Shown: positions 1 to 39,637 of the stretch, in pieces
Layout of the letters: each line of letters starts with the position of its first letter
How positions within the stretch are numbered: the stretch's first letter is position 1
Assembly (NCBI GenBank): GCA_026390935.1
Contig: JAPLEZ010000145.1
Span: forward strand, 1 to 39,637
Reading direction: 5' to 3'
Origin: Bacteroidota bacterium
GTDB lineage: Bacteria > Bacteroidota > Bacteroidia > Flavobacteriales_C > GCA-002722245
Length of the DNA stretch: 39,637 nt
Notes under the pieces: model-generated
Told to the model about the DNA's origin: nothing
The model's input: the letters and a program-made list of their open reading frames with translations, nothing else
Databases searched by the model: none
Position numbers and translations under genes: made by a program

Positions 1-126
1 ATGAGCGTCATAAGAAACTGCGCCATCAATCTACTAGCTAAGGCCAACATAGGTGGAATATCTAAAACCATTAGATTTATCGGAAATGACATAAAGCAAT
101 TAATCAACCTTGTGATCAAAGAATGA
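1..126 (+). CDS. C-terminal fragment of a probable ISAs1-family transposase (5' end outside window)
   Basis: The first 41 codons of the window form an open frame that ends in TGA at 124-126. The first codon happens to be ATG, but the frame is open to the window edge, so this is probably the end of a longer gene. The peptide has the pattern of the last residues of ISAs1-type (DDE) transposases: a start like MSVIRNCAINLLAKANIGG, then an I/T-rich turn and a hydrophobic end. In that family this stretch reads roughly as x-LRN-x-AI-x-LLR-x-AG-x-xNI. It would be the only insertion-sequence remnant here, and a repeat and a terminator follow it. The assignment rests on a short match, so a small unrelated protein remains possible. 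Confidence 0.45.
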   Translation: MSVIRNCAINLLAKANIGGISKTIRFIGNDIKQLINLVIKE

Positions 127-136
127 ATCAGTCCTG

Positions 137-185
137 CTTTGGAAAAGGAGGAGCGCGTTGACTGTGTGAGGGGAAGGAGGATTTC
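137..185. repeat. Dispersed G-rich repeat, family A (copy 1)
   Basis: A purine-rich stretch containing GGAGCGCG, TTGACTGTGTGAGGGGAAGG and AGGATTTC. Closely related sequence occurs at 18991-19043 in the same orientation. A diverged relative occurs at 9266-9318 (opposite strand) and in the hairpin at 31274-31393. All copies sit at gene ends or in gaps, except the last, which lies inside an open reading frame. Confidence 0.6.
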
Positions 186-200
186 GTGAATCTTTAAAAC

Positions 201-230
201 AAAAAAGCGGGACAAAAATATCCCGCTTTT
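201..230 (-). terminator. Intrinsic terminator of the MbnP/MbnH/YHYH operon
   Basis: Perfect 10-bp arms at 203-212 and 221-230 (AAAAGCGGGA / TCCCGCTTTT) with an 8-nt loop. Read on the minus strand the hairpin ends in a run of T. It lies 20 bp past the stop of the YHYH gene. Confidence 0.85.
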
Positions 231-250
231 CCTTTATCTATATCTAATTT

Positions 251-1546
251 TTACTCCACATCAAAAACCACTTTCTTCACTTCCCTAACACCATTGCTTT
301 CAAAGCTCACCCAATAAATTCCTGAGTTCAGATAAGGTGCGGAAATGGAAACAGAACTGTTGTAAGTTGCTGCAGCAAAAGTACGGTTGATCAAAACCCT
401 TCCCTGATAATCAATCACCTGAACATTCAGATCTGCTGAGTTATCCAAAGTTTGAAACTGAATCACATTATCAACAACAGGATTCGGATACAAAGTGATT
501 TTTGAATTTGGATTGATTACTTCCGCTAAACCAGTAGTGGAAGGAATATACTGCGTTCCTGTAGCTGTATTTGCTCCGCCTGAAGGGCCGGTATTTCCTG
601 ATTGAACAGTACCATAATAACTTGTTCCTATTACAAAAGGATATTCAGGTGTTCCGCTATTGTCGGTAGTTACAAAATAAGCGTAGATCCCGTTTGGATA
701 TTCTGGAGTTACACAAAAACGACCATTGTAAGCATCCAAATCGCCGTAACCATTGGTGTATACATAGTCCTCACAAAAAGATCCGGCAGCATATACCGAA
801 CCGGAATAAGTACTGGTCATATTCGGTCCGTTGGTTCGGGTAGTTGCAGTGGTTAATTTGTAGCTGCTGCGCATTCTTTTGATTGCGCCTGTACCGTTGG
901 TGTTGGTATAGCCAAAGGCTCCGTATATAGGGAAGCCGTCAAAAGCATAACCAATGATGGGTGAATGCACCGAACTTGCCGTTGGATCATACAAACATTT
1001 TGGATTCACGTGATTGTGGTACGAGCCACTTTGATCGGCATGACCCAAACAAGCATCAAAACTCACTGCTTCATACACAAATGCATTTCGGTTCCAGGTA
1101 CCTGTCCCGGGTGATTTCATAGAACTGCTGTTATTGTCCCAATAGTAACCATCTTTCGGATTATAAATTCCAACACCATTCGACCAAACGCCAATCATTC
1201 CTAATCCTGGAGAAGTTTTTGTTCCAGTATTTTCAGCCGGCGTACGTGTTATTTTCCAGCATTTGTTTTGATCGCTTGGCACATTAGGATTACTCGGCCA
1301 TGGACCAACGTTATAACTCGGAACACCGCTGCAGGTAACAAAAACATTGGCGCTGGTATAGTACACCGTTTTAACATTGGCGGTAATTGTACCGTTATGT
1401 GCAGGCGTACAACCCGAACAATTGTACCCCGTGGCACCATCCGTATTCACTACCCATGAGGTGATGGCGGGATCGGTAACTGTTTGTGAAAAACCTGTAA
1501 AGGCCAGAAAATTTAAAGCTAAGAAGGGTAAAATTTTTCTTTTCAT
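251..1546 (-). CDS. YHYH-domain protein with type IX secretion (type A) sorting tail
   Basis: 431 residues with an N-terminal signal peptide (about 1-20, ending FTGFSQ). The body matches the YHYH protein family: a GSYHNHVNPKCLY segment near residue 175, then IIGYAFDGFPIYGAFGY, and later LDAYNGRFCVTPEYPNGIYAYF. The family's namesake YHYH is YHNH here. The last 80 or so residues form a Por-secretion-type beta domain beginning ITLYPNPVVDN, so the protein should cross the outer membrane through the type IX system and be anchored or released at the surface. It starts 45 bp after the MbnH-like gene on the same strand and ends before a strong terminator, so it is probably the third gene of that operon. 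The biochemical role of YHYH proteins is unknown to me. Confidence 0.88.
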   Translation of the reverse strand: MKRKILPFLALNFLAFTGFSQTVTDPAITSWVVNTDGATGYNCSGCTPAHNGTITANVKTVYYTSANVFVTCSGVPSYNVGPWPSNPNVPSDQNKCWKITRTPAENTGTKTSPGLGMIGVWSNGVGIYNPKDGYYWDNNSSSMKSPGTGTWNRNAFVYEAVSFDACLGHADQSGSYHNHVNPKCLYDPTASSVHSPIIGYAFDGFPIYGAFGYTNTNGTGAIKRMRSSYKLTTATTRTNGPNMTSTYSGSVYAAGSFCEDYVYTNGYGDLDAYNGRFCVTPEYPNGIYAYFVTTDNSGTPEYPFVIGTSYYGTVQSGNTGPSGGANTATGTQYIPSTTGLAEVINPNSKITLYPNPVVDNVIQFQTLDNSADLNVQVIDYQGRVLINRTFAAATYNSSVSISAPYLNSGIYWVSFESNGVREVKKVVFDVE

Positions 1547-1591
1547 TTTTTCGATTTTTATAGTTGTTTATTTTTAGACGTTCAATAAAAA

Positions 1592-2638
1592 TTAATCCTT
1601 CGCCACTTCCGAATAATTATAGCGAAACCTGGAGTTGTACATAAAATACTTGTCGGTCAAGGTTTTTAAAAAAGCAATCAAATCCTTTTTCTCCTGCTTT
1701 GTCAATTCAATTTTAGATTTCAGCGATTCAGCTACTGTAGGACCTACTGCGATTCCCGTGGTATAGTGTTCCAGCACATCTTTCAATTTATTGACTCTTC
1801 CATCGTGAAAATAAGGTGCAGAAAATTCAATGTTGCGGAGCGTTGGAACTCTAAATTTTAAAGAGTCTTTGGAATTTTGTGTGATTTTCATTCTGCCGTA
1901 ATCCATTAAAAAAGTATCTATCGGCAATCCATTATTTTGAAATGAATAGTTGGTAAACAGTGGTTCAGTATGGCAAGACGAACAATTTTTTTTGAAGAGC
2001 GCGTAACCATTTTTTTCGCTGGCGGTGAAAGCTACATTTTTTTCGTGTCGCATAATGCTATCGTATTTTGAATTGTACGTATTCAACTGAGAAGTGAACT
2101 GCGCCAAGGCTTTCAGCAATAGCTGTGAAGTAATCACACTATCGTTAAAAGCGCGATAAAACATTTTTCGGTACTTAGGCGATTGGTTTAATTCCAGCAC
2201 CAACTCGGGTAATTGACTGTCCATTTCCAAAGGATTTGTCAAAGGATTGATGGGCTGCACCTCCAAATTATTTACACCACCATCCCACATAAATGACGGA
2301 CTCCAAATCAGGTTCATCAAAGCTGTGGAATTGCGTGTGCCGATTTTTCCACCAATACCATGACTCAAACTGTGATCAGCATGCGTAAATGCAGTGAACG
2401 GCAAATGACAACTGGCGCAGGAAATGGTGTTGTCGTGAGATAATATAGGATCGTAAAACAAAGCAGAACCCAATTTAAATCCTTCTTCCGTCAAAGGATT
2501 TTTTGAAAAATCATACAGTGGTTTTGGCCAGCCTTTAGGAACAATAATTTTTGTGTTTTTACCCGGAGAAAAAAAAGCAAAAGAAGCACAGAGCGCAAAA
2601 ATAAAGGTGAGCACTATGTACGTTTTTTTTATCCTCAT
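1592..2638 (-). CDS. Di-heme cytochrome c peroxidase of the MauG/MbnH type
   Basis: 348 residues with an N-terminal hydrophobic export segment (about 6-23). Two haem-binding CxxCH motifs are visible, CASCH at 74-78 and CSSCH at 219-223, as expected for the bacterial di-haem peroxidase/MauG superfamily. Other family marks are RNSTALMNL near 102, FMWDGG near 116 and the C-terminal RVPTLRNI...APYFHDGR block at about 263-281. Family members act in the periplasm, either reducing peroxide or forming high-valent haem that oxidises a partner protein. The ATG overlaps the stop of the upstream MbnP-like gene by four bases (ATGA), which favours the partner-oxidising MbnH role over a plain peroxidase. 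I assign the superfamily with confidence and the MbnH subtype by context. Confidence 0.9.
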   Translation of the reverse strand: MRIKKTYIVLTFIFALCASFAFFSPGKNTKIIVPKGWPKPLYDFSKNPLTEEGFKLGSALFYDPILSHDNTISCASCHLPFTAFTHADHSLSHGIGGKIGTRNSTALMNLIWSPSFMWDGGVNNLEVQPINPLTNPLEMDSQLPELVLELNQSPKYRKMFYRAFNDSVITSQLLLKALAQFTSQLNTYNSKYDSIMRHEKNVAFTASEKNGYALFKKNCSSCHTEPLFTNYSFQNNGLPIDTFLMDYGRMKITQNSKDSLKFRVPTLRNIEFSAPYFHDGRVNKLKDVLEHYTTGIAVGPTVAESLKSKIELTKQEKKDLIAFLKTLTDKYFMYNSRFRYNYSEVAKD

Positions 2639-3309
2639 TTCACAGAAAATATTTTAGCGCAGCTATCAGCTATTTTCATGGCTTCCTTGCTGGGAATCAT
2701 GATGCTGTTGGATTTTGATAAATCTATGTTTTCAAAAAAGCGGGCTAAATCGATATTAATTTCAATTTCCTTAGTGTTGGCTACCGGCAATGTTATTGTT
2801 CTTAAGGCATAGAAAGGATGCATGTAGCCACCAATATGAAAACCGAATTCACTTTTATGAGTTTTACAGCTTGGACTGGTACCTTCAATTTTTAAGTTGA
2901 CGTATCCGCTTTGCCATGCCCAGTACATTCCCTTTCCCGGATCGAGATCACCGCCCAGTGCACCGGAAACACTGGCCAAGGAATCAACGCCAATGGAAAA
3001 AACTATTTTTTGCACGTTGTTGATTGAAGCTGGAAGCTCTAAATCAAAAGAGCTTATGTCATCGATGTCCAATAAATGATAGGAGTTTTTTTCTTTGAAA
3101 GTAGTTCCGTTTTTATAAATCACCTCAATGGAAGAAATGTACATTCTAAAAGAAGAAATGCGGATAGAATCACCTTTAGAAGTGAGGTATAAGGAATCTG
3201 TATTCAATGCAGCATTTTTAAATTCCGGACTGAATTTCAAATGCAGAATATCTTGTGCCTGAACAAAATGGATTCCCGCTAAAAGTAAAAAACAGAGTGT
3301 GTTCTTCAT
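2635..3309 (-). CDS. MbnP-like periplasmic protein
   Basis: 224 residues from the ATG at 3309; an ATG 15 bases upstream is possible, but the chosen start gives a normal signal peptide (MKNTLCFLLLAGIHFVQA). The MbnP pattern is visible: FRMYISSIEVIY (54-65), a LLDIDD strand (79-84), SIGVDS (105-110), the block GKGMYWAWQSGYVNLKIEG (125-143) and FGFHIGGYMHP (155-164). In characterised MbnH/MbnP pairs the di-haem partner oxidises a tryptophan of MbnP to kynurenine; W130 and W132 in the MYWAW block are the candidates here. The stop overlaps the start of the di-haem gene, so the two are translationally coupled. Copper binding is a family inference, not something visible in the sequence. Confidence 0.85.
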   Translation of the reverse strand: MKNTLCFLLLAGIHFVQAQDILHLKFSPEFKNAALNTDSLYLTSKGDSIRISSFRMYISSIEVIYKNGTTFKEKNSYHLLDIDDISSFDLELPASINNVQKIVFSIGVDSLASVSGALGGDLDPGKGMYWAWQSGYVNLKIEGTSPSCKTHKSEFGFHIGGYMHPFYALRTITLPVANTKEIEINIDLARFFENIDLSKSNSIMIPSKEAMKIADSCAKIFSVK

Positions 3310-3392
3310 CGATACAAATAACAAAAAATTGCATTTTCATTCCTTTACAGAATTAAAACAAAATGTTATAAAATTAAAGTGTGAGTTAGTTT

Positions 3393-3551
3393 AAATCCCT
3401 CTGCCTACGCACAGAATTCCTTCGCACCTCCCTTTTTCCAAAGGGAGAAGCCCACATCCTGAAAACCATTGTTGAGTATATATGAGTACTGCACTTCTCC
3501 CTTTGGAAAAAGGGAGGTGCGAAGGAATTCTGTGCGTAGGCAGAGGGATTT
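3393..3551. repeat. Perfect 58-bp inverted repeat with 43-bp loop
   Basis: The arms at 3393-3450 and 3494-3551 are perfect reverse complements over 58 bases. The element begins 8 bp past the stop codon of the M20 amidohydrolase gene, where its RNA would form a very long hairpin. It lies upstream of the MbnP operon. The arms contain CCTACGCACAGAATTCC and a CTCCCTTT/AAAGGGAG motif recalling the other repeat families. The minus-strand open frame across it is a by-product of the palindrome. Confidence 0.9.
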
Positions 3552-3558
3552 TGAACAA

Positions 3559-4743
3559 CTAATCTTTCAGCAAGCCAAGTGCAATCCACGACATGAGTCC
3601 CATACCTGTTTCCAGTGCTGATTCATCAATATCAAAAGTAGAAGTATGTAATCGGGAAGTAATTCCTTTGTTGGCATTTCTAACACCGAGGCGATAAAAG
3701 CAAGAAGGAAGTTCTTGCGAGTAAAAAGCGAAATCTTCGGAAGTCATTCGCAAATCCAACTCCTGAACGTTTTCTTTACCTAAAAACTCATCGGCCAATT
3801 GCCATGATTTTACGGTAGTATTTTCCTCGTTCACTAAAAAAGGATAGCCTTTTTGTATGTCGAAATCCACTGTTCCACCCATTCCTTCAGCCACACTGGT
3901 GGCTAATCTGTGCATGATTTCGTGTGCTTTTTTACGCCATTCTTCATCCATCGTGCGGAAAGTTCCTTCCATTTTTACAATATCAGGAATCACGTTGGTA
4001 ACGCCCAATCCCTCAATTCTGCCGAAAGACAAAACCGATGGAACGGTAGGTGACGTGTGTCGACTCACCACTTGCTGCATCGACACGATCATGTGCGATG
4101 CGATTAAAATCGGGTCGATAATATTTTGAGGCATAGCCGCATGGCCGCCTTTTCCTTTAATGGTAACATATATTTCATCGCAGCTCGCCATGTACATTCC
4201 TCTGCGGAAGCCTACTTTACCGGCATCCATCTCAGGGAAAACATGCTGACCGATAATGAGCTCGGCATCGGGATTTTTTAAGGCTCCTTCTTTAATCATA
4301 AGGGACGCTCCACCCGGCAATACTTCTTCCCCTGGCTGAAAAATCAATTTCACCGTTCCTTCAAATTCTCCTTTAAGCGAATTGAGGATTTTGGCAACGC
4401 CCATGAGGGAAGACGTATGCACATCATGTCCGCAGGCGTGCATCACACCAACATTTTGAGAGCAATAAGAAGCTTCGTTTTCTTCTGTGATGGGCAAAGC
4501 ATCCATGTCGCCACGCAGAGCGATCACTTTTTTCGAAGGATTTTTTCCTTCAATCACCGCCACAATTCCTGTTTCAACAAAGCCTGCTTTGTAAGGCACG
4601 CCTATCTGATCCAGAAATTCGCGAATGTATTTTGATGTTTTGTATTCTTTAAAAGACAACTCCGGATTAGCGTGCAAATGCCTACGTACCTGAGTAATCT
4701 CCTTCAGGTAATCTTTGGCCAATGCTTTAACTTTATCCTTCAT
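3559..4743 (-). CDS. M20D-family amidohydrolase (N-acyl amino acid / hippurate hydrolase type)
   Basis: 394 residues, the usual length for the M20D metallopeptidase group, with no signal peptide. Metal and catalytic motifs are in the family order: LRGDMDALPI at 76-85, MHACGHDVHT at 101-110 (C104 and H106), QPGEE at 136-140, GQH at 165-167, the dimerisation-domain segment GKGGHAAMPQ near 197, and a C-terminal histidine in RLHTSTF. Such enzymes hydrolyse N-acyl amino acids (hippurate, N-acetyl amino acids, IAA conjugates). Substrate cannot be told from sequence. The gene is divergent from the small secreted protein at 4885. A TATCTTTA box (plus 4761-4768) is a weak promoter candidate. A 58-bp-arm hairpin follows its stop directly. 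Confidence 0.9.
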   Translation of the reverse strand: MKDKVKALAKDYLKEITQVRRHLHANPELSFKEYKTSKYIREFLDQIGVPYKAGFVETGIVAVIEGKNPSKKVIALRGDMDALPITEENEASYCSQNVGVMHACGHDVHTSSLMGVAKILNSLKGEFEGTVKLIFQPGEEVLPGGASLMIKEGALKNPDAELIIGQHVFPEMDAGKVGFRRGMYMASCDEIYVTIKGKGGHAAMPQNIIDPILIASHMIVSMQQVVSRHTSPTVPSVLSFGRIEGLGVTNVIPDIVKMEGTFRTMDEEWRKKAHEIMHRLATSVAEGMGGTVDFDIQKGYPFLVNEENTTVKSWQLADEFLGKENVQELDLRMTSEDFAFYSQELPSCFYRLGVRNANKGITSRLHTSTFDIDESALETGMGLMSWIALGLLKD

Positions 4744-4884
4744 TGTTTTTATAAGAGGCGTAAAGATATAAAATTTAGATGTTAGAAAACAGAATGAAAA
4801 AATTCAAATGAAACATGTGAATTACATAACAAATTCAGGAAATTGTATAAGACTTAAGACGTCAGGGTTAAGCAACTTTGTAGC

Positions 4885-5346
4885 ATGAACCATCCATTAA
4901 AATTTTTCACTCTCGTCATTGCATTCTTTTTATCGAACACTATTCACGCTCAAATTAACATTACAGTAAATGTTCTTCCTCCGTGGGCTCCCTATGGCTA
5001 TACCGAGCAAGAATATTATTACTTACCCGATATCGAAGTATACTACGATACTCGTACCGCAGTATTTATTTACTACGAAAACAATGTGTGGGTGCGCAGA
5101 ACTTATCTTCCTGCGAGACACAAAAATTACGACCTATACCATGGCTACAAAGTAGTGCTCACAGACTACCATGGCTCTTCGCCGTACGATCACTTCAAAG
5201 AACACAAAGTGAGTTATTACAAAGGCTATAAGGGAAAAGCGCAAAAAAACATTGGGGAAAAACCAGGGAAAGGAAGTGCAAACGAGGGAAATTCAATGAA
5301 AAGCAATAAGCACGGAAAAGGCAATGGAAAAGGGAAAAAAGGATAA
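4885..5346 (+). CDS. Small secreted Tyr-rich protein, conserved Bacteroidota type, function unknown
   Basis: 153 residues. A clear signal peptide (about 1-22, ending NTIHAQ) precedes an aromatic-rich body with EQEYYYLPDIEVYYDTRTAVFIYYENNVWVR spread over residues 40-70; this strand-turn-strand pattern recurs in small exported proteins of this phylum. The last 45 residues are dominated by Gly, Lys, Ser and Asn and are probably disordered. The mature protein is strongly basic at its C-terminus, which could bind nucleic acid or polysaccharide, but that is a guess. It is convergent with the MORN-type gene; no clear terminator lies in the 37-bp gap. Confidence 0.7.
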   Translation: MNHPLKFFTLVIAFFLSNTIHAQINITVNVLPPWAPYGYTEQEYYYLPDIEVYYDTRTAVFIYYENNVWVRRTYLPARHKNYDLYHGYKVVLTDYHGSSPYDHFKEHKVSYYKGYKGKAQKNIGEKPGKGSANEGNSMKSNKHGKGNGKGKKG

Positions 5347-5383
5347 TCTGTAAACTATAAATACACGTTCTCACTTGTCAATT

Positions 5384-6304
5384 TTACTCCGGCGCCATAT
5401 AGTTCGAATAAAGTTTTTTTCTAATTAATTTTCCTCTTTTATTATAGAATGTCCATTCACCTGATTTAACAGGAGTATTATTATTAGCCACTTTTCTTTT
5501 TTTCATATTTCCGTCCGCATCACAATCAAACATAGTATCGTATCCATTGGTATGTCCATATTGTCCTTTAATTTTTATCTCCCCAGACGGATAATATTCA
5601 ATGTATGAACCATATGCCTTATAGTGTTTGTAAGAAATTTCTTTTTTCAAAGCACCATTTTCATCAAAAAATTTCCAGATTCCTTCTCTGCCCCCATCTA
5701 TTTTTTGTCCGGATTCCTTTATTTTTCCTGAAAAGTAATAAGATGTGTAAAGCCCTGTTTCCTTACCTTCAATATAATTTGTTTCATAAGATACATTAAC
5801 CAACGAGTCCTTAAAATTCCATAAGCCAGACATAAGATTTTGATTATAAAACCCTCTCTCTACAATTTTGTAATGACCTGTTTTATCCGCGCTATACCTT
5901 AAAAAAGGGCCTGTCTTTAAACTATCTTTAATTTGAAAAATCAAGCTGTCATTGTACTTATTACCTCCATATTCAATTTCATGATAATATCCATTGCCAG
6001 ATTGTAATACTTGCTCGCCTTTTGGCAACCACAAATTAACATATTTAGTTTTTCCGTTTAAATCATAAAATAATTCTACTTCCAATTTCCCGTTTTCATA
6101 CCAATATTGCCATAAGCCTATTGGACGAAAGGCCAGGACTATTCGTCCTTCCCATTGCATTGAATCACAACGTTGATAGCCTTTACGCTCTAATTGTCCG
6201 CTAGAATAATATTCCTCCTCTAGCTTTATGTTTTGCGCAATTGCTTGAGCACATAAAAAACAACAAAGAAGAAAAATTAATTGTTTAAACAGGGTTTGAT
6301 TCAT
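5384..6304 (-). CDS. Secreted MORN-type repeat protein (YwqK-like)
   Basis: 306 residues from the ATG at 6304, chosen because it gives a signal peptide (MNQTLFKQLIFLLCCFLCAQAIAQ); the open frame continues upstream into a hairpin region. The body carries degenerate repeats of about 20 residues, for example YYSSGQLERKGY, WQYWYENGKLEVE, YYFSGKIKESGQ, IWKFFDENGALKKE, YIEYYPSGEIKIKGQ and WTFYNKRGKLIRK. These follow the G-x-W-x-x-Y-x-x-x-G-x-L pattern of MORN/YwqK antitoxin-like repeats. Bacteroidota carry many such periplasmic proteins. No toxin gene is adjacent, so the 'antitoxin' name used for the family should not be taken literally. Confidence 0.8.
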   Translation of the reverse strand: MNQTLFKQLIFLLCCFLCAQAIAQNIKLEEEYYSSGQLERKGYQRCDSMQWEGRIVLAFRPIGLWQYWYENGKLEVELFYDLNGKTKYVNLWLPKGEQVLQSGNGYYHEIEYGGNKYNDSLIFQIKDSLKTGPFLRYSADKTGHYKIVERGFYNQNLMSGLWNFKDSLVNVSYETNYIEGKETGLYTSYYFSGKIKESGQKIDGGREGIWKFFDENGALKKEISYKHYKAYGSYIEYYPSGEIKIKGQYGHTNGYDTMFDCDADGNMKKRKVANNNTPVKSGEWTFYNKRGKLIRKKLYSNYMAPE

Positions 6305-6318
6305 GATCATAGTGTAAG

Positions 6319-6345
6319 ATAAAAGCGAGAGTGGTCGCTCTCGCT
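6319..6345 (-). terminator. Probable terminator downstream of tRNA-Arg
   Basis: Perfect 8-bp arms at 6324-6331 and 6338-6345 (AGCGAGAG / CTCTCGCT) with a 6-nt loop. On the minus strand they are followed by TTTTATCTT. The hairpin sits 24 bp beyond the 3' end of the tRNA and before the MORN gene start. Confidence 0.55.
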
Positions 6346-6368
6346 CCACACTCTCACTCTGCTTTTAG

Positions 6369-6441
6369 TGGCCCCACCCAGAATCGAACTGGGATCCACA
6401 ACTTAGGAGGTTGTTGTTCTATCCAATTTAACTATGGGACC
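6369..6441 (-). tRNA. tRNA-Arg (anticodon CCT)
   Basis: The reverse complement folds as a 73-nt tRNA. The acceptor arms GGTCCCA / TGGGGCC pair with one G-T wobble. The anticodon stem ACAAC/GTTGT encloses the loop CTCCTAA, giving anticodon CCT, which reads AGG. The T arm is CCCAG-TTCGATT-CTGGG. The discriminator base is A and CCA is not encoded. Confidence 0.95.
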
Positions 6442-6486
6442 GAAATTCAAAAGTACGCAATATTTTAATTTACTATTTTTACGGCC

Positions 6487-7251
6487 ATGATAAACGTAAT
6501 TAAAGTGGGCGGCGGAATTATTGAAGACCAAAGCTCTTTATCCGAATTCTTAAAATCCTTCGCTCAATTAAAAGGCAAGAAAATCCTTATCCATGGCGGC
6601 GGACGATTGGCTACTACGCTGGCAAAAAAGCTTGGCATTGAAAGCAAAATGATTGAAGGCCGACGCGTTACCGATGACGCTACTTTGGAAATAGTGACAA
6701 TGGTGTACGGCGGACTCGCGAATAAAACCATTGTTGCAGGATTGCAGGCTTTGGGCGTAAATGCCCTCGGACTCACAGGTGCCGACGGCAACGCCATCCA
6801 GGCACACAAACGCACTGGCTGGGAACACGATTTCGGATGGGTAGGTGATGTAGATAAAGTGAATGGTGAACTTCTTCTTTCTTTACTAAATCAAGGACTC
6901 ATTCCTGTAATTGCTCCTCTTTCCCACGACGGACAAGGACATATTTTAAATACCAATGCTGACACCATTGCGTCGGAAGTGGCAAAAGCCATGTCAACAA
7001 TGGAAGATACGCAATTGATTTTAGGTTTTGAATTGGATGGCGTGATGAAAAATCCTAAAGATGCATCTACACTAATTACAAAAATTACCAAACAGGATTT
7101 TGAGAATTACAAAGCCGATGGAACTATCACCGATGGCATGATTCCTAAGCTAGATAACGCTTTTAAAGCGATTGGCTCGGGCGTTAAAGCAGTGCGAATT
7201 TGTAATGCAATGAAAGTGGGTGATGAAAAATCGGGGACTTTGATACAATAA
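6487..7251 (+). CDS. argB: Acetylglutamate kinase
   Basis: 254 residues of the amino-acid kinase fold. The N-terminal KVGGG (7-11) and HGGGR (36-40) loops bind phosphates. EGRRVTDDATLEIVTMVYGG (57-76) is the diagnostic NAGK segment, LGLTGADG follows near 94 and LNTNADTIASEVAKA near 154. It carries out the second step of ornithine/arginine synthesis. Some Bacteroidota enzymes of this family use N-succinyl- rather than N-acetylglutamate; the sequence alone does not decide. The length is that of the short form without the N-terminal helix linked to arginine feedback inhibition. It stands alone, divergent from tRNA-Arg, while a likely partner deacylase lies at 29116-30165. Confidence 0.93.
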   Translation: MINVIKVGGGIIEDQSSLSEFLKSFAQLKGKKILIHGGGRLATTLAKKLGIESKMIEGRRVTDDATLEIVTMVYGGLANKTIVAGLQALGVNALGLTGADGNAIQAHKRTGWEHDFGWVGDVDKVNGELLLSLLNQGLIPVIAPLSHDGQGHILNTNADTIASEVAKAMSTMEDTQLILGFELDGVMKNPKDASTLITKITKQDFENYKADGTITDGMIPKLDNAFKAIGSGVKAVRICNAMKVGDEKSGTLIQ

Positions 7252-7256
7252 AAATC

Positions 7257-7317
7257 TCCCACAGATCGCACAGATCTGCACAGAACCGATCTGTGAAAAT
7301 CTGTGGAATCTGTGGGA
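7257..7317. repeat. CACAGAT-type imperfect palindrome
   Basis: Outer arms TCCCACAGAT (7257-7266) and ATCTGTGGGA (7308-7317) are perfect; inside, CACAGATCTG and GATCTGTG repeat the same unit. Short CTGTGGAATCTGTGGG repeats of this type are common between genes in this phylum. The element separates argB from the aminotransferase and could stabilise or end the argB transcript. Confidence 0.7.
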
Positions 7318-7330
7318 AAAAAATTAATTC

Positions 7331-8485
7331 ATGAATTTCCAACATCCACTTACTTCCAAACAACCCAACATTGGCACCACTATTTTCGCTGTGATGACAG
7401 GCCTCGCCAATCAGCATGGCGCAGTGAATTTAGCGCAGGGATTTCCAAATATTGACGTTGATCCAAAACTCATCGCACTCGTCGACAAACACTCCCGCGA
7501 AGGCAAAAATCAATATGCGCCAATGCCGGGATTGCCCGCATTGAAAGAAAAAATTGCAGCAAAAATTGAAGAACTCTACGGCGCAAAATACCATCCGCTA
7601 AATGAAATCTTAATTACCGCCGGAGCAACGCAGGCCATTTATGCAGCCCTTTCTGCTATTGTGTTTCCAGGCGATGAAGTGCTAGTGATTGAACCCGCTT
7701 ACGATTGCTATGAGCCTGGAATTAAACTCAACGGCGGCATTCCCGTGAGAACGCAACTCACTGCAGAACTGAAAGTGGATTGGACTGATGTACAAAACAA
7801 AATCTCTCCGAAAACGCGCGCCATCATGATCAATACGCCGCACAATCCTACCGGTAGTATTTTGCGCAAGGAAGATTTGCTAGCTCTAGAAAAAATTGTA
7901 AAAAATACCAATATCATTATCATCAGTGATGAAGTGTACGAACATATTGTTTTTGATGGTGAAACACATGAAAGTGTTTGTCGCTATCCTTCGTTAGCAG
8001 AAAGGAGTATTGTGATCGCTTCTTTCGGAAAAACCTACCACGTTACAGGATGGCGATTGGGCTATTGCATCGCTCCCGAAAACATCATGAAGGAAATTGT
8101 AAAATGCCACCAGTTTCAAACCTATTGCATTCATACACCTTTACAATACGCTGTTGCAGATTACATCGACAACAAAGAAAAATACCTGGAACTGAATGCC
8201 TTCTTTCAACAAAAACGAGATTACTTTTTATCGCTGGTACAACAAACCAAATTCAAGGCATTGCCATGCAAAGGAACGTACTTCCAGTTGTTAAGTTATG
8301 GACATTTATCAGACGAATCCGATAGAGAATATGCCAACCGTTTAACAATAGAATATAAAATTGCGTCCATCCCGATTTCCGTTTTTTATCACAATTTCCG
8401 CGATGATAAAATTTTGCGTTTTTGCTTCGCGAAAACAGATGAAACACTTGAAAAAGGAGTAGAAGGCTTAATAAAAGTAAAATGA
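7331..8485 (+). CDS. PLP-dependent methionine-type aminotransferase (YbdL-like, fold type I)
   Basis: 384 residues, class I/II aminotransferase. Visible marks are VNLAQGFPN (32-40), NQYAPMPGLPALKEKIA (60-76), NTPHNPTG (168-175, Asn for PLP), SDEVYEH (199-205) and the Schiff-base lysine K234 in SFGKTYHVTGW. A C-terminal arginine in LRFCFAKT should bind the substrate carboxylate. The QGFPN motif and overall pattern are those of the methionine/glutamine transaminases related to E. coli YbdL. The stop overlaps the omega-amidase start (ATGA). Such pairs regenerate methionine from its keto acid with glutamine as donor, the amidase removing the alpha-ketoglutaramate formed. Confidence 0.9.
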   Translation: MNFQHPLTSKQPNIGTTIFAVMTGLANQHGAVNLAQGFPNIDVDPKLIALVDKHSREGKNQYAPMPGLPALKEKIAAKIEELYGAKYHPLNEILITAGATQAIYAALSAIVFPGDEVLVIEPAYDCYEPGIKLNGGIPVRTQLTAELKVDWTDVQNKISPKTRAIMINTPHNPTGSILRKEDLLALEKIVKNTNIIIISDEVYEHIVFDGETHESVCRYPSLAERSIVIASFGKTYHVTGWRLGYCIAPENIMKEIVKCHQFQTYCIHTPLQYAVADYIDNKEKYLELNAFFQQKRDYFLSLVQQTKFKALPCKGTYFQLLSYGHLSDESDREYANRLTIEYKIASIPISVFYHNFRDDKILRFCFAKTDETLEKGVEGLIKVK

Positions 8486-9264
8486 GAAAAGAACTGAATA
8501 TCGCCTTAGTGCAAAGCAACTTGGCCTGGGAAAATCCGGAAGGAAATTTCGCCATCTTTAACCAGCATCTAGAAAAAATTACAGCTGCTGATTTGATTGT
8601 TCTACCCGAAATGTTTTCCACAGGCTTCTCCATGGAACCTGCGCCATTAGCAGAAAAAATGGATGGAAAAACCATGCAGTGGCTCACTCAAAAAGCAAGG
8701 GAAAAAAACTGTGTCATCACTGGGAGTTTCATCGCAGAAGAAAAAGGAAAATATTGTAACCGACTCATTTGGATGCGTGCCGACGGTACTTTTGAAATGT
8801 ACGATAAACGTCACCTCTTCCGCATGGCTGGCGAAAACAATAAATACACAGAAGGACAAAAAAAACTAATCGTTGAATTGAATGGCTGGAAAATTTGTCC
8901 GCTCATTTGCTACGATTTACGCTTTCCGGTGTGGAGCAGAAATGTGAATCAGGAATACGACATTCTACTCTACATCGCCAATTGGCCTGCAGTACGCAGC
9001 CATCCTTGGAAATCGTTGCTAATTGCCCGCGCCATTGAAAATCAATGTTATGTTTTGGGATTGAATCGCGTGGGTACAGATGGTTTAAGTTTGGATTATT
9101 CGGGCGATAGTTCAATCATCGATCCTCTTGGAAAATACGTGGCAGAAGCTACTCCAGGAAAAGAAGAAATAGTTGCAATCACATTGAAAGATGAGCTTTT
9201 GGAGCAGTGCAGAAAGAATTTTCCAGTGACATTGGATGGGGATAAGTTTAGATTGGATATTTAG
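8482..9264 (+). CDS. Nitrilase-superfamily omega-amidase (YafV/NIT2 type)
   Basis: 260 residues of the carbon-nitrogen hydrolase fold with the Glu-Lys-Cys triad in place: E43 in LPEMFSTGF, K109 in YDKRHLF and C143 in LICYDLRFP. YDKRHLFRMAGE is typical of the YafV branch, whose members hydrolyse alpha-ketoglutaramate and alpha-ketosuccinamate to the dicarboxylic keto acid plus ammonia. It overlaps the aminotransferase by four bases, so transamination and keto-amide removal are co-translated. The enzyme is cytoplasmic; no signal peptide is present. Confidence 0.92.
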   Translation: MRKELNIALVQSNLAWENPEGNFAIFNQHLEKITAADLIVLPEMFSTGFSMEPAPLAEKMDGKTMQWLTQKAREKNCVITGSFIAEEKGKYCNRLIWMRADGTFEMYDKRHLFRMAGENNKYTEGQKKLIVELNGWKICPLICYDLRFPVWSRNVNQEYDILLYIANWPAVRSHPWKSLLIARAIENQCYVLGLNRVGTDGLSLDYSGDSSIIDPLGKYVAEATPGKEEIVAITLKDELLEQCRKNFPVTLDGDKFRLDI

Positions 9265-9265
9265 A

Positions 9266-9318
9266 TCCATCTCCCTTCCCTCACACTATCCAACGCACCC
9301 CTCTCCTCCGAGAGGGAA
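9266..9318 (-). repeat. Dispersed G-rich repeat, family A (copy 2, opposite strand)
   Basis: Begins two bases after the omega-amidase stop. Its reverse complement shares CTCTCGGAGGAGAGGGGTGC, then GTTGGATAGTG and a GGGAGATGGA end, with the left half of the hairpin at 31274-31393. Confidence 0.65.
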
Positions 9319-9390
9319 GCACTTCCTGACATCCAATACTTAAATCATCTGGTTCAGAGAATGGGCCGCTAACTTCGTGCGGGGGCATGA

Positions 9391-9522
9391 GCCAAGATGC
9401 GAGCCAGGGGCTGGAGGTGAGACAAAAAGTGCTGCCCGCAGGGCAAAGCATTTTTGCCGAGGCGGGTGGAAGCATATCTTGGCTATTGATTTTTTGTTAC
9501 TTTTTCATCAAGGAAAAAGTAA
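9391..9522. repeat. Structured intergenic element (nested hairpins)
   Basis: This covers most of the rest of the 289-bp gap at 9265-9553, which has no supportable gene. An outer pair GCCAAGAT / ATCTTGGC lies at 9391-9398 and 9476-9483. Inside it, GCCC-GCA-GGGC at 9434-9444 forms a tip with flanking partial pairing (GTGCT / AAGCA). A second hairpin has perfect 10-bp arms at 9497-9506 and 9513-9522 (TTACTTTTTC / GAAAAAGTAA). The second hairpin could terminate minus-strand transcription of the lipoprotein gene; the first looks like a mobile repeat or a structured RNA. Confidence 0.5.
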
Positions 9523-9553
9523 AAAGATTGCTTCTTTTAAAGAAGACAAAAAG

Positions 9554-11152
9554 CTATTCAGGCAAAACAATCCACTCTATCTCCATCTCCCAATTCGCGC
9601 GCACTGTAAGTGCTTTCTCATAAAAAATAATCTTCTCCGGTTGTTCTTTCAAATAGTAATTTCCACTCTCCCAGCGACCGTTCCCATTCCCATCAAAAAT
9701 CAATTTTATTTTATATTCTCCTGGAGGAAAATTTTTGTAGTTGAACTGCATTTTAGGTGAAGTAAATTTTTCTTCTTTGATCACTTCCTGACCAGACATA
9801 AGTTGAAGCACAAAAGGCGTTGCAGGAGCTTCCTTGATTTCCAGCTTCAGCGCTAAAATTCCAAAAGCACTCTCATCGGCAAGTGTAAAAAAACTGTTTA
9901 GTGTATCCTTATTGCTTCTACCGTAAATATCAGTCACGGCACCAGGTGCAAATTTAATTTTACATGATTTTGCTGGAACAGCGCTTACTTTAAAACCAAG
10001 TTTTCTATCGCCGCTCAACTGACAAGAAAAAGTTTTTGTTATGGAATCTTGCGTTATGCTGATCAATGATGAATTTACCGACTGCAATGGAAAATTGAAG
10101 GACAAATAAAGGGAATCACCAGGCACTATCGCACTTAATGTTGGGTCCTTCACGACTTTTAATGGCAGCGCCTTCAAACTTCCTGCATCCTTCAAGAAAA
10201 AAGTCAATGTATCCGAAAAATCCTTGTCGCTCACCTTCACCACTATAGAATCTTTATCGCTCAAGCCAGGATTAAGCCACAACACCAAACTATCTCCTCC
10301 TAGGAATCTTTCAATAGAATTTATTTTACCTTTTTCATTCTCGATCTCCACCTTAGCGCTTTTGTTTTTTTTATTGAAGGCCAAAACAATTTCCCTTTCG
10401 TTCACTACTTTTTTGGTGGAGAGGAATTGGCGTTTATAATCCTGCACAAAGGCCCCCAAATCGAGGTGGGAAATACTATCATAGATTTTTATAGGCTCGG
10501 AATGATATGCGATCTTCTCATTCGGTTGATCAAATAGATAATTGCTATTAATGTCTTTAAGGGCAAACGCGCGGTACTCCCCTTCATGAATATTTTTAAT
10601 GATGTACTTTCCTTCTTTATCTGTTTTCCCAAAATAAGAAGGCAGCGCTTTGGCGACTACAGAATCTTTTTGACCATTGGGATACAGCATTACAAACATT
10701 CCGGCTTCTGCTTGACCATCAAAGGTGTTTTCTACTTTTCCCGATAATTGTAAAAAATCGAGTCGACTCCCGGTAGAAAAAACAATAGTGCTTTCTGCCC
10801 AAGGATTTCTCTCCGTAAAATCGGCAATGCCATCTCCAAAAAAGAGCGAATAGGTAGTGTTTTCTCTAAAGAGCGTATCAAAAGTTAAAATCACCCTCTT
10901 TCCCTTTACCGCCACTTTTGGAAAAGTATTTACAGGAGGGGAAATAATGAGTTGTTGCTGAATATTGCTGAGTTGAACAAACTCATTGAAAATGAGCTCA
11001 ATTTTAGTTTGATTGAAATTAGTGGCTTCGTTCTGAGGAAAACTTTTCACCAACTTAGGAGGAACAATGTCCTTCTCTCCGCCGCTCAGTGTGCCCACCT
11101 GCGCGCAACCTGCCAGCAATAAAACTGATAAAAATAGGATTGCAATTCTCAC
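9554..11152 (-). CDS. Ig-like (Big_5/SbsA-type) domain lipoprotein
   Basis: 532 residues. The N-terminus MRIAILFLSVLLLAGC is a lipoprotein signal with the acylated cysteine at 16. Residues about 30-130 (DIVPPKLVKSFPQNEATNFN...IELIFNEFVQLSN...ENTTYSLFFGDGIADFTERN) match the bacterial Ig-like domain that follows the 'PP-x-x-x-x-x-P' linker. After it come beta-rich repeats and a carboxypeptidase-regulatory-like segment (KTDKEGKYIIKNIHEGEYRAFALKD, about 175-200). Near the C-terminus FPPGEYKIKLIFDGNGNGRWESGNY resembles the same fold again. Homologues are single conserved genes in many Bacteroidota; the role is unknown. It follows comF after a 37-bp gap on the same strand. Confidence 0.82.
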   Translation of the reverse strand: MRIAILFLSVLLLAGCAQVGTLSGGEKDIVPPKLVKSFPQNEATNFNQTKIELIFNEFVQLSNIQQQLIISPPVNTFPKVAVKGKRVILTFDTLFRENTTYSLFFGDGIADFTERNPWAESTIVFSTGSRLDFLQLSGKVENTFDGQAEAGMFVMLYPNGQKDSVVAKALPSYFGKTDKEGKYIIKNIHEGEYRAFALKDINSNYLFDQPNEKIAYHSEPIKIYDSISHLDLGAFVQDYKRQFLSTKKVVNEREIVLAFNKKNKSAKVEIENEKGKINSIERFLGGDSLVLWLNPGLSDKDSIVVKVSDKDFSDTLTFFLKDAGSLKALPLKVVKDPTLSAIVPGDSLYLSFNFPLQSVNSSLISITQDSITKTFSCQLSGDRKLGFKVSAVPAKSCKIKFAPGAVTDIYGRSNKDTLNSFFTLADESAFGILALKLEIKEAPATPFVLQLMSGQEVIKEEKFTSPKMQFNYKNFPPGEYKIKLIFDGNGNGRWESGNYYLKEQPEKIIFYEKALTVRANWEMEIEWIVLPE

Positions 11153-11189
11153 CCAACAAACATACAGGATTCCCTGCGGATTTTAAAAT

Positions 11190-11885
11190 TCAAAGCGGCT
11201 GCGGTGCGAAGGCGAGCGATGCTACCGACACTTTTACATTGCCCATCTCAAGCAAGGCAGCAACACAACTTTCAATGGTGGCTCCGGTGGTAATCACGTC
11301 ATCTACCAGTAAAATATGCCGGAAAGATCCTTCCACCTTGCTATTCAGCGCGAAACAATGGTTGATGTTTTGCCAGCGGGTAAATTTATTGTACTGGGTT
11401 TGACTCTTCCTTTGCTTTACCCGCAGCAAATAATTGGGTAGCACAGGTTTTTGAATACTTTGAGATATCCCTCGCGCGATCTTTTCACTTTGATTATACC
11501 CTCTCTTTCTTCGCTTACTCTTACTCAAAGGAACCGGCACTATGGCGTCAACATCCTTAAAATGAAAACTTTGAGAAATTTGTTCTCCCAACATTTTGCC
11601 GAAATACAACCCTACATCGGTTTTGTTTTTATACTTCAGGTGATGAATAATCGACTGCCCAACTCCACCTTTTATAAAATAAAAAAGGGCACAAGCTTTT
11701 TGCACGGGGACCTTTCCGTAAAAAATTTGATCAATAATTCCCTCCTCAACTTGAATTTGCAAATGATTAATTTGGTGAAAACAGGAGGTGCAAACCAAAT
11801 GCTCCATGCTTAAAAGTGGTTTTGCGCAGTGAACACAAACTTCGGGAAAAACGAGTGACAGCAGGTGATTTAACATAACATCCAA
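11190..11885 (-). CDS. comF: ComF family phosphoribosyltransferase-like protein
   Basis: 231 residues. An N-terminal zinc-finger-like pair CVHC...CTSC (about 17-20 and 32-35) precedes the phosphoribosyltransferase domain with VDAIVPVPLSKSKRRKRGYNQSE (about 112-134) and the PRPP loop ILLVDDVITTGAT (about 191-203). ComF proteins take part in DNA uptake in naturally competent bacteria and bind single-stranded DNA-processing partners; in non-competent species the role is unclear. An internal ATG three codons in is an equally good start. It is divergent from the coiled-coil gene at 11967. No other competence gene is nearby. Confidence 0.9.
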   Translation of the reverse strand: MDVMLNHLLSLVFPEVCVHCAKPLLSMEHLVCTSCFHQINHLQIQVEEGIIDQIFYGKVPVQKACALFYFIKGGVGQSIIHHLKYKNKTDVGLYFGKMLGEQISQSFHFKDVDAIVPVPLSKSKRRKRGYNQSEKIARGISQSIQKPVLPNYLLRVKQRKSQTQYNKFTRWQNINHCFALNSKVEGSFRHILLVDDVITTGATIESCVAALLEMGNVKVSVASLAFAPQPL

Positions 11886-11928
11886 AAAACAGGCGAAATA
11901 AAATGTAACCTAGAATATCAAAAATAAG

Positions 11929-11936
11929 TATATTTG
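11929..11936 (+). promoter_or_regulatory. Bacteroidota -7 box (TATATTTG) for the coiled-coil membrane protein
   Basis: TATATTTG fits the TAnnTTTG consensus exactly. It lies 31 bp before the ATG at 11967. An AGGAGG sequence at 11942-11947 is too far from that ATG for an ideal ribosome site. No good -33 TTTG was found at the expected distance. Confidence 0.5.
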
Positions 11937-11966
11937 CCCAAAGGAGGCTCTAACAAGTATCTATTT

Positions 11967-12893
11967 ATGGAAAACAACGAGGAAGAAACGAAGAAAAAGA
12001 AAGGCGGCATTATCATGGGAGCTCTTATTGGGCTGATCGCGATTTTGTTGGCTACTTCTATATATTTTGGTTACGAGCTAAGCGGTACCGAAAAGGAGAA
12101 GATTGTAATGGAAACTGAAGGCAAGGTTAAGCAAGAAAAATACGACCGTTTACTGACCGACCTTAATAAAACAAAAGACTTATTGGAGCAGGCAAAAACC
12201 GGAGATCCAGTTAGAGATCAAGAGCTTCAGGCGAAAAGTGCAGAAATTGAAAGATTAAGAGAGAAATTAAAAAGCTACGAATCAGAAGGTGACGTTGAAT
12301 ATTTCAGAAAAATTAAAGCCGAACTTTGGAAATTAAGAAACGAGATCCGCGACCTTAAAAAGAAAAACGAACAGTTGTTGGCTGAAGTAGCTAAATTAAC
12401 TGATGAAAATGGTCAGAAAAATAGCACCATTAATAGTTTAAACTCTACTACTAAAGATTTGAAACAAAATCTTCAGTCGTTAGAAGAAAGAAACCGATTG
12501 GCAACACAAATCATGGCTCGCGACATGGTAGCGGAGGGTATCCGTCAAAGAAGAAACTCTGAACGTGTATCTAAAAGCCCACGTAACGTTGAAAGAATTC
12601 GCTTTGCTTTTACTTTAAATGCCAACCTAGGAGCTAGAGCAGGAATGAAAACCATTTACTTGCGATGCATTGAACCAGGTGGAGCAATTTTCACAAATGG
12701 CGGAGCAAAATTCACACTCAATGGACAGGAAACTCTATATAGCGAAAGACAAGACGTTGATTATCAAAACAGAGATTTAGATGTAATTATGTATGCCACT
12801 CCTTATTCTTCGCAATTCGTAGCAGGGACATATACATTAGAAGCCTACATGGATGGCTACAAATTAGGAACCGCCACTGTTGAGCTGAAATAA
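11967..12893 (+). CDS. Membrane-anchored coiled-coil protein with C-terminal beta domain, unknown function
   Basis: 308 residues from the ATG at 11967; a longer frame from a TTG exists, but this start gives a coherent N-terminus. A basic and acidic head (residues 1-14) is followed by one membrane segment (about 15-35, IIMGALIGLIAILLATSIYF). Next comes a long coiled coil (about 45-195) rich in Glu, Lys, Leu and Gln heptads. The last 100 residues (from RIRFAFTLNANLGARAGMKTIYLRC) look like a compact beta domain ending GTYTLEAYMDGYKLGTATVELK. It probably projects into the periplasm. Its stop is only two bases from the stop of the convergent giant gene. No function is assignable. Confidence 0.75.
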   Translation: MENNEEETKKKKGGIIMGALIGLIAILLATSIYFGYELSGTEKEKIVMETEGKVKQEKYDRLLTDLNKTKDLLEQAKTGDPVRDQELQAKSAEIERLREKLKSYESEGDVEYFRKIKAELWKLRNEIRDLKKKNEQLLAEVAKLTDENGQKNSTINSLNSTTKDLKQNLQSLEERNRLATQIMARDMVAEGIRQRRNSERVSKSPRNVERIRFAFTLNANLGARAGMKTIYLRCIEPGGAIFTNGGAKFTLNGQETLYSERQDVDYQNRDLDVIMYATPYSSQFVAGTYTLEAYMDGYKLGTATVELK

Positions 12894-12895
12894 TC

Positions 12896-15800
12896 TTAAA
12901 ATAACATTTGAACTTGAACACCTCCGGTATGAACGGGGGTGTTTTTGTTTGATGCCCTTCCCTGATAATTCAAACTGATTTGCATGTTGTTGGCAAAACG
13001 ATTTTGAATGCTCACCGTCCACGTAAAATTGGTTCCATTGTGCAAACCTTCCAGCATCTCAAATTCCAATGGCGAGGAATTCTCTGTATTCATATTATAA
13101 GCAATGCCTATATAGTTAAAAGTAAGATCCATGCGCCCTTTGCCAACAAAGTTGTAGGTCACTTCAGTGCCCAGTTGGTTTAATGTTGTTTTTTCGGTTC
13201 CGTAGGCCGGCGCATTCTGCTTGTCTTTATAATTGTACAAAATTGTAGCACGCAAATTATTATTGGGTTGAAAAGTAAGTTTAGGATTGACAATATAAGC
13301 GTGAATGTTGTAATCGGTGGCGGAGAAAAACTGAGAAAACTTGCCTTTGTTTTGTTCTTCGGAATTCAGCAATACCGACCACTTATTACTAAAATTCCAA
13401 CGGATGTTCAGCACCTTGCTGGTGAGCTGGCGCGACTCAAAACCATTGGTGAGCAAGGTTTTATTTTGATTGTCGGTATAAGTAAAGTCTATAGTGTACA
13501 GCGGATTTCCGCGATTAAAGAAAATGGTGTTACGAAGAGAGGAGTTAGTACTTACCAAACTTGTATCGGCAACGTTACGCGAATAAGGAACAAGGGCTTG
13601 ATCTTGCGCACTTTTATTGGTTTTCATGACCGCGCGGTAAGCCAGCTGATTGTGGAATTTAGAGATGAATAAAGGCAAGCCTGTCAGTTTCTGACTTTTA
13701 TACAATTTAGAAAACTGAATGTTGAGCACTTCATTGAATTGGGTAGAATAGGATTTCACAAAATCGCGGGTTGGCGTGTACACCTTAATGAAACGCATGT
13801 CATCGGAAAACTTGGCGATTTCAAATTCATTCAACTGCTGCACATTGTCGCCATTGTAATCTATCCAAGCGTAAGTTCCTTGTCCGGGAGCTACCTGCAA
13901 ATACGAAAACTCCCTTTTGATTTCCAGTCCGCTTCCAAATTCGTAGTACGTCCTGGTGTTGATAAATCCGCGAAAAGCATTTATAGTCAAATCAACTTTA
14001 TTGAGCAAAGTGTTCTCAGGCGTTTTCACGGTGCTGAGCGTTGAATCTACAATACTCAGGGATCGGTAAACCGATGATAAAGTAAGCTGCACATATTTAT
14101 TTTGAGCGAAGGAAATTTTCCCCTGAAAATTATCGGCCGTTGTGCTTTTGCTGAAAGCATTGTTTTTAGTAGCGTAATCATTTCTTCTGTCGTAGGATAA
14201 AGTGAAAGAGTTTTTCAATTCTTCGGAAGTGGCGACATAAGCGCCGCGCTGCGTGTATATGAACGAGCTTTGAAGCAAAGTGTCGTTCAATGCATTCACA
14301 ATTTTATCATTGTCTTCTTCGACCTTGATCCCGAAAACCAACTTACCTACCTTTTGAGATAGATTGCTGTTGTATCGCAAAAACTCCGTGTTGCTGGTAT
14401 TCCCAAAACTTTGCAACCAGCTGGCATTTCCCACTAATTTGGTTCCAACCCCATTAGTGTAATTCGCCTCACTACTAACATTGTAGCCTTTATAAAAAGC
14501 ACCTTTCGTAAAGAAAGAAGAATTCACATTGACGAATTTTGTTGGCGATTTACGCAAATCAAATTTCATGTTTCCGAAGTGTTCATCCTCTATCACATTG
14601 CTCAAACCGGCAATGTTCCAATCTCTCTCAAATTCAGTACTCCTGAACCTTTCAATGGCAGAGAAATTTTTGTTGACCATTTGGTAATCGGCCGTTGATT
14701 TTAATGTCCATGCCGTGGAAGAAGAATCCATTCGTTTTGTGCTTTCAAATCGCAACTGAAGCGCCACGCCCTGATCATCGCTTTTGTCCTTGTCGGAAAA
14801 AGTATTGAGATTTCTATTGCTTCCTGCCAACTCAGCTTCAAAAACAGTATTTTTTCCCAATTGATATTGAGCGCTCACAGTGGCCATTTGTCGCTGCTTT
14901 GGTGTGATAAGCAAGGACTTTGGTTCATAGCGCCCCTGTGCTACGCCGCCTACTGGCGCCACCCATTTATAGGTGCGACCATTGACGGAAGTGCTGTTTA
15001 AAATATAATTTCCATGACCCTGACCCAAATCACTAAAAACCAAGCGATACTTGGCATTCACAGGATCTACAGAATACACAAAAACATGGTAGCTAATGCT
15101 GTTTACTATAGTATCCACCTTTTTATACAAAACATAATTAGCGGAATACACTGTGGAATCAACATTGTCGGAAAGTGCCATACTTAAACTATCACCCACA
15201 TTTTGCAAAATAGAAATTTGCGCCGGATTCAATTTCTGTTGCAATTGCTGATCGCGCACATCCTGCTCAGAATAAAGATTGAAATTCAATTTTAAATTTT
15301 CAAAAATCACCTCCTGATGCGTGTGGAATAACGTGCGTGTGTAGTTTTTATCGGAATACTGAAATTCAACAATAATCCTTTTGTCTTTGGTAATGAGCTG
15401 CTGAGCGGTGAAAGTCACCTCGGCATTGTTATAATCAATAATGTAATCTTTATCCTGTCCGCGTTCCAGCAATTTTCCATCCACATAAATTTTCTCGGTT
15501 CCCGATAAAATAATGATGAAACTTTCATTTTCAGCGCCATGCAATTTATATGGCCCCTGATTGCCTTCTACTCCTGCCAATTGATAGCGTGAAAATTTTC
15601 CTTTGGAGAGCGCGGCATTGACATCAAATTTATGAATCGGACGAAAACCACTTTTGGTGGCCGGCAAAAAATACTCCGATGAAAAACTCAAGCCCTGCGC
15701 CTTCTTATTGAAGCGCAAAAATTTATCCTGTGTTTCCTGTATCTGAAAATCACCAGTGAGCAAACGCGTGTTGTTCTTCTTGAATTGAATGTACACTTTG

Positions 15801-16417
15801 TCGAACTCCTGCAACTGCTGCGTATTTCCTTCGGCCTGAATGGGAATATTATTATCGGTAATGGCCGCCAGCACCTCAATATCATCGTAAATTTTACCCG
15901 ACAACTGAAGATTCAAATTAGAATTTACCGTTAAATCCTGATTGTTCCCGAAGGAAATTCCACGAGAAATACTCCCCGCTTTTTTTAGTCCGCCGCTATT
16001 AAAAATATCTTCTGTCCCTTTTTTGGAAGCATTGAGTTGTTTGATGGTTTGCTGATTGGGCGTAATTTTCAGAGGATCCTTTTTGTACACAGCAGCATTG
16101 ATCTTAAAAGGGAAAACGCGATAAGTGCATATCAATGTGTCGCTAGACAAAGAGCTTTTTGGAACCACCACTTTCCCGTTGATGTAATCAACAACAAATA
16201 TATTTTGAGGTAATAGTAAAGTGCCATCCGACTTCCTTAGCACAAGTGATCCAGGAACTAAGCTTAAGCTATCCAATTGAAGGGTGTCGGCACTCAACAC
16301 TATTTTCTTCACTCGCACATTGGAAAGATCTCCTTGCGCAAAGCTACGTGGCGACAGCAAAAATGTGAAAACAAATAGCGCCGCAACAGAGAGATATCGG
16401 AAAAATCCTTGTGTCAT
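12896..16417 (-). CDS. Very large exported beta-rich outer-membrane protein, function unknown
   Basis: 1173 residues with a signal peptide (about 1-27, ending SPRSFAQ). An N-terminal region of about 120 residues is followed by a conserved-looking block near residues 145-215 (KKAGSISRGISFGNNQD, LNLQLSGKIYDDIEVLAAI, TDNNIPIQAEGNTQQLQEFD), which recalls the start of the T9SS translocon protein SprA; I treat that only as a resemblance. From about residue 500 the chain consists of alternating short strands rich in Asn, Ser, Tyr and Phe, and it ends in VQVQMLF with a terminal aromatic residue, as beta-barrels inserted by BAM do. It is therefore probably a large outer-membrane barrel. It is convergent with the coiled-coil gene. 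Confidence 0.7.
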   Translation of the reverse strand: MTQGFFRYLSVAALFVFTFLLSPRSFAQGDLSNVRVKKIVLSADTLQLDSLSLVPGSLVLRKSDGTLLLPQNIFVVDYINGKVVVPKSSLSSDTLICTYRVFPFKINAAVYKKDPLKITPNQQTIKQLNASKKGTEDIFNSGGLKKAGSISRGISFGNNQDLTVNSNLNLQLSGKIYDDIEVLAAITDNNIPIQAEGNTQQLQEFDKVYIQFKKNNTRLLTGDFQIQETQDKFLRFNKKAQGLSFSSEYFLPATKSGFRPIHKFDVNAALSKGKFSRYQLAGVEGNQGPYKLHGAENESFIIILSGTEKIYVDGKLLERGQDKDYIIDYNNAEVTFTAQQLITKDKRIIVEFQYSDKNYTRTLFHTHQEVIFENLKLNFNLYSEQDVRDQQLQQKLNPAQISILQNVGDSLSMALSDNVDSTVYSANYVLYKKVDTIVNSISYHVFVYSVDPVNAKYRLVFSDLGQGHGNYILNSTSVNGRTYKWVAPVGGVAQGRYEPKSLLITPKQRQMATVSAQYQLGKNTVFEAELAGSNRNLNTFSDKDKSDDQGVALQLRFESTKRMDSSSTAWTLKSTADYQMVNKNFSAIERFRSTEFERDWNIAGLSNVIEDEHFGNMKFDLRKSPTKFVNVNSSFFTKGAFYKGYNVSSEANYTNGVGTKLVGNASWLQSFGNTSNTEFLRYNSNLSQKVGKLVFGIKVEEDNDKIVNALNDTLLQSSFIYTQRGAYVATSEELKNSFTLSYDRRNDYATKNNAFSKSTTADNFQGKISFAQNKYVQLTLSSVYRSLSIVDSTLSTVKTPENTLLNKVDLTINAFRGFINTRTYYEFGSGLEIKREFSYLQVAPGQGTYAWIDYNGDNVQQLNEFEIAKFSDDMRFIKVYTPTRDFVKSYSTQFNEVLNIQFSKLYKSQKLTGLPLFISKFHNQLAYRAVMKTNKSAQDQALVPYSRNVADTSLVSTNSSLRNTIFFNRGNPLYTIDFTYTDNQNKTLLTNGFESRQLTSKVLNIRWNFSNKWSVLLNSEEQNKGKFSQFFSATDYNIHAYIVNPKLTFQPNNNLRATILYNYKDKQNAPAYGTEKTTLNQLGTEVTYNFVGKGRMDLTFNYIGIAYNMNTENSSPLEFEMLEGLHNGTNFTWTVSIQNRFANNMQISLNYQGRASNKNTPVHTGGVQVQMLF

Positions 16418-16591
16418 TCAGTGTCAACTAAACTATATAAACGAAAACAATTGATCAATAATATAAAATATCCTGCGATATAAGCAGAGGAAAATGCCGT
16501 CCTACGCACATCAAATTGTTTATAAAATGCCCTAACAACGCATAAAGTTTAGAGGGGAGTCGTTTACTTTTAAAATTGAAAAAATGATTTT

Positions 16592-17587
16592 ATGAGAAAA
16601 TATATTGCATTGCTATTTGTTGCCGCCCTGGCATCTTGCGTTCCACAACGCCAATTCCAGGAAATGGAGGAAAAATACAATAAGGCCATGACGGAAAACA
16701 AAGACCTGAAAGAAAAGGGCATGGAAACCGAAGCCAACTTCAATGAAGCCAATGCCAGCTTGATATCTTTAAAAAAATCGGCCGATGCTATGAAAGCTGA
16801 TACTTTAATTATGGGAACTGCTTTACGCCGACTCACCTCAAACTACGACCAGCTGGACAAAACCTACAGAGAACTGCTAGATGTTAACGAAAGAATTCAT
16901 AAAGGCAGCTTGAAAGACGCCGAAGAATTGCGCAAAAAATATGAAACAGCCTTGGAACAACTCCACGCCAAAGAGGACGCTGCTAACAAGCTTCAATCCG
17001 AATTGAGCAAGAAAGAGCAATCGCTTGCAAAACTGGAAACTGAAATCGCGGTTCGCGAGAAAAAAATGCGTGAAATGCAATCTATCCTCAACAGAAAAGA
17101 TTCTATCGTTCGCGCCTTAAAAGACAAGCTATCACAAGCTTTATTGGGCTTTGAAAACAACGGACTCACCATTCGCCAGCAAGACGGCAAAGTGTATGTT
17201 TCCCTGGAAAATCAATTGTTGTTTAAATCGGGAAGCTATGAAGTAGATGAAAAAGGAAAAGATGCCCTAAAAAAATTAGCGAAAGTGCTGGAGCAAAATC
17301 CCGATATCAATGTTACTGTGGAAGGACACACCGACACCGACAAGTACTCGGGATCAGGAGCGTTAAAAGACAACTGGGACCTCAGCGTTATTCGCGCAAC
17401 ACAAATCGTGAAAATACTTTTGACCTCTGCCACCATCGATTCCAAAAGGTTAACCGCTGCAGGAAGAGGGGAATTTTTACCTATTGATCCGGCCAACAAC
17501 GAAACAGCCAAAAAGAAAAACAGAAGAACCGAAATCATTTTGACTCCTAAGCTGGATGAACTTTATGAAATGTTGAATGAGAAATAG
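16592..17587 (+). CDS. OmpA-family peptidoglycan-binding lipoprotein with coiled coil
   Basis: 331 residues. The signal MRKYIALLFVAALASC places the lipidated cysteine at 16. Residues about 20-185 form a continuous coiled coil (repeated E, K, L and A heptads). The OmpA C-terminal domain occupies about 195-325: YVSLENQLLFKSGSYEVDEKG, NPDINVTVEGHTDTD, WDLSVIRATQIVKIL and the C-terminal NRRTEIILTP. The Asp and Arg positions that contact diaminopimelate are present (D..LS..RA and NRR). The protein should tether the outer membrane to the cell wall across the periplasm. TACTTTTA at 16565-16572 resembles the -7 boxes seen at 23791 and 23858, but a -33 box is not evident. Confidence 0.9.
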   Translation: MRKYIALLFVAALASCVPQRQFQEMEEKYNKAMTENKDLKEKGMETEANFNEANASLISLKKSADAMKADTLIMGTALRRLTSNYDQLDKTYRELLDVNERIHKGSLKDAEELRKKYETALEQLHAKEDAANKLQSELSKKEQSLAKLETEIAVREKKMREMQSILNRKDSIVRALKDKLSQALLGFENNGLTIRQQDGKVYVSLENQLLFKSGSYEVDEKGKDALKKLAKVLEQNPDINVTVEGHTDTDKYSGSGALKDNWDLSVIRATQIVKILLTSATIDSKRLTAAGRGEFLPIDPANNETAKKKNRRTEIILTPKLDELYEMLNEK

Positions 17588-17640
17588 TTGCTGATACATT
17601 TTTTTACTATAAATTAGAACGCACTTTTAAACCTTTTTAT

Positions 17641-18207
17641 ATGAAATTAAAACTACTTCCTCTTGCCATCGCTTCTGTTGCTATGGTGTTGTTTTCCTGC
17701 CAATCTTCGGTGAACATTGCTAAGAAAAGATACAGCAATGGCTACTATGTTAGCGTATCACATAATGTGGAGGAACAAACAGAAAACAAAAAAACTACGG
17801 AATACAAAAAAGACCTTTCTGCTGCAACAAAAGAAGTGAAAATGGAAAGTGCTCCTTTAGCCGAACCACTATTTAACATGGAAGTACGTAAAGTTGAAAG
17901 CACTTCTGTTGAAATAGAAACAGCTAATGTGTCTGAAAGCAAAACAATTACCGCCAGCGCTGAAAAAACAGTTGTGCCTAATAAAAAATCAGAGGCGAAA
18001 AAACTTAAAAAAGAAAGCAAATCCTCTGCATTGGAAGATATCAGCGAAATGACCTTGCTACTTATTATTCTTTGCTTTATTATACCTCCTGTTGCAGTAG
18101 GATTGGCAACCAACTGGGAGATAACTCCTTTGGTGATCAACATTCTTTTAACTTTCTTGTTCTGGTTGCCGGGTGTTATACATGCCTTAATCGTAGTTCT
18201 TAGATAA
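17641..18207 (+). CDS. Lipoprotein-signal protein fused to a Pmp3/YqaE (UPF0057) membrane domain
   Basis: 188 residues. The N-terminus MKLKLLPLAIASVAMVLFSC is a lipoprotein signal (C20). Residues about 25-130 are a Lys/Glu/Ser/Thr-rich, probably unstructured linker. The last 50 residues are a full Pmp3 domain: LLIILCFIIPPVAVGLATNW, then TPLVINILLTFLFWLPGVIHA and a basic end. Free-standing Pmp3 proteins are about 50-60 residues and are linked to salt and membrane-potential stress. Here the domain carries an exported lipoprotein-like head, so both ends may be membrane-bound. It follows the OmpA lipoprotein after 53 bp on the same strand and ends before a strong terminator. Confidence 0.88.
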   Translation: MKLKLLPLAIASVAMVLFSCQSSVNIAKKRYSNGYYVSVSHNVEEQTENKKTTEYKKDLSAATKEVKMESAPLAEPLFNMEVRKVESTSVEIETANVSESKTITASAEKTVVPNKKSEAKKLKKESKSSALEDISEMTLLLIILCFIIPPVAVGLATNWEITPLVINILLTFLFWLPGVIHALIVVLR

Positions 18208-18229
18208 GAAAAAACATCAACCTTATTGC

Positions 18230-18272
18230 AAGCGGGTAATTTTATAAAATAAATTACCCGCTTATTTTTTTT
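18230..18272 (+). terminator. Intrinsic terminator after the Pmp3 fusion gene
   Basis: Perfect 13-bp arms at 18230-18242 and 18251-18263 (AAGCGGGTAATTT / AAATTACCCGCTT) with an 8-nt loop, followed by ATTTTTTTT on the plus strand. Confidence 0.92.
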
Positions 18273-18440
18273 CAAATAAAATGCACTTTATAAACCTAGT
18301 TGTCCAACAATAATTAACTAAACCCTTTGCCATTTTGCCTTTAGCTTCTTTTTCCTGCCGAAGTATAGTTTATCCATCCATCATTTGTTTGATACCAAAT
18401 GAAATTTCTCATTCCATCGCACAGAATTTTCCCTAAACAT

Positions 18441-18932
18441 CCCTTTTGAAGGTGATGACCCAGATTAAGGCAAATCAGCTTTGTTATTGAGAATGCTCCG
18501 CGCTCACGGCTTCGCCGGCGCGGAATCTTTTTGTTTAGAGCTTTCAGCTCGTTGCAACCCTTTGAAAATACGAGGCGAAGCCCATTACTGTTCCAAACCT
18601 TACGCATCCTATATTTAGTGCGTCCTTGCGAAAATTTTGTACTCAAAATTGAAGCAATCTCATTCCTGATAAGCTATTGTTTTTTAAGAGAAAACTATCG
18701 AAATGAGAAAAAACAGATGATTTCAATTCTTAAACAACGATGAGATTGCTTCAATTTTGAGTACAAAATTTTCGCAAGGACGTTGTGGGTGTGAAGTTCT
18801 ACATGTTCCGAACAGTAATGGGCGAAGCCTCTACACAAATAAATACCGCGCCGGCGAAGCCGTGAGCGCGGAGCGTGAAATCTTAGTTATTTGTGGTTTT
18901 GCCTTACACTGGGTCATCACTTTTGCAAAGGG
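18441..18932. repeat. Large imperfect palindrome of about 490 bp with three matched blocks
   Basis: The 906-bp gap at 18208-19113 contains no gene I can support; this element fills its middle. Its centre has perfect 43-bp arms at 18621-18663 and 18740-18782 around a 76-nt loop. Further out, perfect 29-bp GC-rich arms lie at 18495-18523 and 18846-18874, an island of high GC in an AT-rich gap. The ends pair imperfectly (CCCTTTTGAAGGTGATGACCC at 18441 against 18911-18932). Between these blocks a GAACAGTAATGGGC motif is also mirrored. The central arm contains the TTGCGAAAATTTT...GAAGCAATC motif that recurs at 33121. Open frames on both strands here share the same first residues because of the palindrome and are not genes. 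Confidence 0.88.
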
Positions 18933-18990
18933 AGAAGAGCAAACTTATCCATGTTCATATGTTCTTCAGGAATTGGTCGCTAACTTACTT

Positions 18991-19043
18991 CCTCCTTTAA
19001 AAAAAGAGGAGTGCGCTGACAGTGCGAGGGGAAGGAGGATTTC
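18991..19043. repeat. Dispersed G-rich repeat, family A (copy 3)
   Basis: Same orientation and nearly the same wording as 137-185: AGGAGTGCGCTGACAGTG followed by CGAGGGGAAGGAGGATTTC. A CCTCCTTT / AAGAGG mini-hairpin precedes it. It lies just before the PBP1A terminator. Confidence 0.65.
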
Positions 19044-19055
19044 TTCACAATGGGA

Positions 19056-19095
19056 CAAAAAAAGGATTGAAGATTTCTCCTCAATCCTTTTTTGT
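19056..19095 (-). terminator. Intrinsic terminator of the ricT-gldH-PBP1A unit
   Basis: Arms at 19057-19070 and 19081-19094 (AAAAAAAGGATTGA / TCAATCCTTTTTTG, one end mismatch) with a 10-nt loop. Runs of A on the left give the U-tract on the minus strand. It starts 19 bp past the PBP1A stop. Confidence 0.88.
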
Positions 19096-19113
19096 TTATC
19101 ATCAGATTACTAT

Positions 19114-21723
19114 TTACCATCCAAACTGACTATCATCTAAGTCATTAAAATTAGGAGCAGGATTCATCTCCTCACAATTAAAGCTTTCTCCTTTCAAACT
19201 CTCCGGCACAGGAATACTTCCTTTAGAAACTTTCAGCTTAGGATCTTTCCACAAACTATTCATGTAATAACCCCAGATAGGCAAGGCTGTATTTGTTCCC
19301 ATACCCAACTGCAATGAGGTAAAGTGCGCACTTCTATCGTCGCAACCCACCCAAACTCCCGTCACCACATCAGGTGTAATGCCCATGAACCAACCATCAG
19401 ATTGATTTTGAGTAGTTCCAGTTTTACCCGCTATTTTAATAGAATATGGAATCCCTCCGTAAGGCTTGGCAGGGTTACGCAACCTAACTCCTGTACCATA
19501 AGTTTTTTGTCCTTTCACCATCGGTCCGTAAGCAGCAACACCCGATAACAACTCCACCATTTTATATGCATTTGCTTCGCTCATCGCTTCACGTGAAGCA
19601 GGATGAGGAACAAAAATAACATTACCGTTTTTATCTTCAATTCTTAAGATGAAAGTCGGTTCTTTCCATGTTCCTTTATTGGCGAAACATGCGTAGGCCG
19701 ACACCATTTCTCTCAAAGATAAATCTGCTGTTCCTAAGCAAATGGATGGATTGGATTCCAGCGGACTTGTAATTCCGCATCTTCTTGCAACATCTACAAT
19801 CGCAGCTGGTCCGTATTGCTTCATGAACGATGCTGAAATAAAATTGATGGAGTTGGCCAGTGCCATTTTTAAGGTAATAGGCTCACCATCTAAAATAGAA
19901 GCTGCAGAGTTTTTAGGTGTCCAACTGCTTTGCAAACCATACATTCCCGCGGGGAAAGTCACTGGTATATTTAATACTTTATCACACGGTGTGTATCCAT
20001 TTTCAATTGCCGCGGCATATACAAAAGCTTTAAAAGTTGAACCCACTTGACGACGACCCTGACTCACGTGATCGTATTGATAATGCTTGTAGTTGATGCC
20101 TCCCACCCATGCTTTGATATATCCCGTTCCTGGGTCAACCGATAACATACCAGTTTGCAAATATTTTTTAGCGTAGCGAACAGAATCTCTCAATGAAATA
20201 ATGGTATCAATATCACCCTTCCATGAAAACAATCTTGTTTTTACAGGCTTATTGAACGCTGTCATCATAGAATCATCAAAAGGTTTCCATGCTTTCTGAT
20301 AATCTTTCCAAGCATCTTTTACACCATCTTCCAAATCAGCAATTTCTTCTTTAAGCTCATCCTTCTTGGCCATGTAATATGCCACAGAATCACGGTACGC
20401 TTCCAATTTCTCTGCTGCGCCTTCAGCGCTGGTATCTTTTTTCAATTCATTCACACCCGACTGATAGAAAAATCTTTTCTCTTCCATCATCCTTCTTTGA
20501 TCTACCAAATCTGTTTGAGGAGCTAAGTACTTGTTGTACTTTCTTAATAACTCCCGAATGTAAATGTGGCGATCCAGTTCGGCATTATACCTTGAACTTG
20601 CACGGATACCATCCACAATAATTTTATTTACCGCAACTTCATATTCCTTAGCTCCCAATCCCGAAAAATAAAATGGCGCCATCTTTTTCATGATGCCAGT
20701 TTTGTTGTTCCAGTGCTTGAAAAACTTATCCTGCAATTCACCTCCTAAGTGACTTTTAACAGCTTCTTCCGCATGCATCTGCATTCGGTAATTGATGGTA
20801 GTGTATATCTTCAATCCATCGCGGTACAAATCATAATGCTCGCCTGTACTTGGATTAATATTTTTTGAGCACCAGCTCGACATGTACCTTCTCAATTCCT
20901 CACGAAAATATGTAGCAACACCTTCTTTATGCGATGCGAGAGAAAGCTTTAAAGTGAGCGGAATTACCTTGATGGAATCCATTTCATTTTGCGTGAGGGT
21001 TTTGTTTCTCACCATTTGACCTAACACGACATTTCTTCGTTGTTGTACTTTTTTCGCGCGTTTGCGCGGATCAAACATCGCCGGATTTTTACACATTCCA
21101 ATGATCATTGCTGATTCTTGAACGTTTAAATCCACTGGCATTTTGCTGAAATAAATTCGCGCTGCCGATTTAATTCCAACAGCATTATTTACGAAATCCA
21201 CCTTGTTCAAGTACATCGTTAAAATTTCATCTTTGGTGTACTGACGCTCCAAGCGCACAGCAATAACCCACTCTTTCAGTTTTTGAATGACACGCGTAAA
21301 TATATTGTCGCTGGGTCTTTCGGTGAAAAGCAATTTGGCCAATTGTTGCGTTAAAGTACTTCCTCCACCAGCACTTCCCATCCCTTGTATAGCGCGGGCA
21401 AGAGCGCGCGGATCAATTCCTGAGTGCTCGTAAAAACGTTCGTCTTCTGTTGACACCAATGCTTGTGGCAGGTATGGAGAAAGTTCTTTGTACTCAATGT
21501 TTGATCGGTTTTCTGCGAAAAAAGTTCCCAATAAAACCCGGTCAGAAGAATAAATTTCTGCAGCCTGATTGGTATTTGGATTTTCCAACTGCTCAAAAGA
21601 AGGCAGAGGTCCAAACAATTCCCACTCGGAAATCGCTACGAAAAATAGAAACACCAGTAATACTCCGCCGAAGAAAATCGACCAAAACCAGATGAGTTGT
21701 TTTTTATAATCTTTAAGTGCCAT
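19114..21723 (-). CDS. Bifunctional class A penicillin-binding protein (PBP1A)
   Basis: 869 residues. One N-terminal membrane anchor (about 12-31). The glycosyltransferase domain has the catalytic E93 in STEDERFYEHSG and GGSTLTQQLAKLL (120-132), followed by VRLERQYTKDEILTMYLN. The transpeptidase domain carries S562-T-F-K565, S625-I-N627 and K767-T-G769. It polymerises and cross-links peptidoglycan at the cytoplasmic membrane. Between the two domains lies an insert of roughly 170 residues (about 325-500) rich in Lys, Glu, Asp and Tyr that looks helical or coiled-coil, larger than in E. coli PBP1A but seen in this phylum. It follows gldH after 180 bp that contain a 91-bp palindromic repeat. Confidence 0.96.
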   Translation of the reverse strand: MALKDYKKQLIWFWSIFFGGVLLVFLFFVAISEWELFGPLPSFEQLENPNTNQAAEIYSSDRVLLGTFFAENRSNIEYKELSPYLPQALVSTEDERFYEHSGIDPRALARAIQGMGSAGGGSTLTQQLAKLLFTERPSDNIFTRVIQKLKEWVIAVRLERQYTKDEILTMYLNKVDFVNNAVGIKSAARIYFSKMPVDLNVQESAMIIGMCKNPAMFDPRKRAKKVQQRRNVVLGQMVRNKTLTQNEMDSIKVIPLTLKLSLASHKEGVATYFREELRRYMSSWCSKNINPSTGEHYDLYRDGLKIYTTINYRMQMHAEEAVKSHLGGELQDKFFKHWNNKTGIMKKMAPFYFSGLGAKEYEVAVNKIIVDGIRASSRYNAELDRHIYIRELLRKYNKYLAPQTDLVDQRRMMEEKRFFYQSGVNELKKDTSAEGAAEKLEAYRDSVAYYMAKKDELKEEIADLEDGVKDAWKDYQKAWKPFDDSMMTAFNKPVKTRLFSWKGDIDTIISLRDSVRYAKKYLQTGMLSVDPGTGYIKAWVGGINYKHYQYDHVSQGRRQVGSTFKAFVYAAAIENGYTPCDKVLNIPVTFPAGMYGLQSSWTPKNSAASILDGEPITLKMALANSINFISASFMKQYGPAAIVDVARRCGITSPLESNPSICLGTADLSLREMVSAYACFANKGTWKEPTFILRIEDKNGNVIFVPHPASREAMSEANAYKMVELLSGVAAYGPMVKGQKTYGTGVRLRNPAKPYGGIPYSIKIAGKTGTTQNQSDGWFMGITPDVVTGVWVGCDDRSAHFTSLQLGMGTNTALPIWGYYMNSLWKDPKLKVSKGSIPVPESLKGESFNCEEMNPAPNFNDLDDSQFGW

Positions 21724-21782
21724 CTACTTGCTTTATTTTAATGTCAAAACTAAAAATTTCTTTGTTTTATTATCCAAATAAA

Positions 21783-21873
21783 CAGATCCTGAAACAAGTT
21801 CAGGATGACAAATGCGAACCATGCTCTTCAGGTAATACCCGCTAATGTCATCCTGAACTTGTTTCAGGATCTG
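21783..21873. repeat. 91-bp palindromic element, family B (copy 1)
   Basis: Perfect 27-bp arms at 21783-21809 and 21847-21873, built on CCTGAAACAAGTTCAGGATG. The 37-nt loop is also conserved: it differs from the loop of the copy at 33187-33275 at only two positions. The arm motif is a widespread dispersed bacterial repeat. The element sits between gldH and the PBP1A gene, inside a probable operon. Confidence 0.92.
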
Positions 21874-21903
21874 AATTATATATTTATTGCTGTTTTTCAA
21901 TTT

Positions 21904-22386
21904 TTATTCTGCCTTGCGCAATTTAAATCCTACGTCTACCATCTCTCCCAAAGTCTCATCAGTCATGCCTTGCTCAATTTTAAACTTGTAAACCCCAGGT
22001 TTCGGAAAACGAAAGTTTTTACGGTATTGAGGCATGAATTCCTTTTCTTTAATCGTTCCAAATCCCGAAACATCATCCTTCCAATTTCCTTCTGCATCCA
22101 TCAGCTCATCCTGCACGGTGTCACGAATCATTTGTTTGTCGGGCATTTCAATAGTCACGAAAAAATAAATGTTGCGGTATTTGTAATCCAAATTGACTCT
22201 GTAATCAATAAAAGCATTATAGCCTTGTTGAACGTCAGCAATTGAATCTGTAGTGAAAACAAAGGGCTCCGATCTTTTCCATTGCTGGTTAGGAACGGGA
22301 TAGCTCTCGGTATAAACCAATCCAGGATCACAGGAAACCAACATCAAAAGTAAAAAGGCAAAAGCCAATGGATATGCCGACTTCAT
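21904..22386 (-). CDS. gldH: Gliding motility lipoprotein GldH
   Basis: 160 residues, the normal GldH length. The lipoprotein signal ends LLLMLVSC, with the lipidated cysteine at 19. Family marks: the NAFIDYRVNLDYKYRNIYFFVTIEMP strand pair, DTVQDELMDAEGNWKDDVSGFGTIKE, the basic FMPQYRKNFRFPKPGVYKFKIEQGMTDETL block and a final VDVGFKLRK. GldH is needed for gliding and chitin use in Flavobacterium johnsoniae; the exact role in the gliding/T9SS machine is not settled. The ATG overlaps the ricT stop by one base (TAATG), so it is translationally coupled to ricT. Confidence 0.9.
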   Translation of the reverse strand: MKSAYPLAFAFLLLMLVSCDPGLVYTESYPVPNQQWKRSEPFVFTTDSIADVQQGYNAFIDYRVNLDYKYRNIYFFVTIEMPDKQMIRDTVQDELMDAEGNWKDDVSGFGTIKEKEFMPQYRKNFRFPKPGVYKFKIEQGMTDETLGEMVDVGFKLRKAE

Positions 22387-23771
22387 TATTTAGACGCTTC
22401 GTTTTGAGGTGGATTGTTGCGTGGTGGATTATTGGGATTGTTCGGCCTCGGCTTGTTTTGCGGCGGACGATTGGGATTGTTTGGCCTCGGACCACCATTG
22501 TTCGGACGCGGTGGATGGTTGGGTTTGTTCGGATTATTATTCGGACGCTGTCCGCCTTCGTTGTTGTTGCGTGGCGGATTGTTTGGGTTGTTGTTTGGTC
22601 GCGGACCGTTGTTGCGCGGACCGTTATTATTGCGATTGTTGTTGTTGTTGCGCGGATTGCCCTTCTTGCGATCAAAACGTGTTAAATCGTCTTCTCCAAC
22701 CACGTTTGCATAATCAGGTTCAGCTTTCTTAATTTGCTTGCTTTGTGGTTGCTCAGGCAATAAAAATTCTGGTTGCTCGCCTTTGCGGTTCATCAGAATA
22801 ATTTCTTTCACTCGCTCCACAGGCACTGGATGAAAAACACCCGGTTCATCCTTCACGATGTAGTACATCAAGCCTTTGAAAATATCCACTTTAACGTTGA
22901 AGGCTGCGCTTCTTTTCAATTGCAGTTCGGGATTGCCCTGAGGGAATTCCTTAATGGCATCGAGGTAGCTATCCAACTCGTAATTCAAACAACATTTCAG
23001 CTTACCACATTGTCCGGCCAACTTTTGCGGATTCAACGACAACTGCTGATAACGTGCTGCCGAAGTATTTACCGAACGGAAATCGCTGAGCCATGTGGAG
23101 CAACACAATTCACGTCCGCAAGCACCAACACCTCCTAATTTTGAAGCTTCCTGACGTGCACCAATCTGGCGCATTTCAATTCTAACTCGGAAATTTTCGG
23201 CGTACATTTTAATCAGCTGACGGAAATCTACGCGACCGTTAGCCGTGTAAAAAAATGTTGCTTTGGTTTTATCCCCCTGAAATTCAACATCGCCAATTTT
23301 CATGTTCAAACCTAAATCAATGGCGAACTGACGCGCCTTCTGCATCGTTGGTTTTTCCAAAGCGATGGCTTCGTTCCATTTGTCGATATCGGTTTGACGG
23401 GCTTTGCGATAGAGCTTTTTCATTTCTTCGAAAGCCACGCCTCGCTTGCTCATTTGTAATTTTACCAACTCACCAGTTAAGGACACTGTCCCTATATCGT
23501 GGCCCGGAGAAGCTTCTACCGACACCGCGTCGCCCACAGCCAAAGGCAGTTTATCCACATTCAAAAAATATCCTTTTCTGTCGTTTTTAAATCTTACTTC
23601 AACTCCTTGAAAAACTTCTTCTCCAGTGGGCAAAGCCATGTTGCTTAGCCAATCAAAAACCGTGAACTTATTGCATCCCTGGGTAGCGCAAGTACCATGA
23701 CTTCCGCAACCTGCCGGTGGTGTATTTGTGTTGGTGTTACCTCTTCCTGTTTCGCATCCGCTGCATCCCAT
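22386..23771 (-). CDS. ricT: PSP1-domain protein RicT (YaaT-like) with low-complexity tail
   Basis: 461 residues. The N-terminus is Cys-rich (C3, C6, C22, C28, C33). The PSP1 core spans about 50-300, with LGLNMKIGDVEFQGDKTKATFFYTANGRVDFRQLIK and the two cysteine signatures GACGRELCCSTWL and GQCGKLKCCLNYE, which in the Bacillus Ric complex ligate iron-sulfur clusters. Residues about 370-461 are an extreme Asn/Pro/Arg/Gly tail of short repeats (NNGPRPNNNP, NNPPRNN), likely disordered and RNA-binding in character. In Bacillus this protein helps RNase Y processing; in Bacteroidota the role is inferred. The gene leads a ricT-gldH-PBP1A unit. Confidence 0.92.
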   Translation of the reverse strand: MGCSGCETGRGNTNTNTPPAGCGSHGTCATQGCNKFTVFDWLSNMALPTGEEVFQGVEVRFKNDRKGYFLNVDKLPLAVGDAVSVEASPGHDIGTVSLTGELVKLQMSKRGVAFEEMKKLYRKARQTDIDKWNEAIALEKPTMQKARQFAIDLGLNMKIGDVEFQGDKTKATFFYTANGRVDFRQLIKMYAENFRVRIEMRQIGARQEASKLGGVGACGRELCCSTWLSDFRSVNTSAARYQQLSLNPQKLAGQCGKLKCCLNYELDSYLDAIKEFPQGNPELQLKRSAAFNVKVDIFKGLMYYIVKDEPGVFHPVPVERVKEIILMNRKGEQPEFLLPEQPQSKQIKKAEPDYANVVGEDDLTRFDRKKGNPRNNNNNRNNNGPRNNGPRPNNNPNNPPRNNNEGGQRPNNNPNKPNHPPRPNNGGPRPNNPNRPPQNKPRPNNPNNPPRNNPPQNEASK

Positions 23772-23790
23772 AAATCTATTTTATCAGCCT

Positions 23791-23821
23791 TAAAAGTAAT
23801 AACAAATGACGGGAGTACAAA
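23791..23821 (-). promoter_or_regulatory. Putative ricT promoter
   Basis: On the minus strand TTTG (plus 23818-23821) is followed by 19 nt and then TACTTTTA (plus 23791-23798), which ends 20 bp before the ricT ATG. The TTTG spacing fits the Bacteroidota -33/-7 layout; the -7 box differs from TAnnTTTG at its last base. Confidence 0.45.
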
Positions 23822-23836
23822 GGGGAAAATTTCCCC

Positions 23837-23865
23837 TTGTAGTTGTTAGTATTTTTTTACTTTTA
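23837..23865 (+). promoter_or_regulatory. Putative promoter of the APC permease gene
   Basis: TTG at 23837-23839, 18 nt, then TACTTTTA at 23858-23865, only 8 bp before the ATG at 23874. If used, the message would be almost leaderless. The same -7 sequence occurs in the divergent ricT promoter, and the two -33 boxes flank an AAGGGGAAA/TTTCCCCTT inverted repeat (23819-23837). Confidence 0.45.
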
Positions 23866-23873
23866 ATCCTGTG

Positions 23874-25496
23874 ATGAAACTCTTCCGGAAAAAACCAATA
23901 ATCCTCATTTTATCTGAAGGTGATGACACCAAAGAGAAAACTGGTCTGGTGAAAACCCTTCGCGCCAAAGACCTTGCTGCTTTTGGTATTGCATCCATTA
24001 TTGGAGCTGGGATTTTTGGAACTATTGGGAATGCTGCGTTTAATGGCGGACCGGCGATATCTGTACTTTTTATTGTTACCGCGATTGTGTGTGCTTTCTC
24101 TGCTTTGTGTTATGCCGAAATGGCTTCGTCGATTCCGGTTTCGGGAAGTGCTTACACCTACTCCTACGCTTTGTTTGGAGAAATTATCGCTTGGATAGTG
24201 GGTTGGGATTTATTGCTGGAATATGCCATCGGAAACATTGCTGTTGCCATTTCGTGGTCGGATTATTTCACTGGATTTTTAAAGGGACTCGGCATCGATA
24301 TTCCCGGTTTTCTCTGCACCGATTACCGCACTGCAAAAAAACTAGGAGGAGAAATTTGGAACTCCGCTCCGCAAATTGGCGACTTAAAAATCATTCTCGA
24401 TATCCCCGCTTTGCTCATTGTTTTTTTAATCACCTGGCTGGCTTACAAAGGCATTAAAGAATCGCGAAACTCTGCCAATGCAATGGTAATAGTGAAATTG
24501 GTAATTTTGGTTTTTATTATTCTCATTGGTGTTTTTTATATCAACACCGATAACTGGTCACCTTTTGCACCCAACGGCGTGTCGGGAATGCTGAAAGGAA
24601 TATCGGCCGTGTTTTTTGCCTATATTGGTTTTGATGCCATCTCCACCACCGCCGAAGAATGTGAAAATCCGCAAAGAGATATGCCCAAAGGAATTCTTTG
24701 GTCGCTCATCATCTGCACTGTTTTGTACGTGATAATTGCTTTGGTTTTAACCGGAATGACTTCCTATAAAAATTTAAATGTAGGCGATCCACTTGCGTTG
24801 GTTTTCGACAAAGTGGATTTGGGGTGGATAGGCGGAATTGTTGCATTTAGCGCCATTATCGCGATGGCGGGAGTGTTACTGGTTTTTCAAATCGGACAAC
24901 CGCGCATCTGGATGAGCATGAGTAAAGACGGATTACTGCCTAAAAAATTCTCTAAAATTCATCCAAAAAATCACACACCAGGATTCGCTACCATCGTCAC
25001 CGGATTTTTGGTTTCTATTCCTATTCTCTTTATGAACTTAACGGAAGTTACCGACTTGTGCAGCATTGGGACTTTATTTGCTTTCACTTTGGTTTGCGGC
25101 GGAATTTTACTCTTGCCAAAAGACGGAAAAAACATGCATCCCAACAGATTTAAAGTGCCTTATGTCAATGGGAAATTTATTTTACCAGTGATTATCCTTC
25201 TCGTTTTTTTCTGTTTGGAATATTTTGAAAATAGTATTCTGAAATGGTTTATGCACGACTGGCACAATGACAAAATTCCTACTTTGATTTTCATCGTGGT
25301 TTTACTCGCCATGACAGTGCTTACCTTTCTCAAAAATCTTTCTCTTATTCCCGTTTTGGGCTTGCTGTCGTGTTTGTACTTAATGTCGGAACTGGGACTT
25401 CAAAACTGGATAAGATTCTTTGTTTGGATGGCTGTCGGACTGGTTATTTATTTTGTTTACGGATATAGAAAAAGTAAAATGAAAAGTATGAGTTAA
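23874..25496 (+). CDS. APC-family amino acid permease (YfnA/CAT type)
   Basis: 540 residues with about 12-14 membrane spans. The diagnostic first helix is present: LRAKDLAAFGIASIIGAGIFGTIG (about 29-52), with the GAGIFG unwound segment that binds the amino-acid backbone. Also visible are YAEMASSIPVSGSAYTYSYALFGE (helix 3 start) and FFAYIGFDAISTTAEECENPQRDMPKGI (helix 6 and following loop), typical of the cationic amino acid transporter branch. The ATG at 23874 is preferred over the GTG one codon earlier. Substrate is not determinable. It is divergent from ricT. Confidence 0.92.
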   Translation: MKLFRKKPIILILSEGDDTKEKTGLVKTLRAKDLAAFGIASIIGAGIFGTIGNAAFNGGPAISVLFIVTAIVCAFSALCYAEMASSIPVSGSAYTYSYALFGEIIAWIVGWDLLLEYAIGNIAVAISWSDYFTGFLKGLGIDIPGFLCTDYRTAKKLGGEIWNSAPQIGDLKIILDIPALLIVFLITWLAYKGIKESRNSANAMVIVKLVILVFIILIGVFYINTDNWSPFAPNGVSGMLKGISAVFFAYIGFDAISTTAEECENPQRDMPKGILWSLIICTVLYVIIALVLTGMTSYKNLNVGDPLALVFDKVDLGWIGGIVAFSAIIAMAGVLLVFQIGQPRIWMSMSKDGLLPKKFSKIHPKNHTPGFATIVTGFLVSIPILFMNLTEVTDLCSIGTLFAFTLVCGGILLLPKDGKNMHPNRFKVPYVNGKFILPVIILLVFFCLEYFENSILKWFMHDWHNDKIPTLIFIVVLLAMTVLTFLKNLSLIPVLGLLSCLYLMSELGLQNWIRFFVWMAVGLVIYFVYGYRKSKMKSMS

Positions 25497-25555
25497 CAAT
25501 TTTTCAAAAGGATTTTTTAGTTTAGCAGCAGCCAACTAAACAAAATTATTTATTC

Positions 25556-26395
25556 ATGAAAAAAGAATTAATCACTGAACTTTTTATAAAGTTCGAAAAC
25601 GCCTGTTACACCTATAAAGGTATTGAATGCTGGAGCGGCAGAGAATTACAAACTATTTTTGGGTATACTGATTGGAGGAATTTCATAAAGGCAATCGACA
25701 AAGCTAAAAATGCCTGTATTACCTCTGGTGAAAGGGAGTCTGATCATTTCGTTGACGTCAACAAAATGATCGAATTAGCCAAAGGCGCTCAGAGACAATT
25801 AGATGATTTTGCTTTAACCCGTTATGCCTGCTACTTAATTGCACAAAATGGTGATCCTAGCAAAAGTGCCATTGCTTTTGCACAAACCTATTTTGCAGTA
25901 CAAACGCGACGACAGGAATTAATAGAACAAAGGATTTTAGATGTTGTACGTGTGAATGCCAGAGAAAAACTATCCAACTCAGAGAAAAAATTATCTGGTT
26001 TAATTTACGAAAGAGGGGTGGATGAAAAAGGATTTTCTCTAATTCGTTCAAAAGGTGATCAGGCTTTGTTTGGTGGTTTCTCTACCAATGACATGAAAAA
26101 GAAATTAGACATTCCCGACAACAGACCTCTTGCCGATTTTTTACCCACTCTTACAATCAAAGCGAAAGATTTTGCCACTGAATTAACGAGTCATAACCTG
26201 ATTGAAAAAAGTTTGAAGGGTGAAAAACAAATTTCTAATGAACATATTGAAAATAATAAAGCTGTAAGAAAAATACTCAATCAACGCGGCGTTAAGCCCG
26301 AAAAACTTCCGGCTTCCGAAGACGTCAAAAAAGTAGAAAGAAGAATTAAAGGTGAAGAAAAAAAGATTTTGAAAGGAACGAAGAAGAAAAAGTAA
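25556..26395 (+). CDS. dinD: DNA-damage-inducible protein D (DinD), BRO-N type
   Basis: 279 residues matching DinD over the full length. The N-terminal BRO-like domain shows [29 protein letters not shown] (about 24-52) and [39 protein letters not shown] (about 83-121). The middle holds [38 protein letters not shown] (about 173-210), and the C-terminus is very basic. In E. coli DinD is SOS-induced and interferes with RecA filaments. No LexA-box-like palindrome is obvious upstream. It sits between two transporter genes. DinD homologues are patchy among bacteria, so transfer is possible. Confidence 0.9.
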
Positions 26396-26404
26396 ATTTG
26401 AAAA

Positions 26405-27628
26405 ATGACAGAGCAAAAAAGCAGAATGCCAAAAATCACCACGCAAATTTTCATCGGTATGATAGCCAGTGTTGCTGTTGGTTATTTTTTCAAAGATTTT
26501 GCACCGCAATTAAAACTGCTGAGCGACGTGTTTTTGCACCTCATCAAAATGATTATTGCGCCTTTGGTTTTCACTACACTCGTGATGGGCGTTGCCAAAA
26601 CCGGCGATTTTAAATCGGTGGGAAGAATAGGAATTAAAACGTTGTTGTATTTTCAATTTGCTACTGCACTGGCGCTAACGCTTGGTTTACTCATCGTGAA
26701 CATTTTAACTCCAGGAAAATGGATGTCGCTCACTCTTCCTGCAAAAGGAGCGGATACAGGATTGGCAGTTCAAAAAATTCACGACTTCAAAACGTTTATT
26801 CTCGACTTGGTTCCTACCAGTATTTTTGATGCAATGGCCGACAATGCCATTATTCAAATTGTGATCTTTGCTTTGTTTTTTGGAGTAGCTGCAGCTGCTG
26901 TTGGAGAAAAAGCAGAGCCTGTTTTAAAGGTGGTGGATTCTGCCGGACACATCATGCTAAAAGTTACCAACTATGTGATGGCATTGGCGCCCATTGGAGT
27001 ATTTGGCGCGATGGCGGCAGTAGTGGCAGTCAACGGACTAGCAGTTTTATCGGGTTATGGATTCTTGATTTTGTGTTTTTTCGGTGGCTTACTTTTTTTC
27101 ATTTTCGTGATTCTAGGCTCTATTTGCCTTGTCTTAAAAATTCCGTTTTTCAAATTGCTCAAAGAAATAAAAGAACCCACATTAATGGCCTTTAGCACAG
27201 CCAGCTCCGAATCGGCCTTTCCAAAAACTATTGAAAGTTTAGAGCGCTTCGGCTGCAGTCATAAAATTGTAAGTTTTGTTTTACCTCTCGGCTATTCCTT
27301 TAATTTAGATGGTTCCATCATGTACATGACCTTCGCATCGGTTTTCATTGCGCAGGCTTATGGCATCGATTTATCCATGCAGGAGCAAATTACCATGATG
27401 CTAATTTTACTCATCACTAGTAAAGGGATGGCAGGAATTCCACGCGCATCTTTGGTAGTGATCGCTGGTACTTTAGCTACCTTCAATATTCCGGTAGAAG
27501 GACTTGTACTCCTCATGGGGATTGATCAGATTTTGGATATGGGCCGCTCTGCAACAAACGTTGTTGGGAATGCTGTTGCAACGGTGGTGGTATCGAAATG
27601 GGAAAAGGAATTGAAATTAGTATCTTAG
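26405..27628 (+). CDS. Dicarboxylate/amino acid:cation symporter (DAACS family)
   Basis: 407 residues with about eight membrane helices and two re-entrant loops. Family motifs: LKLLSDVFLHLIKMIIAPLVFTTLVMGVA (about 36-64), the serine-rich hairpin AFSTASSESAFPKTIE (about 262-277), GYSFNLDGSIMYMT (about 296-309) with the sodium/substrate-binding NLDGS, and LDMGRSATNVVGNAVA (about 377-392) with the D-x-x-R-T/S-x-x-N substrate site. Arginine in DMGRS favours acidic substrates (glutamate, aspartate, C4-dicarboxylates). The ATG is 9 bp after the dinD stop on the same strand, so the two are probably co-transcribed. Confidence 0.95.
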   Translation: MTEQKSRMPKITTQIFIGMIASVAVGYFFKDFAPQLKLLSDVFLHLIKMIIAPLVFTTLVMGVAKTGDFKSVGRIGIKTLLYFQFATALALTLGLLIVNILTPGKWMSLTLPAKGADTGLAVQKIHDFKTFILDLVPTSIFDAMADNAIIQIVIFALFFGVAAAAVGEKAEPVLKVVDSAGHIMLKVTNYVMALAPIGVFGAMAAVVAVNGLAVLSGYGFLILCFFGGLLFFIFVILGSICLVLKIPFFKLLKEIKEPTLMAFSTASSESAFPKTIESLERFGCSHKIVSFVLPLGYSFNLDGSIMYMTFASVFIAQAYGIDLSMQEQITMMLILLITSKGMAGIPRASLVVIAGTLATFNIPVEGLVLLMGIDQILDMGRSATNVVGNAVATVVVSKWEKELKLVS

Positions 27629-27647
27629 AAAACCTAATTAAAATCTT

Positions 27648-28565
27648 ATGAAAAAAATAATCACTGTAATTTGCGTATTTACAATCGGCTTTTTAAATGC
27701 TCAATATCCTGCGGACACAATAAATTTTGATGATAAAGTAAATTGGGACAGAGTTGACACTTTAACCTATAACACAAATAATTTATGGCAGGTGGGCACT
27801 CCCGATAAAATCAATTTTTCTGCTGCAAACTCTCTTCCAAATGCCATGGTAACAAATTTGCAAAATCCATATCCAATCAATACTAATTCATCTTTTGTAG
27901 TGGGAATGGATTCGGGAGACGAACTGATTTTTTCGCACAAATTTAACACTGACAAACATAAAGATGGAGGCTATATTAAAATTTCACCAGATCAAGGATT
28001 GAATTGGTATCAATTGCCTTCTTCAAAGTGCTATCCAAATTGTAATGGTGGAACGGGTTGGAATTACAATATTACTCCCTCGTTTTCATCTACTGACACT
28101 TTGTATGACGGTCAGTTCGGATTCAGTGGTACGCAATCTTCATGGAAAAAAGATACTATTTCGATGTGCCATTGGGGAATTAAGACATCATTCGGTTTTT
28201 TAGTGAAATTCACCTTTATCAGTGATGGTATCTATGATAATAAAGATGGTTGGATGATTGATGACATCAATATTAAATATGTTTTTCAATGTCCGGGAGC
28301 AGTGAACGAAATCAATCAACAACCATTAATCATTTCACCTAATCCATTTAGTGACTTCACAATGATTAGCACAGATAACAATCGTTACATGCATAACGCT
28401 TCTCTATCAGTGAAAGACATTTCCGGAAGAGAAATCTATCATTTAAACAACATCAACGACAATAAATTTATTCTTGAAAAAGGGAATTTAAATTCGGGAA
28501 TCTACTTTTTTACAGTGAGTGAAAAAGGAAGTGTTATAGGGCAAGGAAAAGTAGTGGTTCAATAA
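27648..28565 (+). CDS. Secreted protein with type A T9SS sorting domain
   Basis: 305 residues: signal peptide (1-18, ending GFLNA), a beta-rich body, and from about residue 225 a sorting domain beginning LIISPNPFSDFTMIS and ending in short strands with KVVVQ. The body contains DGGYIKISPDQGLNWYQLP, CYPNCNGG and DNKDGWMIDDINIKY, the pattern of MAM/jelly-roll-like modules often found as 'immune-inhibitor-like' beta sandwiches in this phylum. It is probably exported and surface-attached by the type IX system. The ligand or activity is unknown. Confidence 0.85.
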   Translation: MKKIITVICVFTIGFLNAQYPADTINFDDKVNWDRVDTLTYNTNNLWQVGTPDKINFSAANSLPNAMVTNLQNPYPINTNSSFVVGMDSGDELIFSHKFNTDKHKDGGYIKISPDQGLNWYQLPSSKCYPNCNGGTGWNYNITPSFSSTDTLYDGQFGFSGTQSSWKKDTISMCHWGIKTSFGFLVKFTFISDGIYDNKDGWMIDDINIKYVFQCPGAVNEINQQPLIISPNPFSDFTMISTDNNRYMHNASLSVKDISGREIYHLNNINDNKFILEKGNLNSGIYFFTVSEKGSVIGQGKVVVQ

Positions 28566-28574
28566 ATATATCAA

Positions 28575-29096
28575 ATGACGTCCTTACAAGAAATAACATT
28601 AAACTTTCGAAGAAGTGATTTCGAAGAAATTTACTTTCGAAATAATAATGCCAATTATTTTGTGGGACCTACCATAAAAAGTTCATTCAGAATTTTAGTT
28701 GTGTGTACTGTTCTGCTGATCGGAGTCATCATATATTATGCCGGTTACACGGATTCCGCTGCCATCTTGGCCTTCCCTATTGCCTTTTATTTTTTTCCGC
28801 TAACCGACTATATTAAACATGCCAATGTGATTAGAAAATGGAAAAAAGAAATTGATGTTTTCCTTGATGAAGTAGGAAGAATTAAGTCTCATAAACTGAT
28901 TTTATTTGAAAATACTTTTTCGCTTGTTCAGGATGAAAAAGAAACAATAGAAAACTGGGGCAATTTTAAATCTGTTGAAATAAATACGCTCTTTATTGGT
29001 CTTTCAGGAAACGTCAATTATACTATTCCGGCGAAATCCATGACGGCGGAGCAATTTCAAAAACTCCGACAATTGATATCCGAAAAAGTGAAGTAA
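28575..29096 (+). CDS. YcxB-like small membrane protein
   Basis: 173 residues. A short cytoplasmic start (ITLNFRRSDFEEIYFRNN) precedes two adjacent membrane helices (about 40-57 and 62-80). The soluble C-terminal half (VFLDEVGRIKSHKLILFENTFSLVQDEKETIENWGNFKSVEIN) has the PH-like strand pattern of YcxB C-terminal domains. It starts 9 bp after the T9SS cargo gene and ends 19 bp before the deacylase, so it is part of a plus-strand run. Function unknown. Confidence 0.65.
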   Translation: MTSLQEITLNFRRSDFEEIYFRNNNANYFVGPTIKSSFRILVVCTVLLIGVIIYYAGYTDSAAILAFPIAFYFFPLTDYIKHANVIRKWKKEIDVFLDEVGRIKSHKLILFENTFSLVQDEKETIENWGNFKSVEINTLFIGLSGNVNYTIPAKSMTAEQFQKLRQLISEKVK

Positions 29097-29115
29097 AATT
29101 ATTTATCTTTCGCTA

Positions 29116-30165
29116 ATGATTAATGCAGTTAAAATATTAAGTGATTTAATTCAAATTCCGGCCTTCAGCGGCGATGAATCAGCGCGTGTAAGCTACCTTG
29201 AAAAAGTGCTTACGCAAGAAGGAATTCCTGCCAACAAATTTTTGAATAATCTTTGGTGCACCAACAAATATTTTGAAGAAGGAAAATTTACCATCCTTCT
29301 GAATTCCCATACTGACACAGTAAAGCCGAACAAAGGCTATACGCGTGATCCGCACAAAGCAGAAATTATCGACGGGAAATTATACGGACTCGGAAGTAAT
29401 GATGCAGGCGGACCATTGATTTCATTGCTCTCTGTATTCTGTGAACTGTATTCTGTGAACTTACCCTTCAATTTAATTTTTGCCGCTACTGCGGAAGAAG
29501 AAATTTCCGGAAAAAACGGCATCGCTGCTTTATGGCCGGGCTTACCGAAAATTGATTTGGCTATAGTTGGTGAACCTACCAAAATGGAATTGGCTGTTGC
29601 TGAGCGCGGATTGATGGTGCTGGATTGCACTGCTGTTGGTAAAGCCGGACACGCTGCACGTGAAGAAGGAATCAACGCGATTTACGAAGCACTGAAAGAT
29701 ATAAAGTGGTTTAAAACACATCAATTCCCGAAAGTGAGCAAAGTGTTGGGACCAGTTAAAATGAGTGTTACTGTGATTGAAGCGGGAAGTCAGCACAACG
29801 TTGTTCCGGCGGAATGCAAATTCGTTGTCGACGTGCGTGTGCCCGATACCTACTCCAATGAAGAATTACTTCAGCTCATCAAGGAAAATGTATTGTGCGA
29901 AGTCTCAGCACGCTCTACACGCTTGAATTCATCAGGCTTGCCAGAAGGTCATCCATTGTTTACAGTCGCAGAAGAATTATCCATACCAACCTATGGTTCT
30001 CCAACTACAAGTGATCAATCACTGATGCCTTGCGTGAGCGTGAAAATTGGTCCGGGCGACAGCGCACGATCGCACATGGCCGATGAATTTATTTTTGTTG
30101 ATGAACTGGAAAAAGCACCTGCACGCTACAAAGAAATTTTGTTGCAGCTAGGAAAAAAAATGTAA
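29116..30165 (+). CDS. argE: M20 deacylase, acetylornithine deacetylase (ArgE) type
   Basis: 349 residues, cytoplasmic. Metal ligands and catalytic residues are in place: LNSHTDTV (62-69, H65 and D67), SNDAGG (94-99, D96) and AEEEISG (126-132, catalytic Glu and metal Glu). VAERGLMVLDCTAVGKAGHAA (lid domain) is typical of ArgE/DapE-like members, and a C-terminal histidine occurs in SHMADEF. With argB at 6487 this suggests the linear arginine pathway, removing the acetyl (or, in some Bacteroidota, succinyl) group from ornithine or citrulline. Other M20 substrates such as LysK-type lysine intermediates cannot be excluded. Its stop overlaps the next ATG (TAATG). Confidence 0.82.
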   Translation: MINAVKILSDLIQIPAFSGDESARVSYLEKVLTQEGIPANKFLNNLWCTNKYFEEGKFTILLNSHTDTVKPNKGYTRDPHKAEIIDGKLYGLGSNDAGGPLISLLSVFCELYSVNLPFNLIFAATAEEEISGKNGIAALWPGLPKIDLAIVGEPTKMELAVAERGLMVLDCTAVGKAGHAAREEGINAIYEALKDIKWFKTHQFPKVSKVLGPVKMSVTVIEAGSQHNVVPAECKFVVDVRVPDTYSNEELLQLIKENVLCEVSARSTRLNSSGLPEGHPLFTVAEELSIPTYGSPTTSDQSLMPCVSVKIGPGDSARSHMADEFIFVDELEKAPARYKEILLQLGKKM

Positions 30166-30536
30166 TGAAAGCTGCTGAGAATTATATCTACGATGCTCCC
30201 GAAAAGTATCGTGATTTATTATACCGATTGCGTGAAATTTTACTGAACGCATCTCCCTACATCGAAGAAAAAATTGCGTACATGGTGCCATTTTACAAGC
30301 ATTTTGGAATGTTGTGCTATATCGCCCATGGCAAAAGAGGAGTGGAAGTTGGATTTTGGCGCGGACATGAACTATCCAACGAACAAGGAGTATTGATTAG
30401 CGATGGAAGAAAAATAGTTCGTTCGCTAGTGTATGAAAAAATGGAGGAATTAGACGAAAGCATTTTAATGGAAATTGTGCAGGAAGCCATGCTTCTGAAT
30501 GAGGAACACTTCAAAAATAAAAAAAAGAAAAAGTAA
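30165..30536 (+). CDS. DUF1801 (YdhG-like) protein
   Basis: 123 residues. YIYDAPEKYRDLLYRLREILLNASPYIEEKIAYMVPFYKHFGMLCYIAHGKRGVEVGFWRG spread over 7-70 shows the DUF1801 pattern, with the helical start, the K-x-x-x-P-x-Y core and a G-x-E-x-G-F strand. A Lys-rich tail ends the protein. It is translationally coupled to argE by a one-base overlap. It is convergent with the CAP-like gene, with only 7 bp between stops. Molecular role unknown. Confidence 0.85.
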   Translation: MKAAENYIYDAPEKYRDLLYRLREILLNASPYIEEKIAYMVPFYKHFGMLCYIAHGKRGVEVGFWRGHELSNEQGVLISDGRKIVRSLVYEKMEELDESILMEIVQEAMLLNEEHFKNKKKKK

Positions 30537-30543
30537 ACATCAA

Positions 30544-31446
30544 TCACTCCGTCTCCTTTATCAAATCTGTTTGAAATCCTCCTACAATCTGCAGGAATTT
30601 TATTTGTGGAATTCTATTTTTATACAACGATGCATAATCCCATTGCAACACACAAGCGCTGTACTTATAGGCCTTTGAAGTACTTTTGTTTTCTTTGTCC
30701 AGCTTGAGTAAAACAGCAAGCAAATCTTCGGCGAAGGTTTTATAAGTATAATTTGGAATTGCAACACGTTCTTGCTTTTTATCTTGTTTGGTTGGTCGCT
30801 CACCATAAAATAAATGCAGTTCGGTATCCACATCTTTCTTGTTGTAAAAAAATATTTTGTTGTTGTAATCAATGGCATTCGACTGCAAGGCATTCAGCTC
30901 CACCAGCGTTCCTTTAAATCCATTTTGTTTGGCTTCTTTCAGGATATTTTTCGCAAACTTTTTTCGAATGATTTCTCCATTGGAGAAATTTTTATTTTCA
31001 ACTTTTGTCATGCAGGAAAGCACCAATTTTTGCAATTCGGGAGAATACAAAAAAGGTTCTTTTCCTTTTTGCTCACGCATTTTATTAATGGCGTGAAACA
31101 CAGTGGCATTAAGCAATTCAGGATCTGTGTCGGCAAGAGTCAAGATTTTATCAGCAACACCTGAAGAGAAAAATTCTTCGGAAGTTTGATCGTAGTAATT
31201 GTTGGAAATATTGAACGATGAAAATAAAATAAAAAAAACCATCAACAGTGAAAATGGTTTTACGGATATGCCCTTCCCTCTCGGAGGAGAGGGGTGCGTG
31301 GGGATAGTGCGTTGGGAGGGAGATGGAATCAATGAACAATCCATCTCCCTCCTCCCCGCAAGAGCCTGCACACCCCTCTCCTCCGAGAGGGAAAACCATT
31401 CTCCAAAAACAAATTTACTTGTCACTTTCACGATAAAATTTTTCAT
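30544..31446 (-). CDS. Predicted exported protein with CAP-like N-terminal region; N-terminus crossed by a repeat
   Basis: 300 residues in the longest frame, but the start is uncertain. From residue 69 (ATG at 31242) the protein reads as a hydrophobic export segment (MVFFILFSSFNIS) and then a domain with LLNATVFHAINKMREQKGKEPFLYSPELQKLVLSCMTKVENKNF, which resembles the first helices of CAP/SCP proteins. Residues about 18-58 are encoded by a 120-bp palindromic repeat (31274-31393), and the first 10 codons overlap the upstream leucine-rich-repeat gene by 32 bp. Either the repeat inserted in frame into the signal region, or translation begins at 31242 and the repeat is intergenic. C-terminal function unknown. 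Confidence 0.65.
   Translation of the reverse strand: MKNFIVKVTSKFVFGEWFSLSEERGVQALAGRREMDCSLIPSPSQRTIPTHPSPPRGKGISVKPFSLLMVFFILFSSFNISNNYYDQTSEEFFSSGVADKILTLADTDPELLNATVFHAINKMREQKGKEPFLYSPELQKLVLSCMTKVENKNFSNGEIIRKKFAKNILKEAKQNGFKGTLVELNALQSNAIDYNNKIFFYNKKDVDTELHLFYGERPTKQDKKQERVAIPNYTYKTFAEDLLAVLLKLDKENKSTSKAYKYSACVLQWDYASLYKNRIPQIKFLQIVGGFQTDLIKETE
31274..31393. repeat. 120-bp palindromic element of family A lying inside an open reading frame
   Basis: Perfect 23-bp outer arms at 31274-31296 and 31371-31393, and perfect 13-bp inner arms at 31315-31327 and 31340-31352. The left half resembles the reverse complement of 9266-9318. It is GC-rich against AT-rich neighbours and remains open in the frame of the CAP-like gene on the minus strand. 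Confidence 0.9.
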
Positions 31447-33097
31447 TTAATTGATTGCGATAGGCCTCCAATTTTTGCTCATATTTTTCAAATACAGTGA
31501 GATATTTTTTATCCAACTGCTCCCATCTTTCCTCGCGTTTTAATCGTTGCTGCCAATAACTATCGTATTTGCTTTTGTGCCATTTCTGTATTTTTTTTGC
31601 GTCAATCAAAGACAATGCAGGAAGTGTTTTTATTTTCAAAGTATCGAACCCCCTTGAAAATGCCATGATGTAGGTATCTTCCTCTTTTTCGGGATAAATT
31701 AAAATGTCCTGCAAATTCAAAACGTAAATTTCTACTGTCGTTTTTTTCTTTGCTTTTTCCTTGTTTGTCTTTTCGCTTAAGGCATACATTTTCAACAAAT
31801 CAGCATCCATTTCCGATCCTGTATACTCCCAATGAATTTCCTTGTACACCTTGAGTTCGGGATAGGCTTTGATTTTATCGCCGAAGAGATCTAAATATTT
31901 TTCGGTGTAGCCGTACTGTGGTTCAATGGTGAAATAAAATTTGCTTTTGCTGACTTGCTTTTTAATGGTGAGAATCACCTTAGAAGTGAGCAATTCATAT
32001 TCCATTTGTGGTGTTTCGCTGCGGTGCGTTTTTGCTATTTCGTTAAATGTGCTATTGAATGCAAAAGGCCTGTCGTTAAAGGCATTTTCAATCACCAATT
32101 GCTTTTTGCTCGCCACTTCATTCTTCGATATTTCACATTGAAACAAATAGATAACTTGCAAAGAATTTATCTTGTCGAGCTCCATGAAAAACTCCTTTTT
32201 ATCTGTGAGATTGCAATGGTGAAAATATATGCTTTGCAAATTCAAATCTTTAAATGAAATTGGCAATCGCGCTAACGATGCTAAATAAATATGCATTTCA
32301 TTTAGCGACCGCAATTTTGAAATATTAAATGGCACCACCGTCATTTTTGCATCTCCGATATGCAGCTTGCTCAGCTTTTTCAAAGGCGCCAAAAGCTCAA
32401 TTGCCACGCTTAAATCTACCGAGCAATTGCGGAGATCTAAAGTGCGTAACAATGATAACTGCGAGATTTCCGAAGGAAGCACTCTGAAGCTTCCTTTTGA
32501 AAGATCGAGATTTTGTAGATTTTTTACTTTACCAATTCCCTTTGCAATCTCTGTCGATTCGCGTAAAATCAGACTTTGCAAAGAAGGTAGTGTAGCCAAA
32601 ATATCCATATTGTAATCTCTGTTCACTCCTTCATTTTTAGAAAAGTCGAGCGTCTCCAATTTCAAAAAAGAAAAGAACCCGCTGTTTAAACTATCAATTC
32701 TGTTGCTAGAGATATTTAGATATTCCAGAGGCAAATTTTTAAATGTTACTGGCAAATATTCAATGCCATTGCCTTCCAAGGAAAGATCCTTCAATGCTTT
32801 AAATTCACCAATCACAGAGGGAAGAAAAAACAAGTTGCAATAATCCATGTTGAGACTTTTCAAATTCGGGAGTTTCGATAATTTTTTGAAAGTGTCAATC
32901 ACTTTAATCTTTCTGTTTCCGCTCAAGTTTATGCGTTTTAAATGCACGCAGGAGGAAATAAAAGACGGAAGAGTGTCAATGTTCATTCCCGCTAAGTTGA
33001 GCTCTTCAGCGTCTTTAATTTTAGCGTAATCCAAAGCGCTTTGGGCTGAGGACAAACTGAAAGTAAAAAGTAAAGCAGCGAAGAGGATTTGCTTCAT
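31415..33097 (-). CDS. Exported leucine-rich-repeat protein
   Basis: 560 residues with a signal peptide (1-18, ending SLSSAQ). About twelve leucine-rich repeats of 22-24 residues fill 30-310, for example LKSLNMDYCNLFFLPSVIGEF, LKDLSLEGNGIEYLPVTFKNL, LEYLNISSNRIDSLNSG and LQNLDLSKGSFRVLPSEI. This L-x-x-L-x-L-x-x-N pattern is of the bacterial type with LPxxI. The remaining 250 residues are a mixed region, ending in a strongly charged helical tail (QQRLKREERWEQLDKKYLTVFEKYEQKLEAYRNQLNEK, about 515-552). It is probably periplasmic. The following CAP-like gene may be co-transcribed. Ligand unknown. Confidence 0.8.
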   Translation of the reverse strand: MKQILFAALLFTFSLSSAQSALDYAKIKDAEELNLAGMNIDTLPSFISSCVHLKRINLSGNRKIKVIDTFKKLSKLPNLKSLNMDYCNLFFLPSVIGEFKALKDLSLEGNGIEYLPVTFKNLPLEYLNISSNRIDSLNSGFFSFLKLETLDFSKNEGVNRDYNMDILATLPSLQSLILRESTEIAKGIGKVKNLQNLDLSKGSFRVLPSEISQLSLLRTLDLRNCSVDLSVAIELLAPLKKLSKLHIGDAKMTVVPFNISKLRSLNEMHIYLASLARLPISFKDLNLQSIYFHHCNLTDKKEFFMELDKINSLQVIYLFQCEISKNEVASKKQLVIENAFNDRPFAFNSTFNEIAKTHRSETPQMEYELLTSKVILTIKKQVSKSKFYFTIEPQYGYTEKYLDLFGDKIKAYPELKVYKEIHWEYTGSEMDADLLKMYALSEKTNKEKAKKKTTVEIYVLNLQDILIYPEKEEDTYIMAFSRGFDTLKIKTLPALSLIDAKKIQKWHKSKYDSYWQQRLKREERWEQLDKKYLTVFEKYEQKLEAYRNQLNEKFYRESDK

Positions 33098-33120
33098 AGC
33101 TGCAAGGTAATCACGTTCTC

Positions 33121-33304
33121 CGTCATTGCGAAAATTTTTGTACTCAAAAATTAAAGCAATCCCTCATATATTTCATCTGAATTAACAGATCCTGAAACAA
33201 GTTCAGGATGACAAATGTGAACCATGCTCTTCAGGTAATTCCCGCTAATGTCATCCTGAACTTGTTTCAGGATCTACATTGAGAACAAAAATTTTCGCGA
33301 TGAC
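33121..33304. repeat. Nested palindrome: family B core (copy 2) inside TTGCGAAAATTTT arms
   Basis: The outer imperfect arms at 33121-33145 and 33281-33304 carry GTCATTGCGAAAATTTTTGT and its near complement. The inner perfect 26-bp arms at 33187-33212 and 33250-33275 match 21783-21873, loop included. The outer motif also occurs at the centre of the 18441-18932 palindrome. It fills most of the gap between purF and the leucine-rich-repeat gene. Confidence 0.9.
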
Positions 33305-33317
33305 TTTTGCTGGTGGA

Positions 33318-35216
33318 CTAATAAGCCCTCGCATTTCTTCCTTCAACATAATTGATGAAAGATCTGTTCACTACTTTATTACCGCCTGGAGTTGGATAAT
33401 TACCAGTAAAGTACCAGTCACCAGTGTGATTAGGACAAGCTTTGTGTAAGTTTTCTACAGTTTGGTAAACCACCTCCACCTCAGCATTGATTTCCTTTGG
33501 CGTGAGCAATTTTGTGATTCGGGCAGAAATTTCTTCGTCGCTAAACGGCGCGTAAATTTCTTTTACGTAATTCACTATTTGTTCTTTAGGTAATTTCTCT
33601 TGCGCCTTTGATTTTTTGTAAACTTCATCAATCAAAGCTTGTTGCCCTCTTTCTTTCAATAAGGAAATAGCAGCTTGAAAAGCAATGAAATCGCCCAATT
33701 TAGCCATGTCGATACCGTAACAATCTGGATAACGAATTTGCGGCGCTGAGGAAGCAATCACAATTTTGCGTGGTTGCAAACGATCCATGATGCGCAAAAT
33801 ACTTTGCTTTAATGTAGTTCCGCGAACAATGGAATCATCAATTAAAACGAGATTATCAACGCCTTTCTTAACTACACCGTAAGTGGAGTCGTAAACGTGA
33901 GCCACCAAATCATTTCTACCGGTATCGCCGGTGATGAAAGTACGGAGCTTAGCATCTTTGATGGCAATTTTTTCGGTGCGGATAACGATATGCAAAATCT
34001 TATCGAGTTCGGCATCGCTCAACTTGTCTTTCGACAACAATAATTCCTTTTGTTTGGCAATGCGGTGATCACTCAATCCGTCGCGCAATCCGAAGAACGA
34101 AGCTTCTGCAGTATTAGGAATGTAAGAGAAAACAGTGTTTTCAAAATCGTAATCCACTGCTTTAAGTATGCGTGGCGCAAGGTATTTCCCCAAGCGCTTT
34201 CTTTCAACATAAATATCTGCGTCGCTACCTCTAGAAAAATAAATTCTTTCAAACGAACATTCTTTGCGTTCAGTAGGCTCCTTCACCAGTTTTTCACTGA
34301 TGTCGCCATTTTTTTTGATGATCAACGCATGACCAGGTTTAATGGCAGAAATAGATTCTATCGGCACATTGAAAGCCGTTTGAATGGCTGGTCTTTCAGA
34401 TGCAACCACCACTACTTCATCGTCTTTGTAATAAAATGCTGGTCGAATTCCGGCAGGATCTCTCAACACAAAAGCATCGCCATGACCAATCATACCGGCC
34501 ATTGCATACCCTCCGTCGAAATCGCGGGAAGCGTTTTTCATTATCTTTTGAATGTCCAAATGAAGCGCTATTTCATCGGAAATCTGCTGATTGGTTAAGC
34601 CTTGCGCCTTGTATTTATGAAACAATTCCTGATTTTCATTATCGAGAAAATGTCCCATTTTTTCCAACACAGTCACCGTATCCGACTTTTCCTTTGGATG
34701 TTGACCCAAAGTCACCAATCTATCAAACAACTCATCAACATTGGTTAAATTGAAGTTTCCAGCCAATACAAAATTTCGGGTTTTCCAGTTGCTCTGACGC
34801 AAAAAAGGATGACAATATTCAATGCTGTTTCCTCCAAAAGTTCCGTAACGAAGATGACCCAAAAGCAATTCTCCCATAAAAGGAATATTGTTTTTCAACC
34901 ATTCGGGATCACGCAATCTTTCTGGCGCTTTGTCTTGAAGAGCAGCAAAATTGGAATTGATTTTTTCGAAAATGTCTTTGATCGGTTGAGGAGAGTTGGA
35001 GCGGTAGCGGGAGATGTATCTTTTGCCCGGACCGGAATCGAGTTTTATCGTTGCAACACCTGCGCCATCCTGACCACGGTTGTGCTGTTTTTCCATCATC
35101 AGCCACAGTTTATTTAGGCCGTACATGGAACTCCCGTATTTCTCGAGATAGAAGTTTAAAGGCTTTAAAAGGCGTATCAATACGATACCGCACTCGTGTT
35201 TTATTGCTTCACTCAT
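33318..35216 (-). CDS. purF: Long-form amidophosphoribosyltransferase (PurF family)
   Basis: 632 residues, longer than the usual 470-500 of PurF. The N-terminal nucleophile domain begins after a short leader: M-S-E-A-I-K-H-E precedes C9 in HECGIVLIR, the cysteine exposed by processing. NRGQDGAGVA (47-56), GHLRYGT (120-126) and the substrate loop follow. The phosphoribosyltransferase part has the PRPP loop LVLIDDSIVRGTTLK and IASSAPQIRYPDCYGID. An insertion in the glutaminase region and a C-terminal extension of about 100 residues explain the length; this long form is seen in Bacteroidota. The enzyme starts purine synthesis (PRPP plus glutamine to phosphoribosylamine). Whether it is the main or a second copy in this genome is unknown. 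Confidence 0.88.
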   Translation of the reverse strand: MSEAIKHECGIVLIRLLKPLNFYLEKYGSSMYGLNKLWLMMEKQHNRGQDGAGVATIKLDSGPGKRYISRYRSNSPQPIKDIFEKINSNFAALQDKAPERLRDPEWLKNNIPFMGELLLGHLRYGTFGGNSIEYCHPFLRQSNWKTRNFVLAGNFNLTNVDELFDRLVTLGQHPKEKSDTVTVLEKMGHFLDNENQELFHKYKAQGLTNQQISDEIALHLDIQKIMKNASRDFDGGYAMAGMIGHGDAFVLRDPAGIRPAFYYKDDEVVVVASERPAIQTAFNVPIESISAIKPGHALIIKKNGDISEKLVKEPTERKECSFERIYFSRGSDADIYVERKRLGKYLAPRILKAVDYDFENTVFSYIPNTAEASFFGLRDGLSDHRIAKQKELLLSKDKLSDAELDKILHIVIRTEKIAIKDAKLRTFITGDTGRNDLVAHVYDSTYGVVKKGVDNLVLIDDSIVRGTTLKQSILRIMDRLQPRKIVIASSAPQIRYPDCYGIDMAKLGDFIAFQAAISLLKERGQQALIDEVYKKSKAQEKLPKEQIVNYVKEIYAPFSDEEISARITKLLTPKEINAEVEVVYQTVENLHKACPNHTGDWYFTGNYPTPGGNKVVNRSFINYVEGRNARAY

Positions 35217-35220
35217 TTGA

Positions 35221-35246
35221 CCTCCTCAATTTGCTCGGCAAAGTTA
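35221..35246 (-). promoter_or_regulatory. purF -7 box and Shine-Dalgarno site
   Basis: On the minus strand TAACTTTG (plus 35239-35246) fits TAnnTTTG. AGGAGG (plus 35221-35226) lies four bases before the ATG at 35216, an unusually good ribosome site for this genome, and it supports the chosen start. Confidence 0.55.
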
Positions 35247-35273
35247 TGTACAATTTATGTGAGCCCGGCGATT

Positions 35274-36233
35274 TTAACGCAATTTATTTATCCTCAACGA
35301 CAAGGTATCCATAAAGTCCTTGGAGGCAGCGGAATTCATTATTAATGGACAAATAAAATTCGACTTTTCAACAGCGAGTGGCAATTGTGCAAATACCCAA
35401 TAAGGATTTCCGTACTCTGCTGAAATATTTTTGATTTTTTGCAGCATCTCCAATCGGTTGGGTTGAGTAGTCAATATGCCCGCATAACCTGGCGATTCAT
35501 ACACCACCACTTTAATTCCTTTATCCTGCGCTGCCTGCAAAATTAAACGGAAATACTTTTCACGCTTTGCATCCCACACAAACGATTTGTTTTCAGCGTC
35601 CTCAGGCTTATTTCCGTATTCATCCAATTGCACAAAGTGCAGTGGATTGGCCAAGCTCCTGCTGGAAGGATGAGCTTGATGGCCATTTTTAAAATAGGGC
35701 TCCTTTTTATTCGTAAGCCAATGTTTAACCCCCTGAATGGCAGGGAAAGTCAGCTGATTCCCAAAATAAGTATACCTAAGCAAAGGGACTTTCATCCACG
35801 TAACATATTCTTTATCATGTTCGGCGACAACGGCTTCTACTGTGCTATCCGACAAAAACGCTGCAAAGCGATAAGGATGAAAAGTATTGAATCGGGTATC
35901 AAAAGACTCGGGCGTAGCAAAAAGAAATAAATATTTGGGCGCAGGATTGTTTTTCAAGTACAAGTGCAGATGCAAATAATTATCAGCAAAATCCGAATGA
36001 TTCAAACTAAGATTATAAAAGCTTTTCCCTGTTTTTAGTTGCAGATAAGCAGGATCCATAGTAAATAAAGGCTCGCAGGGACCATCCACTAAAACCTCTG
36101 TCAGAAGCTCCCCACGGGAAACGTGAGTTGCTTTTAAATTTATATTGTGTGAGAGTCCAAATTGAAACAAACGATCCAGTGCAAAAGCAAATGCAACGAT
36201 AATGATAAACGATATGAGTGCTTTTTTTAGCAT
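35274..36233 (-). CDS. SGNH/DltD-like exported protein of the ACP-MBOAT cassette
   Basis: 319 residues from the ATG at 36233, chosen because it overlaps the MBOAT stop by one base (TAATG) and directly starts an N-terminal membrane anchor (about 5-20). The order of elements is that of the SGNH-like partners of MBOAT proteins: a short strand, then a block I position, then DPAYLQLKTGKSFYNLSLNHSD, NNPAPKYLFLFATPESFD and a C-terminal helix. At block I, where G-x-S is usual, the sequence reads VDGPCEPLF (C53). Near the C-terminus, where D-x-x-H is usual, it reads ICPLIMNSAASKDF with no histidine. So catalysis by the classical triad looks absent or changed. Alignment is by eye; homology is likely but not proven. 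Confidence 0.6.
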   Translation of the reverse strand: MLKKALISFIIIVAFAFALDRLFQFGLSHNINLKATHVSRGELLTEVLVDGPCEPLFTMDPAYLQLKTGKSFYNLSLNHSDFADNYLHLHLYLKNNPAPKYLFLFATPESFDTRFNTFHPYRFAAFLSDSTVEAVVAEHDKEYVTWMKVPLLRYTYFGNQLTFPAIQGVKHWLTNKKEPYFKNGHQAHPSSRSLANPLHFVQLDEYGNKPEDAENKSFVWDAKREKYFRLILQAAQDKGIKVVVYESPGYAGILTTQPNRLEMLQKIKNISAEYGNPYWVFAQLPLAVEKSNFICPLIMNSAASKDFMDTLSLRINKLR

Positions 36234-37606
36234 TAAAATCTGGAATAAATAAATTGTTCTCCGTTGCTGAATACACCAAAAACAGTGATCAATAAAACTA
36301 TTGTGACCACCCACGCAATTGAGAATTTTTCACTGTTTGCCTTCGCATTGATTTTATTTTCAAAGAGTAAAAAGACGACTACAAAAATCCACGCAGTCGA
36401 CAGATTATAAAGATCGTTCAAATCGGCGCCTCGTCCGAAAATCGCAACGAATTGTGTAAGCCAGTCTTGGGGCCAAAAAGACGAAGAAAAGACTTCATTC
36501 ATTAGTTTTTTTGATGTTTCAACATCTGGAGAACGAAAAAACAAATTGGCAAAACTCACCGCAAAAATGGTCAGCAAAAAAGCAATCCATTTCGGTACAC
36601 TAAATTTTATCTTTTGGGCAATTAATTCTATGGTGAGATAAGTGATATGGCAGAGGGCCCACAACATAAATGTTAATCCCAACCCATGCCACAATGCCGA
36701 AAAAATAAGGGTGATCACTATTCCTGCAAAGGCTGATAAGAAAGCGTTCTTTCTTAACCAATACGACACCGGATAATACACATAATGGGTAAGCCATTGC
36801 ATCAAAGTGATGTGCCAGCGTCTCCAGAACTGGGTAATTGAAACGGAACGCAAAGGCGTGGAAAAATTCTCAGGAAGTACAATGCCGAACAATCGTGAAA
36901 TTCCAAGAGCCATATCGATGTATCCAGAGAAATCGAAGTACACTTGCAATGTAAAAACGAATCCCGCTACAAGCACTGTAAAACCGCTGTTTACATCGGC
37001 AGTATCAAAAACCGAAACCAGCATTGGCGCTAATTTATCGGCAATAACCAGCTTTTTAAAAGCCCCTAAAATAAAGCGGTTTAATCCGGCGGTAGTATTT
37101 TCTTCTTTATAAACAGGAACAGTCGTTAACGCTTTTTTCATTACCGCGAAAGTCACAATAGGACCGCATAAAATTTTAGGAAAATAAGCAGTAGAAACAA
37201 CATAAGTCAGCGCATTTTCTTCAGGCAAAATTCGTTTAATTTTTACATCAAAGAGATAGCCGATATTTTGCAAACCGTAAAATGACAATCCTAAGGTAAA
37301 GGCGATGGATTCTAACGAAAATGTATTGGCAAAGGCGAAAAATTTGAAGCTAAGCAATTCTGTCAAAATCAAGATTACGCTCAAAATAAATAAGGTGTTT
37401 TTTTGCTTTGTGGCTGCAGCAATTTTCTGTGCCGCATAAAATGTAAACAAACTGTTGAGCAGCAAAAGCGGAATCGCTCTCCACTGAATAAATGCGATGA
37501 AGCCCAAACTGGCAAAGAAAAGTATGATGAGAGGCTGCTTTGTTTTATAAAAAAGATACAGACTGATCCCTACAAACAAAATGAAGTATAGTGCATTTTC
37601 AAGCAT
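36233..37606 (-). CDS. MBOAT-family O-acyltransferase (AlgI/DltB-like)
   Basis: 457 residues from the ATG at 37606, which overlaps the acyl carrier stop (TAATG). About 11-12 membrane helices are visible. Family marks: YFPKILCGPIVTF (141-153), the FDFSGYIDMALGISRLFGI block (224-242), PLRSVSITQFWRRWHITL (251-268) and the catalytic His307 in IFSALWHGLGL. Members move acyl groups across or at the membrane onto alginate, cellulose, teichoic acid or proteins. With an acyl carrier protein before it and an SGNH-like protein after it, the layout resembles DltC-DltB-DltD rather than the alginate system. Acyl group and acceptor are unknown. Confidence 0.93.
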   Translation of the reverse strand: MLENALYFILFVGISLYLFYKTKQPLIILFFASLGFIAFIQWRAIPLLLLNSLFTFYAAQKIAAATKQKNTLFILSVILILTELLSFKFFAFANTFSLESIAFTLGLSFYGLQNIGYLFDVKIKRILPEENALTYVVSTAYFPKILCGPIVTFAVMKKALTTVPVYKEENTTAGLNRFILGAFKKLVIADKLAPMLVSVFDTADVNSGFTVLVAGFVFTLQVYFDFSGYIDMALGISRLFGIVLPENFSTPLRSVSITQFWRRWHITLMQWLTHYVYYPVSYWLRKNAFLSAFAGIVITLIFSALWHGLGLTFMLWALCHITYLTIELIAQKIKFSVPKWIAFLLTIFAVSFANLFFRSPDVETSKKLMNEVFSSSFWPQDWLTQFVAIFGRGADLNDLYNLSTAWIFVVVFLLFENKINAKANSEKFSIAWVVTIVLLITVFGVFSNGEQFIYSRF

Positions 37607-37854
37607 TAAAATCCTGTGATTTTTTTGTGAATGCAATCAACAATATCTCCCAAGGAATAAAAATCAGTGATTTCCAGAAATGAGAATTTTATGGAGAATG
37701 CTGTTTCTATTTTCGACATCAAGGGCAAATGGGAAAAAGAGTTCCATTGCTCCACATCAGCAGCAGAAGTGCTTTCCGAACAAACAAAGTCCTTCAGCTG
37801 AAAAAAATCAGCAATGACCAATCCTGTTTTCTGTAGAATTTCACTTCGTTCCAT
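37606..37854 (-). CDS. Acyl carrier protein-like small protein
   Basis: 82 residues from the ATG at 37854; a longer frame begins at 37917 but would run through the terminator hairpin. It has the four-helix carrier pattern: a first helix (ILQKTGLVIADFFQL), then DVEQWNSFSHLPLMSKIETAFSIKF with Ser39 in WNSF as the probable phosphopantetheine site (usually D-S-L), then EITDFYSLGDIVDCIHKKI. The order 'W-D/N-S-F/L-x-H-L-x-L-x-x-x-I-E' is strongly ACP-like. It is first in a tightly overlapping three-gene cassette with MBOAT and an SGNH-like protein. Confidence 0.85.
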   Translation of the reverse strand: MERSEILQKTGLVIADFFQLKDFVCSESTSAADVEQWNSFSHLPLMSKIETAFSIKFSFLEITDFYSLGDIVDCIHKKITGF

Positions 37855-37873
37855 GAAGCTAAAATACACAAAT

Positions 37874-37905
37874 AAAAAAAGCGCCCCGATTGCCCGGAGC
37901 GCCTT
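37874..37905 (-). terminator. Intrinsic terminator of the CsgG-like gene
   Basis: On the minus strand GCGCTCCG, a short loop, CGGGGCGC (one T-G wobble) and then TTTTTTTATTT. It starts 20 bp past the stop of the gene at 37925-39037 and just before the ACP gene, so the cassette is transcribed separately or by read-through. Confidence 0.88.
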
Positions 37906-37924
37906 AATGAAAAGCAATGCTATT

Positions 37925-39037
37925 TTACTTTGATTTTTCTAGTGACCAACCCATTGATACGCCAACCGTCCAACCCTCCTTACTTGGAATAGTGTACAAA
38001 TTCACCGGAATATTCAAAGTACCTGAAGTGAAAGTTTTTCCAATGGCAAACACCCATGCACTGGTAATTTGGCTGCTCCCCCTGCTGTCTAAACGTTCTA
38101 CGATATTCTGTTCCGTATCTTTAAAACTGTCCAGATTCTTATCTGCTTCCAAATGCCAATTCTTGTTTTCATCATAAAATCCAGATGCTCTTTTTTGGAT
38201 GTTGAATGTTGGACCGAAACCGAATTCCCATCGTGATTTTTTCAAACGGAATCCATGAATGATAGAAAGAGAAGGGATAAATTTTTGTTGTTCCATACCT
38301 CCAACCAATCCAAAGAATTCAATAAGAGCCATCACATTTCCTGTATTCAAATAACGTGCTTCAGTATGGTAACCAAATTGTGTCATCATTGGTGCCATGT
38401 CAAATCCACCTTTGTTTTTCGGTCGGGACAAGATATTCGAATTTTCTCCTGTAGCGAATGACAAGCCGAAACGAGGACCAGATAAATTCAACTTTCTAAC
38501 GTTAGGTTTTTCAACCAAATCCGCCTCATTCTTCTGAAAAAGATAAAGGTTTTCCAAGGCAGGATTTACCGCTACACCAAACAAAGTCTCCACCGAAAAG
38601 CGAATTAAGGTTTGCAACTCTAAAGGCTCATAAATGTACTCCTTCATCACTGTGCTTTCCTGTGCGCCACTTTTAACATTGTACTGGCGTAAGTTGATGG
38701 CCAACATTCTTCCAATTTTTTCAACTGTACCTGAAACTATAAAGTCGAGGTGGAGTTCTTTTCCTGCTTTAAGCACACAGGATTTACTCATGCAGCCATT
38801 TTTATCGAGACCATTGGCTTTGTAATAATTGTCGATTTCGTAGCGGTCAACGACTTCAAATTTCTGCAGTTTTTCAATTTCAATTCGAACAATGGAGGTT
38901 ATTTCATTTTGAGAAAGTTCGATGCCTTGAACATCGATGTAAGAGACCCCGAGCAGTTCTTTCTGACTGGTTTGGGCAAAAGATTGTGTTCCGAAGAACA
39001 ACGAAGAAATTAATGCGATTTTGTTAAAGTATTTCAT
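37925..39037 (-). CDS. Exported protein with CsgG-like N-terminal domain and beta-rich C-terminal half
   Basis: 370 residues with a signal peptide (1-21, ending GTQSFA). Residues about 28-150 follow the CsgG/LpoB-type fold: LLGVSYIDVQGIELSQNEITSIVRIEIEKLQKFEVVDRYEIDNYY, then GCMSKSCVLKAGKELHLDFIVSGTVEKIGRMLAINLRQYNV, with a C-x-x-x-x-C pair. Residues about 180-370 are strand-rich with aromatic ends (GLSFATG, FEFGFGPTFNIQ-like) and end VSMGWSLEKSK, probably a small outer-membrane barrel or beta-sandwich. The combination suggests an outer-membrane protein of unknown role. Its promoter (TAGTTTTG) is listed separately. Confidence 0.75.
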   Translation of the reverse strand: MKYFNKIALISSLFFGTQSFAQTSQKELLGVSYIDVQGIELSQNEITSIVRIEIEKLQKFEVVDRYEIDNYYKANGLDKNGCMSKSCVLKAGKELHLDFIVSGTVEKIGRMLAINLRQYNVKSGAQESTVMKEYIYEPLELQTLIRFSVETLFGVAVNPALENLYLFQKNEADLVEKPNVRKLNLSGPRFGLSFATGENSNILSRPKNKGGFDMAPMMTQFGYHTEARYLNTGNVMALIEFFGLVGGMEQQKFIPSLSIIHGFRLKKSRWEFGFGPTFNIQKRASGFYDENKNWHLEADKNLDSFKDTEQNIVERLDSRGSSQITSAWVFAIGKTFTSGTLNIPVNLYTIPSKEGWTVGVSMGWSLEKSK

Positions 39038-39060
39038 ACATATAGTTTTAAAATGCGCAG

Positions 39061-39068
39061 CAAAACTA
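39061..39068 (-). promoter_or_regulatory. -7 box (TAGTTTTG) of the CsgG-like gene
   Basis: The minus-strand reading of 39061-39068 fits TAnnTTTG. It lies about 24 bp before the ATG at 39037. No clear TTTG at the -33 position. Confidence 0.4.
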
Positions 39069-39148
39069 TAGGCTGAATGAAGGGCTTTGTTATTGATGTT
39101 TAATAAAGAAAAAAATTATTATTGCAGAAATTGCAACTTCGCTCGCAA

Positions 39149-39637
39149 CTACCTTATAATAGTGATGCTTCCGGTTTTAGAACCATTTTTACCACTGTAG
39201 AATTGAACTTCTGCATAGTAAACATACGACTCCATGTTTTGAGGCTGACCTTTATAAATGCCATCCCATCCTTGATTGATATCCGATGATTCAAAAACGA
39301 TTTCACCCCAGCGATTGAAGATTCTGAACACAATTAATTTTTCAATTCCCCAACCTTTTACAAAAGCCAAATCATTGATTCCATCACCATCAGGAGAGAA
39401 AGCCGAAGGAACGTCAACAGTGTATTTCTTTTCAGCGCAGATGTAATATTCTTTAAGCGACTCGTAGCAGTTAAGAGTATCTTTTATTACGAGTTTGTAA
39501 ATTCCATCCTCCAACACCTTTAAACTTGGTGTAGGACAATCGGTACAACTTAAATGCTTTGTCACACCTGTATTCCAGTTGTAGGTATAACCTTCACCCA
39601 TATCTATTCCCAAATCAACCACTTCACCAATCACCAC
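39149..39637 (-). CDS. C-terminal end of a type B sorting-domain (gliding-associated) protein, cut by window edge
   Basis: 162 residues; the gene is open at 39637, so the N-terminal part is outside the window. The final 90 residues form the gliding motility-associated C-terminal domain: VPSAFSPDGDGINDLAFVKGWGIEKL, then VFRIFNRWGEIVFESSDINQGWDG, and an ending of YYAEVQFYSGKNGSKTGSITIIR. The SPDGDGIND and IFNRWG motifs identify the type B tail used for T9SS export and attachment. Preceding it is a PKD-like/adhesin-type module with Cys pairs (CTDC, CYESLKEYYIC). Such proteins are usually large surface adhesins. Confidence 0.9.
   Translation of the reverse strand: MVIGEVVDLGIDMGEGYTYNWNTGVTKHLSCTDCPTPSLKVLEDGIYKLVIKDTLNCYESLKEYYICAEKKYTVDVPSAFSPDGDGINDLAFVKGWGIEKLIVFRIFNRWGEIVFESSDINQGWDGIYKGQPQNMESYVYYAEVQFYSGKNGSKTGSITIIR

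Follow-up and report, generated by a model that had tools for sequence, protein, structure and literature searches.

The window, as we call the whole 39,637-nucleotide stretch analysed here (Flavobacteriales-related Bacteroidota assembly GCA_026390935.1, contig JAPLEZ010000145.1; genome G000 of our set), carries three open reading frames on its minus strand between 35274 and 37854. They encode an acyl carrier protein (ACP; 82 aa, 37606..37854), a DltB-like MBOAT acyltransferase (457 aa, 36233..37606), and a membrane-anchored third protein (319 aa, 35274..36233). Both junctions read TAATG, with one base common to stop and start; the initial annotation had described this overlapping gene set, and the open reading frames lie where it placed them. 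The same one-base overlaps are present in the sister genomes G007 and G009, where, as in the window, a purF-like gene adjoins the trio. Its 632-aa product (33318-35216) scores 126 bits against a purF cut-off of 350; five genomes of this genus have it as a constant neighbour of the MBOAT and third protein. Upstream of the trio, positions 37925-39037 encode a secreted 370-aa protein with a weak LpoB-like match.

The window ACP gave no Pfam match, while its NCBIfam ACP matches were weak but consistent. A PDB sequence search returned the putative ACP 2lml as its best and closest solved relative (E 5e-9); this is GmACP3 of Geobacter, a carrier protein with a probable role in LPS biosynthesis. The phosphopantetheine serine, Ser39 (codon 37738-37740, minus strand), sits in AADVEQWNSFSHL, within a WNS motif, and a motif scan found serine there in each of the 21 ACPs taken from related loci, so that the variability which the initial annotation named as evidence against its proposal did not occur. 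One ACP of this type was found in G000, together with two phosphopantetheinyl transferase genes located away from the trio.

The relationship of the MBOAT to DltB, proposed from the outset, held in each comparison: the protein matched the Pfam MBOAT family (E 1e-25) and, below the cut-off, the NCBIfam DltB family TIGR04091 (E 5e-38), its only solved sequence relatives were DltB, and DltB was its top fold match (Foldseek, E 6e-12). His307 (codon 36686-36688, minus strand) had been placed correctly, and is invariant among 22 aligned MBOATs along with W306, F452, Y454, and F457. The last three belong to a feature missing from the earlier account, the C-terminal hexapeptide FIYSRF (36236..36253, minus strand; Tyr454 at 36245-36247), which fits the FXYXXF motif and falls in a low-confidence region of the structure model. 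A tail of the form F[IV]YxxF ended all 33 MBOATs scanned. Labelling has demonstrated that this hexapeptide is the acyl shuttle of PatA; it has also been described for DltX, there on a microprotein, and its role is taken to extend to every bacterial MBOAT-SGNH pair (PMC12148441). The window MBOAT thus has both the histidine and the C-terminal motif expected of such a relay.

Fold and catalytic positions of the third protein

The AlphaFold model of the third protein (pLDDT 91) matched DltD first in a Foldseek search (6pfx/3bma). By VIA, it aligned with DltD over 253-258 residues (Z 13.8) and with TesA over 163 residues (Z 14.9). Its score against DUF1574 (PF07611), 20.4 bits, falls short of the Pfam gathering cut-off of 29.1. 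An SGNH-fold partner is therefore encoded beside the MBOAT, as in known MBOAT-SGNH relays; the serine that carries the intermediate in such partners is another matter. When 22 close homologues were aligned, every one proved to have GPC in block I, cysteine taking the place of serine (Cys53 in the window; codon 36075..36077, minus strand), and the Asp and His of the block V DxxH are gone from all 22. Nine of nine aligned weaker homologues, an outgroup of SGNH proteins, keep both the serine and a block V H[LMF]N. His79, at the block II oxyanion-hole position (codon 35997..35999, minus strand), is retained in 21 of the 22 Cys-type proteins and replaced by Gln in one; in the aligned Ser-type outgroup this position is mostly Gly. 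Even with the trait columns removed before tree building, the Cys-type third proteins formed one side of their own tree (support 99), as did the MBOATs of Cys-type systems in theirs (100).

The third protein is thus DltD-like in its predicted fold and is not a Ser-His SGNH enzyme, as it lacks both the block I serine and the block V histidine. The description of an exported SGNH-like protein in the initial annotation stands for the fold and fails in the catalytic sense. A plain Ser-type DltD identity was also considered, and was ruled out by the cysteine that the alignment places at the serine position.

The loss of the block V residues throughout the group raises the main rival to any catalytic role: that the third protein is a dead SGNH scaffold, which positions the acceptor or chaperones the MBOAT arm while the acyl group passes from Tyr454 directly to the acceptor, Cys53 being structural. 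This agrees with the published pKa reasoning, by which both hand-overs of the acyl group, from thioester to Tyr and then from Tyr to Ser, are downhill and one from Tyr to Cys is not (PMC12148441), so that a transfer onto Cys53 would be uphill. A dead scaffold, however, need not retain one residue at the nucleophile position, and Cys53 is invariant at exactly that position in proteins whose identity falls to 31%. It is also the sole invariant cysteine among the 22, so the protein has no conserved disulfide for which it could be kept. Weighing these points, we regard the scaffold reading as possible, though we would not expect it to prove correct.

Distribution and gene order of the Cys-type systems

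In a sample of 395 genomes of the class, a profile of the third protein matched 59 (threshold E 1e-5). The strong matches (E below 1e-74) comprised 22 proteins from 21 genomes in six families, and all were Cys type; a phylum-wide sample yielded no additional Cys-type protein, its member G426 being Ser type. Within the host's family, the third protein was found in 9 of 10 genomes, and a ligase profile matched the same nine. The trio itself recurs in G007, in G009, as a second copy in G006, and in G112 of another family. Restriction to a single genome, which the initial annotation had named as grounds for abandoning its proposal, was thus not observed, and the conserved synteny that it had asked for extends across several families.

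In seven homologous loci, an MBOAT and a DltA-type ligase adjoin the third protein, supplying the dedicated adenylating enzyme that the window trio lacks. The order ligase, ACP, MBOAT, Cys protein occurs in L115, L117, L119, L122, L123, and L125, and is the arrangement of families f20, f37, and f77; L118 and L121 have no adjacent ligase. Genus g2 has the system split over three sites, one with the ACP-MBOAT pair, one with the Cys protein, and one with the ligase; even so, all components are retained in four of five genomes, the remaining one being 77% complete. Sister loci in G006 (C15) and G008 (C119) encode the MBOAT and Cys protein with no adjacent ACP, and both genomes also carry a ligase-ACP pair without an MBOAT. 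At L126 (2647-6444), an FkbH-like protein and an ACP lie upstream of a Cys-type MBOAT and third-protein pair, in the ligase's place. Since FkbH replaces the ligase there, the cargo may differ, and the swap suggests a glyceryl- or lactyl-type group in that lineage. An FkbH search of G000 gave no match, but neither did its control anywhere, so the gene could be present.

Among other Gram-negative bacteria, Bordetella and Photorhabdus probably carry dlt/dra loci, although a review examined on this point gave no confirmation. The premise that the usual Gram-negative MBOAT systems do not bring their own ACP found no support, because the same genus has both several other ligase-ACP-MBOAT-SGNH loci and an FkbH-ACP-MBOAT-SGNH locus. 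The former (L072, L074, and L076) have the same kinds of genes in the same order as the Cys systems, with FVYAQF tails and the ACP serine in WTS or WNS; they differ in that the partner has a GTSRA serine and a GNH[LF][ND] block V, and in that their MBOATs fall outside the Cys-type side of the tree. The latter (L070, 6218-10692, in G009) is a further ACP-fed system, in which genes for an FkbH-like protein, an ACP, a Ser-type SGNH protein, and an MBOAT are clustered.

These gene orders bear on whether the ACP is a bystander to an ordinary acetyl-CoA-dependent O-acetylation pair of the PatAB/AlgI type. The window system does resemble PatA-PatB, with the FXYXXF motif fused to the C-terminus of the MBOAT and a separate periplasmic partner of SGNH fold; the characterised MBOAT-SGNH pairs, Dlt excepted, use acyl-CoA (PMC12148441), and the ACP is absent from some sister loci. 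PatAB, however, uses acetyl-CoA and has no ACP, and PatB forms a covalent serine intermediate, whereas the window system has no Ser-His SGNH partner. Moreover, ACP and adenylating ligase share an operon in several families, and the window MBOAT is nearest DltB, whose donor is an ACP. We therefore judge the acetyl-CoA reading very improbable.

Ligase classes and the cargo

The pairing of a ligase gene with the ACP gene, a hallmark of Dlt that L117, L123, and L125, among other related operons, display, does not extend to the window trio. The absence of a DltA-like ligase from the trio was thus reported correctly at first, but the genome has one: an intact, orphan DltA-like ligase is encoded on a different contig (G000:C78:48558-50033; L134 6559-8034). 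It scores 719 bits against the family profile, retains FCGEAL and NTYGPTEAT, counts DltA structures among its best solved matches, and is the only ligase of the searched profile in G000. Its pocket code, with residues placed by motif and not by GrsA alignment (as for all codes given here), is DFLYLCTVF, of the gyrB-locus class. Ligases of this class accompany Ser-type SGNH operons in sister genomes, where the equivalent of the C78 locus is ligase-ACP-MBOAT-SGNH; the counterpart there has its own ACP, and none accompanies the C78 ligase in G000.

The code DVFSFSCIV is shared by the operonic f37 ligases, the unlinked g2 ligases, and the ligase at G006:C22, and those of f20 are near-identical; a profile search of G000 found no ligase of this class. 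Amino-acid adenylation domains and DltA are what the ligases of the operons resemble, and the DltA family scores of the related ligases lie below curated cut-offs. A leading Asp in the pocket code of an adenylation domain points to an alpha-amino acid, and that of DVFSFSCIV accordingly suggests such a substrate, if the motif-based placement is right.

The C78 ligase could load the window ACP in trans. The pairing is circumstantial, because the ligase has the pocket code DFLYLCTVF and is not of the DVFSFSCIV class. The orphan ligase of G000 and the unmatched parts in G006 and G008 are complementary, which suggests loading in trans.

The system might instead carry out true Dlt-like D-alanylation of a Gram-negative surface polymer, with the cysteine acting as the DltD serine and an ester as product. 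The C78 ligase carries the FCGE cysteine, a residue involved in the selectivity of DltA for D-Ala (PMC9338922), and its NTYGPTEAT motif and DltA-like structural matches point the same way. The different pocket of the Cys-system ligases in other families, their sub-threshold DltA scores, and the FkbH of L126 argue against this, and we consider D-alanylation improbable.

A proposed relay

We lean, by a modest degree, towards an ACP-dependent, Dlt-like relay with a Tyr shuttle and a Cys-type, DltD-fold terminal protein; the group passed is probably a small acyl, likely an aminoacyl. The Dlt-like ACP-to-surface relay of the initial annotation is thereby largely upheld in its architecture (DltB-like MBOAT, DltD-like fold, ACP serine, and synteny) but misses the main point, a terminal protein that is no Ser-type SGNH enzyme. 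The system is like DltABCD(X) in its ACP donor, its DltB-like MBOAT with catalytic His, its Tyr shuttle hexapeptide, its membrane-anchored partner of DltD fold, and the DltA-like ligase in the genome. It differs in that the hexapeptide is fused to the MBOAT, with no DltX microprotein seen, that the ligase is on another contig, that the host is Gram-negative, and that the DltD-like protein lacks the block V His and carries Cys where DltD has Ser.

From conservation, co-inheritance, folds, and motifs, we infer the following catalytic steps. The C78 ligase would activate a small amino acid and load it onto the phosphopantetheine of Ser39. The MBOAT, through His307, would then take the acyl group off the ACP thioester and place it, at the periplasmic face, on Tyr454 in the enzyme's own FIYSRF arm, a step well grounded by analogy with the characterised shuttles. 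From the arm, the group might pass to Cys53 of the partner, perhaps with His79 as base; this step is the least certain. Finally, the partner would hand the group to an envelope acceptor. As the step from Tyr ester to Cys thioester would be uphill unless drained fast, the chain would become favourable if the acceptor were an amine and the product an amide. The fullest form of this proposal, in which the third protein is an acyltransferase that uses a cysteine nucleophile on an SGNH fold, with Cys53-His79 replacing Ser-His-Asp, an acyl-thioester formed from the Tyr shuttle, and the aminoacyl group delivered to an envelope amine as an amide and not an ester, strikes us as rather unlikely.

A literature search of partial coverage returned no paper on an MBOAT with both an ACP and an SGNH protein, none on an SGNH protein with a cysteine nucleophile, and no description in Gram-negative bacteria of Dlt-like relays that an ACP feeds and whose loading modules are interchangeable, such as the two ligase classes and FkbH seen here. 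With cysteine instead of serine and the His base missing, the conserved branch described here departs from the downhill rule of ACP or CoA thioester to Tyr to Ser, and offers a direct test of it. The relay would point to a new envelope modification.

Two further loci have neighbours of note. At L077 (7099-10011), a 970-aa protein whose C-terminal part contains an MBOAT domain, and whose tail reads FIYFQF, adjoins an SGNH-like protein of 471 aa. In genus g2 (L113, 7147-9777), the unlinked Cys protein adjoins a 541-aa Big_5 (Ig-like) protein, a possible substrate or partner.
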